From Ilumatobacter coccineus YM16-304 (GTDB lineage: Bacteria; Actinomycetota; Acidimicrobiia; Acidimicrobiales; Ilumatobacteraceae): DNA of 64,000 nucleotides. How positions within the stretch are numbered: position 1 is the stretch's first letter; the number at the start of each line of letters is the position of its first letter. Location of the stretch: the NCBI RefSeq assembly GCF_000348785.1, contig NC_020520.1, forward strand, positions 2,046,001 to 2,110,000, written 5' to 3'. Of this stretch, positions 1 to 64,000 are shown one piece after another. Below the pieces are notes generated by a model. That model searched no databases and had not been told where the DNA came from. It saw only the letters and a program-made list of their open reading frames with translations. A program made the translations under genes and the position numbers.

Positions 1-2
1 AG

Positions 3-899
3 TTCTGGAAGGAGCGGGCCCGCACGCTCTACATCGTCACCGTCGTCAGCCTGGTGTTCCTGTTCCTGCTCGGCGTGGCCAGCGGACAGGACCGCATCTC
101 GTTCGACCTCGGCCCCATCAACGTGCAACCGGCCGAGCTCGCGAAGTTCACGACCTTGCTGATGCTCGCTGCGTTCCTCGCCGAAGAACGCAGCGAAGAG
201 GTCTCCTATGCCCGCTTCCTCGGAGGGCTGATCATCGTCGGGCTGCCAGCCGTGCTGGTGATCGTGCAACCCGACCTCGGCTCGGCATCGGTCATCGTGT
301 CGATCGCGATGGGCGTGCTGCTCGTCGCCGGGGCGAAGGTGCGCTACATCTTCGCCATCTCGTTCCTGTCGATCGCCACGGTCGCAGCGGCGTTCGTCGG
401 GCGCCTGGTCAACTCGTATCAGGTGGCTCGCATCCAGGCGCTGATCAACCCGTCGGCCGCCGGCGCCGACGACACGTACCAGGCCGACAACGCCATGCGC
501 GCCCTCGGCACCGGGGGCGTGTGGGGCAAGGGCTGGCTCCAGGGGCCGCTCACCAACGATGGCGACATCCCCGTGATGTGGGCCGACTTTCCGTTCGCCG
601 CGGTCGGTGAGCAGTTCGGGCTCGTCGGCTGCGCCGTGGTGCTCGGCCTCATCGCCATCGCACTCATCCGCATCTGGCGCATCGCCCACTTGTCGCGCGA
701 CCTGCTCGGTACCTACCTGTGCGCCGGCGTGTTCGTCATGCTCCTCTGGCAGACGTTCCAGAACGTCGGGATGACGCTCAAGATCATGCCGGTCACCGGC
801 CTGCCGCTCCCGTTCATCAGCTACGGCGGCTCCGGTCTCATCGTGTACTTCGCCATGTTCGGCATCGTCCAGAGCGTCCACATGCGGCGCATGCGCTGA
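3..899 (+). CDS. rodA: RodA/FtsW-family SEDS peptidoglycan glycosyltransferase (5' truncated)
   Basis: The window opens inside this gene; the frame is open from base 3 and ends with TGA at 899, giving 298 visible residues of a family usually near 400. It encodes a polytopic membrane protein of the SEDS family, which polymerises lipid II into glycan strands together with a class B PBP. Visible marks are the PAELAKF segment, the QPDLGSA stretch in the middle, and the C-terminal LPFISYGGSGL signature. RodA is preferred over FtsW because the radical SAM pair and RNase E/G that follow sit after the mre/rodA cluster in related Actinobacteria. This is knowledge of synteny, not something visible here. 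The first two bases belong to a partial codon. Confidence 0.9.
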   Translation, partial: FWKERARTLYIVTVVSLVFLFLLGVASGQDRISFDLGPINVQPAELAKFTTLLMLAAFLAEERSEEVSYARFLGGLIIVGLPAVLVIVQPDLGSASVIVSIAMGVLLVAGAKVRYIFAISFLSIATVAAAFVGRLVNSYQVARIQALINPSAAGADDTYQADNAMRALGTGGVWGKGWLQGPLTNDGDIPVMWADFPFAAVGEQFGLVGCAVVLGLIAIALIRIWRIAHLSRDLLGTYLCAGVFVMLLWQTFQNVGMTLKIMPVTGLPLPFISYGGSGLIVYFAMFGIVQSVHMRRMR

Positions 900-1100
900 C
901 TCCGTCAGCGCCCGGCGACTTCGTCGCCTCACCCCGACTGCGTCGGGGATGCGCCTTTTCGACGGCTGACGCCGCCGCTCGCCTGCGGCTCGACTGTGAG
1001 ATCCGGTGTTTCGCTCGGCGACTGGCGGCGGGGCGACTTCGTCGCCGAGGCCTGGTCGTGGTGCGACACGTTCACCCCACCCTCACCCGATCAGCCGAGC

Positions 1101-1139
1101 AAGTTGATGACGTTGCTCCCGGAGCGATGTCATCAACTT
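1101..1139. repeat. 39-bp palindrome (11-bp outer arms, 5-bp inner arms)
   Basis: AAGTTGATGAC at 1101-1111 pairs perfectly with GTCATCAACTT at 1129-1139. Inside, GCTCC and GGAGC pair around a single central base at 1120. There is no T-run on either side, so it is not a classical intrinsic terminator. It has the same architecture as the neighbouring palindrome at 1148-1184, with 3-base unpaired spacers between outer and inner arms. Confidence 0.85.
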
Positions 1140-1147
1140 TGGCGTGA

Positions 1148-1184
1148 ACCTGGTTACTTCCATCCGGGATGGGCGTAACCAGGT
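1148..1184. repeat. 37-bp palindrome, family member of 16280-16328
   Basis: ACCTGGTTAC at 1148-1157 pairs with GTAACCAGGT at 1175-1184, and CATCC pairs with GGATG around base 1166. The arm and the CATCCGGGATGG core recur in the palindrome after recG (16280-16328), so this is a dispersed element rather than a one-off hairpin. Confidence 0.85.
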
Positions 1185-1224
1185 GGAGCACGGAGGGTCC
1201 GGCCTGCGGCACAGGGGGTGACGG

Positions 1225-1230
1225 TAGAAT
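1225..1230 (+). promoter_or_regulatory. -10 box TAGAAT, leaderless promoter
   Basis: TAGAAT lies 6 nt before the ATG at 1237 and no Shine-Dalgarno sequence is present. This spacing would place the transcription start on or next to the A of the ATG. The -35 region is not recognisable. Confidence 0.55.
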
Positions 1231-1236
1231 CGTTCG

Positions 1237-3237
1237 ATGACTTCGGTGTGGGCTGACCTCGAGCCGTTGCTGGCTCGGGTCCAGAAGCCGGCACGGTACA
1301 TCGGGCTCGAAGACGGCATCGCCGACCCGCACCACCATCCCGCCAAGGTCTCGTGGCTGTTGGCGTACCCCGACACCTACGAGATCGGGCTTCCCAACCA
1401 GGGCCTGCAGATCCTGTACGAGATCCTCAACGAACGCTCCGACGCGGTCGCCGAGCGCACCTACGCGCCGTGGGCCGACCTCGATGCCGAACTGCGGGCC
1501 AACGATCTGCCGCTGTTCTCGGTCGACACCCATCGGTCGGCGAGCGACTTCGACATCCTCGCGTTCAACCTCTCGGCCGAACTCGTCTACACCAACGTGC
1601 TCAACATGATCGACCTGGCCGGAGCACCGGTTCGCCAGGCCGAACGTGGCGACGACGACATGTTCGTGGTGGTCGGCGGGCACTGTGCGTTCAACCCCGA
1701 ACCGCTCGCCGACTTCATCGATCTCGCCGTGCTCGGCGAAGGCGAAGAGGTCATCAGCGAGATCACCGAAGTGCTGCACGGGTGGAAAGTCGATCGCGCC
1801 GCCGGTCGAGCGGTCGATCGAGCGTCGGTGTTGCGCCGACTGTCGAAGGTGCCCGGTGTCTATGTGCCGTCGCTGTACGAGGTCACGTACGCCGAACCGG
1901 TCGATGGGGAACCGATGGGGCGGATCGCCGCTGTCACGCCTCGGTTCGACGACGTGCCCGCCACGGTCGACAAGCGCACCGTCGCCGACCTGGGGGAGTG
2001 GCCCTACCCGAAGACGCCACTCACGCCGCTCACCGAGGTGGTCCACGACCGACTCAGCGTCGAGGTGTTCCGCGGGTGCACGCGTGGCTGTCGCTTCTGC
2101 CAGGCCGGGATGATCACCCGCCCGGTCCGGGAGCGCCCAGCCGAACAGGTGCGCACGATGATCGCCGACGGGCTGCAGCGCACCGGGTACAACGAGGTGA
2201 GCCTCACATCGCTGTCGACCGCCGACTTCAGCGACATCGAACCGGTGATCAAGGGCGTGCTCGCCGACCAAGAGGCGGCGCACCAATCGCATCCCGATGC
2301 CATGTCGATCGGATGCGGCACCACGATCAACCTGCCGTCGTTGCGCGTCGATGCGTTCACGGTCGGCCTGGCCGGCGAGGTCAACTCGGGCCGCCGGTCG
2401 GGGCTGACGTTCGCTCCCGAGGCCGGCACGTGGCGTCTGCGCCAGGTGATCAACAAGCTGATCCTCGAAGAAGACCTCTACGGGGCGGTCGAGTCGGCGT
2501 TCTCGCAAGGGTGGACGCGGATGAAGCTCTACTTCCTCATCGGCCTGCCGACCGAGACCGACGACGACGTGCTCGGCATCGCGGAACTGGCGAAGAACTG
2601 TGCCGAGATCGGCAAACGCCACACGCACCGGGCGTCGGTCACGGTCAGCGTCGGCGGTTTCGTCCCGAAGGCGCACACGCCGTTCCAATGGTTCGGACAG
2701 AACACCCGCGAGGAACTGCGTCGCAAGATCGGCCTGCTGCAAGACGCCACCCGCCGCAACGGTGCGGTCAACCTCAAGTGGCACGACGCCGATGCGAGCA
2801 CCGCCGAGAGCGTGGCGAGCCGTGGCGACCGTCGACTGGGCCGTGTGATCGAGCGCGTGTGGCGCGAGGGCGGCACGTTCCAGGAGTGGGGTGAGCACTT
2901 CGACCTCGATCGGTGGACCGGCGCGCTCACCGCCGAGGACCTGTCGCTCGACTGGTACGCCTTTCGGCACCGCCACGAGGACGAGGTGCTGCCGTGGGCG
3001 CATCTCACCGCAGGGCTTCACCATGACTTCCTGTGGGACGACTGGCAGGACGCGCTCGCCGAGAGCGGTGTCGAAGACTGCCGTTGGACCCCGTGCTACG
3101 ACTGCGGTGTGTGCACCGGGTACGGCATCGAACACGTCGTGGCCTCGCCGGTCGCTCCCGCCGGCGGCAGCCAGGGAACGGGCCAGGATCTGTCCCGCGG
3201 CCACGAAGTCCCCGTCACTCTCGGAGCCACGAGATGA
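1237..3237 (+). CDS. TIGR03960-family radical SAM protein
   Basis: This 666-residue protein matches the uncharacterised radical SAM family TIGR03960: an N-terminal B12-binding-like half (residues about 1-230, with YPDTYEIGLPNQG near the start) followed by a radical SAM core. The cluster-binding motif CTRGCRFC gives C281, C285 and C288. A late PCYDCGVCTGYG segment near residue 630 adds further cysteines. The family is almost always followed by a TIGR03936 protein and RNase E/G, as here. Its substrate is unknown; a role in RNA or ribosome modification is guesswork from context. Start chosen at the ATG behind the TAGAAT box. Confidence 0.88.
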   Translation: MTSVWADLEPLLARVQKPARYIGLEDGIADPHHHPAKVSWLLAYPDTYEIGLPNQGLQILYEILNERSDAVAERTYAPWADLDAELRANDLPLFSVDTHRSASDFDILAFNLSAELVYTNVLNMIDLAGAPVRQAERGDDDMFVVVGGHCAFNPEPLADFIDLAVLGEGEEVISEITEVLHGWKVDRAAGRAVDRASVLRRLSKVPGVYVPSLYEVTYAEPVDGEPMGRIAAVTPRFDDVPATVDKRTVADLGEWPYPKTPLTPLTEVVHDRLSVEVFRGCTRGCRFCQAGMITRPVRERPAEQVRTMIADGLQRTGYNEVSLTSLSTADFSDIEPVIKGVLADQEAAHQSHPDAMSIGCGTTINLPSLRVDAFTVGLAGEVNSGRRSGLTFAPEAGTWRLRQVINKLILEEDLYGAVESAFSQGWTRMKLYFLIGLPTETDDDVLGIAELAKNCAEIGKRHTHRASVTVSVGGFVPKAHTPFQWFGQNTREELRRKIGLLQDATRRNGAVNLKWHDADASTAESVASRGDRRLGRVIERVWREGGTFQEWGEHFDLDRWTGALTAEDLSLDWYAFRHRHEDEVLPWAHLTAGLHHDFLWDDWQDALAESGVEDCRWTPCYDCGVCTGYGIEHVVASPVAPAGGSQGTGQDLSRGHEVPVTLGATR

Positions 3238-3240
3238 CGA

Positions 3241-3288
3241 CACACCACACGAGTACAGGTGTTGCACACCACACGAGTACAGGTGCTG
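3241..3288. repeat. 24-bp direct repeat, two tandem copies
   Basis: Two adjacent 24-base units (3241-3264 and 3265-3288) differ at one position. They fill the gap between the stop of the radical SAM gene and the GTG of the next gene, and include short CACC/GGTG arms around the central part. The copies could change the spacing or folding of the short intergenic mRNA. Confidence 0.8.
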
Positions 3289-3292
3289 CGCG

Positions 3293-4042
3293 GTGATATC
3301 GAACGTCGGGGTGAGGCTGCGGGTTCGGTACTCGAAGCTGGGCAAGGTCCGTTTCGTGAGCCACCGCGACGGTGCACGTCTGTGGGAGCGTGCCTTGCGT
3401 AGAGTGGATCTTCCCGTGGCGTACACCGAAGGTTTCACCCCTCGTCCGAAGTTGAGCTTCGGACTCGCGTTGCCGACCGGTGCCGAATCGGTCGCCGAAT
3501 ACATCGACATCGATCTCGCGAAGGGCGCCGACATCGACCCGGCGGCGTCCGACTGGGGCGACTGGACCACGTCGCTCGGGGAGTCGTTGAGTGACGCGTT
3601 GCCGGTGGGTATCGACGTCGCCAGAGTCGTGGATCGTGATCCGTCCACCGGATCACTCCAAGAACAGGTCACTTCCACCACGTGGGAGATGACCGGGCCA
3701 GGGATCGACCCCGAACTGCTGGACTCGGCCACCCAGCGCTTGCTCGCCGCCGACGAACTGCTCGTCGAACGTGAGCGCAAAGGGCAACGTCGTACCGACG
3801 ATGTCCGACCCCTGATCCGAGACCTCCGTCCCGATGACACGGGACACAAGCTGGTCGCCGAACTCGTCACGATCGGTCGGGCTCTCCGACCAGCGGAACT
3901 CGCCACCATGGTGTTTCCGGGGATCGACGCGGTCGGGGTGCGCGTGTTGCGCACACACCAGTGGATCGAATCCGACGGCGTTCGGCGTGAAGTGATTCCG
4001 CTCGATGCCGACCTCGCGCTCGACAGGGGTCTGAGCGCATGA
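3293..4042 (+). CDS. TIGR03936-family radical SAM-linked protein
   Basis: The product (249 residues from the GTG at 3293) begins with the characteristic RVRYSKLGKVRFVSHRD stretch and continues with AYTEGFTPRPKLSFGLALP, the hallmarks of TIGR03936, a family found beside or fused to TIGR03960 proteins. Function is unknown. The frame is open upstream to 2891, but that part overlaps the previous gene and reads through the 24-bp repeats, so it is probably not translated. A second in-frame GTG at 3311 is an alternative start. It lies 55 nt after the TIGR03960 gene and is likely co-transcribed with it. Confidence 0.83.
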   Translation: MISNVGVRLRVRYSKLGKVRFVSHRDGARLWERALRRVDLPVAYTEGFTPRPKLSFGLALPTGAESVAEYIDIDLAKGADIDPAASDWGDWTTSLGESLSDALPVGIDVARVVDRDPSTGSLQEQVTSTTWEMTGPGIDPELLDSATQRLLAADELLVERERKGQRRTDDVRPLIRDLRPDDTGHKLVAELVTIGRALRPAELATMVFPGIDAVGVRVLRTHQWIESDGVRREVIPLDADLALDRGLSA

Positions 4043-4165
4043 CCCGCCCCATCACCCGATGCGGCGGCACGAACATCAATGCCCTGACCCGGACCCTGTG
4101 TGTCCCGGCCGGGGTGGTGGGGCACGGCCGATTCGGCACGCCTCCGAGAAGGGACTTTCATCAAC

Positions 4166-6106
4166 ATGAGCAACGATCAGGGAATGGCACCAGACGCCTC
4201 AGACGGGTCCGGGCCGTCGAAGGACACGTCCGAATCGTCGAGTTCGACCAACGACTCGTCGGGTAGCGGCGACTCGCCGGCCAACGGCGACGGCGGCAGC
4301 GGCAGCGGCAGCGGTGCGCCGAAGCGCAGCGGTGGCGGACAGAGCAAGCGGGGATCACGCGGCGGACAGCATCGCCGCGGCGGCCAGGAACGCTCGCGTC
4401 CCGACGGCGACGGCCCGGTGGGTGGAGATGCCCGCAACGACGTCGAACTGCCCGAGAAGATCAGCGAGGGGCGAGCGTCGAAGGAGGCGGCCGAGAAGGC
4501 GCTGGTGAAACGCCCCCGCATCGGCGACACCATGCCGGTTCCGACGTCGCCGCCACCGTCGGCATCAGCGTCGTCGTCCAAATCGGGCGATGCCGATGGC
4601 GGGTCCGGTGAGGGCAAGAAGAAGCGCCGTCGCGGTGGTCGTGGCGGTGGCAACGGTGGTGGCCAGGGTGACGGATCGTCGCGCCAGCGCAACGACGGCC
4701 AGAAGAAACAGAAGCAGAGCGACGGCGGCGGCCAGAAGAAGAAGGGCCGCGGTCGCGGTCGTGGGCGTGGAAAGGACGCAGCGCTCGACGAGGCGCTGCT
4801 CGAGCAGCGCAAGGGTCGTGAGCGTGACGGCAAGCCGATCGGCCGGTACTTCATGTGCGTCCAGGTTCGTCCTGGCATGGCGCAGGTCGCCGTGCTCGAA
4901 GGTCGCAGCCTGATCGAGCACTACGTGAGCCGTCCGGCCGACGACGTCGCGCAGATCCACGGCAACATCTACGTGGGCAAGGTGCAGAACGTGCTGCCGG
5001 GCATGGAAGCCGCATTCGTCGACATCACGACGCCGAAGAACGCGGTGCTGTACCGCGGTGACGTGCAGTACGACCCCGAGGACATCGAGGTCAAGGGCAA
5101 GAACCCGCGCATCGAAGACATCCTCAAGAACAAGCAGTTGATCCTGTGCCAGGTCACCAAGAACCCGATCGCGCACAAGGGCGCTCGCCTCACGCAGGAG
5201 GTGTCGCTGCCGGGACGCTTCGTGGTGCTGATCCCGAACTCGAAGACGTACGGCATCTCGAAGCGCCTGCCCGACGACGTCCGCAAGCGGCTCCGCAACA
5301 TCCTCGACCGGGTGAAGCCCGACCAGCACGGCCTGATCGTTCGTACGGCAGCCGAGCACGCGACCGAGGACGAGTTGGTCGCCGACATGACGATCCTGCT
5401 CAAGCAGTGGGACGAGATCGAGAAGAAGGCGGCCAAGGCGCAGCGCCCGACGCTGCTGTCGCGGGAGCCCGAGCTCGCGGTGCGCGTGATCCGTGAGGAG
5501 TTCAGCGCCGACTACCGCGGTGTGATGATCGACGACAAGCGTTTGTACGAGGAGGTGCGTGACTACGTTCAGGCGTTCAACCCCGAGCTGGCCGATCGCA
5601 TCGAGTACTACGACGCCGACAAGGAGGGCTTGTCGCTGTTCGAGCGTTTCCACGTGCACGAGCAGGTGCACAAGGCGCTCGACCGCAAGGTCTGGCTGCC
5701 GTCGGGTGGGTCGCTCATCATCGAGCACACCGAGGCGCTCACGGTCATCGACGTCAACACCGGCAAGAACGTCGGCAAGTCGAACCTCGAGGAGACCGTC
5801 TTCCACAACAACATGGAGGCGGCCGAGGAGGTGGCCAAGCAGCTGCGCTTGCGTGACATCGGCGGCATCATCGTGATCGACTTCATCGACATGGAGATCA
5901 AGGAGAACCGGGCCAAGGTGGCCGGGGCGCTCCGCGACGCGCTGGCTCGTGACAAGACCCGCTCGCAGGTGTTCGATGTCGGCGAGCTCGGTCTCGTCGA
6001 GATGACCCGCAAGCGCATCGGTGAGGGCTTGCTGACCGAGTACAGCGAGATCTGCCCGGACTGCGACGGTCGGGGCGTGCGCGTCGATTTCTCGATGCTC
6101 GAATAG
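4166..6106 (+). CDS. rng: Ribonuclease E/G family endoribonuclease
   Basis: This 646-residue protein has a disordered, glycine- and arginine-rich N-terminal region (about residues 1-220, with GRGRGRGRG and lysine clusters) likely to bind RNA. The RNase E/G catalytic core starts near residue 226 with an S1-like domain. The metal ligands are D529 (in VIDVNTGKN) and D572 (in IIVIDFIDM), 43 residues apart as in E. coli RNase E. The zinc-link CPDC starts at C630, 101 residues after the first aspartate, again as in E. coli. There is no C-terminal degradosome scaffold. The ATG at 4166 follows GAGAAGGGA; an upstream GTG or TTG in frame is less likely. It initiates rRNA maturation and mRNA decay in relatives. 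Confidence 0.93.
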   Translation: MSNDQGMAPDASDGSGPSKDTSESSSSTNDSSGSGDSPANGDGGSGSGSGAPKRSGGGQSKRGSRGGQHRRGGQERSRPDGDGPVGGDARNDVELPEKISEGRASKEAAEKALVKRPRIGDTMPVPTSPPPSASASSSKSGDADGGSGEGKKKRRRGGRGGGNGGGQGDGSSRQRNDGQKKQKQSDGGGQKKKGRGRGRGRGKDAALDEALLEQRKGRERDGKPIGRYFMCVQVRPGMAQVAVLEGRSLIEHYVSRPADDVAQIHGNIYVGKVQNVLPGMEAAFVDITTPKNAVLYRGDVQYDPEDIEVKGKNPRIEDILKNKQLILCQVTKNPIAHKGARLTQEVSLPGRFVVLIPNSKTYGISKRLPDDVRKRLRNILDRVKPDQHGLIVRTAAEHATEDELVADMTILLKQWDEIEKKAAKAQRPTLLSREPELAVRVIREEFSADYRGVMIDDKRLYEEVRDYVQAFNPELADRIEYYDADKEGLSLFERFHVHEQVHKALDRKVWLPSGGSLIIEHTEALTVIDVNTGKNVGKSNLEETVFHNNMEAAEEVAKQLRLRDIGGIIVIDFIDMEIKENRAKVAGALRDALARDKTRSQVFDVGELGLVEMTRKRIGEGLLTEYSEICPDCDGRGVRVDFSMLE

Positions 6107-6115
6107 GCTGGTCTG

Positions 6116-6427
6116 ATGCGGATCGAGATCACCGACGACGCTCAGAAGGTCTTGGCCAAGAAGGGCGGAACGATGTCGATCGACTTCATCCGCCCCACCG
6201 GTTGAGGCAAAGTCGCTGAGGTGTCGGTCGACACCAACGTCAAAGGCAAGAACCTCGCTCCGTACCGCAAGCTGCGTCACGAGAAGTTTCAGATCCTCAT
6301 CACCCCGCAGTTGATCGGCATGGCCGAGTCGATGCGTGTGGTGACCAAGGGTGGGCTGAGCAAGAAGTTGAAGGTCGAGTTTCAAGCGGTGCCCGGCACC
6401 GACGACGGCTCCTGCAACGTCTGCTGA
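6116..6427 (+). CDS. Candidate selenoprotein: HesB/IscA-like small protein with in-frame UGA (Sec30)
   Basis: Reading from the ATG at 6116, 10 nt after the RNase E/G stop, gives 103 residues interrupted once by TGA at 6203-6205 (codon 30), in the context IRPTG-U-GKVAEV. Both sides read as one small domain: MRIEITDDAQKVLAKKGG and a strand before the TGA, and PYRKLRHEKFQILITPQLI after it, ending in a Cys-x-x-Cys tail (SCNVC). The layout resembles what I recall as the 'CC/Se motif family (seleno)protein', where this site is Cys or Sec, and more distantly HesB/IscA. A strong bacterial SECIS-like hairpin follows the TGA (see 6206-6235). Without recoding, a caller would start at the GTG at 6221, inside that hairpin, and lose a third of the protein. 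The alternatives are a pseudogene or a sequence error, but the hairpin argues against both. The biochemical role is unknown; redox or thiol/metal chemistry is plausible. Confidence 0.82.
6206..6235 (+). promoter_or_regulatory. Bacterial SECIS element (predicted)
   Basis: Fourteen nucleotides after the TGA at 6203-6205 comes GGTGTC (6220-6225), a GGTC loop (6226-6229) and GACACC (6230-6235), a perfect 6-bp stem. The E. coli fdhF SECIS minihelix also has a GGUC loop, starting 18 nt after its UGA; here the loop starts 20 nt after. The element would recruit SelB with Sec-tRNA to recode the UGA. Confidence 0.8.
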
Positions 6428-6460
6428 CCGGACGGTTTGTCTCAGAGACAAACCGTCCGG
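6428..6460. repeat. 33-bp palindrome, copy 1 of a pair
   Basis: CCGGACGGTTTGTCTC pairs perfectly over 16 bp with its reverse complement around the single base 6444. It begins at the first base after the stop codon at 6427. A near-identical copy occurs at 11955-11987. No T-tract follows, so it may be a factor-dependent 3'-end hairpin or a mobile palindromic element. Confidence 0.9.
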
Positions 6461-6478
6461 GAAGAATCGGCTGTGACG

Positions 6479-6519
6479 GCCGCCGAACCGGTGTAACGGT
6501 GGTTCGGCGGCGCTAGCAT
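6479..6519 (+). promoter_or_regulatory. rplU promoter with an 11-bp inverted repeat upstream of the -10 box
   Basis: GCCGCCGAACC at 6479-6489 and GGTTCGGCGGC at 6501-6511 form a perfect inverted repeat with an 11-nt gap. TAGCAT at 6514-6519 looks like a -10 box, 11 nt before the rplU ATG. The second arm overlaps the expected -35/spacer region, so the repeat could be an operator; alternatively it is a terminator-like hairpin for the upstream genes. Confidence 0.5.
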
Positions 6520-6530
6520 CGTCTTTCGCT

Positions 6531-6839
6531 ATGTACGCAGTAATCGCTTCAGGCGGCAAGCAAGAAAAGGTCGCCCAAGGAGAACAGGTCCGAGTCGAGT
6601 TGCTCGATGGTGACGAGGGAAGCGAAGTTTCGCTCACCCCTGTCATGATCGTCGACGGCGACACCGTGCTCTCCACCCCCGACGAACTCAAGGGCGCAAC
6701 CGTGTCCGGCAAGATCGTTGCCCGTGTCGCTGGTCCGAAGATCAACGGCTTCACCTACAAGCGCCGGACCAACAACCGTCGCCGGTACGGGCACCGCCAG
6801 AAGTACCACATGGTCGAGATCACCTCGATCACGAGCTGA
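6531..6839 (+). CDS. rplU: 50S ribosomal protein L21
   Basis: The 102-residue product starts MYAVIASGGKQEKVAQGEQ and ends with the basic TYKRRTNNRRRYGHRQKYH segment that contacts 23S rRNA, both typical of bacterial L21 (about 100 residues). It is a component of the large subunit. It is followed after 15 nt by rpmA, the universal L21-L27 pair, and has no clear Shine-Dalgarno sequence; the TAGCAT box 11 nt upstream suggests a very short leader. Confidence 0.98.
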   Translation: MYAVIASGGKQEKVAQGEQVRVELLDGDEGSEVSLTPVMIVDGDTVLSTPDELKGATVSGKIVARVAGPKINGFTYKRRTNNRRRYGHRQKYHMVEITSITS

Positions 6840-6854
6840 GACAGGAGATACCCC

Positions 6855-7121
6855 ATGTCAAAGACCAAAGGTGGCGGCTCAACCCGCAACGGGCGCGACT
6901 CCAACGCACAACGCCTCGGCGTGAAGGCGTTCGACGGTGAGAAGATCACCGCCGGCTCGATCATCATCCGCCAGCGTGGAACTCGGTTCCACCCGGGCCT
7001 GAACGTCAAGATCGGGAAGGACGACACGTTGTTCTCGACGATCGACGGCAGCGTCAAGTTCGGTTCCCGCAAGGGCCGCAAGGTGGTCGACGTCAAGCCG
7101 CTGGAGAGCGCTGACGCCTGA
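6855..7121 (+). CDS. rpmA: 50S ribosomal protein L27
   Basis: The product has 88 residues with the L27 signature [21 protein letters not shown] and [11 protein letters not shown]. The glycine-rich N terminus reaches toward the peptidyl transferase centre in known structures. AGGAG precedes the ATG with normal spacing. In many Actinobacteria obgE follows; here a strong terminator and the convergent pckG gene follow instead. Confidence 0.98.
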
Positions 7122-7144
7122 TCGGGATCACCCGCAGAACTGAA

Positions 7145-7181
7145 GAAGCCCCGGCCTCACGGCCGGGGCTTCTCTCGTTTT
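7145..7181 (+). terminator. Intrinsic terminator after rplU-rpmA
   Basis: GAAGCCCCGGCC (7145-7156) pairs with GGCCGGGGCTTC (7161-7172) over 12 bp with a TCAC loop, followed by TCTCGTTTT. It is the clearest rho-independent terminator in the window. Confidence 0.92.
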
Positions 7182-7213
7182 CAGATTATGTTCGGCTTGA
7201 TTCCCTGGGACCG

Positions 7214-7251
7214 GGACCGAGGGAAACAAGTCGAATTGTTTCCCTCGGTCC
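7214..7251. repeat. 38-bp palindrome between rpmA and pckG
   Basis: GGACCGAGGGAAACAA (7214-7229) pairs perfectly with TTGTTTCCCTCGGTCC (7236-7251), leaving a 6-nt loop. TTCCCTGG also occurs as a direct repeat on both flanks (7201 and 7253). The site is 3' of both convergent genes, and on the minus strand it could serve as the pckG terminator. A weaker hairpin, AGCGGAG/CTCCGCT, lies at about 7319-7347. Confidence 0.8.
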
Positions 7252-7362
7252 AGTTCCCTGGACACATTGGATGGTGCGGCACTTGTCTCCCGCGCCCCGG
7301 TGCGCCGCAGGCACTCGAAGCGGAGCGAGCGCAGCGAGCACTCCGCTGTGCGCGAAGCTGAA

Positions 7363-9150
7363 TTACAGTGCGGCTTCGAGGTCGTCGACGGCCTTGGAGA
7401 GCTCGCTGGGGAGCTTGTCGCCGAACTGAGCGAAGTGCTGGCGGATCTGCGGCACGGCGGCTTTCCAACCGTCGACGTCGACCGACAGCAGCGTGTCGAG
7501 GTCCTTGTCGTCGACGTCGACACCGTCGAGGTCGAGTGCACCCTTCGGCGGCAGCTTGCCGATCGGGGTGTCGATCGCTTCCGACTTGCCGTCGACGCGC
7601 TCGAACACCCACTTGAGCACTCGGCTGTTCTCGCCGAAGCCAGGCCACAGGAAGCGGCCGTCGTCGTCGCGACGGAACCAGTTGACGAAGAAGATCTTCG
7701 GCAGGTTCGACACGTCGGTGCGGTCTTTCATCGACAGCCAGTGAGCGAAGTAGTCGGCGTAGTTGTAGCCACAGAACGGCAGCATCGCCATGGGGTCGAA
7801 GCGGAGCTCGCCCTGCGTTCCCTCGGCGGCGGCGGTCTTCTCGGAGGCCATGATCGAGCCGAGGAACACGCCGTGGTCCCAGCTGTCGGCTTCGGTCACC
7901 AGCGGCACGGTCGTGCGGCGGCGGCCACCGAACAGGATCGCCGAGATCGGCACGCCGGCGGGATCTTCCCACTCGGGTGCGGCCGACGGGCACTGCGACG
8001 CCGGTGCCGTGAAGCGTGCGTTCGGGTGTGCGGCCGGGGTGTCGACCTCGGGGTTCCAGGGGTTGCCCTTCCAGTCGGTGGCGCGTGCCGGCGGCTCGTC
8101 GGTCATCTCTTCCCACCACACGTCACCGTTGTCGGTGAGTGCCGTGTTGGTGAAGATCGAGTTGCCCCACATCGTCTCCATGGCGTTGTGGTTGGTCTTG
8201 TCGCTGGTGCCCGGTGCGACGCCGAAGAAGCCTGCTTCGGGGTTGATCGCGTAGAGCCGGCCGTCGTCGCCGATCTTCATCCAGCAGATGTCGTCGCCGA
8301 TCGTCTCGGCCTTCCAGCCCGGGATGGTCGGCACGAGCATCGCCAGGTTGGTCTTGCCGCAGGCCGACGGGAAGGCGCCCGCGATGTACTTCGATTCACC
8401 TTCGGGGTTGGTGAGCTTGAGGATGAGCATGTGCTCGGCGAGCCAGCCGTCGTCGCGGGCCATGACCGACGCGATGCGGAGCGCGAAGCACTTCTTGCCG
8501 AGCAGCGCATTGCCGCCGTATCCGGAGCCGTACGACCAGATCTCACGTGACTGCGGGAAGTGCACGATGTACTTGTTCTCGGCGTCGCACGGCCACGGAA
8601 CGTCGGTCGCTCCGTCTTCGAGCGGTGCGCCGACCGAGTGGAGGCAGGGCACCCACTGGTCGTTGCCGAGCACGTCGAGTGCGCCCTGGCCCATGCGGGT
8701 CATGATGCGCATGTTGGTGGCGACGTACGCCGAGTCGGTGAGCTGCACGCCGATGTGGGCGATGGGGGAGCCGAGCGGGCCCATCGAGAACGGCACGACG
8801 TACATCGTGCGGCCCTTCATGCAGCCGGTGTAGAGGTCACGCATCTTCTCGCGCATCTCGGCCGGGTCGCACCAGTTGTTGTTCGGGCCGGCTTCTTCTT
8901 CGGTCTCCGAACAGATGAAGGTGCGATCCTCGACGCGGGCGACGTCACCGGGATCGGAGTGGGCCCAGTAACTGTTCGGGCGCTTGGCCTCGTCGAGCTT
9001 GGTGAAGGTGCCCGAATCGACCAGCTCTTGGCACAGTCGTTCGTACTCGTCGGCGCTGCCGTCGCACCAGTAGATGTCGGCGGGCTGCATGATCGCTGCC
9101 CACTCGGCCACCCAGTCCTTCAGGCGCTGATTCGTCGTCGTACCGCTCAT
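7363..9150 (-). CDS. pckG: Phosphoenolpyruvate carboxykinase (GTP)
   Basis: This 595-residue protein matches GTP-dependent PEPCK (family about 600), which interconverts oxaloacetate plus GTP with PEP, CO2 and GDP at the gluconeogenesis/anaplerosis node. Diagnostic segments include the P-loop-like [32 protein letters not shown] and the C-terminal FVNWFRRD stretch. The ATG at 9150 is chosen because GGGGAGC lies just upstream; the frame continues to 9252, but that extension has no family similarity. PEP carboxylase is encoded at 53491-56283, so both directions of the PEP/oxaloacetate step occur in this window. Confidence 0.97.
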
Positions 9151-9472
9151 GTTGTTGCTCCCCGTTGAGATGGACCGCGACGAACCGATCGTCGAGGTGA
9201 ACCCACCGTAAACAACATTCGGGTGAGATCGGGAATCCGATGGGCGCTGCAAGCGCTTTCATCAGACCTTCCCATACCCCTATCTCTCGAAGCGATAGGC
9301 GGTCGGGGTCACATCGCAACGAGTGATCGCTGCGGCTGGCGGCGTGCAGCGGGCTGCCGGTTCGCGGCAATCCCCAGGTCAGCAGCGGTGCGCCATGGTC
9401 GCCGACGCCGAGCTCGAGGCCGCGCAGACGCGGCCGTCGAGCGATGTCGGAGTCGGTGTGGTGGGCTGGCCG
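9151..9472. other. 322-bp intergenic region upstream of pckG
   Basis: It holds the pckG leader with its Shine-Dalgarno sequence near 9158-9164. There is a weak hairpin CTATC/GATAG at about 9281-9299. No convincing gene is visible in either strand; frames crossing it lack recognisable sequence. Confidence 0.5.
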
Positions 9473-9706
9473 CTAGTTGAGCGGTTCGTGGCCGGGGGTG
9501 CCCATGTCGACCTCGGAGCCCATGCTGAGCTGCGTCGCTCGGCCGGCGTCGTCGAGGACGAACAACACACGCTGGCCTTGGCGCAGCATGCGGAAGATCG
9601 AACCCTGCAGCGCATCGGCCGCGAGTTCGTAGTCGTTGAGATCGGTATCGCACATGACCAGACCGTCACCGGTGGTGGGGTCGTAGGCCTTGATGACGCC
9701 CTGCAT
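9473..9706 (-). CDS. Small cold-shock-domain-like protein
   Basis: From the ATG at 9706 the product has 77 residues. The opening MQGVIKAYDPTTGDGLVMCD resembles the first strands of a cold-shock domain (G-x-I/V-K-x-Y/F ... G-x-G), and GQRVLFVLDD matches the G-x-x-V-x-F strand. The aromatic RNP motifs are only partly kept, so nucleic-acid binding is plausible but not shown. A longer frame upstream overlaps rpmB antisense and is not credible. The gene is 55 nt downstream of rpmB on the same strand. Confidence 0.7.
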   Translation of the reverse strand: MQGVIKAYDPTTGDGLVMCDTDLNDYELAADALQGSIFRMLRQGQRVLFVLDDAGRATQLSMGSEVDMGTPGHEPLN

Positions 9707-9761
9707 AGAAAGGAACGTACCGCGTCGGGTGGTGAGAAGTGAAGACGTCGAGGTCAGGCGC

Positions 9762-9953
9762 TCAGCCGGCCTTGACGACCTTGCCGGACTTGATGCAACC
9801 GGTGCACACGTTGACACGCTTGGTCGCTCCGTTGACCGAGGCGCGGATGCGCTGGATGTTCGGGTTCCAACGGCGCTTGGTGCGGCGATGCGAGTGCGAC
9901 ACCGACATGCCCCACGACGGGCCCTTGCCACACATTTCACACTTGCTTGCCAT
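9762..9953 (-). CDS. rpmB: 50S ribosomal protein L28, zinc-binding (C+) form
   Basis: The 63-residue product has the L28 core [15 protein letters not shown] and two CxxC pairs (C5/C8 and VCTGC near the C terminus), which make it the zinc-containing form. Actinobacteria often carry zinc-free paralogues induced under zinc limitation; none is present here. A strong AGGAG lies 7 nt before the ATG. It is transcribed away from the DAK2-domain gene, which is the usual arrangement (rpmB divergent from the yloV type). Confidence 0.97.
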
Positions 9954-10189
9954 GATGATTCTCCTGCGAGTCCTACTGACGGCGACGACCTGACAGCCGC
10001 ACCGAACGGCGGATTACGCTATCGCCCCAATCGGGCCGTCCAACGCAACGCGGTCGCGCAAATCCTGACGCCGATTCAGCGCTCGAACTCCGTTCGTCGA
10101 TCCTGGCGCCGATGCCGGCGGTTCGTGCCGGATCGGTGCCGCGGCGCAGCCCGGTGCGCGGCGGCGACTCGCCCGGGCGCCATGCGCCG

Positions 10190-10195
10190 TAGACT
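10190..10195 (+). promoter_or_regulatory. -10 box TAGACT, leaderless promoter
   Basis: TAGACT lies 8 nt before the GTG at 10204, with no Shine-Dalgarno sequence between. The 250-nt divergent region 9954-10203 must also hold the rpmB promoter, which I could not place. Confidence 0.5.
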
Positions 10196-10203
10196 CTCGC
10201 CTC

Positions 10204-11931
10204 GTGCCAACTCTGGAACGGTTCACCACCGAAGCGCTGCGGGATCTCGTCGTCACCTTTCGTGACACGGTGAAGGCACACGCAGGCGGACTCAATCGAC
10301 TCAACGTGTACCCGGTGCCCGATGGCGACACCGGCACCAACATGGCGCGCACGCTCGAAGCGGTCGTCACCGAGATGGAGACGGCGGCGGTCGACGACCT
10401 CGAAGCCACGTGCGACGCCATCAGCCACGGCTCGCTCATGGGTGCCCGCGGGAACAGCGGCGTCATCCTCAGCCAGATCATGCGCGGCATCGCGTCGACC
10501 ATGAAGGTCGAACCCTCCGATGGCGAGTCGATGGGTCGACGGTTCGCCGACGCGCTCCAAGCGGCGTCGGCCGGTGCGTACCAGGCGGTGCTCAAGCCCA
10601 TCGAAGGCACGATTCTCACCGTCGTCCGCGAGAGCGCCGACGCCGCGAAGGCCTCGGCCGACGAGGGCGGTTCGCTCATCGAGGTCGTGCGCGCGGCGCG
10701 AGCGGCGGGCAAGACCGCACTCGACAACACACCCGAGCAACTGCCGGTGCTCAAAGACGCAGGCGTCGTCGACGCCGGTGGCGCCGGCTTCCTGCTGCTG
10801 CTCGACTCGGCGTTGCACGTCGTCGACGGTGACCCGCTGCCCGAGGCCGAGGAAGACGATGGCACCGGGGGAGCGGTCGGTGCGGCGTTCGACGCGGTGG
10901 CGCACCGGTCGTCCGACGTACACGGCGAACTCGACGTGAGCGAGCAGCGCTACGAGGTCATGTACTTCCTCGATCTCGACGACGCGATGATCGACGACTT
11001 CAAGCAGGGTTGGGGAGCGATCGGCGACTCCATCGTCGTCGTCGGCGGCGACGGGCTCTGGAACTGTCACGTCCACACCAACGACATCGGCGCAGCGATC
11101 GAAGTACCGCTCGACCTCGGAGGCCGTCCACGGCAGATCCGCGTGAGCGACCTGTTCGAAGAGGTCGACGAAGAACACGCCAAGCGCGAGGCCGAGATGC
11201 AGTCCGACGGTGGCGGTGCCGCTGCCCCGTCGAAGCCGGTCAAGGCCGCGGCCGGCGCTGGTCTGCCGCCCGTCACCACCGCCGTCGTCGGCGTGTGCAC
11301 CGGTGACGGTCTCGTCGAACTCTTCGCGCAACTCGGCGTGCAGGGAGTGGTCACCGGCGGCCAGACCATGAACCCGTCCACGGCAGAACTGCTCGACACC
11401 GTCGAACACGTCAACGCCGACCAGGTCATCGTGCTGCCGAACAACAAGAACATCATCCCGGTCGCCGAACAACTCGACGCACTCACCTCGAAGCGCGTCG
11501 TCGTCGTGCCGACTCGTTCGATGGCGGAAGGTCTTGCAGCGCTCGTCGTGTACGACCCCGAAGCCGGCTGTGACGTCAATGGCGACGAGATGAGCGAGGC
11601 CGCGGCGTCGGTCGTCACGGGCGAGATCACGCAGGCGGTTCGCGACACCAAGACCGACATCGGCGAGATCCACGAAGGCGACTGGATCGGGATCGTCAAG
11701 GGCGACGGCATCGCCTCGGCCGCCCGAACGCAACTCGAAGCGGTGCTCAACCTGCTCGATCGCATCGTCGGTGACGACGCCGAGTTGATGACGATCATCA
11801 CCGGCGCCGATGCCGACGACGCCACCACGGCGTCGATCACCGGGTGGCTCCGCGACCACCACGCCGCGGTGTCGGTCGAGGTGCACGTCGGCGGGCAGCC
11901 GCTCTATCCCTACCTCTTCGGCGTCGAATAG
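10204..11931 (+). CDS. DAK2-domain protein (YloV/FakA-like)
   Basis: The 575-residue protein has an N-terminal DAK2 (dihydroxyacetone-kinase phosphatase-like nucleotide-binding) domain, with NVYPVPDGDTGTNM near residue 40 and SLMGARGNSGVILSQ near residue 80. The C-terminal half is of the DegV-like or YloV type, containing GGQTMNPSTAEL and VIVLPNNKNI. In Firmicutes the homologue FakA phosphorylates fatty acids with a FakB partner. In Actinobacteria the role is not settled. Its position between rpmB and recG is conserved in many Gram-positives. Start GTG chosen from the -10 box spacing. Confidence 0.9.
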   Translation: MPTLERFTTEALRDLVVTFRDTVKAHAGGLNRLNVYPVPDGDTGTNMARTLEAVVTEMETAAVDDLEATCDAISHGSLMGARGNSGVILSQIMRGIASTMKVEPSDGESMGRRFADALQAASAGAYQAVLKPIEGTILTVVRESADAAKASADEGGSLIEVVRAARAAGKTALDNTPEQLPVLKDAGVVDAGGAGFLLLLDSALHVVDGDPLPEAEEDDGTGGAVGAAFDAVAHRSSDVHGELDVSEQRYEVMYFLDLDDAMIDDFKQGWGAIGDSIVVVGGDGLWNCHVHTNDIGAAIEVPLDLGGRPRQIRVSDLFEEVDEEHAKREAEMQSDGGGAAAPSKPVKAAAGAGLPPVTTAVVGVCTGDGLVELFAQLGVQGVVTGGQTMNPSTAELLDTVEHVNADQVIVLPNNKNIIPVAEQLDALTSKRVVVVPTRSMAEGLAALVVYDPEAGCDVNGDEMSEAAASVVTGEITQAVRDTKTDIGEIHEGDWIGIVKGDGIASAARTQLEAVLNLLDRIVGDDAELMTIITGADADDATTASITGWLRDHHAAVSVEVHVGGQPLYPYLFGVE

Positions 11932-11954
11932 CGCTCCCGCTCGAGACGAACCGC

Positions 11955-11987
11955 CCGGACGGTTTGTCTCTGAGACAAAGCGTCCGG
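11955..11987. repeat. 33-bp palindrome, copy 2 of a pair
   Basis: This repeats the 6428-6460 element, with a central T instead of A at 11971 and one arm mismatch (11962/11980). It lies between the stop of the DAK2-domain gene (11931) and the next start. The left arm and most of the right arm are identical to copy 1, so the two are related by descent, not chance. Confidence 0.9.
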
Positions 11988-12016
11988 CCGGGCACCGCAT
12001 CGGTACCGTTCACGTC

Positions 12017-14086
12017 GTGACTGACGAAGGTGTTGCCGACCCGTACCTCTGGCTCGAAGACGTCGAGGGAGACCGAGCGCTCGACTGGGTTCGCGAGCGC
12101 AACGCCGACTCGGAAGCGGAGTTGTTCGACCGGCCAGAGTTCGAAGCGCTCCGCGCCGACACGTTGGCCGTGCTCGAAGCCGATGACCGCATCGCCTACC
12201 CGACGCGACACGGCGACCTGGTCCACAACTTCTGGACCGACGCGTCGCACCGGCGCGGCATTCTCCGGCGGGCCCGGTGGGCCGACTATCTGCGTGGCGA
12301 GGAGGAATGGGAGACGATCCTCGACATCGACGCGCTCTGCGAGACGGAAGGGGAGTCGTGGGTGTTCCACGGTTCGTCGACCCGGCGTTCCGATCGTCGG
12401 CGGGCGCTCGTCGACCTGTCGCCGGGCGGGTCGGATGCCTCGGTCACCCGCGAGTTCGACCTCGTCGACCTGCGCTTCGTGCCGGAGGACGAGGGCGGCT
12501 TCGTGCGGCCGTTGGCCAAGGGCGGACTCACCTGGATCGACGACGACACCGTGTACGTCACCTCCGACTTCGGGCCCGACAGCCTGACCCGTTCGGGCTA
12601 CCCGCGCACCGTTCGCCGCTGGCGACGAGGGACGCCGCTCGCCGACGCCGAGATCGTGTTCGAAGGCGACGTCGCCGACGTGGCCGCCGGCGTCGCCGTG
12701 TCGAAGATGGCCGGCTTCGAACACCACGTGTTCGAGCGTGCGCCCGACTTCTTCACGACCAAGACGTGGATCATGCGTGACGGCGAACTCGTCGCCGTCG
12801 ACGTGCCCGACGATGCCGAGGTGCGGTTCCACGAACGCTGGATCTTCGTGACACCGCGATCCGACTACGCCCACGGTGGGGTGACGTATCCCGGCGGCTC
12901 GCTGCTCGCTGCGCCGATCGACACCTTCCTCTCCAGGGATGCGTCGCTGACTCAGATCTTCACGCCGACGGCGACCCGGGCGCTCGAGAGCTTCGCATGC
13001 ACCCGGAACCGAGTCGTGGTCAACGTGCTCGACGACGTCCGCAACCAACTGTGGGTCGCGGAGCCACCGGCGGCTGACGGAATCGGTGATGCGTGGTCGA
13101 TCCATCCGCTCGACGGCGCCCCCGACGTCTGGTCGCTCGCCGTGTCGGCAGTCGACGGCGACGAACTCGACGACGTGTGGATTCACGGCAACGACTTCGT
13201 CACGTCCGAGACGCTCTACCTCGCATCGACCGCCGCTGGCGGTGCGCCCGAGCAAGTGCGCCAGGCACCGCATCGATTCGACTCGTCGGGCATCTTGATC
13301 GAGCAGCACTTCGCCACGAGCACCGACGGCACGAGAGTGCCGTACTTCGTGGTCGGGCACGCCGATGCGCTGCGTCGCACCGACGGCTCGGTCCCGACCC
13401 TGCTGTCGGGCTACGGCGGATTCGAGATCGCTCGCACCGCCGCCTACTCGGCGGTGATCGGCCGGTCGTGGCTCACGGCGGGTGGCGTGTACGTGGTGGC
13501 CAACATCCGCGGCGGCGGTGAGTACGGCCCGGCCTGGCACCGCGCCGGACTGCGCGAGCGACGACCGCGGGTGTACGAAGACTTCGAGGCGGTCGCCCGA
13601 GCCGTGACCGAACGAGGATTCACGTCGCCGGAGCGCCTCGGCACGTCGGGCGGCAGCAACGGCGGTCTACTCGTCGGAAACATGTACGTCCGCAGCCCCG
13701 AGCTGTTCGGGGCGATCGTGTGTCAGGTGCCGCTGCTCGACATGCAGCGCTACCACCTGCTGCTCGCCGGTGCGTCGTGGATGGCCGAGTACGGCGATCC
13801 CGACGATCCTGCGGACTGGGCGTACCTCGAGGGGTACTCGCCGTATCACCTGGTGCGGCCGGGCACGGCGTATCCGCCGATTCTGCTCACCACGTCGACG
13901 CGTGACGATCGCGTCCACCCCGGTCACGCCCGCAAGATGGCGGCCCGTCTCCTCGAACACCAGCTCGACGTGACCTACTGGGAGAACATCGAAGGAGGGC
14001 ACGGTGGGGCAGCCGATGCCGGTCAACAGGCGACCATGCAGGCGCTGATCTTCACGTTCCTCCGCACGCGACTCGGCACTCACTGA
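12017..14086 (+). CDS. Prolyl oligopeptidase family serine peptidase (S9A)
   Basis: The 689-residue product starts with PYLWLEDVEGDRALDWVRERN, the classic S9A N terminus, followed by a beta-propeller region and a C-terminal alpha/beta-hydrolase domain. The catalytic serine is S547 in GTSGGSNGGLL. The aspartate lies in TRDDRVHPGHARKM (D630/D631) and the histidine is H662 in EGGHGG. Such enzymes cleave short proline-containing peptides, usually in the cytoplasm. No signal peptide is seen. The GTG at 12017 is chosen; the frame is open further upstream but would overlap the preceding gene and the palindrome. Confidence 0.94.
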   Translation: MTDEGVADPYLWLEDVEGDRALDWVRERNADSEAELFDRPEFEALRADTLAVLEADDRIAYPTRHGDLVHNFWTDASHRRGILRRARWADYLRGEEEWETILDIDALCETEGESWVFHGSSTRRSDRRRALVDLSPGGSDASVTREFDLVDLRFVPEDEGGFVRPLAKGGLTWIDDDTVYVTSDFGPDSLTRSGYPRTVRRWRRGTPLADAEIVFEGDVADVAAGVAVSKMAGFEHHVFERAPDFFTTKTWIMRDGELVAVDVPDDAEVRFHERWIFVTPRSDYAHGGVTYPGGSLLAAPIDTFLSRDASLTQIFTPTATRALESFACTRNRVVVNVLDDVRNQLWVAEPPAADGIGDAWSIHPLDGAPDVWSLAVSAVDGDELDDVWIHGNDFVTSETLYLASTAAGGAPEQVRQAPHRFDSSGILIEQHFATSTDGTRVPYFVVGHADALRRTDGSVPTLLSGYGGFEIARTAAYSAVIGRSWLTAGGVYVVANIRGGGEYGPAWHRAGLRERRPRVYEDFEAVARAVTERGFTSPERLGTSGGSNGGLLVGNMYVRSPELFGAIVCQVPLLDMQRYHLLLAGASWMAEYGDPDDPADWAYLEGYSPYHLVRPGTAYPPILLTTSTRDDRVHPGHARKMAARLLEHQLDVTYWENIEGGHGGAADAGQQATMQALIFTFLRTRLGTH

Positions 14087-14140
14087 CCTCGTGGGATCGA
14101 CGCCCGACATCGTGAGTCCGACCGGGCGAGCGCCGTCGCC

Positions 14141-14146
14141 TACTCT
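14141..14146 (+). promoter_or_regulatory. -10 box TACTCT, leaderless promoter
   Basis: TACTCT lies 8 nt before the recG ATG at 14155, with no ribosome binding site between. Confidence 0.45.
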
Positions 14147-14154
14147 CACCTGCG

Positions 14155-16278
14155 ATGACTGAGATCACGCTGCGCGACCTCGCGGCGATTCCGATCGGGC
14201 GGCTCAAGGGTGTCGGCCCCAAGAAGGAGGCTGCGCTCGAGAAGGTGGGGATCACCAACGTGCTCGACCTCGTCACGACGTATCCGCGCCGATGGGTCGA
14301 CCGCACGAACGAAGCGCGTATCGCCGATCTCGTTCCTGGTGAGGAAGCGCTCGTGCTCGTCACGGTGCGATCGGTGACGAAGCGAACCACGCGCAATCGG
14401 CGGACCATGGTGAACGTCAACGTGGGCGACGGGTCGGGCCGGATGGACCTCGTGTTCTTCAATCAGCCGTGGCGTGAACGCCAACTGAAGGAGGGATTGC
14501 AGATAGCGTTGTTCGGCAAGGCCGACACCTACCGCGGTGGGCTGCAGATGTCGAACCCGGTCGTCGACCTGATCGGCGACCGCACCGGACGCATCGTCCC
14601 GATCTACCCGCAGAGCGAGAAGGCTCAGATCAACACGTGGGAGATGGCCGGCTGGATCGAGGAGTCGTTGCGTCGCTGCGCCGAGCGCGGCATCGCCGAT
14701 CCGGTCCCCGCGTCGATCCTCCGTGAGCACGGTCTCGCGGATCGTGCGACGGCGCTGCACGGCATCCATCTTCCGGAGGAGATCCGCCAGAAGGAGATCG
14801 CCCGCCGCCGGCTCGCGTTCGACGAACTGCTCCGAGTGCAACTCGTGCTGGTGCTGCGAAAGCGCTTGATGGAACGCGAGCAGCGTGGCATCGCACATCA
14901 GATCAGTGGTGAGCTGGTCGATCGGTTCTACACCGCGCTGTCGTACGACCTCACCGGGGCGCAGAAGCGAACGATCGCCGAGATCGAAGCCGATCTCGCC
15001 GCGCCGCACCCGATGCACCGCCTGCTGCAGGGCGACGTGGGTGCCGGCAAGACCGTGGTCGCCGTGGCGACGATGCTGGCCGCGGTGGAAGGCGGGCACC
15101 AAGCGGCACTCATGGCGCCGACCGAGGTGCTCGCCGAGCAGCATGCGGCCGGAATCTCGGAGCTCTTGGCCGGCGTGACCGTGCCCGATCCCGGCAACCT
15201 GTTCGGTGATCGGCCGCTGAGGGTCGAGTTGCTCACCAACCGGGTCACCGGTGCCGAGCGCAAGGACGTGATGGCCGGCTTGGCCGACGGTTCGGTCGAC
15301 ATCGCCATCGGCACGCACGCGCTGATCCAGGACAAGGTCGACTTCGCTTCGCTCGGCGTGGTCGTGGTCGACGAGCAGCATCGCTTCGGGGTGGAGCAGC
15401 GGGCCGCACTGCGTGACAAGACCGTCGACGGCACGACCCCCGACACGCTGGTGATGACGGCGACGCCCATTCCGCGCACGGCCGCCATGACCGTGTACGG
15501 CGACCTCGACGTGAGCATCCTCGACGAACTCCCGCCCGGTCGCACCCCGATCAAGACGCACTGGGCCAATGGTCCGCTGATGGAGACCGGCGTGTGGCAG
15601 GAGGTCCGCGACGAGATCAAAGCGGGTCGACAGGCCTACGTGGTGTGCCCGTTGATCGACGAGAGCGAGAAGCTCGAAGTTGCATCGGCGCAGGAGACCT
15701 TCGAACGTCTGCAGCACGACGAGCTCGAGGGGCTACGCATCGGCCTGTTGCACGGGCGACTCACGCCGGGGGAGAAGGAGCAGACGATGGAGGCGTTTCG
15801 CGCCGGCGCCATCGACGTCCTCGTCGCGACGACGGTGATCGAGGTCGGCGTCGACGTGCCGAATGCGACCGTGATGGTGATCCTCGACGCCGACCGGTTC
15901 GGCATCGCCCAACTCCACCAGCTCCGCGGCCGCGTCGGGCGCGGCGAGCACGCGTCGGTGTGTTGGTTGGTCACCCAACAGACCGAGGAGGAGAATCCGC
16001 GGGTCGAAGCGCTGGTGTCGACGACCGACGGGTTCGCGCTCGCCGAGGTCGACCTCGATCTGCGCGGCGAAGGCACGCTGATGTCGACCGCGCAGAAGGG
16101 ACGCAGCGACCTGAAGCTGGCGTCGCTGCGCCGCGACCGCAAGCTCGTCGAACTCGCTCGCAACGCGGCGTTCGAGATCGTCGACGCCGATCCGCTGCTC
16201 GCCCAGCATCCGCAGCTCGCCGACGAACTCGACCTGATCTTCAGCGACCGCGACGAAGAGTTCCTCGCCAAGTCCTGA
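14155..16278 (+). CDS. recG: ATP-dependent DNA helicase RecG
   Basis: This 707-residue protein (family about 690-780) has the wedge domain with an HhH-like IGRLKGVGPKKEAALEKVGI start and a helicase core. Walker A is GDVGAGKT from residue 293, the DExH box reads DEQHRFGVEQR, and motif VI lies in LHQLRGRVGRGEH. RecG remodels stalled forks and branched intermediates by driving reversed branch migration. The short remnant after the core (DRKLVELARNAAFEIVDADP) is typical. It is followed directly by a long palindrome. Confidence 0.97.
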   Translation: MTEITLRDLAAIPIGRLKGVGPKKEAALEKVGITNVLDLVTTYPRRWVDRTNEARIADLVPGEEALVLVTVRSVTKRTTRNRRTMVNVNVGDGSGRMDLVFFNQPWRERQLKEGLQIALFGKADTYRGGLQMSNPVVDLIGDRTGRIVPIYPQSEKAQINTWEMAGWIEESLRRCAERGIADPVPASILREHGLADRATALHGIHLPEEIRQKEIARRRLAFDELLRVQLVLVLRKRLMEREQRGIAHQISGELVDRFYTALSYDLTGAQKRTIAEIEADLAAPHPMHRLLQGDVGAGKTVVAVATMLAAVEGGHQAALMAPTEVLAEQHAAGISELLAGVTVPDPGNLFGDRPLRVELLTNRVTGAERKDVMAGLADGSVDIAIGTHALIQDKVDFASLGVVVVDEQHRFGVEQRAALRDKTVDGTTPDTLVMTATPIPRTAAMTVYGDLDVSILDELPPGRTPIKTHWANGPLMETGVWQEVRDEIKAGRQAYVVCPLIDESEKLEVASAQETFERLQHDELEGLRIGLLHGRLTPGEKEQTMEAFRAGAIDVLVATTVIEVGVDVPNATVMVILDADRFGIAQLHQLRGRVGRGEHASVCWLVTQQTEEENPRVEALVSTTDGFALAEVDLDLRGEGTLMSTAQKGRSDLKLASLRRDRKLVELARNAAFEIVDADPLLAQHPQLADELDLIFSDRDEEFLAKS

Positions 16279-16279
16279 C

Positions 16280-16328
16280 CCGCCAACCTGGTTATTCCCA
16301 TCCGGGATGGAAATCACCAGGTTGGCGG
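16280..16328. repeat. 49-bp palindrome after recG
   Basis: CCGCCAACCTGGT (16280-16292) pairs with ACCAGGTTGGCGG (16316-16328), and CCATCC pairs with GGATGG around base 16304. Most of the spacer bases pair too. It shares CCTGGTTA and the CATCCGGGATGG core with 1148-1184. It starts one base after the recG stop codon and lies between convergent genes. Confidence 0.88.
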
Positions 16329-16341
16329 CGGTCGGAGTGGA

Positions 16342-17328
16342 TCAGAGAGTCAGGTGCACCGAATCGACGAACACCTTCACGCCCGAGGTGCACATACTCA
16401 CTTGGTGGGCTGCATTCGGCAACGCCGGGCGGCCGCGGACGTCGAGTCCGGCGATTCCGAATTCGAGCTCATCGGGCTCGACGGGGAGGTTGATACTTCC
16501 GCCCGCGATGCCGATTCCGATGATCGTGCGGTCGGCGAGAGGGCGGCGTTCGCTGACGATGAAGTCGAGGTCGGGGGCGGGCCCGACTTCGTCGAAGTTC
16601 AAGTAGCTGACATCGATTCGCGTGATGGTGGCCCCGGGCGGCAGTTGGAGGTCCGCAACGGCGCACCTGTCTCCGGTCACGCTGTCGACGCGGTAGATGC
16701 CGTACCTCCCGATGTCCCAGCCGTCATCGACGGGAGTGAACGCAGCGCTGCTGAGGTGAATCGAATCGGTCTCCTGCGCGGCGAACTTCTCGTCGATCTC
16801 CGATCGCGGGTAGTACCGGTCGTCGTGGTCGTGGTCGACGTAGTAGCCGTTGACGTCGACCACGATGTCGACATTGCCGGCGTTGTTGTACACCTCGAAC
16901 TCGTGATCGACCGACAACGCCGTCGTCACGGCGTTGGGCACCGGCGGCTGCCCCGGCGAGGGATTGAGGCTCGCCGCGGTGGGTCGGTCACCGCCGGGCC
17001 ACACCGTGAGATACGACGACGCCGTGGCGTTGAGCGCGGTGATGTTCAGCGACAGCCCGTTGGCGTCGGCGGGGATCATCCCGGAACAATCGGTACCGGG
17101 TTCTTGGGCATCGACCGTCATCGTGTCGACTGCAGCGAGCGGTGCCGAGCGCGGTCCGACGGTGTTGGGCGCTGGTCGAGTGTCGGCGAGACGACACGGT
17201 GTGATGGGAATCAGCACGGGCCGGTTGCCGCTCGATGTGCCAGCGGTGGCGAACTGCTGCGTCGCCGCGCCGACCGACGTTCCGGAGACGAGCAGGGTCA
17301 TGCCGATGGCGATCGAACGAAATCTCAT
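16342..17328 (-). CDS. Secreted protein with CRLADTR motif, paralogue A
   Basis: The product has 328 residues with an N-terminal signal peptide (hydrophobic stretch around residues 6-22). The N-terminal half carries ITPCRLADTRPAP, NITALNATASSYLTVWPGGD, SLNPSPGQPPVPNAVTTAL and VDIVVDVNGYYVDH. These match a beta-rich repeat common in surface and secreted proteins of Acidimicrobiia and other Actinobacteria. The C-terminal part (about 165-328) is unlike the neighbouring paralogue and has no recognised fold. Function is unknown; an extracellular or cell-wall location is likely. Confidence 0.82.
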   Translation of the reverse strand: MRFRSIAIGMTLLVSGTSVGAATQQFATAGTSSGNRPVLIPITPCRLADTRPAPNTVGPRSAPLAAVDTMTVDAQEPGTDCSGMIPADANGLSLNITALNATASSYLTVWPGGDRPTAASLNPSPGQPPVPNAVTTALSVDHEFEVYNNAGNVDIVVDVNGYYVDHDHDDRYYPRSEIDEKFAAQETDSIHLSSAAFTPVDDGWDIGRYGIYRVDSVTGDRCAVADLQLPPGATITRIDVSYLNFDEVGPAPDLDFIVSERRPLADRTIIGIGIAGGSINLPVEPDELEFGIAGLDVRGRPALPNAAHQVSMCTSGVKVFVDSVHLTL

Positions 17329-17425
17329 GACGTCGATCCTGACGAACGGCGCCGACGGAGTCCTGAGTAGTTTCTACTCAGGCGGTCGAGGTCGTGAAGC
17401 CCACCGACAACGTGTCACGGACCGG

Positions 17426-18412
17426 CTACTCGGTGGTGATCGAGACGCCGCGGACTCGGAGGTCGTCGGTCTCGGTCGCCCAGTTGCTGCCCTCGGCGAT
17501 GAAGTAGTAGCTGCACGTCGAGTTGTCGACCGTGGCGTTGGTCGTCGTCAGGTCCATCGCGTCGGTGCCGCTCGCCGGAGCCGAGAGTGTGTCGCCCTGC
17601 GCGACGATCTTCGATCCACCGTCGAACTCCTCGCAGCGGATCTGGAAGTTCAGACCTCCGAACGCGGTGGTGTCGCTGAAGTAGGCCGTCGCTGCCGTGA
17701 TGACCGCGCCGTCGGGAAGCGACAGTTCGGCGGCCAACGCCGGCGGACCGGCGGCACCGGCATCGGCGTCCGACACGATCCAGGCACCACCCGACGACGC
17801 GCCGAGTGAGAGGTCCTTGCTCCACCCGAGGCGATCGCTGCGCGGCTGGAAGGCGGCCGATCCCACACTGAACGTGCCGGCTGTCGCTCCGCCCGAGCCG
17901 TACAGATCATCGTGAGTGTGGTTGACGTAGTAACCGTTGACGTCGATCACGACGTGGGTCGCCCCGGCGTTGTTGTAGATGTTGAACGAGCCGCCGCCGA
18001 GACCGGTCGTCACCGCGTTCGGTGTCGGCGGTTCGCCGGGCGCCGGGTTCAGCGACGCTGCGAGCGGCTGATCGCCGCCCGGCCAGATGGTCAGGTACGA
18101 CAGTTCGGTCGCCCCGAGCGCAGTGATGTTGGTCGACACCCCGACCGCATCGGTGGGGATCAGCCCGACGCAGTCGGTGGTCGGGTGCTGCACGTCGAAC
18201 GACACTGTCTCGCCGGCACCGATCTTGCCGCCTTGCGGGCCCACCTGCTGGTTGGAGCGCGTGTCGGCGAGACGGCACGGAGAGATCTGGATCAGCACCG
18301 GGCGGTCACCCGATGACACGTCGGCCGACGCCGACTGCTGCGCAGCGACGCCGACGGCGGTACCGGCGGTGAGCATCGAGAGGGCCAGGACGATCGAGCG
18401 CGATTTCATCAT
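17426..18412 (-). CDS. Secreted protein with CRLADTR motif, paralogue B
   Basis: This 328-residue protein is a tandem paralogue of the next gene downstream (16342-17328), with the same signal-peptide layout and domain: ISPCRLADTRSNQQ, NITALGATELSYLTIWPGGD, NPAPGEPPTPNAVTTGL and VVIDVNGYYVNHTHDD. Similarity fades after about residue 165, so the N-terminal domain was duplicated or the C-terminal halves diverged quickly. The C-terminal half is Thr/Ser/Ala rich with two cysteines (IRCEEF and STCSYYF). Two adjacent ATG codons mark the start. Confidence 0.82.
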   Translation of the reverse strand: MMKSRSIVLALSMLTAGTAVGVAAQQSASADVSSGDRPVLIQISPCRLADTRSNQQVGPQGGKIGAGETVSFDVQHPTTDCVGLIPTDAVGVSTNITALGATELSYLTIWPGGDQPLAASLNPAPGEPPTPNAVTTGLGGGSFNIYNNAGATHVVIDVNGYYVNHTHDDLYGSGGATAGTFSVGSAAFQPRSDRLGWSKDLSLGASSGGAWIVSDADAGAAGPPALAAELSLPDGAVITAATAYFSDTTAFGGLNFQIRCEEFDGGSKIVAQGDTLSAPASGTDAMDLTTTNATVDNSTCSYYFIAEGSNWATETDDLRVRGVSITTE

Positions 18413-18563
18413 GTGGTCGATCGTGAAGGTCGACCGTCACCCGGGCGTGAACCGGGCGACGGCATGCGGCCAGGCGGTACGGCGCTCGATGCGACCGGGC
18501 GCAGGTGATTGCACGGTTGACGGCATGGTCGGTGGCCGGTTCGCCGCGGTTATGGTCAGCCGC

Positions 18564-19208
18564 ATGCGTCGTCAGGAGAAGGCAGATCGAATCGGCGAGA
18601 TCCTCGAGGAGCTCTACCCGAACCCGCCGGTGCCGCTCGATCACACCGACCCCTACACCTTGCTCGTCGCCGTGGCGCTCTCGGCGCAGACCACCGACAA
18701 GAAGGTCAACGAGGTCACCCCGGCGTTGTTCGAAGCGGCCGGCACGCCGGAGAAGATGGCGGCGCTCGACCCGGAGGAGATCCTCGGCTACATCAAGACG
18801 GTCGGACTGGCGCCGACCAAGGCGAAGAACCTGTGGCTCATGGCCAACCAGATCCTCGACGCCGGCGGCGAGATCATCGGCGACTGGGAGTTCCTCGAAT
18901 CACTCGCCGGTGTCGGCCACAAGACCGCGTCGGTCGTGATGGGTGGCGTGTTCGGGGTGCCCGCGTTCGCCGTCGACACGCACATCCACCGACTCGCGGC
19001 TCGGTGGGGGCTCTCCAACGGCACCACGGTGGAGCGCACCGAGAAGGATCTCAAGGCGGTGTTCCCGAAGGAGACCTGGAGCGATCGTCATCTCCAGATC
19101 ATCTACTTCGGCCGTGAGTACTGCCCGGCGAAGCGACACGACCTGACCGCCTGCCCGATCTGCAGTTGGGCGGCGACCAAGAAGCGCATCGCCGAAGAAT
19201 CCCGTTGA
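18564..19208 (+). CDS. nth: Endonuclease III with incomplete Fe-S cysteine set
   Basis: The product (214 residues) is a bifunctional DNA glycosylase/AP lyase of base excision repair. K120 in LAGVGHKTAS and D138 in FAVDTHIHRLAAR have exactly the E. coli numbers, which supports the ATG at 18564; ATGs at 18552 and 18525 are alternatives. The C-terminal cluster motif is unusual: cysteines at 187, 197 and 200 only, in a C-x9-C-x2-C spacing, with the fourth cysteine missing, whereas E. coli has C-x6-C-x2-C-x5-C. The [4Fe-4S] cluster may be absent or altered. It is divergent from the secreted paralogues. Confidence 0.95.
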   Translation: MRRQEKADRIGEILEELYPNPPVPLDHTDPYTLLVAVALSAQTTDKKVNEVTPALFEAAGTPEKMAALDPEEILGYIKTVGLAPTKAKNLWLMANQILDAGGEIIGDWEFLESLAGVGHKTASVVMGGVFGVPAFAVDTHIHRLAARWGLSNGTTVERTEKDLKAVFPKETWSDRHLQIIYFGREYCPAKRHDLTACPICSWAATKKRIAEESR

Positions 19209-19222
19209 CGTAGGTTGCGGCG

Positions 19223-20548
19223 ATGGGACCGGTCGAGATCACCCTGGTCGCGGCGCTGGTCGTCGCATTCGCCGCGGTCTCGATGCGGATCGAGCACTGG
19301 CCGCTCACCATGCCGATGGTGTTCGTGGCCGCGGGCGCGGCAACGGCAGCGTTCGACGCGATCGAGATCGACGCCGAAATCGGTTCGATCGCCCTGCTCG
19401 CCGAACTCACGCTCGCCGTGATCCTGTTCTCCGACGCGGTTCGGATCGACTTCCGACGCCTGCGACGCCATCTCGGCCTGCCCGTGCGTCTGCTCGGCAT
19501 CGGGCTGCCGCTCTCGATCGCGCTCGGCGCCCTGGTGAACGCGCTGCTGTTTCCCGAGCTGCCGTTCGCACAGGTGGCCTTGCTCGCAGCGATCCTCGCA
19601 CCCACCGACGCGGCGCTCGGTTCGGCGGTCGTCGAAGACACCGTGGTGCCGGCGCGTGACCGTCTCGCGCTCAACGTCGAGTCGGGTGTCAACGACGGCC
19701 TCGTCGTGCCGGTCGTGGCGATCATGACAGCACTGGTCATCGACGAGAACCGGTCGACGAGCGGCTGGATCGGCTTCGTGGCGCGCCAGATCGGGTGGGG
19801 CGTCGCGCTCGGACTCGTGGTCGGCGGCGTCGGGATCACCGTGCTGCGGGCCGCTCACCACCGGGGCTGGTCCGACGGGCGCTACGAGCAGCTCGCCACG
19901 TTCGTGCTGCCGGTGATCGCGCTGTTCGGGGCCGAGGCACTGACCGGCAACTCGTTCATCGCGGCGTTCGTCGCCGGTCTGGCGTTCGGGTCGTTCGGCA
20001 ACGATGCGAAGCACACGCCGGGCTCGGCGAGCGAGCCCGACGACGACGCGCACGCCTCGTACTTCGGAGGGTTCACCGAGGACGCGGCGCAGCTCCTCGC
20101 TCTGGGCGCGTTCTTCGTGTTCGGCAACGTGTTGCTCGGCCAGGCGGTCGACGACGTGTCGGCCGGCGTCGTCGTGTGTGCGATCGTCACGCTGACGCTC
20201 GGCCGGATGTTGCCGGTGTGGATCGCCATGATCGGCAGCGGCACGCGATGGCCGACTCGACTCTTCATCGGCTGGTTCGGCCCGCGTGGGCTCGCGTCGA
20301 TCATCTTCGGCCTGTTGCTGCTGGAGGATTTCGACGAGGTCGCGGGTGGCGGCGACGATCTGTTCGGCGTGATCGGGGTGACGGTCACCGCGTCGGTGGT
20401 CCTCCACGGTGCCACGGCATCGTGGGGAGCGAGTCGCTACGGACGCTGGGCGGAAGCGCTCGAGGCGAGCGACGACGAGCGCTCCGACATGAACGTGCCC
20501 GAGGTGGCCGAGATGATCCCGCGGTCGCGGTTCTCGTTGCGGCGCTGA
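19223..20548 (+). CDS. Cation:proton antiporter, CPA1 (NhaP) type
   Basis: The 441-residue protein has about 12 hydrophobic segments and the CPA1 signatures ILAPTDAALGSAVVED and LNVESGVNDGLVVPV, with the GWFGPRGLASIIFGLLL helix later. These antiporters exchange Na+ or K+ for H+ across the inner membrane and support pH and salt homeostasis. A hydrophilic loop rich in Asp, His and Ser sits near residues 262-282. It starts 14 nt after nth, so the two are likely co-transcribed although unrelated in function. Confidence 0.92.
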   Translation: MGPVEITLVAALVVAFAAVSMRIEHWPLTMPMVFVAAGAATAAFDAIEIDAEIGSIALLAELTLAVILFSDAVRIDFRRLRRHLGLPVRLLGIGLPLSIALGALVNALLFPELPFAQVALLAAILAPTDAALGSAVVEDTVVPARDRLALNVESGVNDGLVVPVVAIMTALVIDENRSTSGWIGFVARQIGWGVALGLVVGGVGITVLRAAHHRGWSDGRYEQLATFVLPVIALFGAEALTGNSFIAAFVAGLAFGSFGNDAKHTPGSASEPDDDAHASYFGGFTEDAAQLLALGAFFVFGNVLLGQAVDDVSAGVVVCAIVTLTLGRMLPVWIAMIGSGTRWPTRLFIGWFGPRGLASIIFGLLLLEDFDEVAGGGDDLFGVIGVTVTASVVLHGATASWGASRYGRWAEALEASDDERSDMNVPEVAEMIPRSRFSLRR

Positions 20549-20555
20549 CCGCAGG

Positions 20556-20747
20556 TCACCAGTCGGGGCGACCGTCGGCTTCGATGTCGGCGTCTTCGAG
20601 CACGATGTCCCATCGATCGAGACAGTCTTCGCAGCGGTACGCGACCGCGTCGCCGACTTCCCAGATGCCGTCTTCGGGCGGCAGCGTCAGCACGAAACAA
20701 CGTCCGCCGCAATCGATGCAGGTGATCTGTGGTGGAGGAGCGAGCAC
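20556..20747 (-). CDS. Small CxxC zinc-ribbon-like protein
   Basis: This 63-residue protein has two CxxC pairs (TCIDCGG and RCEDCLDRWD) about 29 residues apart, a spacing that suits a single-zinc ribbon. The acidic tail is DADIEADGRPDW. The family is not recognised. It is convergent with the antiporter gene (8 nt between stops) and divergent from rsmD. The even spacing of cysteines and the codon use support a real gene. Confidence 0.65.
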   Translation of the reverse strand: MLAPPPQITCIDCGGRCFVLTLPPEDGIWEVGDAVAYRCEDCLDRWDIVLEDADIEADGRPDW

Positions 20748-20766
20748 CGCACCAGTATGGGCCCCC

Positions 20767-20772
20767 TATCCT
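20767..20772 (+). promoter_or_regulatory. -10 box TATCCT, leaderless promoter
   Basis: TATCCT lies 6 nt before the rsmD ATG at 20779 with no Shine-Dalgarno sequence. Confidence 0.5.
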
Positions 20773-20778
20773 CTCCTG

Positions 20779-21297
20779 ATGCGCGTGGTGGCAGGCGAAC
20801 TCGGCGGGCGCAAGCTCATCTCCCCGGAAGGGACCTCGACGCGTCCCACGACCGATCGGGTCCGCGAGGCGATCTTCAACGCGCTCGGCAGCCTCGGCGT
20901 GCTCGACGGCGCCGTCGTCGCCGACCTGTTCGCCGGCTCGGGAGCGGTCGGGATCGAGGCCATCTCGCGCGGTGCCGATCACTGCACGTTCGTCGAACGC
21001 GACCGCAACGCGCTCCGCGTGTTGGAAGACAACATCGAGGCACTCGACCTCGCGTCGAGATCGAGGGTGATGCGGTCCGATGCCACGTCGGTGGCCAGCG
21101 CACTCGACGTCGACATCGTGTTCGCCGACCCGCCCTACGACTTCGACGGTTGGGACCAACTGCTCGGCCAGATCCACGCGGGGCTCGTCGTCACCGAGTC
21201 GGGCCGCGAGGTGACGCCTCCGGCCGGATGGACCGCGCTGCGCACGAAGAAGTACAGCCGCACGTGGGTGAGCTTCCTCGAGCGTGCGGATGGGTAA
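20779..21297 (+). CDS. rsmD: 16S rRNA (guanine966-N2)-methyltransferase RsmD
   Basis: The 172-residue product opens with MRVVAGELGGRKLISPEG and TRPTTDRVREAIFNAL, the RsmD signature. It has the SAM-binding VADLFAGSGAVGIEAISRGA and the catalytic DPPY near residue 117. It methylates G966 of 16S rRNA during small subunit assembly. The frame extends upstream through the antiporter gene, so the ATG behind the -10 box is chosen. It is followed by coaD after 3 nt, the common rsmD-coaD pair. Confidence 0.96.
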   Translation: MRVVAGELGGRKLISPEGTSTRPTTDRVREAIFNALGSLGVLDGAVVADLFAGSGAVGIEAISRGADHCTFVERDRNALRVLEDNIEALDLASRSRVMRSDATSVASALDVDIVFADPPYDFDGWDQLLGQIHAGLVVTESGREVTPPAGWTALRTKKYSRTWVSFLERADG

Positions 21298-21300
21298 GTT

Positions 21301-21813
21301 GTGAGTCCGATGAGCGGACCCAGAGATCTACGAGTGCTCTATCCAGGGAGTTTCGACCCGCTGCACCTCGGTCACCTCGACGTGATCGAGCAGGCGGCCG
21401 AACTCTTCGGCGGCGTCGTGGTCGGCGTGCTCTACAACTTCGCCAAGGACTCGGGCCTCTTCGACGTCGATCGTCGCGTCGAACTCGTCGAGGCGTCGAC
21501 CGCTCACCTGCCGACGGTGTCGGTCGAGAAGCACACCGGGCTCACGACGCAGGCGGCGCGAGCCGTCGGTGCCGACTTCATCGTCAAGGGGCTGCGCACA
21601 CCCGGTGACTTCGAGATCGAGCAGCAGATGGCCCAGATGAACCACTCGACGGCCGGCGTTCGGACGGTGTATTTGCCGAGCAGCGCGGAGCTGAGCTTCG
21701 TGAGTAGCCGCTTCGTGCGTGAGATCGCGAAGTACGGTGGCGATGTTGCACACCTGGTGCCAACCGTCGTCGCCGAGGCACTGGCGACCGAGTTCGCTGA
21801 TCGGCAACAATGA
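21301..21813 (+). CDS. coaD: Phosphopantetheine adenylyltransferase
   Basis: This 170-residue enzyme makes dephospho-CoA from 4'-phosphopantetheine and ATP. Motifs are YPGSFDPLHLGHLDVI (the nucleotidyltransferase GSFDP...HxGH) and ELSFVSSRFVREIA (the S-S-x-x-x-R loop). The GTG at 21301 gives an N terminus 9-10 residues longer than usual; the ATG at 21310 is a good alternative. It begins 3 nt after rsmD. Confidence 0.96.
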   Translation: MSPMSGPRDLRVLYPGSFDPLHLGHLDVIEQAAELFGGVVVGVLYNFAKDSGLFDVDRRVELVEASTAHLPTVSVEKHTGLTTQAARAVGADFIVKGLRTPGDFEIEQQMAQMNHSTAGVRTVYLPSSAELSFVSSRFVREIAKYGGDVAHLVPTVVAEALATEFADRQQ

Positions 21814-21841
21814 CGCCGGCAATGACGAGAACTGAGTATCG

Positions 21842-22462
21842 ATGAGTTACGACCACTACGACGACAACGACAGCCGGGGCCACAACGACTACGACGACGT
21901 GGTCGACGACAGCTACCCCGAGTTGGGTTCGCCGGGCGGTTACGTCGGCGACGCCGAGACGTTGCTCCGTCGTGCCATCGACGTGATCTTCAATGCGCCC
22001 ACCATGCCGCTGTCGTCGTCGCCGCGCATCGACCGTGACGAGATCATCGAACTGCTCGACGAATCGCTCAACCGACTGCCCGACGAACTCCGCCAGGCGC
22101 GCTGGATGCTGAAGGAGCGCCAGGAGTTCGTGGCCAAGACGCGCCGTGAAGCCGACGAACTGCTCGAAGCCGCTCGCGTTCGGGCCGAGCGGATGGTGCA
22201 GCGCACCGAAGTCGTGCGTGCTGCCGAGCAGCGCGCCCGCCAGGTGATGGAGACGGCCGAAGCCGACTCCCGCCGCCTCAAGCACGAGACCGAAGACTTC
22301 CTCGACCAACGCCTCGGATCGTTCGAGATCCTCCTCGACAAGCTGTCGAAGACGGTGCACGCCGGCCGGCAGCGTCTGTCGATCGGCGGGGGAGAAGAAG
22401 AGGTCGCGGCGGTGCAGGCCGACGACGACCCCACCAACGCCTTCTTCGATCAAGACATCTGA
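21842..22462 (+). CDS. Coiled-coil protein of the coaD-DUF177 locus (DivIVA-like)
   Basis: The 206-residue protein has an acidic, Tyr/Asp-rich N terminus (residues 1-30), a short conserved segment around YVGDAETLLRRAIDVIFNAP, and a long predicted coiled coil (about residues 75-175) rich in Arg, Glu and Ala. This locus in Streptomyces and relatives carries a similar 'cell division initiation' coiled-coil protein between coaD and DUF177. A role in polar growth or division is suggested only by that synteny. No membrane segment is seen. Confidence 0.78.
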   Translation: MSYDHYDDNDSRGHNDYDDVVDDSYPELGSPGGYVGDAETLLRRAIDVIFNAPTMPLSSSPRIDRDEIIELLDESLNRLPDELRQARWMLKERQEFVAKTRREADELLEAARVRAERMVQRTEVVRAAEQRARQVMETAEADSRRLKHETEDFLDQRLGSFEILLDKLSKTVHAGRQRLSIGGGEEEVAAVQADDDPTNAFFDQDI

Positions 22463-22464
22463 CA

Positions 22465-22524
22465 CGTCATCCGGTGTCAGACACCCGATGACGCACGTCA
22501 TCCGGTGTCAGACACCCGATGACG
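22465..22524. repeat. Two identical 29-bp palindromes in tandem
   Basis: Identical 29-base units at 22465-22493 and 22496-22524 are separated by two bases. Each is a palindrome with 13 of 14 pairs and the core GGTGTCAGACACC. The first starts 2 nt after the coiled-coil gene's stop. The second contains the TGA stop and the last codons (Ser-Ser-Gly-Val) of the convergent DUF2867 gene, so insertion of the element appears to have set that protein's C terminus. Confidence 0.92.
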
Positions 22525-23971
22525 CAGCGCGGAGGGCCAGGCGTTCGATGAGCTGCTTCCAGATGACCTTGTGGATCGGGAGCAGCACCCACCAGTAGGC
22601 CCGCCCGGCCACACCTCTCGGATGGAACCGAGCCAGCTGTCGGAGCACCGAGTCCCCCGACTCGTCGGTCGTGATGCGCCACTCGAGCCAGGCGTCGCCG
22701 GGAACCTTCATCTCGGCGCGCAGCCGCAAGAGGCTCGGACGCTCGTACGCCTCGACTCGGAAGAAGTCGAGAGCGTCACCGACGCGCAGTTGATCGGGGT
22801 GGCGTCGCCCGCGTCGCATGCCGACGCCGCCGATGATCTTGTCGAGGCCGCCGCGCACCGTCCACAGGAAGTTCGCCGCGTACCAGCCTCGCTCGCCGCC
22901 GATGCCCGACACGGTGGCGAACAGCGCCTCGGGCGACGCCGCGCTCGTCACCTCCTGCGTCGCCTCGTAGATCGTGCCGCCTGCCCAGTCGGGATCCTGC
23001 GGCATCGGTGACGCCGACATGCTCCCTCGGGTGCTGTCCATCCAACTCGTCTTCAACCGCATGTCACCGACCACGGCCAGGGCACGCTCGATCGCAGTGT
23101 CGAGCGCATACGGCGTGCGGTCGACGAGTCGAGCGATGTCGCGTTCGGGGCTGACGACGACGTCGTTGACCAAGCTGTCGACGAGCGGGCGGGCGAGGCC
23201 GTACGGCAGCGGCGTGACCAGGTTGACCCAGTGCGACGACAGCCGCGGCGACAGCACCGGAACCGGGATGATCAGTCGCCGCTTGAGCCCGGCGACCGCC
23301 GCGTAGCGATCCATCATGTCGCGGTAGGTGAGCACATCGGGCCCGCCGATCTCGAGGATCTCGCCGGCGGCCTCGGGGATCTCGATCACGGCCACCAGGT
23401 AGTGCAACACGTCGGCGATGCCGATCGGTTGGCACTTGGTGCGGGTGACCCACCGCGGGCAGATCATCGCCGGAAGCACCTCGACGAGATGGCGCAGCAT
23501 CTCGAACGAGGCACTGCCTGAGCCGATGATGATCGCGGCCCGGAGTTCGGTGACCGGCACGGTGCCCGCGGCGAGCACGGCGCCGACCTCGTGGCGGCTC
23601 GCGAGGTGGTCGGACAGTTGCTCGGGGTCGTCTTCGCCGAGTCCGCCGAGGTAGACGATCCTCGACACGCCCGCCGCCTCGGCCGCGGATCGAGCGTTGT
23701 CGGCGCCGGTGCGGTCGGACTCTTCGAAGTCGCCGCCTTGACCCATCGCGTGTACCAGGTAGTACACCGCCTCGATGCCGTCGAAGGCGCCGTCGAGCGA
23801 GTCGCGATCGAGCACGTCGGCGGTGAGGACCTCGACGTCGGAGCGCCAGTCGACGCTGTCGAGCCGGGCGGGAGTCCGTGCCAGGCAGCGGACCTCGTGG
23901 CCGGCCTCGAGGAGTTCGGGAACGAGTCGCCCGCCCACGTAGCCGGTCGCTCCGATCACTGCGACCTTCAT
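22508..23971 (-). CDS. NAD(P)-binding protein with C-terminal DUF2867
   Basis: The 487-residue protein has an extended-SDR/NmrA-like N-terminal domain starting MKVAVIGATGYVGGRLV (the GxxGxxG nucleotide-binding loop), with YYLVHAMGQGGDFEESD and RIVYLGGLG further on. From about residue 330 there is a DUF2867 domain (WYAANFLWTVRGGLDKIIGG, RQLARFHPRG). Proteins of this architecture are common in Actinobacteria; the substrate is unknown. It overlaps the upstream SRPBCC gene by 4 nt (ATGA) and so forms a two-gene operon. Both genes interrupt the otherwise conserved coaD to rpmF block. Confidence 0.88.
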   Translation of the reverse strand: MKVAVIGATGYVGGRLVPELLEAGHEVRCLARTPARLDSVDWRSDVEVLTADVLDRDSLDGAFDGIEAVYYLVHAMGQGGDFEESDRTGADNARSAAEAAGVSRIVYLGGLGEDDPEQLSDHLASRHEVGAVLAAGTVPVTELRAAIIIGSGSASFEMLRHLVEVLPAMICPRWVTRTKCQPIGIADVLHYLVAVIEIPEAAGEILEIGGPDVLTYRDMMDRYAAVAGLKRRLIIPVPVLSPRLSSHWVNLVTPLPYGLARPLVDSLVNDVVVSPERDIARLVDRTPYALDTAIERALAVVGDMRLKTSWMDSTRGSMSASPMPQDPDWAGGTIYEATQEVTSAASPEALFATVSGIGGERGWYAANFLWTVRGGLDKIIGGVGMRRGRRHPDQLRVGDALDFFRVEAYERPSLLRLRAEMKVPGDAWLEWRITTDESGDSVLRQLARFHPRGVAGRAYWWVLLPIHKVIWKQLIERLALRAASSGV

Positions 23972-24423
23972 CGGCCGACCTCCACGACGCCGGTGCCGTC
24001 GGGGGCGCCGGTGTCGTCGGGTCGCACCGTCTCGTGGCGATTCGCATCATCTACGGCGATCGCCTCGATGCGGCGAAGGGCGAGGGCACAGACCGCCAGG
24101 TACGGCGCCGCCAGCACGGCGACGTCGAACCCGGCGCGGCAACGGTCGTCGTCGATCGCCTCGACCCAGTGGCCGGTCGCAGGCACGCGGGCGACCTTCC
24201 AGGCCCAATGTTCGCCGTCGACGAAATCGGTCACCTCGTAGGGGAGCGTGACGCCGAACGATGTCGTCACCGTTCCGGTCGCGCCGGCCTCGAAGCGCTC
24301 GCCGTCGAGCGTCGCGCCACGAACCGATGGACCCCAGTCGGGCCATCTGGCGAGGTCGGTGATGACACGCCACACAGCGCTCGCCGGGGCATCGATGTCT
24401 CGGGTCGTCGCTGGTCGTCTCAC
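23968..24423 (-). CDS. SRPBCC-family (START-like) protein
   Basis: From the GTG at 24423 the product has 151 residues. The opening RDIDAPASAVWRVITDLARWPDWGPSVRG is typical of the polyketide cyclase/START-like SRPBCC fold, which binds hydrophobic ligands in a deep pocket. A hydrophobic helix (VAVLAAPYLAVCALALRRIEAIA) sits at the C-terminal end. An earlier in-frame ATG at 24504 would overlap the promoter of the divergent DUF177 gene and is less likely. Its stop overlaps the start of the DUF2867 gene, so the two are translated together. Confidence 0.82.
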   Translation of the reverse strand: MRRPATTRDIDAPASAVWRVITDLARWPDWGPSVRGATLDGERFEAGATGTVTTSFGVTLPYEVTDFVDGEHWAWKVARVPATGHWVEAIDDDRCRAGFDVAVLAAPYLAVCALALRRIEAIAVDDANRHETVRPDDTGAPDGTGVVEVGR

Positions 24424-24494
24424 GTGTCGACCATAGGTCTGGCTCGCGAGGTGTGCTCGACCGAGCCCGGATGCAATCGCCGGAGCTGGGTTCG

Positions 24495-24500
24495 TAGGCT
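24495..24500 (+). promoter_or_regulatory. -10 box TAGGCT, leaderless promoter
   Basis: TAGGCT lies 6 nt before the ATG at 24507, with no Shine-Dalgarno sequence. Confidence 0.5.
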
Positions 24501-24506
24501 GCAACC

Positions 24507-25019
24507 ATGGCTGACGACGGGTTGCGCGAACTACGAGTCAATGCGGTGGAGTTGCTCCGCCAACCCGGCGCGGTCAAAGAGATCGACACCACGGTCGCCG
24601 CGTCGGCGCTCGACGTCGAGCACGAATCGCTCACCGGCGACATCAGCGTGTCGGTCGACCTCGAATCGATGAACGACGGCATTTCGGTGCGCGGCACGGT
24701 GTCGGCCCCCTGGAACGGTGTGTGCCGACGCTGCCTGAAAGAGCTCGGCGGCGAGCTCAGCGTCCCGGTCGACGAGCTGTACCAGATCGACGTGATCGAC
24801 GAGGAGGCGTATCCGATCGAGAACAACCAGCTCGATCTGTCGCCGATGGCGCGCCAGACGGCGCTGCTCGAACTCGATCAGGAACGGTTATGTCGCTCCG
24901 ACTGCGCCGGGCTGTGCCCGAAGTGCGGGATCGACCGCAACGACGAGACGTGCGACTGCGACACCACGGTCAAAGACGACCGGTGGGCGGCGCTCGACGG
25001 ACTCCAGCTCGACGACTGA
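24507..25019 (+). CDS. DUF177 (YceD) family protein
   Basis: The 170-residue protein shows the YceD/DUF177 layout: a beta-rich first half and a cysteine-bearing second half (CRRCLKEL, then LCRSDCAGLCPKCGIDRN and CDC). The family sits immediately upstream of rpmF in most bacteria and has been linked to 23S rRNA processing or accumulation; its biochemical activity is not known to me with certainty. The following 166 nt before rpmF contain nothing else recognisable. Confidence 0.93.
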   Translation: MADDGLRELRVNAVELLRQPGAVKEIDTTVAASALDVEHESLTGDISVSVDLESMNDGISVRGTVSAPWNGVCRRCLKELGGELSVPVDELYQIDVIDEEAYPIENNQLDLSPMARQTALLELDQERLCRSDCAGLCPKCGIDRNDETCDCDTTVKDDRWAALDGLQLDD

Positions 25020-25185
25020 CGCAGCAGCGCCCGAACCAGTCGGCGGCTGGAGCCGTCGGCGACGGGATCGGCGACTCGATCGGTGCGAGGTGTGGCACTG
25101 ACGCCGGGTCCCGATATCGTAACCCGGCCCTGACGACCGGCCAGTGGTTTCCCGAACGGTCGGTTGAAGAGAACGAGAGCAAACG

Positions 25186-25368
25186 ATGGCTGTCCCGAAG
25201 AAGAAGACTTCAAAATCCAAGACCCGTAGCCGCCGTGCGAGCGCATGGAAGCTCAACGCACCGGCTCGCAGCATCTGCCCCCGTTGCAGCTCTGCGAAGG
25301 TCCCCCACACGGTGTGCTCATCGTGCGGTTGGTACCGCGATCGCTACGTCGTCGACGTCAAGAGCTGA
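25186..25368 (+). CDS. rpmF: 50S ribosomal protein L32
   Basis: The 60-residue product starts MAVPKKKTSKSKTRSRRASA, the L32 signature, and has a four-cysteine zinc ribbon (CPRC and CSSC). It is a large-subunit protein. Position between the DUF177 gene and plsX is the canonical arrangement. Confidence 0.98.
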   Translation: MAVPKKKTSKSKTRSRRASAWKLNAPARSICPRCSSAKVPHTVCSSCGWYRDRYVVDVKS

Positions 25369-25422
25369 GTCGGTTCGGTCCTCCTGACCGACACCTCCAC
25401 ACTGCTGCAGATCGGCTGATCG

Positions 25423-26403
25423 ATGCTCCCCGTCGCCATTGACGCCATGGGTGGCGACCTCGCGCCCAATCCCAACGTCGACGCCGCGCACGCTGCGTCG
25501 GCCGACGGTATTCCCGTCGTGCTGGTCGGTCCCGCCGACCTCGCCGGCCGTGAGACCGCCGATGGTTCGCTCCTCGACCTGATCGAGGCGACCGAGGTCA
25601 TCGGCATGCACGACGACCCGGCATCGGGCGTGCGTCGCAAGAAGGACTCCACGCTGGTCCGCGCCGCCGAAGCCGTTCGTGACGGACGAGCGAGCGCCAT
25701 GATCAGCGCCGGCAACACCGGAGCCACCATGGCCTCGGCGCTGCTGCGGATGGGCCGCATCAAGGGCGTCAAGCGCCCGGCCATCGCCACGCCGATTCCC
25801 GTGCCGGGCTCCACCCCCACGGTGCTGCTCGACGCCGGAGCCAACGCCGAAGTGCAAGCCGACTGGCTCGTGCAGTTCGGCCAGATGGGCTCGATCTACG
25901 CTCGCCATCGCTTCGACATCGACAACCCCCGAGTCGGCCTGCTGTCGATCGGCGAGGAAGCGTCGAAGGGCGACACGCTGCGCAAAGACACGCACGCGCT
26001 GCTCTCGCAGACCCCGGGCATCAACTTCATCGGCAACGTCGAAGGCCGCGACGTCATGAGCGACGAAGTCGACGTGTGCGTCACCGACGGCTTCACCGGC
26101 AACGTCGTGCTCAAGACCCTCGAAGGCGGCATGAAGGCCGTGATCGGTGCGCTGCTCAAGGCGTTCGAACCCGAGGAGTTCAAGCCCCACGCCGACGCAC
26201 TCATGCCGGCGTTGCTGCCGCTCTACTCGGCGCTGAGCCCCGACACGTACGGCGGTGCCACACTGCTCGGTGTCGACGGCGTGTGCATCATCGCCCACGG
26301 CTCGTCCAATGCCGAAGCGATGCGCAACGGCATCGGCGTCGCTCGCGAAATGGTCGAGCACGATCTCGTGGCCGAGATGGCCCGAGCAATTCGCCCCGAC
26401 TAG
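25423..26403 (+). CDS. plsX: Phosphate acyltransferase PlsX
   Basis: This 326-residue enzyme converts acyl-ACP and phosphate to acyl-phosphate for phospholipid synthesis. Signatures are VAIDAMGGDLAPNPNV at the start, SAGNTGATMASALL, and VTDGFTGNVVLKTLEG. The gene follows rpmF and precedes acpP, the usual fatty-acid/phospholipid cluster. It is peripheral to the inner face of the membrane in characterised systems. Confidence 0.97.
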   Translation: MLPVAIDAMGGDLAPNPNVDAAHAASADGIPVVLVGPADLAGRETADGSLLDLIEATEVIGMHDDPASGVRRKKDSTLVRAAEAVRDGRASAMISAGNTGATMASALLRMGRIKGVKRPAIATPIPVPGSTPTVLLDAGANAEVQADWLVQFGQMGSIYARHRFDIDNPRVGLLSIGEEASKGDTLRKDTHALLSQTPGINFIGNVEGRDVMSDEVDVCVTDGFTGNVVLKTLEGGMKAVIGALLKAFEPEEFKPHADALMPALLPLYSALSPDTYGGATLLGVDGVCIIAHGSSNAEAMRNGIGVAREMVEHDLVAEMARAIRPD

Positions 26404-26410
26404 GCGGCGG

Positions 26411-26416
26411 TAGGCT
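26411..26416 (+). promoter_or_regulatory. -10 box TAGGCT before acpP
   Basis: TAGGCT lies 8 nt before the acpP ATG at 26425, inside the short plsX-acpP gap, with no Shine-Dalgarno sequence. This suggests acpP has its own leaderless start in addition to read-through. Confidence 0.45.
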
Positions 26417-26424
26417 CGGCGGTC

Positions 26425-26721
26425 ATGCCAGCCGAAACACATGTCGAACAGGGCCCGCTCGGCCGAGACGAGATCCTCCAGATCGTGCGCGATCGGTTGG
26501 CCGACATCCTCGAGATCGAGCCAGCCAGCGTCAACGAAGGTGACTCGTTCGTCGACGACCTCGACGCCGACTCCCTCGCACTGATCGAACTGGTCGAAGG
26601 CCTCGAAGAAGAGATCGGCGAACGCACCGTCGGTTTCCGCATCGAAGACGAAGACCTCGAAGACCTCAAGACCGTTCGCGACGCCGTCGACTACGTCCAC
26701 GAACGCGTCGGCAAGAGCTGA
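26425..26721 (+). CDS. acpP: Acyl carrier protein
   Basis: This 98-residue acidic protein carries the phosphopantetheine attachment motif DLDADSLALIELVEGLEEE; the Ser of DSL is the modified residue. It is longer than the usual 75-80 residues, with an N-terminal extension of about 13 residues and an acidic loop (RTVGFRIEDEDLEDLKTV). It delivers acyl chains to PlsX and fatty-acid synthase. Confidence 0.95.
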   Translation: MPAETHVEQGPLGRDEILQIVRDRLADILEIEPASVNEGDSFVDDLDADSLALIELVEGLEEEIGERTVGFRIEDEDLEDLKTVRDAVDYVHERVGKS

Positions 26722-26747
26722 ACGCCACACCGAGTCAACGACGCACC

Positions 26748-27488
26748 GTGTCGAGCACCGACACCCCAGGCACCTCGGCGGCTTCCCCCGACACGGCCCC
26801 CGGAGCCGATCATGCGTCGCTCGCCGCTGCGGTGGGGCACGAGTTCGGTGACCCGTCGTTGTTGCAACGCGCGCTAGCGCATCGCTCGTGGTGTTCCGAG
26901 CATCCCGGTACCGAGAGCAACGAGCGCCTCGAGTTCCTCGGTGACGCCGTGCTCGGGTGGGCGATCGCCGACATCGCGTATCGACGCTTCGACGACCTTC
27001 CCGAAGGGCAACTCACCGACCTCCGCAAGAGTGTCGTCAACGCCACGGCGCTCGCATCGATCGCGGAAGAGATCGGTGTCGGCCCCCATCTCCTGTTGGG
27101 CAAAGGCGAAGGCGCTGCGGGTGGTGCCGAGAAGCCGTCCATCCTGTCCGACGCGTTCGAAGCGATCCTCGGTGCGGTCTACCTCGACGGTGGCAGCGAG
27201 GCGGCGTACGCCATGGTCGAACGCCACGTCGCACCACGACTCGCTCGCAACATCGACCGACTCGTCGAACTCGACAACAAGACGCAACTCCAGGAGTTGT
27301 GCGCGAAGCGGGGCGACGAGCCGCCGCGCTACGAGTTGACCTCGGTCGGTCCCGACCACGCCAAGGTCTTCACCGCCCGGGCACTCGTCGGATCACGGCT
27401 CGTCGGAACCGGCGACGGGCGATCGAAGAAGGCGGCCGAGCAGGTGGCGGCTGCCGCGGCCTGTGCGGCCCTGCTCGCCGATGCCTGA
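26748..27488 (+). CDS. rnc: Ribonuclease III
   Basis: The 246-residue protein has the RNase III signature NERLEFLGDAVLGWAIAD, the second metal-binding segment (SDAFEAILGAVYLDGG), and a C-terminal double-stranded RNA-binding domain (KTQLQELCAKRGDEPPRYELTS...SKKAAEQVAAAAA). It cleaves structured rRNA and mRNA precursors. A GTG start at 26748 gives an extra low-complexity N terminus of about 22 residues. It overlaps mutM by 8 nt. Confidence 0.96.
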   Translation: MSSTDTPGTSAASPDTAPGADHASLAAAVGHEFGDPSLLQRALAHRSWCSEHPGTESNERLEFLGDAVLGWAIADIAYRRFDDLPEGQLTDLRKSVVNATALASIAEEIGVGPHLLLGKGEGAAGGAEKPSILSDAFEAILGAVYLDGGSEAAYAMVERHVAPRLARNIDRLVELDNKTQLQELCAKRGDEPPRYELTSVGPDHAKVFTARALVGSRLVGTGDGRSKKAAEQVAAAAACAALLADA

Positions 27489-28317
27489 ACTGCCCGAAGT
27501 CGAAACAGTCCGCCGTGGACTCGACCGCCACGCACGAGGCCGCCGCATCGAGCGGGTCGAGGTCGGACGCGAACGAGTCGTGCGGCGCACGTCGAGAGAG
27601 GCGCTCGTCGACGGGTTGACGAACACCCGCATCGAGCGCACCGATCGGCGCGGCAAATACCTGCTGTTGCCGCTCGACTCGGGCGATGTCGCGATGATCC
27701 ACCTGCGTATGAGCGGCCAGGTCCTCATCGCCGATGGTGGCGCGGCCCGCCCCGCTCATACGCATGTGGTGATGCACCTCGACAACGACTCCGAGCTGTG
27801 GTTCGTCGACCCCCGAACGTTCGGTGAAGTGGTCGTGTTCGCTCCCGACCGCGTCGACGTCGAGCTCCCCGAACTCGCCAAGCTGGGAATCGATCCGATC
27901 GCCGAACCCTTCGCAAAGGCCCAGCTCAGTGCCATCGTTCGGTCGACGGCGAGAGCGCTCAAGCCGCTACTCCTCGACCAGCACAAGATCGCCGGGATCG
28001 GCAACATCTACGCCGACGAGATCCTCCACGCGGCACGGCTGCGTCCCGATCGACCGGCCAACACGCTCGACGCTCGAGCGATCACGAGGCTCCATCTGGC
28101 GATCGTCGACGTGCTGTCGGCGGCCATCGCCGCGGGCGGCTCCACCCTGGGTGACGCCCAGTACGTCGACCTGATGGGCGAGGGCGGCTCGTACCAGGAC
28201 GACCACCGTGTCTACGCCCGCGGCGGTGAACGGTGCCTCACGTGCGGTCGAGGGTGGATCCGGCGCACGGTGAGCGGCGGCCGCGGCACGCACTACTGCC
28301 CGGTCTGCCAGTACTGA
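27481..28317 (+). CDS. mutM: Formamidopyrimidine-DNA glycosylase (MutM/Fpg)
   Basis: The 278-residue enzyme begins MPELPEVETVRRGL; after methionine removal Pro becomes the catalytic nucleophile, with Glu next. The C-terminal zinc finger is C-x2-C-x16-C-x2-C (CLTCGRG...YCPVC). It removes 8-oxoguanine and formamidopyrimidines. The ATG at 27481 lies inside the rnc end, so the two are translationally coupled. An upstream in-frame start at 27463 would bury the catalytic proline and is rejected. Confidence 0.97.
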   Translation: MPELPEVETVRRGLDRHARGRRIERVEVGRERVVRRTSREALVDGLTNTRIERTDRRGKYLLLPLDSGDVAMIHLRMSGQVLIADGGAARPAHTHVVMHLDNDSELWFVDPRTFGEVVVFAPDRVDVELPELAKLGIDPIAEPFAKAQLSAIVRSTARALKPLLLDQHKIAGIGNIYADEILHAARLRPDRPANTLDARAITRLHLAIVDVLSAAIAAGGSTLGDAQYVDLMGEGGSYQDDHRVYARGGERCLTCGRGWIRRTVSGGRGTHYCPVCQY

Positions 28318-28350
28318 ACGAGAAACGATGGAGCGGCCGTTCCTGCGAGT

Positions 28351-28356
28351 TAGATT
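28351..28356 (+). promoter_or_regulatory. -10 box TAGATT before smc
   Basis: TAGATT lies 9 nt before the smc GTG at 28366, with no Shine-Dalgarno sequence between. Confidence 0.5.
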
Positions 28357-28365
28357 CGGGACGCT

Positions 28366-31300
28366 GTGTTTCTGAAGAATCTCACCCTCAAAGGGTTCAA
28401 GTCGTTCGCGGATTCGACGAACATGGTGCTCGAACCGGGCGTCACCGTCGTGGTCGGCCCCAACGGTTCGGGCAAGTCGAACGTCGTCGACGCCATGGCG
28501 TGGGTGCTCGGTGCCCAGTCGCCGAAGGCCGTGCGCTCGCAGAAGATGGACGACGTGATCTTCGCCGGTACGGCAGCCCGTCCGGCGCTCGGCCGTGCCG
28601 AGGTGAGCATCACGATCGACAACTCCGACGGCACGCTCGGCGTCGAGTTCAACGAAGTCACGATCACCCGCATCCTGTTCCGCACGGGCGAATCCGAGTA
28701 CATGATCAACGGCGTCACCTGCCGACTGCTCGATGTGCAAGAGATGCTGTCCGACGCCGGTGTCGGCCGTCAGCAACACGTCATCGTCAGTCAGGGCCAG
28801 ATCGACGCGGTGCTCAACGCCCGGCCCGAAGAGCGCCGAGCGATCATCGAGGAAGCCGCCGGGGTCCTCAAGTTCCGCAAGCGCAAGGAGAAGGCCGAGC
28901 GCCGCCTCGACGCGACCGAAGCCAACCTGCTCCGGGTCCAAGACCTTCTGCGTGAAGTTCGCCGTCAGCTGCGCCCGCTCGAACGACAGGCGAAGGCCGC
29001 CGAGCGCCACGGCTCGCTGATCGAAGAACTCAGCGCGCTCAAGACCTTCGTCGCCGGCCAGGAGATCAAGGGCCTGCGCACGAAACTCGAATCGCTCGCC
29101 ACCGTCAAGCTCGAGAGCTCGTCGGCCGAAGCCGAACTCAAGACGACACTCGCCGGGCTCGACACGTCGGTCATGTCGATCGAAGCGCAACTCTCGGCTC
29201 GCGGCGCCAGCGACGTCAGCGACCGGCTCGTGCGGGTCGAGCAACTTCGCGAGCGGGCCCGTGGCCTCAACGCCGTGCTCGTCGAACGTCGACGCTCCCT
29301 CGAACGTGACAAAGGCCAGCTGCTCGATGCCGGCGTCGTGGCCAACCTCGAAGCCGACGCAGCGAAGTTCCGTGAGGAACTGGCGAGCGTGATCGAAGAA
29401 CTCGGCACGTTCGAACCGGCCGCCCAGGCGCTCGACGACGAGGAACAGGCGTTCAAGACCGAACGCCAGCAGGTGCTCGACGCAGTGGGTACCGACCAGC
29501 CGGCGGCCAAGGCTGCGAGTGCTGCCGCCGAAGTGCGCGGAGAGCTCCGCTCGGTCCGTGCAGCTATGGAACGCTTCGACGGCGAGCTCCGTCGTGCGAC
29601 CAGCCGCAACGAGTCGCTGACCGAGCGCTTCCAGCTCGTCGAAGACGAAGCCGCCCGCTTCCGCACCGAGTGCGACGAGGCCGGACAGGTCGAAGGACCG
29701 CTCTACGACGAGGTCGAAGCGGCCGAGGCAGCCCTCGCCGCAGCCATCGCTCAGGTCGAGGCCGCTCGCTCCGTCCGCTCCGAGGCCGCCGCAACGGCGT
29801 CGTCGGCAGCGGCTCGCGTCGACGCGCTGCAGATGGCACTCGATGCTGCACGCGCCCGTGCCGGAGCCGAACGACTCGAAGGCGTCGACGGTGTGCTCGG
29901 CACGCTCCTCGACCTCATCGAGATCGACGACGGCTGGCAGCCGGCGGTCGAAGCCGCGCTGGGCGAGTCGCTCACCGCCGTCGTCGTGTCCGACCCGGCC
30001 GCAGCTCGCAGCGCACTCGACGCGCTCCGCTCGTCCGACACCAGTGGCGCCGTCATCGCACTCGGAGCACGCCCCGCCGCCGGCCAGGCGCCGAGCGTCG
30101 GCGAATCGGTGCGGCCACACGCCCGGTCCAACAACTCCGACGTCAGCGAACTGCTCGACGGACTGCTCGGTTCCGCCGTGCGACTCGACGACGTGAGCGC
30201 CGCGCTCGACGCCGCCATCGCCCATCCCGAAGCCGTCGTGGTGACCGAGTCGGGCGACCGATTCGGCCTCAGCGGATGGCGGATCGGCGCGGCAGGAGGC
30301 GGAGCCACTGCCGCCGCGCTCGAACAGGCGCAGGAAGCGTCGGAGGCGGCCACGCTGGCCCTCGCCGAGGCCGACGAGCAGGTGGCGACCTCCGACAAGG
30401 CGCTCGCCGAGGCGCGAGCCAAGGAGCAGACGCTCAGCCGCCAACTCGACGCGAACGACGCCAAGCTGAGCGCTGCGTCCGAAGGCCTGGCGCGCGCCCA
30501 GGGCGAACGCCGCGAGATCCAGTCCGAACTCGAATCGCTCGCCCGCACCATCGAGGAAGCGACCGAGAACAGCGCCCGTGAAGCGCAGCGCATCGCCGAG
30601 CTCGAAGCGTTGCTCCCGGCGCTCGAATCCGACGAGCAGGCCGAGGCCGAGGCGGCCCGAGCTCGCGGCGAGCTTCGCGCCGAACTCGAATCGCGTGCGG
30701 CGGCGCTGGCGTCGAAGCGCAAGGACCTCGAAGTGCGCAACGCCGGTCTTCACGAACGCCAGCAGATCCTCGAACGCCGCATCGCCGAGGCCGAACGCCG
30801 TCTCGAAGCCGACGCCGAAGCTCGCGCCGCAGCCGAAGACAAGCGGGTCGTCATCGAGCGTGCGATCGGGGCGATCGACAGGCTCACCGCGCTGGTCGAT
30901 GGCCATCGCACGGTCGTCGAGGCGCATCACGCCGAGCTGTCCGAGCAGCGGCGGAAGCAGAGCGACGAAGTCCGTGGTCTCACCACCGAACTCGAAGCGT
31001 TGCGTCGCGAACGGTCCGAGAACGAGAAGGCGCTCGACGTCACCCGCGAGCGGGCTCGCAAGGCCGAACTCGACGAGGCCGAAGCAAAGTTGCGACTTGA
31101 GACGGCGATCGAGACGCTGCGTCGCGACCTCGACATCGAACCAGCGGTCGCCGAGGCCGCCGAGATGCCCGAGATCCCCGAAGGCGCGACGCCGGCCGGT
31201 CGGGTGCGCGAGCTCGAACGCGAGCTGCGTCTGCTCGGACCGATCAACCCGCTGGCGCTCGAAGAGTTCAACGAACTGCAGACTCGACACACGTTCCTCG

Positions 31301-31845
31301 AGGAGCAACTCGAAGACGTGCGCAGCACGCGCCGCGACCTCGCTCGGGTGATCGCTGCGGTCGACGCCGAGATCCAGAACGTCTTCGCTGCGGCGTTCGC
31401 CGACGTGAGCGGCAACTTCACCGAGTTGTTCTCGCTGCTGTTCCCCGGCGGAACGGGCAAGTTGAAGCTCACGCATCCCGACGATCTGCTCAACACGGGC
31501 ATCGAGGTCGAGGCGAAGCCGAGTGGCAAGAACGTGAAGAAGCTGTCGCTGCTGTCGGGCGGTGAGCGCTCGCTGACGGCGCTCGCCTACCTGTTCGCGG
31601 TGTTCCGCTCGCGTCCGTCGCCGTTCTACGTGATGGACGAGGTCGAGGCGGCGCTCGACGACGTCAACCTGCACCGCTTCCTCGGGCTCATCCAAGAGTT
31701 CCGCAAGGACGCGCAGCTCATCGTCGTGTCGCACCAGAAGCGCACGATGGAAGCGGGCGACTGCCTGCTCGGGGTGTCGATGCAACCCGGTGGCTCGTCG
31801 AAGGTCGTCACCGAAAAAGCCGACACCGCCGCCGCCCGCTCCTGA
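28366..31845 (+). CDS. smc: Chromosome segregation protein SMC
   Basis: The 1159-residue protein has the full SMC architecture: Walker A GPNGSGKS at residues 31-38, a long coiled coil, a hinge near residues 505-640, a second coiled coil, the ABC signature LSGGERS near 1063 and Walker B FYVMDEVEAALDD near 1085. With ScpA/ScpB it loads at the origin and aligns chromosome arms. It starts with GTG, 48 nt after mutM. Order mutM-smc-ftsY is conserved in Actinobacteria. Confidence 0.98.
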   Translation: MFLKNLTLKGFKSFADSTNMVLEPGVTVVVGPNGSGKSNVVDAMAWVLGAQSPKAVRSQKMDDVIFAGTAARPALGRAEVSITIDNSDGTLGVEFNEVTITRILFRTGESEYMINGVTCRLLDVQEMLSDAGVGRQQHVIVSQGQIDAVLNARPEERRAIIEEAAGVLKFRKRKEKAERRLDATEANLLRVQDLLREVRRQLRPLERQAKAAERHGSLIEELSALKTFVAGQEIKGLRTKLESLATVKLESSSAEAELKTTLAGLDTSVMSIEAQLSARGASDVSDRLVRVEQLRERARGLNAVLVERRRSLERDKGQLLDAGVVANLEADAAKFREELASVIEELGTFEPAAQALDDEEQAFKTERQQVLDAVGTDQPAAKAASAAAEVRGELRSVRAAMERFDGELRRATSRNESLTERFQLVEDEAARFRTECDEAGQVEGPLYDEVEAAEAALAAAIAQVEAARSVRSEAAATASSAAARVDALQMALDAARARAGAERLEGVDGVLGTLLDLIEIDDGWQPAVEAALGESLTAVVVSDPAAARSALDALRSSDTSGAVIALGARPAAGQAPSVGESVRPHARSNNSDVSELLDGLLGSAVRLDDVSAALDAAIAHPEAVVVTESGDRFGLSGWRIGAAGGGATAAALEQAQEASEAATLALAEADEQVATSDKALAEARAKEQTLSRQLDANDAKLSAASEGLARAQGERREIQSELESLARTIEEATENSAREAQRIAELEALLPALESDEQAEAEAARARGELRAELESRAAALASKRKDLEVRNAGLHERQQILERRIAEAERRLEADAEARAAAEDKRVVIERAIGAIDRLTALVDGHRTVVEAHHAELSEQRRKQSDEVRGLTTELEALRRERSENEKALDVTRERARKAELDEAEAKLRLETAIETLRRDLDIEPAVAEAAEMPEIPEGATPAGRVRELERELRLLGPINPLALEEFNELQTRHTFLEEQLEDVRSTRRDLARVIAAVDAEIQNVFAAAFADVSGNFTELFSLLFPGGTGKLKLTHPDDLLNTGIEVEAKPSGKNVKKLSLLSGGERSLTALAYLFAVFRSRPSPFYVMDEVEAALDDVNLHRFLGLIQEFRKDAQLIVVSHQKRTMEAGDCLLGVSMQPGGSSKVVTEKADTAAARS

Positions 31846-31876
31846 CCCCAGCCCTCTCACGGCGATCGCCCGGACC

Positions 31877-32020
31877 GTGAGGGTGATTTTTGCCCAGGCT
31901 TGATGTGTACGCGTGAGGGTGATTTTTGCCCAGGCTTGATGTGTACGCGTGAGGGTGATTTCTGCCCAGGCTCGATGTGTACGCGTGAGGGTGATTTCTG
32001 GCCAGGCTCGATGTGGTCGC
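31877..32020. repeat. Four tandem copies of a 36-bp repeat
   Basis: Units begin at 31877, 31913, 31949 and 31985, each 36 bp, with few substitutions; a decayed fifth unit runs to about 32056. The first two are nearly identical; units 3 and 4 change TTTTTG to TTTCTG and GGCTTG to GGCTCG. There are no spacers, so it is not a CRISPR array. It sits between smc and ftsY and has lower GC than its surroundings. No gene is seen in 31846-32107. Confidence 0.95.
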
Positions 32021-32107
32021 TTGGGGGTGATGTCTGGACTGGGCGGCAATCGCCTCGAGTTGGGGATGGGTCCGGGGAGCGTTGCCAGGTGGCGATAGCG
32101 TCCGACG

Positions 32108-33259
32108 GTGATGGGTGTAGTCGAGATTCTCCTGCTCGTAGCGATCGTTCTCGTCGTCGTCTTCGGCGTCGGCGTGGTGGTCCTCAATCGTCGTCGCGAG
32201 GCCGGACAACCGCCTGCGGTCACGCCGAAGGCGCCGACCGCACCGCCTCCCAAGACGGCCAAGTCGGGCACGATCCTCGAAGAGCGCACCACCGCCGAGC
32301 CCGAACCCGTCGAGCTGGCCCCGGAGCCCGAACCGGAGCCGGAACCCGCTCCAGCGTCGCTGCGCGACCGGCTCGCGAAGGCGCGGTCGACGTTCGCCGG
32401 AGCGATCTCGGGAGTTCTCGGACGCTCCGCGATCACCGACGAGAGCTTCGAGGACCTCGAAGAGGCACTGTTGCGCGCCGACGTCGGCGTCTCGATCACC
32501 GACCAACTCCTCGACGTGCTGCGCGCCAAGGTGTCGGCCAAGGAGATCACCGAGCCCAGCGATCTGCTCGACGCACTGCAAGAGGAGATGGCCAGCCGTC
32601 TGCGGGGGAGTGAGCGGGACCTCACGTTCGAGACCCTCGACGAAGGAGCGCCGAACGTCTGGATGTTCGTCGGCGTCAACGGCGTGGGCAAGACCACCAC
32701 TATCGGCAAGCTCGCCAACCAGCAGGTCGGTGGCGGTCGCACCGTGCTGCTCGCCGCCGGCGACACGTTCCGTGCCGCAGCGGCAGAGCAGCTGAACACC
32801 TGGGCCGAGCGGTCGGGCGCCGACTTCGTCCGCGGCGCCGAGGGCGGCGATCCGAGTTCGGTCATCTTCGACGGTGTCGAGCGTGCCGCATCGAAGAACA
32901 TCGACATCGTCATGGCCGACACCGCCGGTCGTCTGCACACGAAGTCGAACCTCATGGACGAGTTGAAGAAGGTCCGCCGCGTCGCCGAGAAGGGCGCAGG
33001 ACAGGTCACCGAGACGTTGCTGGTGATCGACGCCACCACCGGCCAGAACGGTCTCATCCAGGCCAAGGAGTTCAACGACGCCACCGACGTGACCGGCGTC
33101 GTGCTCACGAAGCTCGACGGTTCGGCCAAGGGCGGCATCGTGTTCGCGATCGAGACCGACCTGGGCATCCCCGTCAAGCTGGTCGGCATCGGTGAGACCA
33201 TCGGCGACCTGATCCCGTTCGACCCCGACGAATTCGTCACCGCACTCTTCGAGCGCTGA
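32108..33259 (+). CDS. ftsY: Signal recognition particle receptor FtsY
   Basis: The 383-residue protein has an N-terminal membrane segment (about residues 4-27), a Pro/Glu-rich linker, then the NG GTPase domain with G1 GVNGVGKTTT near residues 188-197, DTAGRLH, and TKLDGSAKGG. It docks the ribosome-SRP complex at the membrane. The transmembrane start is typical of actinobacterial FtsY. GTG and ATG are adjacent at 32108 and 32111. The ffh gene lies 2.1 kb downstream. Confidence 0.97.
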   Translation: MMGVVEILLLVAIVLVVVFGVGVVVLNRRREAGQPPAVTPKAPTAPPPKTAKSGTILEERTTAEPEPVELAPEPEPEPEPAPASLRDRLAKARSTFAGAISGVLGRSAITDESFEDLEEALLRADVGVSITDQLLDVLRAKVSAKEITEPSDLLDALQEEMASRLRGSERDLTFETLDEGAPNVWMFVGVNGVGKTTTIGKLANQQVGGGRTVLLAAGDTFRAAAAEQLNTWAERSGADFVRGAEGGDPSSVIFDGVERAASKNIDIVMADTAGRLHTKSNLMDELKKVRRVAEKGAGQVTETLLVIDATTGQNGLIQAKEFNDATDVTGVVLTKLDGSAKGGIVFAIETDLGIPVKLVGIGETIGDLIPFDPDEFVTALFER

Positions 33260-33269
33260 ACGTCGAGAT

Positions 33270-33293
33270 GGGGCCAGCGTTCGCACCGGCCCC
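33270..33293 (+). terminator. Possible terminator hairpin after ftsY
   Basis: GGGGCC (33270-33275) pairs with GGCCCC (33288-33293) with a 12-nt loop, 10 nt after the ftsY stop. There is no T-run, so termination would be inefficient or factor-dependent. Confidence 0.4.
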
Positions 33294-33347
33294 TCGAACC
33301 GATGGTCCGGCGCGCGGTGGGAACCGAAGGCCACGCTGAAACGTCTC

Positions 33348-35351
33348 ATGGGTATGGATTCGACGCGTCGCTGCTCTCGTTCGGCTCGGATCGGCGTGCT
33401 CGTCGGCGCAGCAGCGATGCTCGCGGCGTGCGGCAGCAGTGCCCCGGACCCGGGCGGCGAAGCGCTCCCGGCACCACTCACCAGCTCGTTTCTCCTCGAC
33501 GTCGCTGCCGACACGCCGTTCGGGCAGGTCGTCGCCGCCGAACAACAGGGGATCGCCGTCGAGCGGTCGGGCGGTTTCGCGACGACGGATCTGGTCGCTC
33601 CAGCGTCCACCGCCACGATCTTCGATCTGAATGCAGGAGCGGCGGTCGACGATGCCGTCATCGATGCGCGCGCCGCTGAGCTGGCCGCGATCTTCGGCGT
33701 GTCGGGCGCTGTCGAACGGCTCGACGCCGACTGGCAGGTCGGGGACGGCGATGGTCGTCTGCTGGTGGTCAACGCGCCGCGCGGTGGCGACGGAGGGTCG
33801 TTCTGGTTCGAGGGCGGGTCCGACCTGCGGGGCGGCATGCTGCCGTGCCCCACGCTTCCCGACGGGTTCTGCGACGGAGAAGTGGCGATCTCGGAGCCGC
33901 CGGCGTCCACCGAGCGAGCGGAGCAGCAGATCGCCGACGCGATGACCGTGCTCGGCATCGAGCCGAACGCCTACGTCGTCGAGCGGTTCGATCAAGCGAC
34001 GTCGATCGAGTTCAGCGTCGTCTTCGCCCCGAACGGCTGGCGATCGGGTGTGACCTGGGGGTTCTCGGTCGGGTCATCCGGGGAGGTGGCCGCTGCGTAC
34101 GGAGCGTTCACCGCGCCGCAGGAAGCGGTCGGCGTCGCACTGGTCGACATCGACACGGCGATCGATCGACTCCACGCTGGCTACGCAGGATTCGGCGGGA
34201 TCGCACCGCCCACCACGATGCTCGCCGACACGAGCGAACCGGTGTCGACGCCCGTGGCGCCGGCGGAGGCCAGCACGACCACGACCACCACCACGGTCCC
34301 GGGTTCGGCACTCCCACCACCACCCGTCGACGGCGACCTCGTGGCCACCACGACGGCCCCCGCCGCCACCACCACGTCGCTCGGGCCGCCTCGGGTCACG
34401 TCGCCCCCGACGACCCTGCCGGGAACACCGCCGATGGGCAGCCGGGCGGAGCCACCCGTCGACGGGACCGAGTCGCCCTGGCTCCGCATCGACCGTGTCG
34501 AACTCGGCCTGCAGACGTTCTGGGAGTCGCCGAGCGGGCCGTGGTTGGTGCCGACGTTCGTCTTCGTCGCCGACGATGGCAGCGAGTACGGCGTCGTGGC
34601 GGTCGATGCATCGGCGATGGTGCTCATCGAACCGTCGACCACCCTGCCGTCACCCGCCACGATGGTCGAGGGCTACGTGCCCACCCCCGAGCCGATGCCG
34701 ACGCTGTTGGCCGACGACGGAACGCCGCTCACCATTCCCGTGCCGCCGTACGACGGCACCGGATCGACCGACTACTACAACTCGGTCTTCGCCGACGTGC
34801 TCGTCGGCCGTGACCTGGCGTCGGTCGTCAACACCCTCGAAGGATCGGGTTGGACCGTCCGCATCCTCGACGAAGACCTCGACCAGAACGTCGATGCCGA
34901 CCTCCGTTGGGATCGCGCCAACGTCCTGCACCGCAACGAGATCGTCACCGGTGTCTACGCCGATCCGTGGGTCCCGGGAGCAGCCGACTCGACGACGACC
35001 GGCACGAGCGTCTCGTCGACGACGACCAGCACAACGACCACGACGTCGGAACCGCCCGACGCACCTCCGACCACGACCATCAGCCCGACCACGACCAGCA
35101 ACCCGACCATCACCCCGGCGGAGGGCTCGCTCGATGAGTGGCTCGATGCCGATGGACGCGCGGAACTGCTGCGCTCCTTCGAGTCGTTGTGGATCGGCCA
35201 ACCCGTCGACAGCGCCCGAGGGGCACTCGAGTCGATCGGATACATCGTGCGAGTGGTCGAGCCTGACGGCGCCATGACCGCCGACCTGGTCCCGTACCGG
35301 GTCAACTTCGGCGTGAGCGGCGGCATCATCGAGTGGGTCAGCCTCGGCTGA
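33348..35351 (+). CDS. Large lipoprotein with Thr-rich linkers and two I78-like C-terminal domains
   Basis: The 667-residue product has a type II signal (VLVGAAAMLAAC), so it is likely lipid-anchored. Residues about 30-295 form a domain of unknown function. Low-complexity Thr/Pro linkers near 300-360 and 545-585 separate the modules. Two related units follow the linkers: one with GRDLASVVNTLEGSGWTVRI and ADLRWDRANVLHRN, the other with ARGALESIGYIVRVV and TADLVPYRVNFGVSGGIIEW. Both look like the I78 (potato-I-like) peptidase inhibitor fold: helix, strand with WTVR, then an R-x-N strand. That assignment is an inference from pattern. It separates ftsY from ffh and is not part of the conserved block. 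Confidence 0.75.
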   Translation: MGMDSTRRCSRSARIGVLVGAAAMLAACGSSAPDPGGEALPAPLTSSFLLDVAADTPFGQVVAAEQQGIAVERSGGFATTDLVAPASTATIFDLNAGAAVDDAVIDARAAELAAIFGVSGAVERLDADWQVGDGDGRLLVVNAPRGGDGGSFWFEGGSDLRGGMLPCPTLPDGFCDGEVAISEPPASTERAEQQIADAMTVLGIEPNAYVVERFDQATSIEFSVVFAPNGWRSGVTWGFSVGSSGEVAAAYGAFTAPQEAVGVALVDIDTAIDRLHAGYAGFGGIAPPTTMLADTSEPVSTPVAPAEASTTTTTTTVPGSALPPPPVDGDLVATTTAPAATTTSLGPPRVTSPPTTLPGTPPMGSRAEPPVDGTESPWLRIDRVELGLQTFWESPSGPWLVPTFVFVADDGSEYGVVAVDASAMVLIEPSTTLPSPATMVEGYVPTPEPMPTLLADDGTPLTIPVPPYDGTGSTDYYNSVFADVLVGRDLASVVNTLEGSGWTVRILDEDLDQNVDADLRWDRANVLHRNEIVTGVYADPWVPGAADSTTTGTSVSSTTTSTTTTTSEPPDAPPTTTISPTTTSNPTITPAEGSLDEWLDADGRAELLRSFESLWIGQPVDSARGALESIGYIVRVVEPDGAMTADLVPYRVNFGVSGGIIEWVSLG

Positions 35352-35410
35352 CACCGCCGATGCGGAGGTTCCCGGGGTCGGCAACGTCGAGCCGGTAACC
35401 TCGGAACCGC

Positions 35411-36856
35411 ATGTTCGACAATCTTTCCGGCCGTCTCGAAGGCATCGTCAAGAAGATCCGCGGCAAGGGCCGCCTCACCGAAGCTGACGTCGATGAGGTG
35501 ATGAAGGAGATCCGTACCGCCCTCCTCGAAGCCGACGTCAACGTCACCGTCGTCCGCTCGGTGTGCAACCGCATCCGCGAGCACGCCATCGGCGCCACAC
35601 GTTCACAGGCGCTCGACCCGGGCCAGCAGGTCGTCAAGGCCGTCAACGACGAGCTCACCCGGGCGCTCGGCGGCGAAACGCTCTCGATCACCTACGCCTC
35701 CAAGCCGCCGACCGTGGTGCTCATGGCCGGTCTGCAGGGTTCGGGTAAGACCACCAACTCCGCCAAGCTCGCCTCGTGGTTCAAGGCGCAGGGCCGTCAG
35801 CCGCTGCTCGTCGGCGCCGACCTGCAGCGTCCCGCTGCCGTCGAACAGCTCCGCACGCTCGGCGCTCAGATCGACGTCCCGGTCTACTCCGACCCCGAAG
35901 ACCCGGTACTCACGGCCCACCAGGGGCTCGAGGAGGCGAAACGTCTCGGTCGCGACGTGCTCATCGTCGACACCGCCGGCCGCCTGTCGATCGACGCCGA
36001 GATGATGGAACAGGTTCGACTCATCTCCGGAGCGGTCGATCCCGACTACACGTTCCTCGTCATCGACGCTATGACCGGCCAAGACGCCGTGCAGACCGCC
36101 GAAGCGTTCCACGAGACCCTCAAGATCGACGGCGTGATCATGTCGAAGATGGACGGCGACGCCCGCGGCGGTGCTGCCCTGTCGGTCAAGGAGGTCATCG
36201 GACGCCCGATCGCGTTCGCCTCCACGGGTGAGAAGCTCAACGAGTTCGAGCAGTTCCACCCCGACCGCATGGCCGGCCGCATCCTCGGCATGGGCGACAT
36301 GCTCACGCTGATCGAGCAGGCCGAAGCCGCCTTCGAGCAAGATCAAGCCGAGCAGGCCGCGGCGAAGATGATGGAGGGGCAGTTCACCCTCGACGACTTC
36401 CTCGACCAGATGCAGCAGATCAAGAAGATGGGGTCGCTCGGCAACCTCATGTCGATGATGCCCGGCATTCCGAAGGAACTGAAGAACGCCGACATCGACG
36501 ACGACTCGCTCAAGCCGATCGAAGCCATCATCCGCTCGATGACCATGGAGGAGCGCACGTTCCCCAAGGTCATCAACGGCAGCCGCCGCGCGCGCATCGC
36601 TGCCGGCTCCGGCACCCAGGTCGGCGACGTCAACCGCCTCGTCAAGCAGTTCGACGAGATGCAGAAGATGATGAAGAAGATGGGCGTCATGGGTGGCGGC
36701 ATGGGGAAGAAGGGCAAGAAGGGCAAGAAGGGGAGAGGCGGCAACAAGCGGCCGAAGGGCCTCGGACCCGGCGTCGACTTCGATCCGTCCGGTATGGAAC
36801 TTCCCGGTCTGCCCGGCTCGCCCGGCATGCCTGGTCTGCCCGGGCTGCCCCGCTGA
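35411..36856 (+). CDS. ffh: Signal recognition particle protein Ffh (SRP54) with Gly-Leu-Pro tail
   Basis: This 481-residue GTPase has the N domain, the G domain (GLQGSGKTTNSAKLA from about residue 107, DTAGRL, and SKMDGDARGGAAL, where TKxD is replaced by SKMD), and a methionine-rich M domain that binds 4.5S RNA and signal peptides. The C-terminal end has a lysine stretch and then collagen-like triplets LPGLPGSPGMPGLPGLP, which is unusual. A TAACCT-like box lies about 8 nt before the ATG, without a Shine-Dalgarno sequence. Confidence 0.97.
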   Translation: MFDNLSGRLEGIVKKIRGKGRLTEADVDEVMKEIRTALLEADVNVTVVRSVCNRIREHAIGATRSQALDPGQQVVKAVNDELTRALGGETLSITYASKPPTVVLMAGLQGSGKTTNSAKLASWFKAQGRQPLLVGADLQRPAAVEQLRTLGAQIDVPVYSDPEDPVLTAHQGLEEAKRLGRDVLIVDTAGRLSIDAEMMEQVRLISGAVDPDYTFLVIDAMTGQDAVQTAEAFHETLKIDGVIMSKMDGDARGGAALSVKEVIGRPIAFASTGEKLNEFEQFHPDRMAGRILGMGDMLTLIEQAEAAFEQDQAEQAAAKMMEGQFTLDDFLDQMQQIKKMGSLGNLMSMMPGIPKELKNADIDDDSLKPIEAIIRSMTMEERTFPKVINGSRRARIAAGSGTQVGDVNRLVKQFDEMQKMMKKMGVMGGGMGKKGKKGKKGRGGNKRPKGLGPGVDFDPSGMELPGLPGSPGMPGLPGLPR

Positions 36857-36954
36857 GCACATCCACCCCGACCCGCTCATCACGGTTCGCCACCTCACCT
36901 CCGCTGTCGGCGGTATGTGACGGCGATTTCGGTGGGGTCGGGCCACGACGGCGC

Positions 36955-36960
36955 TAGTCT
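36955..36960 (+). promoter_or_regulatory. -10 box TAGTCT of the rpsP operon
   Basis: TAGTCT lies about 40 nt before the rpsP ATG, leaving room for a leader with AGGAG near 36983. This contrasts with the leaderless starts elsewhere in the window. Confidence 0.45.
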
Positions 36961-37000
36961 TGCGACGTTCTCAAATCGAATACAGGAGTGACGATCAAAG

Positions 37001-37276
37001 ATGGCAGTAAAGCTGCGACTCACACGTGTTGGCAAGACCAAGCAGCCTCAGTACCGCATTGTCGCGGCTGATGCTCGCTCGCCTCGCGACGGCCGTTTCA
37101 TCGAGATTCTCGGTCAGTACAACCCCCGCGAAGAGCCTTCGCTCATCAACGTCGACAACGACAAGATCGTGAAGTGGCTGTCCGAAGGCGCACAGCCGTC
37201 GGAGCGCGTGGCCAAGATCATCAAGATCTCGGGCGCTCAAGAGCAGTACGAGGCCGCCAAGGCAGCCGGCAAGTGA
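37001..37276 (+). CDS. rpsP: 30S ribosomal protein S16
   Basis: The 91-residue product starts MAVKLRLTRVGKTKQPQYRIV and contains SPRDGRFIEILGQYNP, both S16 signatures. It is the first gene of the rpsP-khpA-rimM-trmD-rplS operon and has an AGGAG about 15 nt before the ATG. It overlaps the next start by 4 nt (GTGA). Confidence 0.98.
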   Translation: MAVKLRLTRVGKTKQPQYRIVAADARSPRDGRFIEILGQYNPREEPSLINVDNDKIVKWLSEGAQPSERVAKIIKISGAQEQYEAAKAAGK

Positions 37277-37527
37277 GCGACGAGTTCGCCGGTACCGCTG
37301 TTGCGGTTCTGACTCACATCGTCAAGTCGATCGTCGACGATCCCGACGCCGTCACCGTCGAGGTCGACGAGTCGGGCAACCGCCCAGCGCTCAACGTGCG
37401 CGTGGGCGATGGCGACCTCGGCCGTGTCATCGGCCGTCGTGGCCGCACCGCTGCCAGCATCCGCACCGTCACTCGTGCAGCTGCCAGCAAAGACGATGTC
37501 GAGATCGACATCGAATTCCTCGACTGA
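37273..37527 (+). CDS. khpA: KH-domain RNA-binding protein KhpA
   Basis: The 84-residue protein has a single KH domain with the GxxG loop in LGRVIGRRGRTAASIRTV. KhpA proteins bind RNA, often as a heterodimer with KhpB, and affect cell division and small-RNA function in some Gram-positives. Start GTG at 37273 overlaps the rpsP stop codon, so translation is coupled. Length and position between rpsP and rimM are canonical. Confidence 0.95.
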   Translation: MSDEFAGTAVAVLTHIVKSIVDDPDAVTVEVDESGNRPALNVRVGDGDLGRVIGRRGRTAASIRTVTRAAASKDDVEIDIEFLD

Positions 37528-37589
37528 ACGGCCCGGCGCCGAGGCGCCATCCGTGCAGCGAGCACCGCAGATCGTGAAGGAGGCCGTCG

Positions 37590-38099
37590 ATGGCTGAACG
37601 CGTCGCATCTCCCCCCGAAGGCTGGCTCACCGTCGGCCATCTCCGCCGCCCGCACGGACTGCGCGGCGACATCTTCTTGCAGCTCACGACCGATCGAACC
37701 GATCGAGCCGACCCCGGCACCGAGCTGTTCGGCAACGGCCGGATGTTCGTCATCGCATCGAGTCGGCGCGCTGGCAACGGACGCATCATCGCCAAGCTCG
37801 AGGGCGTCGACGACCGCAACGCGGCCGAGCGGCTGACCAACGTCGAACTCTTCGGTGCTCCGATCGACGACCCCGATGCGCTGTGGGTCCACGAGATGAT
37901 CGGCGCCTCCCTGGTCGACCAGCACGGTACCGCTCACGGCGTGTGCACTGCCGTGGTCGCCAACCCCGCCTCCGACCTGATCGAACTCGACAGCGGCGCT
38001 CTGGTGCCCTCGACGTTCGTCACCTCGTTCACCGACGGCGTCATCACGGTCGACGTGCCCGACGGCTTGTTCTCGGTGCAACTCGACGACGATGCCTGA
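37590..38099 (+). CDS. rimM: 16S rRNA processing protein RimM
   Basis: This 169-residue assembly factor has the N-terminal RimM barrel (WLTVGHLRRPHGLRGDIFLQ) and a PRC-barrel-like C-terminal half (DALWVHEMIGASLVDQHG). It matures the 30S head near S19. A strong GAAGGAGG precedes the ATG. It overlaps trmD by 8 nt. Confidence 0.95.
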   Translation: MAERVASPPEGWLTVGHLRRPHGLRGDIFLQLTTDRTDRADPGTELFGNGRMFVIASSRRAGNGRIIAKLEGVDDRNAAERLTNVELFGAPIDDPDALWVHEMIGASLVDQHGTAHGVCTAVVANPASDLIELDSGALVPSTFVTSFTDGVITVDVPDGLFSVQLDDDA

Positions 38100-38847
38100 C
38101 CCGTCCGACGCGCTGCGGATCGAGGTCTTCTCGATCTTTCCGGCGCTCGTCGACGACTTCTGCTCCGAGAGCCTGCTCGGCAAGGCCCGCACCAACGGGC
38201 TGCTCGACCTGCGCTGCCACGACCTGCGTGACCACGCGACCGACAAGCACCGAACGGTCGACGATGCCCCCTTCGGCGGCGGCGCCGGCATGGTGATGCG
38301 TCCCGAGCCGATCTTCGCGTCGGTGGAAGCAGCCGACCCACCTCGCCCGATCTTCCTGATGAGCCCGGGAGGGCGCCGCTTCGACCAGGCGATGGCGCGC
38401 GAACTCGCCGACCTCGACGGCTTCAGCCTGCTGTGCGGTCGCTACGAAGGGGTCGATCACCGCGTTCGTCGCGAGTTGATCGACGACGAGATCAGCATCG
38501 GCGACGTCGTGCTGAGCGGGGGAGAGGTCGCGGCGTGTCTGATCATCGAAGCGGTGACGCGGCTTCGCGACGGAGCGATGGGCAACGCCGAGAGCCCGGT
38601 CACCGAGAGCTTCGGCGCGTCCGGTCTGCTCGAAGAACCCCAGTACACACGCCCTGCGACGTACCGCGATCACGAGGTGCCGCCGATTCTGCTGAGCGGC
38701 GATCACGCTCGCATCGAGCGATATCGGCAAGCCCAACGCCTTCATCGCACGCTGCGCGACCGTCCCGACCTCATCGAGGCGCGCGGCGGTCTCACGGCTG
38801 ATGACACACGCTTGTTGGAAGAGTTCCCCGCGGACCCGTATCATTGA
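38092..38847 (+). CDS. trmD: tRNA (guanine37-N1)-methyltransferase TrmD
   Basis: The 251-residue enzyme methylates G37 of tRNAs reading CNN codons, preventing frameshifts. Signatures are IEVFSIFPALVDDF, DDAPFGGGAGMVMRPEP, and the SAM-binding trefoil-knot segment LLCGRYEGVDHRV with EISIGDVVLSGGE. It is coupled to rimM by overlap. The 86 nt after it contain the rplS leader. Confidence 0.97.
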   Translation: MPDPSDALRIEVFSIFPALVDDFCSESLLGKARTNGLLDLRCHDLRDHATDKHRTVDDAPFGGGAGMVMRPEPIFASVEAADPPRPIFLMSPGGRRFDQAMARELADLDGFSLLCGRYEGVDHRVRRELIDDEISIGDVVLSGGEVAACLIIEAVTRLRDGAMGNAESPVTESFGASGLLEEPQYTRPATYRDHEVPPILLSGDHARIERYRQAQRLHRTLRDRPDLIEARGGLTADDTRLLEEFPADPYH

Positions 38848-38933
38848 CCGGCCCACACGGGCAGGCCGTCGAGCACAGACGCTCAGGCCTTCACTGCTCT
38901 CACTCCGACAGCTCTCACTAGTAGGTAGACGCC

Positions 38934-39281
38934 ATGCAAGCCACCGACCTCATCGACAACGATTCGCTCCGCGACGACATCCCCGACTTCCAGGCGGGTG
39001 ACGAGCTCAAGGTGCACGTGCGCGTCGTCGAAGGCGGCAAGGAGCGCGTCCAGGTGTTCCAGGGCGACGTCATCGCTCGCCAGGGTGGCGGCCTGCAGGA
39101 GACCTACACGGTCCGCAAGCTTAGCTACGGCGTCGGAGTCGAGCGCACGTTCCCGCTGCACACCCCGACGGTCCAGAAGATCGAAGTGGTGAAGCGTGGC
39201 GACGTCCGTCGTGCGAAGCTGTACTACCTGCGTGACCGCAAGGGCAAGGCCGCGAAGATCCGCGAGAAGCGCGACTTCTGA
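38934..39281 (+). CDS. rplS: 50S ribosomal protein L19
   Basis: The 115-residue product contains [49 protein letters not shown] and [18 protein letters not shown], the L19 signatures. It lies at the 30S-50S interface. In many Actinobacteria lepB and rnhB follow; here yraN follows directly. Confidence 0.98.
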
Positions 39282-39287
39282 GCGTTC

Positions 39288-39307
39288 GGCGCCGCTGGCG
39301 CCTGTTT
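39288..39307 (+). terminator. Short hairpin after rplS
   Basis: GGCGCC, a GCT loop and GGCGCC form a 6-bp stem, followed by TGTTT, starting 7 nt after the rplS stop. It is a short but plausible intrinsic terminator. Confidence 0.45.
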
Positions 39308-39320
39308 CGGGCCTGACGCG

Positions 39321-39353
39321 GCCCCTCCACACGGCAACACACCGAGGAGGGGC
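39321..39353 (+). promoter_or_regulatory. Hairpin that sequesters the yraN ribosome binding site
   Basis: GCCCCTCC (39321-39328) pairs perfectly with GGAGGGGC (39346-39353). The second arm contains the GAGGAGG Shine-Dalgarno sequence of the gene starting at 39356. In the folded state translation initiation would be blocked; there is no T-run to suggest termination. Confidence 0.5.
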
Positions 39354-39355
39354 TC

Positions 39356-39712
39356 ATGCGCGCCCACACCGACCAGTCGAAGATCGCCCGCGGCCGCTGG
39401 GGAGAAGACCTCGCTGCACGGTTCTACGAGCGTCGCGGGTACACCGTGCTCGACCGCAACTGGCGATCACCACGAGGTGAACTCGACCTGGTGCTCGAAC
39501 TCGACGGCACGATCGTCTTCAGCGAGGTCAAGGCCCGACGAACGGCCCGGTACGGGAGTCCGGCCGAAGCGGTCGGCCCTGACAAGCAGCGGCGCATTCG
39601 GCTCCTGGGGCTCGACTGGCTCCACGCGCACGGTCTCGGCCGGCGCACCACGCGCTTCGATGTCGTGGCGATCACCGGCGTCGAGATCAAGCTCTACGAA
39701 GGAGCGTTCTGA
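39356..39712 (+). CDS. YraN-family (UPF0102) endonuclease-like protein
   Basis: The 118-residue protein matches UPF0102: GRWGEDLAARFYERRGYTVLDRNWRSPRGELDLVLE, then IVFSEVKARRTARYG, with the PD-(D/E)XK-like core E-L-D...E-V-K. It resembles Holliday-junction resolvases in fold, but no firm function is known. It has a strong GAGGAGG site that can be buried in a hairpin. Its place after rplS is the usual one. Confidence 0.93.
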   Translation: MRAHTDQSKIARGRWGEDLAARFYERRGYTVLDRNWRSPRGELDLVLELDGTIVFSEVKARRTARYGSPAEAVGPDKQRRIRLLGLDWLHAHGLGRRTTRFDVVAITGVEIKLYEGAF

Positions 39713-39762
39713 CGCCGCGTCGACGCTTCGTTGCTCGCGCCGCGCTCGTCTTCGGGCGACGG

Positions 39763-39873
39763 TCAGCCGAAGAACGCCCAGACGGTGAGGCTCACGGCCG
39801 CCACGATGCCGGCAGCGACGAACGCGTAGTCGGCCGGCTTGGCCTTGAACTTCCGGTACGGATTGAAGCCCAT
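39763..39873 (-). CDS. Tiny single-span membrane protein
   Basis: A 36-residue frame runs from the ATG at 39873 to TGA at 39763, below the size of usual gene calls. It starts MGFNPYRKFKAKPADY and continues with one hydrophobic segment, AFVAAGIVAAVSLTVWAFFG. This pattern, a basic MG(x)NPYRK start, a PADY/SDY motif and one helix, is one I recognise from small conserved actinobacterial proteins of unknown function. It is divergent from the crotonase gene (23 nt apart). Confidence 0.68.
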   Translation of the reverse strand: MGFNPYRKFKAKPADYAFVAAGIVAAVSLTVWAFFG

Positions 39874-39895
39874 CGAGGTCAGTATCGTCGCTGGA

Positions 39896-40711
39896 ATGGC
39901 GTCTGACACCTACGAGACCATCATCGTCGACCGATCCGAGGGCATCGTGACCATCACGTTGAACCGGCCACACCGCAAGAACGCGGCCGACGCGGTCATG
40001 TGGAGCGAACTGCTCACGGCATTCCGCGAGGTCGCATCGAGCACGTCCGACCGAGTCCTGGTACTGACGGGGGCCGACGGCGACTTCTGCTCGGGCGCCG
40101 ACGTCGGCGGTATGGACAAGAAGTCAGACGACGCAGCCGACAGCGCCGAACCGCCGCGGCACCAACTCGCGGCCATGCGCAACATCACCGACATCGCGTT
40201 GGCGCTGCATCGCATTCCGCAGCCGACGATCGCCAAGGTCCGCGGGGTGGCCGTGGGCGCCGGGCTCAACATGGCGCTGGCATGCGACATGGTCGTCGGC
40301 GACGAGACCTCGCGCTACTCCGAGATCTTCGCCCGCCGTGGACTCAGCATCGACTTCGGCGGTTCGTTCTTCCTGCCGCGACGCGTCGGGATGCACAAGG
40401 CCAAGGAGTTGGCGCTGCTCGCCGACATCATCGACGCAAAGGAAGCCGAGGCGATCGGCCTGGTCAACCGCATCGTCCCGAGCAGCGAACTCGACGCGTT
40501 CGTCGACGACTGGGCCACGCGTCTCGCCGCCGGCCCGCCGATCGCGTTGGCGATGACCAAGCGCCTGCTCGGCAACTCGATGAACGTCACGCTCGAAGAA
40601 GCGCTCGACGACGAAGGTCTGTCGCAAACGGTCAACTTCGGCACCAAAGACACCGCCGAGGCCGTGCGCGCCTTCCTCGAGAAGCGCAGCCCGAACTTCC
40701 GCGGCCAGTAG
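39896..40711 (+). CDS. Enoyl-CoA hydratase/isomerase family protein
   Basis: The 271-residue protein is a crotonase. The oxyanion-hole segments are GADGDFCSGADVGGM and VRGVAVGAGLNMALACD. The first catalytic Glu of classical enoyl-CoA hydratase is replaced by Asn in that second segment, and the second site reads SIDFGGSFFLPR with Asp. Those features favour an isomerase or PaaG-like activity over simple hydration; this is inference. The ATG at 39896 is preferred over an upstream in-frame start. The acyl substrate is unknown. Confidence 0.88.
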   Translation: MASDTYETIIVDRSEGIVTITLNRPHRKNAADAVMWSELLTAFREVASSTSDRVLVLTGADGDFCSGADVGGMDKKSDDAADSAEPPRHQLAAMRNITDIALALHRIPQPTIAKVRGVAVGAGLNMALACDMVVGDETSRYSEIFARRGLSIDFGGSFFLPRRVGMHKAKELALLADIIDAKEAEAIGLVNRIVPSSELDAFVDDWATRLAAGPPIALAMTKRLLGNSMNVTLEEALDDEGLSQTVNFGTKDTAEAVRAFLEKRSPNFRGQ

Positions 40712-40784
40712 GTGCTCCGGCGTCGCGGCGAGTACCGGCTCGCGTGCCGCGGGCCAGCGGCTCGCGGCCGATACTCTCGTCAAG

Positions 40785-41570
40785 ATGCTCCGGAGGCTCT
40801 TGCGAACTGCATCTGTCGCCGTCGGCATCGTGCTGTGCTCGGCAGCGCCGGCCCACGCCACGCCCGCCCCTGAGCCGGTTCCCGTCGACGACGCCCCCAC
40901 CTCGCTCATTCCCGTGCCGGTCGGCTGCGCGGTGCCCGAGCCTGCCGACGTCGCGTTCGTCGGCACCGTGCTCGACAAGGACGCATTCATCGAGAAGGGC
41001 ACGGTCCGTTTCCAGATCGACCAGGTGCGCTCCGGAGCCGCCGGTCCGTTCTCGGTCGACGGTCTGATCGACGTTCGCTACGGCCCCGATTCGAAGTACC
41101 TCGACATCGGTAGCGAGTACCTCGTCGGCGCCTCTGTCGACCCGTCGATCGGTGTGCTCGCGTCGAAGGTCTCGCCGGAGACGCCACTGTTCGGCGGTGA
41201 CGCCGTGGTCGGGCTCGAAGACACCGAGGTGGAGTGTCCGACGCTCGACGATCCGGTGCAGACGCTCAACCTCGACGGCACCCCGGTCGATTCCGGTCTG
41301 TTGTCGCCGCTCTTCGAGGATCGTCGTCTGCTGCTGGCGGTGATCGGTGTGCCCGCAGCGGTGACCGGGGCGGTACTGGTGGCGCTGGTGTTGCTGCGTC
41401 GCCTGCTCGAGATCGGCTTCAAGGGAGTCTTCGCCCTCGGCCGACAAGCGGTGACCCCCAAACCCGATCATCGCGCTGCCCGCATCCGCGCGCACCGTGA
41501 CGCCGACGAATCGGCCGACGACGAGTTCGCGAGCGACGACGACCTGGTCTCCGCCACCAACTCGACCTGA
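40785..41570 (+). CDS. Secreted, C-terminally membrane-anchored protein of unknown function
   Basis: The 261-residue protein has a signal peptide (RTASVAVGIVLCSAAPAHA, cleavage near residue 26), an extracellular region with two conserved-looking cysteines (GCAVPEP and VECPTLD), one transmembrane helix (LLAVIGVPAAVTGAVLVALVLL, about residues 185-206), and a charged cytoplasmic tail rich in Asp and Arg. The extracellular part, with ADVAFVGTVLDKD and GSEYLVGASVD, recalls tissue-inhibitor/netrin-like folds, but this is weak. A TACTCT box lies about 9 nt before the ATG. Confidence 0.8.
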   Translation: MLRRLLRTASVAVGIVLCSAAPAHATPAPEPVPVDDAPTSLIPVPVGCAVPEPADVAFVGTVLDKDAFIEKGTVRFQIDQVRSGAAGPFSVDGLIDVRYGPDSKYLDIGSEYLVGASVDPSIGVLASKVSPETPLFGGDAVVGLEDTEVECPTLDDPVQTLNLDGTPVDSGLLSPLFEDRRLLLAVIGVPAAVTGAVLVALVLLRRLLEIGFKGVFALGRQAVTPKPDHRAARIRAHRDADESADDEFASDDDLVSATNST

Positions 41571-41578
41571 CTCCGATC

Positions 41579-41712
41579 GCACGGAGGTTCGTGTGACCGA
41601 TTGCGCGAGCCTCCGTCGGTTTCGGTTACACAAACCGGGGATGGCCGTCCGCACGGAGGTTTGTGTGACCGATTGCGCGAGCCTCCGTCGGTTTCGGTCA
41701 CACAAACCGGGG
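41579..41712. repeat. 62-bp direct repeat (two copies, period 72) with competing hairpins
   Basis: Units at 41579-41640 and 41651-41712 differ at only two positions. In unit 2, GGTTTGTGTGACC (41658-41670) pairs perfectly with GGTCACACAAACC (41696-41708). A second pairing, ACGGAGG (41653-41659) with CCTCCGT (41682-41688), interlocks with the first, so the two stems are either mutually exclusive or form a pseudoknot. The repeats fill the gap between the membrane-anchored protein and the addB-like gene. Confidence 0.9.
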
Positions 41713-41776
41713 CACCGGGGGAGGTGGGGCCTGTCTTCTTGCAACTCTGTGACACCCGCTGAGTACGTTCGACGTA

Positions 41777-44700
41777 GTGATCGACTCCATCGAAGCAACC
41801 GAGTACGGGCGCCGTGCCTCCGAGGCGCTCTCGGAGGCGATCGCTCAGGCCAAGGCGTCGGGTCCGCTCGCTCCGGTCACGGTGATCGTGCCGAGCAACT
41901 TCGTCGGACTCTCGGCGCGGCGCTTGGTCGGTTCGGGGGAACTGCGGGCCGGGAGCCGCCAGGGCATCGCCAACGTCTCGTTCGTCACCCCGTTCCGTCT
42001 CGCCGAACTCGTCGCCGCCGACCTGCTGCTCGATCGGCAACCGATCACCAACCCGGTGCTGGGTGCCGCGGTCCGACAGGTGTTGGCCGACGACCCCGAC
42101 GTGTACCGGGCGGTCGCCGAACACGAAGCGACCGAAGCGGCGCTGGCCGCGCTCTTCGCCGAGCTGTCCAACGTCGACGAGGCGGGTCTCGAATCGATCG
42201 AGGAGGAGGGCTCCACGGCCGCTCGTCTGGCGGTCACCTTCCATCGGCGGATCGCCGAGAAGCTCGCGGCGTTCCACACCGAACACGACCTCGCCACCGA
42301 GGCAGCCGAACGTCTCGACCTGGCCGAACGACTCGCACCGATGGGGCACCTGGTGTGGTATCTGCCCGCTCCGGTCACGCCGGCGATCGGCCGCTTCCTC
42401 GGCGAGGCGCTGCGAGCCGCATCGTCGTCGTCGGTCATCGTCGGTCTCACGGGTGTCGAGGCTGCCGACGAGCCCGTGTGGCGGGCGTGTGAAGCCGCAG
42501 GCGTGCCACGCACCAGCGGGGAGGTGTCGGCGCCGGTCGCCTCGTCGATCGTGTCGGTCACCGACGGCCCCGAAGAGATCCGTGAGGTGTGCAGCGCGGT
42601 CGCCGAGCTCGTCGCCGACGGCGTCGCACTCGATCGCATCGGGGTGTTCTTCCCCACCCCCGACCCGTATGTGCGCATCATCGAGCAGCAGTTCGGGGCG
42701 GCAGGCATCCCGATCAACGGGCCCGACCCGCGTCGCCTCTCCGATTCGGTGGCCGGGCGAACGCTGCTCGGCGCGCTGGGGCTGCCCGCCGTACGTTGGC
42801 GTCGCGACCGGGTGATGGAGGTCGTGAGTGGCGGGCCGCTTCGTTTCGCCGACGAGCCCATCCGGCCGACGATCTGGGACCAGCTCTCACGCGAGGCGGG
42901 CGTCGTGATCGACCACGCCGACTGGCGCCGCAAGATCGAACACGATCAGGCCCGCACCGAGCAGTGGATTGCCGATCTCGCCGACGAGCCTGCGAGCGAC
43001 AGCACCGAGTATCGCCTCCGACGGCTTCGCGACCGCGTGGCCGACGGGAAGCGGTTGGTGGAGTTCGTCGACGAGCTGCATCGCTCGGTCCGAGCGGTCG
43101 ACATCGCCACGAGCTGGACCGAGAAGTGCGCGGCCGCACGCGACCTGCTGCACTCGCTCCTGGGCTCGGAACGCACGCATGGCACGTGGCCCGACCAGGA
43201 GCAGGAGGCGTTCGCCCGGGTCGAGGACGCCCTCTCTCGTCTCGCCGCGCTCGATCAGATCGAACCCACGCCGTCGACCGCGGTCTTCCAGCGAGCCCTC
43301 GGCGCCGAACTCGACGTGGCTCGCGCCCGACACGGTCGTTTCGGCCACGGAGTCGTGTACGGGCCCATCGCCACGGCGGTCGGGCACGATCTCGACGCCG
43401 TGTTCGTGGTCGGTTGCGCCGAGGGCGTCCTGCCGGTTCCACGCCGTGACGATGCGATCCTGCCCGACGCGTTGCGCCTGCGTGCGCTCGACCAGCTCGA
43501 ACCGCGGGCGGCTCGGCTGCACCATCAGCATCGAGCGTTCCTGGCCGCGCTCGCCGCAGCGCCGCCCGAGCGTCGCGTCCTCACGTTCGCGCGGGGTGAC
43601 CTCCGATCCAATCGACGAGCGCTGCCCTCGCGCTGGTTGCTCGATTCGGCATCGGCGATGGTGGGGCATCGCGTCGTCGCGACCGACTTCGACACACTCG
43701 ACCAGAACGTGGTGCGTCACGTCAGTTCATTCGCCTCGGCGCTCCGCGATGGCGGTGTCAGCTGTGTGGCCGAACGCGACCTGGCGACGCTCGGCACCGA
43801 CGTCACCGACGGAGCCGATCCCGTCGAGCACGGGCTCGCTCAGCTGGTGGGCAAAGGATTCGCCGCACAAGTGCAACGGGCGGGGTCGGCGTTCACCGAG
43901 TTCGACGGCAACCTCGGTGCGCGCGTCGGAGCCGACAACTTCCCACTCCCGGGCGTCGGCGACCGAGCGATGTCGCCTTCCCGCCTCGAGACCTGGGCGA
44001 GCTGCGGGTTCCGATACTTCCTCGGCTACGTCCTCGAGGTCAGCGATCGTGACGACCCGGAACGCAACGAGGAGTTGTCGGCGCTCGACCGTGGGTCGCT
44101 CATCCACAAGGCGCTCGAGCAGTTCATCAGCGAAGCGATCGAGTCGGGGCCGCCGGCTCCGTCCGAACCGTGGCCAACCGAGGCGGTGGTCCGCCTGCAC
44201 GAGATCGCCGACGATCTGTGCGACGAGTACGTGGCGATCGGCCGGACCGGGCGACGGGCGAACTGGCGGGTGCAGCGCGACGACCTGCACGATCTGCTCG
44301 ATGCGTTCGTCCACGCCGACAACGCGTACCGAGCGAGCCACGGAGCGACCCCGGCGTTCGTCGAACTCGACCTCGGAGTGAAGTCGGGCGAGGTGGTGCC
44401 GATCGAGTTGCCCAACGGCGACGCGATCACGCTGCGCGGCATGATCGACCGCGTCGACACCACCGCCGACGGTCGCGTGCTCATCAACGACTACAAGTCG
44501 GGGAAGGGCAAGAAGTACGACGACCTGACCGACGACCCGTTCCTGGCGGGAACCACACTGCAACTGGGGATGTACGCCGAGGGCGCCATGCAGGCCACCG
44601 GCGCCTCGTCGGCATCGGCGCACTACTGGTTGGTCGAACGAGCCGGGCAGCAGCACCACGGCTACGAGTGGACCGACGAGAAGCGCACCCGATTCCACGA

Positions 44701-44935
44701 GGTGCTCACGGCGATCACCACCGGCATCGCATCCGGCGTGTTCGCCGCGGCGCCGGGCGACTGGGACACGTTCCGGCTGACCAACGACAACTGTGGCTAC
44801 TGCGATTTCGACAGCGTGTGCGTCCGCGACCGCGGTGACCACGCCGCTGCGAAGGCGTCGGCGCCCGAACTCGCGGTGCGCGTGGCCCTCACGCCCCCCG
44901 AGCCGAACGACGACGACGACGAGGTCGAACGATGA
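41777..44935 (+). CDS. addB: AddB-like nuclease subunit (PD-(D/E)XK, Fe-S)
   Basis: The 1052-residue protein resembles the AddB/RexB subunit of the double-strand-break resection complex. The N-terminal helicase-like region is inactive; the expected P-loop position reads VIVPSNFVGLSARR without GKT. The C-terminal nuclease domain has MIDRVDTTADGRVLINDYKSGKGK (catalytic Asp/Asp/Lys). Cysteines likely to bind a [4Fe-4S] cluster flank it: WASCGFRYFLGY before, and CGYCDFDSVC after. The GTG start at 41777 gives the full N terminus. The stop overlaps the next start by 4 nt. Confidence 0.85.
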   Translation: MIDSIEATEYGRRASEALSEAIAQAKASGPLAPVTVIVPSNFVGLSARRLVGSGELRAGSRQGIANVSFVTPFRLAELVAADLLLDRQPITNPVLGAAVRQVLADDPDVYRAVAEHEATEAALAALFAELSNVDEAGLESIEEEGSTAARLAVTFHRRIAEKLAAFHTEHDLATEAAERLDLAERLAPMGHLVWYLPAPVTPAIGRFLGEALRAASSSSVIVGLTGVEAADEPVWRACEAAGVPRTSGEVSAPVASSIVSVTDGPEEIREVCSAVAELVADGVALDRIGVFFPTPDPYVRIIEQQFGAAGIPINGPDPRRLSDSVAGRTLLGALGLPAVRWRRDRVMEVVSGGPLRFADEPIRPTIWDQLSREAGVVIDHADWRRKIEHDQARTEQWIADLADEPASDSTEYRLRRLRDRVADGKRLVEFVDELHRSVRAVDIATSWTEKCAAARDLLHSLLGSERTHGTWPDQEQEAFARVEDALSRLAALDQIEPTPSTAVFQRALGAELDVARARHGRFGHGVVYGPIATAVGHDLDAVFVVGCAEGVLPVPRRDDAILPDALRLRALDQLEPRAARLHHQHRAFLAALAAAPPERRVLTFARGDLRSNRRALPSRWLLDSASAMVGHRVVATDFDTLDQNVVRHVSSFASALRDGGVSCVAERDLATLGTDVTDGADPVEHGLAQLVGKGFAAQVQRAGSAFTEFDGNLGARVGADNFPLPGVGDRAMSPSRLETWASCGFRYFLGYVLEVSDRDDPERNEELSALDRGSLIHKALEQFISEAIESGPPAPSEPWPTEAVVRLHEIADDLCDEYVAIGRTGRRANWRVQRDDLHDLLDAFVHADNAYRASHGATPAFVELDLGVKSGEVVPIELPNGDAITLRGMIDRVDTTADGRVLINDYKSGKGKKYDDLTDDPFLAGTTLQLGMYAEGAMQATGASSASAHYWLVERAGQQHHGYEWTDEKRTRFHEVLTAITTGIASGVFAAAPGDWDTFRLTNDNCGYCDFDSVCVRDRGDHAAAKASAPELAVRVALTPPEPNDDDDEVER

Positions 44936-47900
44936 GCAACGTGCTGAGCGACCAACCCGCCCGTGACCTCATCAGTTCGACCGGCCTCGACCAGACCCTC
45001 TTCGTCGAAGCCGGTGCAGGTACCGGAAAGACCACACAGCTCGTCGACCGCATCGTGCGCACCGTGCTCGAACGCGAGGTGCCGTTGTCCGAGATCGCGG
45101 CCATCACGTTCACCGAGGCCGCCGCCAGCGAACTGCAGGCGCGCATCCGCGTGCAGTTCGAGCGAGCTGCCGACACCGATGACCCGGTCGTTCGCAGCCG
45201 GGCGATGCAGGCGATCGCCGATGCCGACCTCGCCGCCATCTCCACGGTGCACGGGTTCGCCAGCCGAATCCTCGGCGAATTCGCCGTGGCGGCCGGGCTC
45301 CCGCCTCGGGTGAGCGTGCTCGACGAGGTCGCTTCGCAACTGGCGCACGAAGAACGGTGGGGCCGTTTCGTCGACATGCTCGACGCCGAGCCGAGCTACG
45401 ACGAGTTGCTGTATCGGGCAGCGCTGATCGACGTGCCGCTGACCCCGCGTTTCGCCGGCCAGGCGTCGTTCAAGGACGTCGCCGCCAACTTCGCGCAGAA
45501 CTGGGACCGGCTCGGCGAACTCATCGACGAAACCCCGGCGCCGCTGGGTCCGATCGACTTCGGGCCGTTCGACCGGGCGGTCGCCACGCTCGCCGCAGCG
45601 CCGGCCGACTGCACCGACACGACCGACCTGCTGTACGCACACCTCCAGGCCGTGCTCCCCGAGATGCAGGCCGCGGTCGCCGTCGCCGACCCGCATCGCA
45701 AGCTGCGGCGCCTCCAGGCGCTGTACCGGGCGGGCGCCTACCGGCGTGGTGCGAGCCGAGCGGCCTGGGGTCGCGGCAAGGGGGGAGCGAAGGGGAAGTG
45801 GTCGACCGACGTCAAGGAGGTGAAGGGCCTCATCGACGAGGTCAACGATGCGTTGGCCGCGGTGCTCGATCAGGTCAGCCACGATGTGCTCGATCGGTTG
45901 ATGCGGTTGGTGGCACGCGAGGTCCACCACGCCGCGCAAGAACGCCGCAGCAACGGCGGGCTCGAGTTCCACGATCTGCTCGTGCTGGCCCGCCAGGTGT
46001 TGCGTGACAACGCCGAGGTCCGGCGAGCGCTGCACGCGCGCTACCGCCACGTGCTCCTCGACGAGTTCCAAGACACCGACCCGATCCAGATCGAGTTGGC
46101 GTCGCTCATCGCCGCCACCCCGGCCGACGAGCAACCGGCGCGGTGGCAGGAACACGCCGTCGACGGCGGACGACTGTTCTTCGTCGGCGACCCGAAGCAG
46201 TCGATCTATCGGTTCCGGCGAGCCGACATCGAACTGTTCCTCGAAGCACGAGATGCGTACGGCGAGGCCGGTAACGGAGCCGTGCGACTCGACACCAACT
46301 TCCGCACCGTGCCGCCCATCATCGACTGGGTCAACGGTCTGTTCTCCGACGCCATGGCCGAGGAGGTTCCGGGAGCGCAGCCGAAGTACGAGCCGCTGCA
46401 CGCCGGTCGCTCGTTCGACTCGGACGCCGACCACCGGCCCGTCGTGCTCGGCGGAGAGCACCCCGATCCGAAGGTCAAGGCGGGCGAACTGCGCACCACC
46501 GAAGCTGCCGACGTCGCCGGCATCGTCGCCCACATCGAGTCGTCGCCCGGCGACTGGCCGGTCTTCGACGAGCACGATCGCACGTGGCGCCCGGCTCGCC
46601 TGAGCGATGTGACGATCCTCATCCCGACGAGGACCTCGCTCACCTACCTGCGTGAAGCGCTCGACGAACGCTCGCTGCCGTATCGCCTGGCAACGGGCAC
46701 GCTCGTCTACGACACGCAGGAGGTGCGTGATGCGCTCGCCGTGCTGCGGGCCATCGACGACCCCAACGACACGTTGAGTCTCATCGCGGCGTTGCGGTCG
46801 CCGCTCTACGGATGTTCCGACGTCGACCTCTACGAGTACCACCAGGCGCATCGCCGGTGGAGCCTGCGCAACGACACGCCCGACCAACTCGGCGACGACC
46901 ATCCCGTCGTGTCGGCCCTGGCGCACCTGCGCACGCTGTGGGAACAGCGCTGGTGGATCACCCCGGCCAACATGCTCGAGCGCGTCCTGCGAGAGCGCCA
47001 CGGGTTCCTGCTCGGCTACGGCACACGACGGCCGGCAGAGGTGTGGCGACGGCTTCGGTTCCTCGTCGACCAGGCGCGCTCGTTCGAAGAATCGAACGGT
47101 GGCGGGCTGCGTTCGTTCCTCGACTGGGCGGCGTTGCAGTCGTCCGACGGTTCACGCGTGCACGAGCCGATGCTGCCCGAGACCGATGACGACGCCGTGC
47201 AGATCATCACCATCCACGGTTCGAAGGGGCTCGAGTTCCCGATCACGATCCTGTCGGGGATGACCACCGCTGCCGCGGGGCGCCGCAACGGCGTCAGCGT
47301 GCTGTGGGGAGCCTCGGGGCCGCCGGAGGTGAAGTTGCGCGCCGGCGTCGCAACGGCCGAACACTCGACGCGCGCCGACATCGAAGAGGAGATGGACGAT
47401 CACGAGAAGCTGCGCTTGCTGTATGTGGCAGCCACCCGCGCTCGCGATCACCTGATCGTGTCGGGCCATCACAAGGCGAGCAACAACGAGCAGGCGTCGT
47501 TCGCGACCCGCATGGCCATGTTCGGTGCGACACACCCCGAGCTGTGCCGCACCGTCGACCTCACCGGTCTCGACGGAGCGGGTCGACAACGCGATGAGCC
47601 AGGCGACCGCACTGCCTCCACGGAAACCACATCTCCCACGGGGGCCACGACGACCAGCGATGCGGCAGCCGGCTCAGCGGCCGGCGCCGACCCCACCGCT
47701 GCATTGACCGAGCGGCAGCGTTGGATCGACGAGCGGGCAGCGCTCGTGGCGCCGTTCGACCGCCCGCGGACCCTGTCGGCCACCGCGATCGCTCGCAGCG
47801 TCGATGCCACCGTCGCCGACACCGACGACGACACCGTCGAACCGTCCCCGGGCGAGGGGCCGGCGGTCGTACGCAAGAAGGGCCGCGCCGGATCGGCGAT

Positions 47901-48549
47901 CGGCAGCGCCGTGCACGCCACGCTCGAGTTCGTCGACTTCCACACGCGTGCCGAACTTGCCGCGCTCACGACCCGTCAGTGTGAGCTGCACGCCATTCCC
48001 GATGCCATCGACGTCGTGCTGGCGCTGGTGACGTCGGCGCTCGATTCCGATGCCGTCGAGCTGGCGCGGGCACATCGGTCGTACCGAGAGCTGTACGTCG
48101 CTGCACCGTTGGGCGACGTGATGGTCGAGGGCTACATCGACCTGCTCGTCGAGACGCCCGACGGGCTGGTCATCGTCGACTACAAGTCCGACAGCGCATC
48201 GTCGCCGAGGGAGATCGACGAGAAGCTCGCCGCCTACGAACTCCAGGGAGCGGCCTACGCCGTCGCACTCGAAGCGAGCACCGGTCTCGACGTGGCCGAG
48301 TGTCGGTTCGTGTTCTGCAAGTCGAACGGAGCGATCGAGCGGTCGGTCGACGACCTCGCCGGGGCGAAGCAGCGGGTACGCGATGCCGTCGCTGCCGGAA
48401 TCGATCCGAGTCGCCCGGCACCGACCGCATCATCCGAACCGATGAGCCCGGCGGTCGAGCCGGCGTCGATCGACGAGGTGCCGCCACCCACCGATGCCGA
48501 CGCCCCGCCGCTCGACGAGCCGGGCCAGGCCAGCCTCTTCGACATCTGA
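44932..48549 (+). CDS. addA: AddA-like UvrD-family helicase-nuclease
   Basis: The 1205-residue protein is a superfamily 1 helicase fused to a RecB-type nuclease. Walker A is EAGAGTGKTTQL near residue 26, Walker B is LLDEFQDTDPIQ, motif III region GDPKQSIYRFRRAD, motif V IHGSKGLEFP and motif VI LLYVAATRARDHL. The C-terminal nuclease has GSAVHATLEF, then EGYIDLLVETPDGLVIVDYKSD. With the upstream AddB-like protein it should process broken DNA ends for RecA. The two are translationally coupled by ATGA. A low-complexity Thr/Ala linker near residues 890-930 separates helicase and nuclease. Confidence 0.9.
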   Translation: MSNVLSDQPARDLISSTGLDQTLFVEAGAGTGKTTQLVDRIVRTVLEREVPLSEIAAITFTEAAASELQARIRVQFERAADTDDPVVRSRAMQAIADADLAAISTVHGFASRILGEFAVAAGLPPRVSVLDEVASQLAHEERWGRFVDMLDAEPSYDELLYRAALIDVPLTPRFAGQASFKDVAANFAQNWDRLGELIDETPAPLGPIDFGPFDRAVATLAAAPADCTDTTDLLYAHLQAVLPEMQAAVAVADPHRKLRRLQALYRAGAYRRGASRAAWGRGKGGAKGKWSTDVKEVKGLIDEVNDALAAVLDQVSHDVLDRLMRLVAREVHHAAQERRSNGGLEFHDLLVLARQVLRDNAEVRRALHARYRHVLLDEFQDTDPIQIELASLIAATPADEQPARWQEHAVDGGRLFFVGDPKQSIYRFRRADIELFLEARDAYGEAGNGAVRLDTNFRTVPPIIDWVNGLFSDAMAEEVPGAQPKYEPLHAGRSFDSDADHRPVVLGGEHPDPKVKAGELRTTEAADVAGIVAHIESSPGDWPVFDEHDRTWRPARLSDVTILIPTRTSLTYLREALDERSLPYRLATGTLVYDTQEVRDALAVLRAIDDPNDTLSLIAALRSPLYGCSDVDLYEYHQAHRRWSLRNDTPDQLGDDHPVVSALAHLRTLWEQRWWITPANMLERVLRERHGFLLGYGTRRPAEVWRRLRFLVDQARSFEESNGGGLRSFLDWAALQSSDGSRVHEPMLPETDDDAVQIITIHGSKGLEFPITILSGMTTAAAGRRNGVSVLWGASGPPEVKLRAGVATAEHSTRADIEEEMDDHEKLRLLYVAATRARDHLIVSGHHKASNNEQASFATRMAMFGATHPELCRTVDLTGLDGAGRQRDEPGDRTASTETTSPTGATTTSDAAAGSAAGADPTAALTERQRWIDERAALVAPFDRPRTLSATAIARSVDATVADTDDDTVEPSPGEGPAVVRKKGRAGSAIGSAVHATLEFVDFHTRAELAALTTRQCELHAIPDAIDVVLALVTSALDSDAVELARAHRSYRELYVAAPLGDVMVEGYIDLLVETPDGLVIVDYKSDSASSPREIDEKLAAYELQGAAYAVALEASTGLDVAECRFVFCKSNGAIERSVDDLAGAKQRVRDAVAAGIDPSRPAPTASSEPMSPAVEPASIDEVPPPTDADAPPLDEPGQASLFDI

Positions 48550-48618
48550 ACGACGGACCCGAGGCGAGGCGACGCGGGCCGGCCCCGGCTGCGGCGCTGC
48601 GTCCGGCAGACTGGGCCG

Positions 48619-49554
48619 ATGCAGTTCTTCGAACCCGCTCAGGTCGCGGACGCGCTGCCGTGGCTCGCACTGGTCGAGGCGATCGAGCACACCGTCGCCG
48701 ACCCGGGTGCGCGAGCGCCGGAACGCACGGTGCACCCGGTGGCGACCACCGACGGCACCGAGGCGCTGCTGCTCCTGAAGCCAGGATGGGTCATCGGTGA
48801 CGTGATCGCGGTGAAGGTGGCGACCTTCTTCCCCGACAACGGCGCTCGCGATCTACCGACCGTGAACGCCGGGGTCGTGCTCTTCAGCGGCGTCGACGGG
48901 ACGATGATCGGCGCGTGCGACGGCAACGAGCTCACGACGCGCCGTACCGCGGCGGCGAGTGCCGTGGCCGCGAAGCGACTGGTTCGGCACGACGCGCAGC
49001 GACTGCTCGTCGTCGGTACCGGAGCGCTCGCTCCGATGGTGGCTGCGGCGCATTGCTCGGTACACGACTATGCGTCGGTCGAGGTGTGGGGGCGCAACGA
49101 CGTGAAGGCCGCAGCGGCGGTCGAGACAGCACGGCGGTGTGGCGTGGAGGCGTCGGTGTGTGCCGATCTCGACGCGGCTGTGGCGGCTGCCGACGTGATC
49201 TCGTGCGTGACCGCCTCGACGACGCCACTGGTCCGTGGGTCGCTGCTCCGACCGGGAACGCACGTCGATCTCATCGGCTCGTTCACGCCGGAGATGCGCG
49301 AGACCGACGACGATGTGATCCGCCGAGGCGCGGTGTGGGTCGACTCGTACGACGACGGCGTGCTCGCCGGTGACCTCGCCCAGCCGTTGGCCGCTGGCGT
49401 GCTGCACCTCGACGAGATCCGGGGCGACCTACGCGAGCTGATCGTCGGCGACTGCCCGGCGCGGGACGACGACGACCAGATCACGGTGTTCAAGTCGGCG
49501 GGCATCGCGCTCGAAGACGTGGCCGCGGCCCGACTCGTGTTCGGGAGCAGCTGA
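48619..49554 (+). CDS. Ornithine cyclodeaminase/mu-crystallin family protein
   Basis: The 311-residue protein has the family's RTAAASAVAAKRL segment and a Rossmann loop, LLVVGTGALAPMVAAA. Later comes DLIGSFTPEMRETDDDVIRR, typical of the family. Members include ornithine cyclodeaminase, alanine dehydrogenase and pyrroline/piperideine-2-carboxylate reductases; the exact substrate cannot be set from sequence. It starts 69 nt after addA. Confidence 0.88.
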   Translation: MQFFEPAQVADALPWLALVEAIEHTVADPGARAPERTVHPVATTDGTEALLLLKPGWVIGDVIAVKVATFFPDNGARDLPTVNAGVVLFSGVDGTMIGACDGNELTTRRTAAASAVAAKRLVRHDAQRLLVVGTGALAPMVAAAHCSVHDYASVEVWGRNDVKAAAAVETARRCGVEASVCADLDAAVAAADVISCVTASTTPLVRGSLLRPGTHVDLIGSFTPEMRETDDDVIRRGAVWVDSYDDGVLAGDLAQPLAAGVLHLDEIRGDLRELIVGDCPARDDDDQITVFKSAGIALEDVAAARLVFGSS

Positions 49555-49575
49555 GGTCGAGGCGGCCGATCCCGA

Positions 49576-49791
49576 TCAGGCGGCGTCGAGATCGAGCTCG
49601 ATGTCGCCGTCGAGCGAATCCTGGTAGGCCGACATGGCCCACGCGGCCGACCCGACCAGACCGAACACGCTCGAGAGCAGCGTGCCCATCGTGCGCGGTC
49701 CGCGTCGCAACACCGAGAGGAGCGCGACGAGGCTGCCCATCGTGCAGAGGATCGGAGCGGCGAGGTTGAGCGTCTTGCTGTCGAAGTTCAC
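49576..49791 (-). CDS. Small two-helix membrane protein
   Basis: From the GTG at 49791 the product has 71 residues with two hydrophobic segments (NLAAPILCTMGSLVALLSVL and LLSSVFGLVGSAAWAMSAYQ) joined by a short basic loop (RRGPRT), and a strongly acidic tail (DGDIELDLDAA). The family is not recognised. The frame continues upstream, but that part is antisense to the DUF72 gene and lacks its own character. It is convergent with the ornithine cyclodeaminase family gene. Confidence 0.62.
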   Translation of the reverse strand: MNFDSKTLNLAAPILCTMGSLVALLSVLRRGPRTMGTLLSSVFGLVGSAAWAMSAYQDSLDGDIELDLDAA

Positions 49792-49856
49792 GACGGCGAT
49801 GCTAGACCGACCGCCTCGCTCGGACGAGGGGGCGGCATCGGTTCGGCCACTCGCCG

Positions 49857-50756
49857 TCACGAGAAGAGCGAATCCTGACCGACGATCTCGGATCGAGGTG
49901 CGATCGGGAGTGGCTCGGGAAGCGGAGCGAGGTCGGGGCGGAGCGCTGCCACCTCGGCATGGATCTCGCGGGCCAGGCGCGGTGAGTCGAGGTTCTCGGG
50001 CTGGTGCACGAACAGGTACGGCTCCCTGCCCGCATCGAGCCACGCCACGATCTGCGGGACCCACGTACGCAACCCGTCGAGCGTGCCGGTGGGATCGTCC
50101 TGCCCGATCACCCGGATCACCGGGGAGCGCCCGACGTGGTCGACGAGCACCGGAAGCTTCGGTTTGCTGGTGCGTTCGTCGAGCGACGCCTCGGAGCGTG
50201 GGGGAGCGGCGTACAGCGGACGGGTGTCGAGCACGACGCGGCCGATGTGGTGACGGGCGAGCAACTCGTCGACGGCGCGCTGCGCCCCACCGGCGAAGAA
50301 CCCGGCGTGCCGCAACTCGACGACCCAGGCGACGTGGCGCGACAGCGAGCGGCAGAAGGCGTCGAGCGTGGCGATCGAGTCGGGCCCCAGCGACGGCGGG
50401 AGCTGGATGTGGACCGGGCCGATCCGATCGCCGAGTGGCTCGATCCGATCGAGGAACGACGCCACCAACGTGTCGGTGGCGCGCAGCCGGTGTTCGTGCG
50501 TGATCGTGCGGGGCAGTTTGAACACGAACGAGAAGTCGGGGTGAGCCTGCTCGGTCCATCGGGCGACCGTTCGCTCGTTCGGCTCGGCGTAGAACGTCGT
50601 GTTTCCCTCGACGGCGTTGCAGCGTCGTGAGTACTCCGCCAGTTCCCGCCCCTTGTTGCCCGGCGACAGATACGTGCCGACCCACGGTTGGTGCGCCCAC
50701 ATCGGGCAACCGACCCGAAGGACCGGTGCGCTGGACGGGTCACCCACGTCGGTCAT
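49857..50756 (-). CDS. DUF72 (YecE-like) family protein
   Basis: The 299-residue protein has the DUF72 TIM-barrel signatures: VGCPMWAHQPWVGTYLSP at the start, YSRRCNAVEGNTTFYAEP, FVFKLPRTITHEHRL, and VVELRHAGFF. The biochemical role of DUF72 is not established. It ends DSLFS, a short tail often seen in these proteins. Stop and start codons are clear of the neighbours. Confidence 0.9.
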   Translation of the reverse strand: MTDVGDPSSAPVLRVGCPMWAHQPWVGTYLSPGNKGRELAEYSRRCNAVEGNTTFYAEPNERTVARWTEQAHPDFSFVFKLPRTITHEHRLRATDTLVASFLDRIEPLGDRIGPVHIQLPPSLGPDSIATLDAFCRSLSRHVAWVVELRHAGFFAGGAQRAVDELLARHHIGRVVLDTRPLYAAPPRSEASLDERTSKPKLPVLVDHVGRSPVIRVIGQDDPTGTLDGLRTWVPQIVAWLDAGREPYLFVHQPENLDSPRLAREIHAEVAALRPDLAPLPEPLPIAPRSEIVGQDSLFS

Positions 50757-50792
50757 CGAAGCAAGTTGCTCGCACAGCGGTTGTGACGCTGC

Positions 50793-51857
50793 TCAGGGAC
50801 GGGGGAGTGCGGCGTACTCGTCGACGATCGGCGCGAGTTCGGCCGGGCTCGCGCCGTGCATGATCACGCTGTCGGCGCCGAGGTCGATCTGTCGACGGAC
50901 CGCACGTGCGCACTCCGACGCCGACCCGTTGGCCGCCGGAGCGAGCCACTCGTCGGGAATGAGCGTGGCGATGTGCTCGAGTTGCTCGGTCGTGGCCTTT
51001 GCATCGATCGCCCCCGGGAACGTACGAACCATCTCGTCGGAGCGGAACGCTGCGAGCACGGCCGGGTCCCATCGGTTCGTCTCGACCATCAGGTCGCCGT
51101 AGGCCTGGAGATACGTGGCGAGCCGGCCGACGGTCTTCTTCAGCCGCAACGGCTCGGGCAGGTGGTCGCCGATCGTGGCGTAACACGACCAGACCGTGAC
51201 GCTCGCCGGATCTCGCCCGGCCTTCTCGGCGGCACGCTTCACGGTCTCGACGCACCGCTGCAACGTCTCGTCGGTGAAGAACGTGTGCAGGATCACATGA
51301 TCGAAGCAGCGCCCGCCCAACGCGAGCGAGTTCGGTCCGAACGCGACGAGGCCGAGCGGGATGTCTTCGTCGAACGTGGGGTCGAGCCGGAGCGCCGGGT
51401 ACGACCCCATCGGGCCATCGTGTCCGACCACGGTCTCGCCGTGCCACAGCCGACGCATCACGCCGGCGAAGTCCTCCATCTGTGCGGTGGTGATCGAATC
51501 GAGCCCGTACGCGTCGAACATCGGCTTGATGCCGCGTCCGATGCCGAGGACGAACCTCCCGCCGGTGAGCCGGTGCATCGTGGTGGCATACGACGCGGTC
51601 ACCATCGGATGTCGCGTGTTGTGGTTGGTGGCGCCGGTGATGATCTGCATCGACGAGGTCGCCGCTGCAGCGGCGCCCGACAACGTCACCGCTTCCTTCA
51701 CGTTGAAGCGTTCGCTGATGAACACCGCTCCGAGACCGAGGTCCTCGGCGTCGCGGCACTCGCTCAGCAGCTCGCGAGGATCTTGGGCGCCACCGGCGAG
51801 GGTGTAGAAGCCGAGTTCGGGAAATCGAGGTGACGAGGAGTCGGACGAGGCGTTCAC
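50793..51857 (-). CDS. F420-dependent LLM-class oxidoreductase (TIGR03857-like)
   Basis: The 354-residue protein is a luciferase-like monooxygenase-fold enzyme: ELGFYTLAGGAQDPRELLSE, GLGAVFISERFNVKEAV, GATNHNTRHPMVTASYATTM and RFVLGIGRGI. The pattern fits TIGR03857, a family found in F420-producing Actinobacteria. It likely uses reduced F420; the substrate is unknown. It lies 36 nt upstream of the DUF72 gene and may form an operon with it. Confidence 0.88.
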   Translation of the reverse strand: MNASSDSSSPRFPELGFYTLAGGAQDPRELLSECRDAEDLGLGAVFISERFNVKEAVTLSGAAAAATSSMQIITGATNHNTRHPMVTASYATTMHRLTGGRFVLGIGRGIKPMFDAYGLDSITTAQMEDFAGVMRRLWHGETVVGHDGPMGSYPALRLDPTFDEDIPLGLVAFGPNSLALGGRCFDHVILHTFFTDETLQRCVETVKRAAEKAGRDPASVTVWSCYATIGDHLPEPLRLKKTVGRLATYLQAYGDLMVETNRWDPAVLAAFRSDEMVRTFPGAIDAKATTEQLEHIATLIPDEWLAPAANGSASECARAVRRQIDLGADSVIMHGASPAELAPIVDEYAALPRP

Positions 51858-51891
51858 AGCGCTGTGCTACCACACGATCGTGAGGCAGTGA

Positions 51892-52980
51892 TCACCAGGC
51901 GTCGGTGCGGACCCCGACGCGGTCGTACTGGTTGCCGAGGACGACACCGAGCTTGCGTGCTTCACCGTCGTGGAGGCTGATGCCGGGCCGTCCGTGAGCG
52001 AAGCGATAGTTGCAGATGATGCCGACGTCGCCCTGGCGCCAGTTGATCGGGCTGCCGAACTCGTCGTACAGGTCGATCCACTGCTGGATCTCGTCGCGGG
52101 AGATCTCGCTGTCGTCGCCGAACGTCATGTGCAGCGGCCGTTCGTCGTAGGGGAGGTGCTGCACGAGCGGCCAGGTGTCGAACCACATGCCGTGGTCGGC
52201 GAGGCTGCTGTAGAGCACGTTGCGATCGAGCCCTGGGAAGTACTCGAACGCCGGGCAGTAGAAGCGGGTCTTGAGCAGGCGGTTGTCGCCCCATTCGACG
52301 GCCAGACGCTGATCACGCGCCCGGCTCGCCGCCAGGTTCGGGTCGTCGGTGCCGAACGACTTCTGCCAGTGGTTGTAGACGCCGAACTCGGTCTTGCCGA
52401 GGAACTGCTCCTGGTCGGTGAGGTTGCGGTGGTAGCAGACCCCGAGATCCTTCAGCTTCTGTCCGAGTGGCGTGCTGAGCAGCTTGTCGGTGACGGCGAC
52501 CGAATCCGACACCCAGGTCGCTCCGCGGCTCGGCGACCCGTCGTCCGGAACCGGGAGGGTCTCCTTGGCGAGGAAGCTGATCACGCGCGTGCTGCGGCCC
52601 ACGTAGGCCATCTCGTGGTGGTAGTGCAGCCATGCCGAGAGTGGTGCACCGATCTCGTAGACGTTGGGCTCGATGTTGCCGCGGGGGTTCGCTCCACCCT
52701 CGTACGACATCTCGTCGTCGATGATGAGCTTGGCGGCGGCACGCATGTCGACCAACTCGGTCAAGCCGGTGTTGGTGAGGTGCACGAGCCCGACGCGGTC
52801 GTACGTGTCGCGCACGAGCTGAGCGAACGAACTCCCGCGGCGCAGGTCGGCGGCACCGAGGCCCATGCCGGCACAGTCGATGGTGTAGCTCTCCGGGTCG
52901 ACGGCGGCTTCACCCGCCCACCAGTTCGGCTCCACGACGTCGTCGAGCGGCTGCAGTTCTGAGTATTCGACGATGGCCAT
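51892..52980 (-). CDS. TauD/TfdA-like Fe(II)/2-oxoglutarate dioxygenase
   Basis: The 362-residue protein has the non-haem iron fold of the TauD family. The N-terminal metal motif appears as HHEMAYVGRS (His-x-Glu, as in the clavaminate synthase branch, instead of His-x-Asp). The distal histidine and the 2-oxoglutarate-binding arginine lie in NYRFAHGRPGISL. Between them is a substrate-binding insert (ATWVSDSVAVTDKLLS). The substrate is unknown. A small hairpin (CCCGA/TCGGG, 53022-53040) lies upstream in the 157-nt gap to the SelW-like gene. Confidence 0.85.
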   Translation of the reverse strand: MAIVEYSELQPLDDVVEPNWWAGEAAVDPESYTIDCAGMGLGAADLRRGSSFAQLVRDTYDRVGLVHLTNTGLTELVDMRAAAKLIIDDEMSYEGGANPRGNIEPNVYEIGAPLSAWLHYHHEMAYVGRSTRVISFLAKETLPVPDDGSPSRGATWVSDSVAVTDKLLSTPLGQKLKDLGVCYHRNLTDQEQFLGKTEFGVYNHWQKSFGTDDPNLAASRARDQRLAVEWGDNRLLKTRFYCPAFEYFPGLDRNVLYSSLADHGMWFDTWPLVQHLPYDERPLHMTFGDDSEISRDEIQQWIDLYDEFGSPINWRQGDVGIICNYRFAHGRPGISLHDGEARKLGVVLGNQYDRVGVRTDAW

Positions 52981-53137
52981 GGCAGGCTCCGATCGCAGTC
53001 ATCACGGTGGCGGGACCTAATCCCGATGCTTTCAGTCGGGAATCGTAACCGTGCTCGGCTGGATGTGGCGCACGCACGTCCACAAAGTCGCGAAGTGGGG
53101 TGTCTACCTGCGCCGACGCGCTGGCCGCGGAGTGTCG

Positions 53138-53407
53138 TCAGGTGCCGTAGCGAGCAACGCCGTCACCGAATCGCTCGGTGAACAGGTCGAGCACCTCGCC
53201 GGGCTCGGCATGCCGGCCCGTGACCGCCTTCGAGTAGATCGTCTCGCCGTCGACCACGACGTCGAACACTCCGGCCGACCCGGTGACGAGCGTGAGCGAC
53301 TCGATGACGTGCTGATAGTTCGAGAGCAGATCGTCGACCGCGCTCACGGCGCGGGACGAATAATCTCAAGGGACGCAGTAGGTGATGGAGATCACGTGCT
53401 TGTGCAT
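53138..53407 (-). CDS. Candidate selenoprotein: SelW/Rdx-family protein with CxxU (Sec14)
   Basis: From the ATG at 53407 the frame gives 89 residues with one internal TGA (53366-53368, codon 14). The start reads MHKHVISITYCVPU-DYSSRAV: a strand, then Cys11-Val-Pro-Sec14, the redox motif of the SelW/SelT/SelH/Rdx thioredoxin-like family at its expected place. The rest fits that family: AVDDLLSNYQHVIESLTLV, then GSAGVFDVVVDGETIYSK (the G-x-F-x-V-x-V-D-G strand pair) and GRHAEPGEVLDLF. A SECIS-like hairpin begins 11 nt after the TGA. A caller ignoring recoding would start at the GTG at 53347, after the active site. It lies 83 nt downstream of ppc on the same strand. The function is probably thiol/selenol redox; the partner is unknown. 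Confidence 0.88.
53338..53365 (-). promoter_or_regulatory. Bacterial SECIS element (predicted) of the SelW-like gene
   Basis: On the minus strand, eleven nucleotides after the TGA come CCGCGC (53354-53349), a CGTGA loop (53348-53344) and GCGCGG (53343-53338), a perfect 6-bp stem. The 11-nt distance equals that in E. coli fdhF, and the loop has a G in its first two positions and a GU. The GTG that a gene caller would choose as start lies in this loop. Confidence 0.75.
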
Positions 53408-53426
53408 GCCGCCCAGCGTACCGATC

Positions 53427-53488
53427 GGCCAGCGGCCGGGCAGCCAGGCAGCCAGGCAGCCGGGTCGCTTGGTGGCCAGCGGCCGGGC
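53427..53488. repeat. 15-bp direct repeat with short 8-bp repeats between
   Basis: GGCCAGCGGCCGGGC occurs at 53427-53441 and 53474-53488. Between the copies is a run of CAGCCAGG-like 8-mers (three units). It fills most of the gap between ppc and the SelW-like gene. Confidence 0.7.
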
Positions 53489-53490
53489 GG

Positions 53491-56283
53491 TCAGCCCGAG
53501 TTGCGGATTCCCGTGGCGATCGCGTTGATCGTGAGCTGGATGCCGCGCTGCACCAGTTCGTCGTCGTCACCGTCGCGGAAGCGCCGCAGCAGGTCGACCT
53601 GCATGACGTGCAACGGGTCGAGATACGGGTACCGGTTGCGCAGGCTGCGGGCGAGCAACGGGTTGTCGTTGAGCGGGTCGGGCGAGCCGGTGATGTGCGC
53701 GTGCCAGGTGCGCGTGGTGGCGTGCTCCTGCTCGATGCGTCCGAAGATGTCACTGCGGGTGCTGTCGTCTTCCACCAGCACGTCGGCGTAGCGGCGACCG
53801 ATGTCGATGTCGGCCTTCGCCAACACCATGCCCATGTTGTCGATGATCGTTCGGAAGAATCCCCACGAGCCGTACATCTCGGTGAGGAGGTCGGCGTTCG
53901 CGTCGTCGGCTGCGGCGAACGTGTCGAACGCCGACCCGGCCCCGAACCAGGCGGGGATCATCAGACGACACTGCGTCCAGCCGAACACCCACGGAATCGC
54001 GCGGAGGTCTTCGATGGCCTGCGACTTCTTCCTCGATGCCGGTCGGCTGCCGACGTTGAGCGTCGCGATCTCGTTGGTCGGCGTGATCTGACGGAAGAAC
54101 GTGACGAACCGGTCGTCGCCGTAGACGAGCCGTTGATAGGCGTCGAACGCGGTCGAGGCCATGTCGTTCATCGCAGCGACGTATCTCGGATCGGGGGCGT
54201 CGGCTGCGTCGGCCGAGCGGCACGAGGCGTGCAGGGTGGCGGCCACGAGCGTTTCGAGGTTGCGGCGGGCGAGCGCGGGCTGCGCGTACTTGGCGGCGAC
54301 CATCTCGCCCTGTTCGGTGACTCTGATCGCTCGGTCGACCGAACCGGCCGGCTGAGCGAGGATGGCCTGATAGGCGGGGCCGCCACCGCGGCCGACGGTG
54401 CCGCCGCGACCGTGGAACAGTCGCAGTCGCACACCGGCGTCGTCGGCGGCAGCGAGCAGCGAGGCCTGCGCGTGGAAGAGGTTCCACTGCGACGACAGGT
54501 AGCCGCCATCCTTGTTCGAGTCGGAGTAGCCGATCATCACCTCTTGGCGATTGCCCCGCGACGCCACGAGGTCGCGGTAGGTCGGATGTTCCATGAGCGC
54601 CGTGACGGTCGCGGCCGATGCCGCGAGGTCGCCGATCGTCTCGAAGAGCGGGACGATGTCGAGTTGCGCCGAGGCCGGAGCGTCGTCGGTGGCGACCGTC
54701 ATCAGACCGATTTCCTTGAGCAGGACCGCAACCTCCAGCACGTCGCTGACGGCCGTGGCCATCGAGATGACGTAGTGCGGCACCGCTCGCGCACCGAGTT
54801 CGGCCACGGCTTCGGCGGCGGCATCGAGGACGGCGAGTTCTTGTCGGGTCTGATCGGAGTAGACCGCAGTGCGGTGACGGAGCCCACGAGGGCTCGTCAG
54901 TTCGGCGCTCAGGATCTCGACCCGGGCGTCTTCGTCGAGTTCGAGGTAGTCGGGGCACACCCCGGCCTGAGCGAACAGGTCGGCCACGACCGCTTCGTGC
55001 ACGGCGGAGTTCTGCCGCATGTCGAGACCGCACAGATGTGCGCCGAACGTCGCCACCGCTCGGCGGACCGGTTCGACCGATGCCTCGGCCAGGTCTCGGG
55101 CCCCGTGCGAGCGGAGCGAGGCGGCGACGACGTCGAGGTCGGCGAGCAGTTGGTCGAGCGACGGGTACGCCTCGAGCGGGACCCTCGGGGGCGGGCCGCC
55201 GAGCGCACCGGCCCCGGCGTCGAGCACGTGGTCGGCAAACGCGTACAGGCGCGCGTACATGCCGCGCAGCGCCCGCCGGTACGGCTCGTCGGCTCGGAAC
55301 CGCGACTCGTCTTCGGACGCCTCGGCCAGCGCTTCGAGCTCGGGCGTCGGCGTGATGAGGCGGGCCGACATCGACAACTCGGTCGACAGCGCGTACAGCG
55401 CGTCGAGATGGTGACCGAGGGCGGTCTCGGCCTGACGCTGGATCGCGAGGCGCATCACCTCGGCGGTGACGAACGGGTTGCCGTCGCGGTCGCCACCGAT
55501 CCACGAGCCCATGCTGACCACGCTCGACGCGTCGAGGTCGTCGACGCCGAGACGGTCGGCGGCGAGGCGTTCGAGATCTCGCTCGAGGGTCGGGATCGTC
55601 TCGAAAAGACTGGCGTCGTAGTACCGCAGCGCCTCGTTGATCTCGTCGGACACACGAAGCTTCGACAGCCGAAGTATCGCGGTCTGCCAGAGCGTGAGGA
55701 TCTTCACGTCGAGCGCTGCTTCGATCTCGGCTCTGGCCGGATCGCTGTCGTCGAGCAGCGAACGTTCTTCGAGCAGGTCGGCGATCACGCCGAGCACGTC
55801 GAGGATGGTCTTGCGGCGCACTTCGGTCGGGTGCGCGGTGATCACCGGGCTCACCTGGAGGTCGGCGACGACCGAGGCGATGGCGTCGATCGGCGTGCCC
55901 GTCGAGGAGATCGCGTCGAGAGCTGCCTCGAGGCTGCCGGGCTGTGGGCCGCTCCCGCTTCGCCGGTGGTGACGACGACGACGCTCGACGTGGACGTCTT
56001 CGGCGGTGTTCGCCAACAGCGAGAGCCAGTCGAACGCCCGAATGACGTGGAGCTGCTGGTCGATCGGTTGCTCGCCGAGCGTTCGTTGGAGATCGTCGAC
56101 CGAGCTGGTGCCGCTGCGTCGACCCTCGACGGCGATCTGGCGGACCGACTCGACGAGTTCGAACGTGTCGTCGCCCGCCTGCTCGCGCACCACGTCGCCG
56201 AGCAGCCGCCCGAGCAGACGGATGTCGTTGCCGAGTTCTTCGTATCCGGACGTGTCAGGAGTGCTCACCGTTCCAGTCAACAC
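53491..56283 (-). CDS. ppc: Phosphoenolpyruvate carboxylase
   Basis: The 930-residue protein carboxylates PEP to oxaloacetate, replenishing the TCA cycle. Catalytic segments are VITAHPTEVRRKT (essential His), IGGDRDGNPFVT, GYSDSNKDGGYLSSQW and FHGRGGTVGRGGGP; the C terminus reads NAIATGIRNSG in place of the usual GIAAGMRNTG. Length is as expected. The start may be the ATG at 56283 or the GTG 15 nt downstream. With pckG in the same window, the PEP-oxaloacetate node is complete in both directions. Confidence 0.97.
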   Translation of the reverse strand: MLTGTVSTPDTSGYEELGNDIRLLGRLLGDVVREQAGDDTFELVESVRQIAVEGRRSGTSSVDDLQRTLGEQPIDQQLHVIRAFDWLSLLANTAEDVHVERRRRHHRRSGSGPQPGSLEAALDAISSTGTPIDAIASVVADLQVSPVITAHPTEVRRKTILDVLGVIADLLEERSLLDDSDPARAEIEAALDVKILTLWQTAILRLSKLRVSDEINEALRYYDASLFETIPTLERDLERLAADRLGVDDLDASSVVSMGSWIGGDRDGNPFVTAEVMRLAIQRQAETALGHHLDALYALSTELSMSARLITPTPELEALAEASEDESRFRADEPYRRALRGMYARLYAFADHVLDAGAGALGGPPPRVPLEAYPSLDQLLADLDVVAASLRSHGARDLAEASVEPVRRAVATFGAHLCGLDMRQNSAVHEAVVADLFAQAGVCPDYLELDEDARVEILSAELTSPRGLRHRTAVYSDQTRQELAVLDAAAEAVAELGARAVPHYVISMATAVSDVLEVAVLLKEIGLMTVATDDAPASAQLDIVPLFETIGDLAASAATVTALMEHPTYRDLVASRGNRQEVMIGYSDSNKDGGYLSSQWNLFHAQASLLAAADDAGVRLRLFHGRGGTVGRGGGPAYQAILAQPAGSVDRAIRVTEQGEMVAAKYAQPALARRNLETLVAATLHASCRSADAADAPDPRYVAAMNDMASTAFDAYQRLVYGDDRFVTFFRQITPTNEIATLNVGSRPASRKKSQAIEDLRAIPWVFGWTQCRLMIPAWFGAGSAFDTFAAADDANADLLTEMYGSWGFFRTIIDNMGMVLAKADIDIGRRYADVLVEDDSTRSDIFGRIEQEHATTRTWHAHITGSPDPLNDNPLLARSLRNRYPYLDPLHVMQVDLLRRFRDGDDDELVQRGIQLTINAIATGIRNSG

Positions 56284-56343
56284 GATGTGAGCGGGCTCCG
56301 CGGGTGAGCGTCGTGAACTGTTCGTGACGCGGCGGTGCCCGGT

Positions 56344-56832
56344 TCAGCGGGGGAGTGCGAGTTCGAACGTCTGGCCGCCGTATCCGCTGATCTGATCGCG
56401 CCCTTCGATCGTGACCGTCGCGACGTCGTCGGGGATCTCGATGCCCGACTGGCTTCTCGTGAACGGCTGCTCCGACGCGTGGTCGTGCGTGAGGATGCGT
56501 TCGGCGTAGACCGTGCCGTCGGGGCCGACCACGCGCCACGCGTCGGCGTAGCGCTCGGGGCTGTCGTACGGCGCCGAGAGCGTGGCCGACACGGTCCAGG
56601 TGCCGCCGTCGAGCGTGGCCGTTGCGTCGATCACGTCGGGAAACAGTTCGTCGGCGACTGTTTCGCTCGCCTCGGTCTGCTCGGCTGGTTCGGTGGTGGG
56701 TTGCGCCGTCGGCTCGGTCGCGTCGGCTGATGACTCGGCGACGGCCGCGGTGGGCTCATCCGAGCCGCCGCAGGCGCTCAGCGCCGACAGGGCGACGACG
56801 GAGAAACAAGCGATGGCGAGGCGACGATGCAC
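56344..56832 (-). CDS. Lipoprotein of unknown function
   Basis: From the GTG at 56832 the product has 162 residues with a lipoprotein signal (IACFSVVALSALSAC), a Thr/Glu/Ala-rich spacer (residues about 30-65), then a small beta-rich domain (GGTWTVSATLSAPYDSPERYADAW, GTVYAERILTHDHASEQPFTRS, VTIEGRDQISGYGGQTFEL). The domain looks like an Ig-like or FN3-like sandwich. A longer in-frame extension upstream overlaps glgA antisense and lacks signal-peptide character. Confidence 0.78.
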   Translation of the reverse strand: MHRRLAIACFSVVALSALSACGGSDEPTAAVAESSADATEPTAQPTTEPAEQTEASETVADELFPDVIDATATLDGGTWTVSATLSAPYDSPERYADAWRVVGPDGTVYAERILTHDHASEQPFTRSQSGIEIPDDVATVTIEGRDQISGYGGQTFELALPR

Positions 56833-56885
56833 GCCGTCGACGGTAGCTGCGGAGTGAGCGCCGGATTCCGCGCCATGATGAAGAC

Positions 56886-58274
56886 ATGCGCGTCCTGTTC
56901 GCCACCGCTGAGCTGTCTCCCGTCGCAACGGTCGGCGGACTCGCCGCGGCGGCCGCAGGTCTCGGGGCCGAACTCCGCCGTTCGGGCGTCGATCTCGACC
57001 TCGTCATGCCCGACTACGGCGACATCGCGCTCGTCGACGAGACCACGGTCGAACTCGACGTTCCCGACTGGGTGGGTGCCGCGGTCGCCCGGCAAGGACG
57101 CCACCCGGCGGTCGGGCCACTCACCCTCATCGGGGTGCCGGGCATGGCTCGCCCGCATCCCTACCTGCAGCCCGACGGCGCCGGCTGGCCCGACAACGCC
57201 GAGCGGTTCTTCCGCTTCGCCCGGGCGGTCGCCGCGTACTGCGAGCGCACCCAGCCCGACGTACTGCACCTCAACGACTGGCACACGGGCGCCGCACTCG
57301 CCGCGCTCGACGATCCGCCGCCGAGCGTGGTGTCGATCCACAACCTGGCGTATCAGGGCGTCGCCGACGGAGCGTGGCTCGACCGCATCGGACTCAACGC
57401 CTCGCACTACGAGTGGTGGGGCGACACGAATCCACTGTCGGGCGCGTTGGCCCTGGCAGACCGCATCGTCGCGGTCTCCCCGAACTACTCCGGGGAGATC
57501 CAGACCGCCGCCAACGGGTTCGGTCTCGACGGCCCGCTGCGCAACCGAGCCGACGCACTCGTCGGCATCCTCAACGGCATCGACACCGACGTCTGGAACC
57601 CTGCGACCGACCCGCACATCGCGGCCAACTACGACGCCGCCACCCTCGACGCGAAGCAGGCCAGCCGTGACGCGCTCGTCGAGCGGTTCGGGTGGTCCGC
57701 CGAAGGCGGCGACGCTCCGATCGCCACCGTGGTGACCCGCCTGACCGAGCAAAAGGGCATCGACCTGCTCGTTCCGCTCATCCCGCTGCTCGATCAGATT
57801 CCCATGCGACTGGCGATCCTCGGGTCGGGCGATGCGGTGCTCGCCAGCCGCCTCGCCGAACTGGCCGCTCGCTTCCCCGACGTGTTCGCGTTCGTCGACG
57901 GCTACGACGAGACCTTGTCGCACCTGCTCTTCGCCGGCGGCGACCTCTTCCTCGTGCCGAGTCGGTTCGAACCATGCGGTCTCACGCAGATGCAGGCCAT
58001 GCGATACGGCACGATCCCGGTCGTGACCGCGGTCGGCGGTCTGGTCGACACCGTGCCCGACGCCGATGCCTCGCCGACCGGTGTGGGCTTCGTCGCCGCC
58101 GAGGTCTCGTCCGAGCACCTCCTCGCGGCGCTGTTCCGAGCGGCTCGCCGGGTGACCAACAAGCGACGACGCACCGCACTGCAGAAGCGCATGATGTCGA
58201 TCGACCACTCGTGGACGGCTCCAGCGGCCGAATACGCCGCGCTGTACGACGAACTCGTCGCCGAACGAGGCTGA
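56886..58274 (+). CDS. glgA: Glycogen/starch synthase, GT5 type
   Basis: The 462-residue protein is a GT5-family glycosyltransferase adding glucose from ADP-glucose to glycogen. It has LHLNDWHTGAAL, ILNGIDTDVWNP, TRLTEQKGIDLL and PSRFEPCGLTQMQAMRYGT. The N-terminal nucleotide-sugar loop reads SPVATVGGLAAAAAG: the conserved Lys of KxGGL (K15 in E. coli) is Thr15. That Lys contacts ADP-glucose, so donor use may differ. It is followed by glgC after 52 nt, supporting a glycogen role. Confidence 0.92.
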   Translation: MRVLFATAELSPVATVGGLAAAAAGLGAELRRSGVDLDLVMPDYGDIALVDETTVELDVPDWVGAAVARQGRHPAVGPLTLIGVPGMARPHPYLQPDGAGWPDNAERFFRFARAVAAYCERTQPDVLHLNDWHTGAALAALDDPPPSVVSIHNLAYQGVADGAWLDRIGLNASHYEWWGDTNPLSGALALADRIVAVSPNYSGEIQTAANGFGLDGPLRNRADALVGILNGIDTDVWNPATDPHIAANYDAATLDAKQASRDALVERFGWSAEGGDAPIATVVTRLTEQKGIDLLVPLIPLLDQIPMRLAILGSGDAVLASRLAELAARFPDVFAFVDGYDETLSHLLFAGGDLFLVPSRFEPCGLTQMQAMRYGTIPVVTAVGGLVDTVPDADASPTGVGFVAAEVSSEHLLAALFRAARRVTNKRRRTALQKRMMSIDHSWTAPAAEYAALYDELVAERG

Positions 58275-58312
58275 TCTCGCCGGGAGGCCTGACGTGGTCG
58301 GTGGACACGTTG

Positions 58313-58318
58313 TAGGTT
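58313..58318 (+). promoter_or_regulatory. -10 box TAGGTT before glgC
   Basis: TAGGTT lies 8 nt before the glgC ATG, with a possible -35 CTGACG at 58289-58294 (18-bp spacing). No Shine-Dalgarno sequence is seen, so the message may be leaderless. Confidence 0.5.
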
Positions 58319-58326
58319 CAGAGCCA

Positions 58327-59565
58327 ATGGCAACCGACCCGAACGTTCTCGTCATCGTCCTCGCCGGAGGCGAGGGCAAACGCTTGCAGCCGCTCACCAA
58401 CGACCGTGCCAAACCAGCGGTCCCGTTCGCCGGGACCTATCGGATGATCGACTTCGCCCTGTCGAACTTCGCCAACGCCGGTTACCTCAAGATCGTCGTC
58501 CTCACGCAGTACAAGAGCCACAGCCTCGACCGCCACATCACGCAGACCTGGCGGTTCTCGGCGATGCTCGACGACTACGTCACGCCGGTGCCGGCCCAGA
58601 TGCGGCGTGGTCCGTACTGGTTCCAGGGGTCGGCCGACGCGATCTATCAGAACCTCAATCTCATCCACGACGAGAAGCCCGACATCGTCTGCGTGTTCGG
58701 CGCCGACCACATCTACCGGATGGATCCGCGCCAGATGGTCGAAGAACACCGCGAGAACGGAGCGGGCGTCACCGTCGCGGCGATCCCGGTGCCGAAGCAC
58801 GAAGCGCGCGAGTTCGGCGTGATCGAATCCGACGCCGACGGCAAGATCATCGCCTTCCACGAGAAGGTCGACAATCCGCCCACCATGCCTGGCAACGACG
58901 AGATGTGTCTCGCGAGCATGGGCAACTACGTGTTCAACACCCAGACGCTCATCGACATCGTCACCCCGCAGGGGGTCGCCGACGAGAAGAGCACGCTCAC
59001 CGACCTCGGCGGCGACGTCATTCCGGCGCTCACCGCGACCGGCGACGCTCGCGTCTACGACTTCTCGAAGAACGTCATCCCCGGCCAAGACGCTCGCGAG
59101 CGGGGCTACTGGCGTGACGTCGGAACGCTCGATGCGTTCTTCCACGCCAACATGGACCTCATCGCTCCGGTTCCGCACTTCAACCTCTACAACGACAAGT
59201 GGCCGGTGTTCACCACCCGCAAGGCGCTGCCGCCCGCCAAGGTGTCGCGGGGACGGGGTGGAGAGCCGGCGTTCGTCGACGGCAGCCTGCTCTGCCAGGG
59301 ATCGATCATCTCCGGAGCTCACGTCGAGAACTCGATCATCGGGCCGGGCACGTACATCGATCACGACGCCCACGTCACCGAGTCGATCATCTTCCCCGGT
59401 GTACGCATCGGTGCAGGTGCTCGACTGCACCGCTGCATCGTCGACAAGAACGTCGCCGTGCCCGACTTCCGACGGATCGGACACGAAGCCGAACTCGACC
59501 GCGCCGAGTTCACGGTGAGCGATGAAGGCGTCGTCGTGCTGCCGAAGGACTACAAGTTCAGCTGA
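58327..59565 (+). CDS. glgC: Glucose-1-phosphate adenylyltransferase
   Basis: The 412-residue enzyme makes ADP-glucose from ATP and glucose-1-phosphate, the committed step of glycogen synthesis. It has VLAGGEGKRLQPLTNDRAKPAVPF, YWFQGSADAIYQNL, FGADHIYRMD and GYWRDVGTLDAF, then a left-handed beta-helix with hexapeptide repeats (SIISGAHVENSIIGPGTYID). The ATG at 58327 matches the family N terminus; an in-frame start at 58294 would overlap the promoter. The last 16 nt overlap the end of the convergent gene. Confidence 0.97.
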   Translation: MATDPNVLVIVLAGGEGKRLQPLTNDRAKPAVPFAGTYRMIDFALSNFANAGYLKIVVLTQYKSHSLDRHITQTWRFSAMLDDYVTPVPAQMRRGPYWFQGSADAIYQNLNLIHDEKPDIVCVFGADHIYRMDPRQMVEEHRENGAGVTVAAIPVPKHEAREFGVIESDADGKIIAFHEKVDNPPTMPGNDEMCLASMGNYVFNTQTLIDIVTPQGVADEKSTLTDLGGDVIPALTATGDARVYDFSKNVIPGQDARERGYWRDVGTLDAFFHANMDLIAPVPHFNLYNDKWPVFTTRKALPPAKVSRGRGGEPAFVDGSLLCQGSIISGAHVENSIIGPGTYIDHDAHVTESIIFPGVRIGAGARLHRCIVDKNVAVPDFRRIGHEAELDRAEFTVSDEGVVVLPKDYKFS

Positions 59566-60317
59566 CGGGCCTGCGCTGAGCGGAGGAAGTCGGCGCCGAG
59601 GATCGGTGTCGTGCCCGCGGCGAGGTCGGCGGCGAACCGACGCAACAGATCGGTGGCGCCGAATGCGTCGGCCGGGTGTCGCATCGGCGGCGGTGACACG
59701 TCGTCGCCGTTGTGCTCCACACGGGAGTCGGGGAACAGCGTGAGCGTGGCGGCATCGGTCGGCCCGGCCGCCTGCGCCTCGAAGCGGGGGAGCGCGTCGT
59801 CGACGACTTGGATCTCGACGCGATCGGGGTCGGGCCAGCGGACGATTCGTGCCACCAGCACCGCCAGGCTCGCGGCCGAGATGGTCCGCGACGGCGTGGT
59901 GGTGATCCAGACGCGATCGACCTGCCCGAACGCTTGCACGACCTGCATCCATCGCTGGACCGCCGGTGCCATCGGAATCGGGTCGCCGAGGACCCACCGT
60001 CCGCTCGCCGTCGGAAGTGCCTGGCCGTGGGCGAGGCCGTCGGGGACGAGCACGACCCCCACGCCTCGGTCGATGAGTCGGGCCGCGTCGGCCAGCCGCC
60101 GATCGGGTGGCGTGCCGACGACCGCGACGTCGGCGTCGATCGAGTCGACGACACGATCGAGGTCGACGACCTTGGCGCGGGTCTCGGCCTTGATCTCGGC
60201 GGCGTCGGCACCAGCGGCGGCGGCGACCTTCCAGTCGAGTCGATCGGCGGCCGCAGCGAACATGGCGGTGCCGGTGTCTCCGGCGACCACGAACCGAGTT
60301 CGCTTCGATCGCGCCAT
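59550..60317 (-). CDS. Protein with NAD-binding-like N terminus (Gfo/Idh/MocA-like?)
   Basis: The 255-residue protein begins FVVAGDTGTAMFAAAADRLDW, which resembles a Rossmann loop without the full GxGxxG, and continues with VAVVGTPPDRRLADAARLIDRGVGVVLV, as in Gfo/Idh/MocA oxidoreductases. The C-terminal half is not recognised. It overlaps the LLM gene upstream by one base (TGATG), so the two are probably co-translated. Function is unknown. Confidence 0.6.
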   Translation of the reverse strand: MARSKRTRFVVAGDTGTAMFAAAADRLDWKVAAAAGADAAEIKAETRAKVVDLDRVVDSIDADVAVVGTPPDRRLADAARLIDRGVGVVLVPDGLAHGQALPTASGRWVLGDPIPMAPAVQRWMQVVQAFGQVDRVWITTTPSRTISAASLAVLVARIVRWPDPDRVEIQVVDDALPRFEAQAAGPTDAATLTLFPDSRVEHNGDDVSPPPMRHPADAFGATDLLRRFAADLAAGTTPILGADFLRSAQARQLNL

Positions 60318-61279
60318 CAGGTGCCGGCGAGTCGGGCGACGACCGGGGCGAAGTCGTCGATCTCGTTCGCGCCCACGATCACGTAGCTGAACCCGAACTC
60401 CTCACGGCGAGCGACGAGGTCGTCGGCGATCTGCTCGGGGCTGCCGATGAGCGCGAATGGCGACTCTCGGACCATCTGCTCGTCGACGCCGATCATCTCG
60501 GCCATGGCCGCGGTCTGCGCGTCACGGTCGTCGGTGACGCTGACGAAGAACGTCCGCACGTTCATCTCGATGTGATCGAGGCGGCCGGCGGCACGAGCGG
60601 CGTCGGCGACGATGCCGACCTTTTCGATCACCGCATCGCGGGTCATCGTGGCGATCGCCTCCGGGCCGATCACCCCGGCGTGCAGCGTGCCGTTGACCCC
60701 GACGATGTCGGCCTCGCGCGCCGCGATGTCGAGCACACGGGGCCCGCCGCCACCGATGATGATCGGCGGGTGCGGTGCCTGGACCGGCTTCGGGAATCCG
60801 TTGTGCTCGCGGATCGTGTAGTGGTCGCCGTCGAACGAGAACGGCTCCTGGCCCATGAGGCCCTTGATGACGGCGAGGCCTTCGACGAAGCGGTCGATGC
60901 GCACGCCCGCCCGGTCGTACTGCATCCCGGCCTGCTCGTAGTCGGCGATCATCCAACCGGCACCGAGACCGATCTCGACACGACCGTTCGACAAGACGTC
61001 CATCGTGGCGAGTTCCTTGGCGAGGACGAGCGGATGCTTGTAGTCGTTGTCGAACACGAGCGCACCGACGCGCAGCGTGGTGGTGGCCGACAGCATGGCT
61101 TGCAATGCCGGCATGGGGGCGAACTGGTCGTCGAAGTGATCGGGCATCGTGGCGGTGCTGTAGCCGTGGCTCTCGATGCGTTTCGCCTGCTCGGTCCAGG
61201 CAACGCCGTCGGGAGCGTTCCGGAGCTGGACACCGAAGCGAAACGGCTTGATCGGGAAGGGGCTGTGTGCGTCGCTCAT
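60317..61279 (-). CDS. F420-dependent LLM-class oxidoreductase (TIGR03621-like)
   Basis: The 320-residue protein has the luciferase-like fold: FRFGVQLRNAPDGVAWTEQAKRIE, STATMPDHFDDQFAPMPALQ, LRVGALVFDNDYKHPLVLAKE, GRVEIGLGAGW and PPIIIGGGGPRVL. It fits the TIGR03621 group of probable F420-dependent enzymes. Substrate unknown. It is the second F420-type LLM gene in the window (the other is at 50793-51857), which implies that the organism makes F420. Confidence 0.88.
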   Translation of the reverse strand: MSDAHSPFPIKPFRFGVQLRNAPDGVAWTEQAKRIESHGYSTATMPDHFDDQFAPMPALQAMLSATTTLRVGALVFDNDYKHPLVLAKELATMDVLSNGRVEIGLGAGWMIADYEQAGMQYDRAGVRIDRFVEGLAVIKGLMGQEPFSFDGDHYTIREHNGFPKPVQAPHPPIIIGGGGPRVLDIAAREADIVGVNGTLHAGVIGPEAIATMTRDAVIEKVGIVADAARAAGRLDHIEMNVRTFFVSVTDDRDAQTAAMAEMIGVDEQMVRESPFALIGSPEQIADDLVARREEFGFSYVIVGANEIDDFAPVVARLAGT

Positions 61280-61350
61280 CGTTGCCGAACATAGCCTCCG
61301 CCGGTTCGAAACATCGGCGGGCTTGACCTCGTCGGGCCCACCGCGGCATG

Positions 61351-61356
61351 TAGCGT
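61351..61356 (+). promoter_or_regulatory. -10 box TAGCGT, leaderless promoter
   Basis: TAGCGT lies 9 nt before the GTG at 61366, with no Shine-Dalgarno sequence. A TTGACC at 61323-61328 is a possible -35, but the 22-bp spacing is long. Confidence 0.4.
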
Positions 61357-61365
61357 CGGGGCACT

Positions 61366-63627
61366 GTGCAACGTCTCGGCTGGATCCCTCGCCTCGCCCT
61401 GATCATCGCAGCCGGTGCGCTGCTGATGACCTCGGTCGTGATCGCGATCGCGCCTCGCCTGTGGGCGGTCGCCAACGCTCACTCCGAGGATCCCGTCGAG
61501 CTGCCCGAATTCGAACCGCTGGCGCAGCGCACCTACGTGTACGACACCAACGGCATCGAGATCGCGCTGTACGAGCTCGAGAACTCCCAGCCCATCGACT
61601 ACGACGAGATCCCCGAGCACGTCGTGCGGGCGTTCCTCACCGTCGAAGACAAGGAGTTCTTCAACCACGACGGCGTCAACGTGCGCAGCCTCTTCCGGGC
61701 CACGCTGTCGAACTTCGCCTCCGATGCGCCGCAGCAGGGTGCATCGACCATCACGATGCAGGTGGTCAAGAACGACTTCCTCGCCGGCCTCGAACGAGAC
61801 GGCCGCTACAAGCTGCTGCAGGCTCACTACGCGCGCATGCTCGAGAAGAAGATGACCGAGGAGATGGGGTCGCGCGAGCTGGGCAAGCAAGCCATCATGG
61901 AGCGCTATCTCAACACGGTGTTCTTCGGCAACAACTCCTACGGCATCCAAGCGGCTGCCGAGACCTACTACGGCAAGACGGCCGCCGAACTGACCTTCGT
62001 CGAGGCGGCGTTCCTTGCCGGTCTCGTCCGGTCGCCGTCGGGCTTCGACCCGATCAACGAACCCGAGCGCAGCCGTGCTCGCTGGTTGCAGGTGCTCGAT
62101 CGGCTCGTCGACGAGGGCGTCGAGACCGAGGTTCCGGGTCAGTTCATCACCGAGGAGTTCGGCGCCGAGCTCGAAGAGAGCTTCGACATCCCGTCGCGCG
62201 TCAAGTCGATCCCGACCCGCTCCAACGAGCGCACCTACTTCACCGAAGCGCTGCGTGACTACCTGCTCAACAAGACCGACATCCTCGGTGAGACGTACGC
62301 CGAGCGCTACAACCAGCTGTTCCGCGGCGGGTTGCGGATTCACACGACGCTCGACTCCTCGATGCAACAGGCGGCCGAGATCGCTCGCCGTGACAAGCTG
62401 CCCGACACCGCCGGACAGTTCGACGCGGCGCTCGTGTCGCTCGACGTCGAGACCGGGGCGGTCCGGGCGATGGTCGGCGGTGCCGGCTTCAAGCCGAACG
62501 AGCGCGAGGTCAACATGGCGCTCAGCCCTCGCCAGACCGGCTCGAGCATCAAGTTCTTCATCCTCGCCGCGGCCGTCCAGGCCGGCGCGCAAGCGGGCGA
62601 CCTCATCGACGGTCGTCGTGGCTGCCGCCTCCCGACCAACAACCCCGACGAGCCGGTGTTCCAGATCAACGGTGGCGTCTCCGGGTTCATCGGCAACCTC
62701 AACCAGATCACGGCGAGCTCCATCAACTGTGGGTTCGCTCGCCTGTCGCAGATCGTCGGCCTCAACCGCGTGGTCGACACCACGTACCGCATGGCCGAGT
62801 CCGCCTACCTCTACGCCGGGCAGCCGGCCGACGAGCGGCTTCCGATCGAGCCGTTCGCGAGTTTCGCAACGGGCGCCAACGAGATGACGCCGCTCGACAT
62901 GGCGTCGGGGATCCAGACCGTGGCCAACGAGGGCGTGCACAAGGAGCCCTTCTTCGTCGAGTACATCAACAGCGCCGACGGCGAGCGTCGCTACACGCAC
63001 TTCGATCCGGGTACGTCGGTGCTCGATCGTGACGCGGCGCTCGAAACGGTGCAGATCATGAAGGGCGTCATCCGCGGTGGCACCGGACGCGATGCGGCGC
63101 TCGAACTCGACCGGCCGGCGTTCGGCAAGACGGGTACCCAGCAAGACAACACCAATGCGTGGTTCGTGGGCGGTTCCAAGCAGCTCGCCACGGCGGTGTG
63201 GGTCGGCGACCCCGACGCCTACACGCCGATGGTCGGCATTCCCGAGTTCCAGCAGGTCGGCGTTCCGAAGGTGCAGGGCGGCACGTTCCCGGCCGACATC
63301 TGGAAGGCGTTCATGGACCCGGCGCACGCCGCGCTGCCCGTCGAGGACTGGGACGACCCGGCACCGCCCGAGCGGGCGAACGCGCGACTGGTGCTTCCGG
63401 GCACCGAGTGCTCGGTCACCGTCGTCGGATTCGAGCCCGTCGAGGTGGAGGTCGACCCCGATGCCGAGCCGACCACCACGGTCGAAGGCGCCGAACCGGT
63501 CGAGCCCGAGCTGGTGCCGATCACGGTCAAGGACGATCTGGGCACCACCATCCCGCCCGACATCCTCGACCCGAACCACCCGCTCCCGTCGGTGCCGGCC
63601 TCGCAGCAGGTCGATCCCTGCTTCTGA
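61366..63627 (+). CDS. Class A penicillin-binding protein (transglycosylase/transpeptidase)
   Basis: The 753-residue protein has an N-terminal membrane anchor (about residues 9-28), a GT51 glycosyltransferase domain (TVEDKEFFNHDGVN with the catalytic Glu, QGASTITMQVVKN, RYLNTVFFGNNSYGI), and a transpeptidase domain. The active-site motifs are SSIK in QTGSSIKFF (the usual PGS is TGS here), SIN in ASSINCGF, and KTG in GKTGTQQDN. The C-terminal tail is Pro/Glu/Thr-rich. It polymerises and crosslinks peptidoglycan. Confidence 0.96.
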   Translation: MQRLGWIPRLALIIAAGALLMTSVVIAIAPRLWAVANAHSEDPVELPEFEPLAQRTYVYDTNGIEIALYELENSQPIDYDEIPEHVVRAFLTVEDKEFFNHDGVNVRSLFRATLSNFASDAPQQGASTITMQVVKNDFLAGLERDGRYKLLQAHYARMLEKKMTEEMGSRELGKQAIMERYLNTVFFGNNSYGIQAAAETYYGKTAAELTFVEAAFLAGLVRSPSGFDPINEPERSRARWLQVLDRLVDEGVETEVPGQFITEEFGAELEESFDIPSRVKSIPTRSNERTYFTEALRDYLLNKTDILGETYAERYNQLFRGGLRIHTTLDSSMQQAAEIARRDKLPDTAGQFDAALVSLDVETGAVRAMVGGAGFKPNEREVNMALSPRQTGSSIKFFILAAAVQAGAQAGDLIDGRRGCRLPTNNPDEPVFQINGGVSGFIGNLNQITASSINCGFARLSQIVGLNRVVDTTYRMAESAYLYAGQPADERLPIEPFASFATGANEMTPLDMASGIQTVANEGVHKEPFFVEYINSADGERRYTHFDPGTSVLDRDAALETVQIMKGVIRGGTGRDAALELDRPAFGKTGTQQDNTNAWFVGGSKQLATAVWVGDPDAYTPMVGIPEFQQVGVPKVQGGTFPADIWKAFMDPAHAALPVEDWDDPAPPERANARLVLPGTECSVTVVGFEPVEVEVDPDAEPTTTVEGAEPVEPELVPITVKDDLGTTIPPDILDPNHPLPSVPASQQVDPCF

Positions 63628-63676
63628 TGCAACCGGCCGTCGCAGGTCGTCCGTCGACCTGGCATGATGGCGAGCG

Positions 63677-64000
63677 ATGACGACCGATCCCGAGGCCACC
63701 GAATCGTCCGAGCCAGCAGCCGAGGTCAGCCCGGCGGAGCGCATCGCTGCGTTGCAGGCGGCCGACACCGAGATCGACCAGCTGGTCCACCGTCGTGAAC
63801 GACTGCCCGAACGCGAGTCGCTCGCGACCGCGTCGGCGGCGATGAAGGCGTGGGAAGCGAAGCGTGCATCGATGCGCAACCGCCTCGACGAACTCACCGG
63901 CGTGATCGAGAAGGCCGAGAGCGAAGCCGCCGAACTCCGACAGCACAAAGAACGCCTCGAAGCCCAGATGAAGACGGTCATCGCCCCACGCGAAGCCGAG
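63677..64000 (+). CDS. Coiled-coil protein, COG1579/CdsZ-like (3' truncated by window)
   Basis: The frame is open from the ATG at 63677 to the window end (108 residues). The segment RIAALQAADTEIDQLVHRRERLPERESL, followed by a coiled coil rich in Glu, Ala and Arg, fits the start of the COG1579 family, which ends in a C4 zinc ribbon expected beyond the window. The family is linked to nucleic-acid or ribosome-related work, not firmly defined. Confidence 0.75.
   Translation, partial: MTTDPEATESSEPAAEVSPAERIAALQAADTEIDQLVHRRERLPERESLATASAAMKAWEAKRASMRNRLDELTGVIEKAESEAAELRQHKERLEAQMKTVIAPREAE

Follow-up and report, generated by a model that had tools for sequence, protein, structure and literature searches.

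A predicted SelW/Rdx-family selenoprotein gene with a conserved in-frame UGA in Ilumatobacter coccineus YM16-304 and related Acidimicrobiia

Organization of the locus

The genome of Ilumatobacter coccineus YM16-304 consists of one contig of 4,830,181 bases, of which a stretch of 64,000 nucleotides (NC_020520.1, positions 2,046,001 to 2,110,000), is hereafter called the window. Reading of its minus strand revealed a frame running from an ATG at 53407 to a stop at 53138 and interrupted by a single internal TGA (53368-53366), which stands at the Sec/Cys position of the CxxU/CxxC motif, here CVPU (Table 1). In a mechanical list of open reading frames the same region is represented by a 69-amino acid frame starting from a GTG (53138-53347). 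When the TGA is read through, the predicted product begins with MHKHVISITYCVPU and continues for 75 residues. A previous sequence-only reading had followed the 69-residue frame upstream through one TGA to an ATG, placed the TGA at the Sec/Cys position and described a 6-bp hairpin starting 11 nt further on. Frame reading bore out these coordinates: the TGA is codon 14 and is found at the same site in nearly all relatives examined, and the hairpin reads CCGCGC-CGUGA-GCGCGG after an 11-nt spacer, its first stem base being nt 12.

The gene lies downstream of a 930-amino acid PEP carboxylase, which itself ends in TGA, and upstream of a TauD-type dioxygenase. Among 150 related loci, taken with about 1.5 kb of flank each and some of them cut by contig ends, a PEP carboxylase is adjacent in 5 and a TauD-type dioxygenase in 0 at E 1e-8, and the gene neighbourhood in these loci gave no functional clue. 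Neither a sigma-70-type promoter nor a terminator-like site was found within 52950-53650, and a comparison of the window with Rfam gave no match that reaches the gathering score of a family.

Table 1. Coordinates of the features of the predicted SelW/Rdx-family gene, given as positions in the window
Feature	Position	Strand	Remarks
Predicted SelW/Rdx-family selenoprotein gene	53138..53407	minus	89 residues including U; motif Cys11-Val-Pro-Sec14
ATG start	53405..53407	minus	in five relatives of the same taxonomic family (L051-L055), a start is possible 10-14 codons ahead of the TGA
In-frame UGA, codon 14, predicted to be read as selenocysteine (U14)	53366..53368	minus	
Apical hairpin of the presumed bacterial SECIS	53338..53354	minus	stem 53354-53349, loop CGUGA 53348-53344, stem 53343-53338
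GTG start of the 69-amino acid frame	53345..53347	minus	within the hairpin loop
Stop TGA of the SelW/Rdx gene	53138-53140	minus	

Another possible selenoprotein frame was observed elsewhere in the window. On the plus strand, positions 6116-6427 could encode MRIEITDDAQ...RPTG-U-GKVAEV..., with an in-frame TGA at 6203 that has coding-type third positions on both sides. This frame shows a weak match to the NCBIfam model NF041239, 'CC/Se motif family (seleno)protein' (24.9 bits vs a cut-off of 40), and no match in Pfam. The next TGA, at 6425, comes after CNVC and opens a 15-bp hairpin; it is probably a true stop with a terminator-like stem.

Family membership and predicted fold

A search of Pfam with the 89-residue product, U being entered as Cys, was proposed in the sequence-only reading and attributed the product to the Rdx family (PF10262) with 60.5 bits (E 1.8e-16, residues 6-75), well over the cut-off of 22.6. 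The 69-residue fragment alone scores 35.2 bits, in agreement with the claim that the upstream part restores the N-terminal strand and the redox motif. The read-through product also passes the TIGR02174 model (44.1 bits, cut-off 34.2), and it is the only Rdx match in the host genome. The CxxU motif, C11-V-P-U14, comes after the first strand, which spans residues 4-11 in the structure model. In an alignment of 51 sequences chosen as TGA forms, Cys11, Sec14, Tyr16, Ala20, Val21, Gly46, Ser59 and Lys60 are invariant.

CxxU or UxxC surrounds the TGA in 33 read-through frames of the window, that of the SelW/Rdx gene included, so the motif alone is weak evidence. A coding-type third-position signature on both sides, at thresholds of our own choosing, is shared by 6 TGAs in the window, among them the one considered here. 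It is homology and not the motif that decides for a read-through, namely the match to Rdx and the retention of the TGA in relatives.

The structure model of the product (mean pLDDT 97.5) shows a strand, a helix, three strands and then helices, and the predicted fold is the thioredoxin-like fold of SelW-type (Rdx) proteins. Twenty-one PDB matches reach E 0.001 or better, every one a chain of 2obk, 2fa8, 2oka, 3dex, 2ojl or 2p0g (TM 0.75-0.83); they are followed in rank by MIEN1, mouse SelW and then mostly thioredoxins. A sequence-profile search was led by the same six entries, 2fa8 being the best with 2.5e-18.

Conservation of the TGA among relatives

The distribution of the gene was investigated in 395 genomes of the class. 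An Rdx match is present in 154 of them, spread over 60 of 184 genera, a figure that applies either to genomes at least 90% complete or to all genomes. Among the Rdx matches listed, which comprise 150 entries from 148 genomes with our own gene included and leave out the matches of six genomes, 149 contain exactly one TGA; these entries are not independent, some genera having been sampled many times. The sole entry without a TGA is a diverged CTQC protein from a genome (G004) that has no SelA match. This CTQC protein (L021, G004:C65) may have been acquired horizontally, or its contig may be foreign to the genome.

A second search, by protein and with no TGA required, returned 189 relatives, of which the best 80 were kept, several on contigs shared with the first set. 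The TGA occupies the site in all 80 (71 by pattern and nine by eye). The CxxC or CxxU homologues to be looked for according to the sequence-only reading are thus TGA forms in both sets, with the one exception described above. Named records of the second set belong mostly to Acidimicrobiia, Acidimicrobiales, Ilumatobacteraceae and unspecified actinobacteria, and others bear the names Chloroflexi, Anaerolineae, Promineifilum and Fimbriimonadaceae; some may come from a wrong bin, since most are metagenome bins.

Seventy loci (69 relatives and our own gene), all TGA forms picked by the pattern Y/F then CxxU, were examined closely; 37 of them have CVPU and the remaining 33 a different CxxU. Comparison of the ten codons 5' of the TGA between ten relatives and our own gene gave 14 synonymous and 22 amino-acid-changing differences, so that only the last codons before the TGA (Y-C-V-P, kept in 10 of 10 relatives) are clearly conserved. 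The locus displays a conserved in-frame UGA at the Sec/Cys position, as is expected of a bacterial selenoprotein.

These data bear on the simplest alternative, in which the TGA acts as a normal stop and a 69-residue protein is initiated at GTG 53347. That frame is open and matches Rdx by itself, but its product would be deprived of the first strand and of the whole redox motif, and in 14 of the 70 loci this GTG is replaced by GTC or GTT, neither of which is a start. In addition, Y/F then CxxU stands at the TGA in 70 of 70, but this pattern had served to select the loci. A different residue in close relatives combined with a working start at this GTG had been named beforehand as the observation that would count against a selenoprotein; this combination was not encountered, the codon varying as described and lying inside the hairpin loop. 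We consider an ordinary stop highly unlikely.

Selenocysteine machinery in the host and in the class

The sequence-only reading made its proposal depend on a Sec system in the genome, and the four components were all recovered over their cut-offs: tRNA-Sec (66.5 bits, cut-off 47; ARAGORN agrees, with a tRNA-SeC of anticodon tca), SelA (413.2 bits, cut-off 267.9), SelB (275.1 bits, cut-off 242.25) and SelD (369 bits, cut-off 125). The gene for SelB adjoins that for SelA on the same strand, and its product carries a winged-helix domain (SelB-wing_3). At E 0.001 the tRNA, SelB and SelD searches also match in 14 of 14 control genomes, and the SelA search in 4 of 14. We therefore relied on matches over the curated cut-offs, which are reached in 5 of 14 control genomes for the tRNA, in 2 each for SelB and SelD and in 1 for SelA.

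The SelD gene (G000:C1:2441028-2441951, minus strand; L018) itself contains one in-frame TGA, in the context GAG-U-GCK, followed by a stable predicted fold.

In the class as a whole, SelA, counted at E 1e-30 or better (a threshold of our own choosing), occurs in 259 of 395 genomes. Rdx and SelA are found together in 142 genomes; 12 have Rdx only, 117 have SelA only and 124 have neither. SelA accompanies Rdx in 142 of 154 genomes and is present in 117 of the 241 genomes lacking Rdx (Fisher p 5e-21, kinship not corrected). The 12 Rdx genomes without SelA are G004 and eleven of 63-90% completeness, and weak SelA matches exist in two of them (G097 and G163). In the 117 genomes with SelA and no Rdx, the Sec system is probably kept up by other selenoproteins.

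The UGA might also be read as another amino acid, through suppression or a change of code, and any such read-through would yield the same frame. TGA nevertheless serves to end frames at this locus, both in the SelW/Rdx gene and in the upstream PEP carboxylase; the complete Sec gene set is present, the site is the Sec/Cys position of the family, and Rdx co-occurs with SelA. Insertion of an amino acid other than Sec accordingly appears extremely improbable. That a Cys codon was turned into TGA by a nonsense mutation, which would make the locus a pseudogene, or by a sequencing error was rejected and has a negligible probability: Cys members do exist in the Rdx family and TGA is one base away from TGT and TGC, but the explanation is contradicted by the conservation of the same TGA across the class and in the second set, including its records named Chloroflexi and Anaerolineae.

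The hairpin downstream of the UGA

The hairpin, with 6 bp at nt 12-28 after the UGA, lies just after that codon and has a G in its small apical loop, as a bacterial SECIS is expected to; binding of SelB to it is predicted. Its pairing was compared in 64 distinct sequences from 67 loci, our own gene included, with 2000 codon-preserving permutations in which synonymous codons were swapped within a column only. All six pairs are kept in 46 of 64 sequences, whereas the permutations average 25.0 such sequences and never exceed 32; fewer than five pairs are kept in 10 of 64. In an alignment of 60 sequences (58 distinct), 91.1% of cells pair vs 85.1 in shuffled alignments and cells with a double change number 36 vs a shuffled mean of 15.1; sliding the partner column by 1-3 leaves 17-60% paired. 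No excess over shuffles was found in this alignment for pairs with a double change (4 vs 3.2, reached in 174 of 500) or for further pair types (7 vs 8.3). These last two are among five covariation measures, and the pairing nulls leave relatedness in. The conserved R-A-V codons also constrain part of the stem and the GU of the loop, the invariant GU being fixed by an invariant valine codon.

Against synonymous recodings, the mean z of folding stability over 70 genes has its minimum immediately past the TGA (-1.07, then -0.88) and ranges from -0.57 to +0.11 elsewhere; in 18 of the 70 genes, no more than 5 of 100 recodings reach the same stability at the first offset. The hairpin of our own gene compared with shuffles gives z -2.0 to -2.6 for stretches of 38-71 nt and z 0.0 when 101 nt are folded, and is, taken alone, moderately unusual in its stability. 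Under recoding, its region reaches z -2.25 and another stretch of the gene -2.14; a second stretch being nearly as stable, the fold of a single gene is weak evidence.

A covariance model was built from 60 hairpin sequences. Our own gene is among them, and its match of 60.4 bits is therefore obtained by construction. In the rest of the window the model gave nothing above 9.7 bits, and it does not find the stretch after the TGA of the SelD gene. It should consequently be regarded as specific to this gene family, not as a general SECIS finder.

Interpretation and proposed mechanism

Taken together, the frame, the homology, the conservation of the TGA, the Sec machinery genes, the conserved hairpin and the predicted fold form the basis for reading 53138..53407 as a SelW/Rdx-type selenoprotein gene in which UGA codon 14 is almost certainly decoded as Sec. 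The central proposal of the sequence-only reading is upheld by the family match, the Sec genes of the genome and the TGA kept in relatives. Sec insertion, SelB binding and redox activity are predictions. SelA would make Sec-tRNA(Sec) with selenophosphate from SelD, and SelB carrying this Sec-tRNA(Sec) would be recruited by the hairpin past codon 14; we propose that through this recruitment the UGA would be decoded as selenocysteine and not as a stop. Cys11 and Sec14 would form a redox pair in the loop after the first strand of the thioredoxin-like SelW fold. The product is most likely a small cytoplasmic selenol/thiol oxidoreductase forming a selenenylsulfide.

A selenoprotein is thus supported where a plain list of open reading frames leaves a fragment without its active site. 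In the class sampled, both the Sec machinery and SelW in its Sec form occur widely, and the breadth of the Sec form is moderately interesting. We see an even chance that SelW of Acidimicrobiia includes a widespread Sec-obligate subfamily, typified by CVPU, that reaches records named Anaerolineae or Chloroflexi, has essentially no Cys orthologues and a maintained hairpin, and is one of the main clients keeping the Sec system in these lineages. The alignment and the hairpin also provide material for the automatic annotation of such genes.

Comparison with known systems

Among Rdx-type proteins of solved structure, the bacterial 2fa8, 2obk, 2oka, 2p0g, 2ojl and 3dex are matched by both sequence profile and structure. 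Three of the entries (2fa8, 2obk and 2p0g) bear names that relate them to SelW or SelT/W/H, and the others (2oka, 2ojl and 3dex) are labelled hypothetical or uncharacterised; all six presumably carry Cys where Sec would be. Mouse SelW (2npb) belongs to the same family by profile (E 4e-5) but is 18% identical in the structural alignment, and in eukaryotes, according to the part of the literature consulted, the SECIS is located in the 3' UTR.

Concerning the organisms, the main text of a 2016 survey of >5200 organisms contains neither 'SelW' nor 'Acidimicrob', and searches on selenoproteins of Acidimicrobiia or selenocysteine in Ilumatobacter returned nothing related in titles and the beginnings of abstracts. 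In the sections consulted of a 2015 study, SelW genes in particular are described as completely missed by annotation, and the epsilonproteobacterial SelW as a Sec form whose TGA is followed within a few nt by a 5/6-bp hairpin with an invariant loop G (PMC4607533). The gene described here resembles it in its Sec form and in the short hairpin with a loop G after the TGA, but differs in that its product stays under the equivalog cut-off of the NCBIfam model NF041051 (SelTWH_Campy; 71.7 vs 88).

Reports of bacterial SelW-like selenoproteins date from 2005 and 2006 (PMC1088965; PMC1794560). As far as the consulted sections of the latter go, 10 SelW-like selenoproteins are given in a table, and in organisms that contain Sec, Cys homologues are very scarce or absent for the SelW-like family and some others (PMC1794560). 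Our gene shares with the proteins of these two reports the in-frame UGA, a SECIS just downstream, a G in a small apical loop and the scarcity of Cys homologues; it differs in the prevalence of CVPU among the loci examined here and in its lineage, Acidimicrobiia and some Chloroflexi-named records, which is not named in the parts consulted of either paper (PMC1794560; PMC1088965). Such proteins having been known since 2005-2006, the SelW/Rdx gene of I. coccineus joins a known kind, ordinary for its family, and leaves the picture of bacterial SelW-like proteins unchanged.
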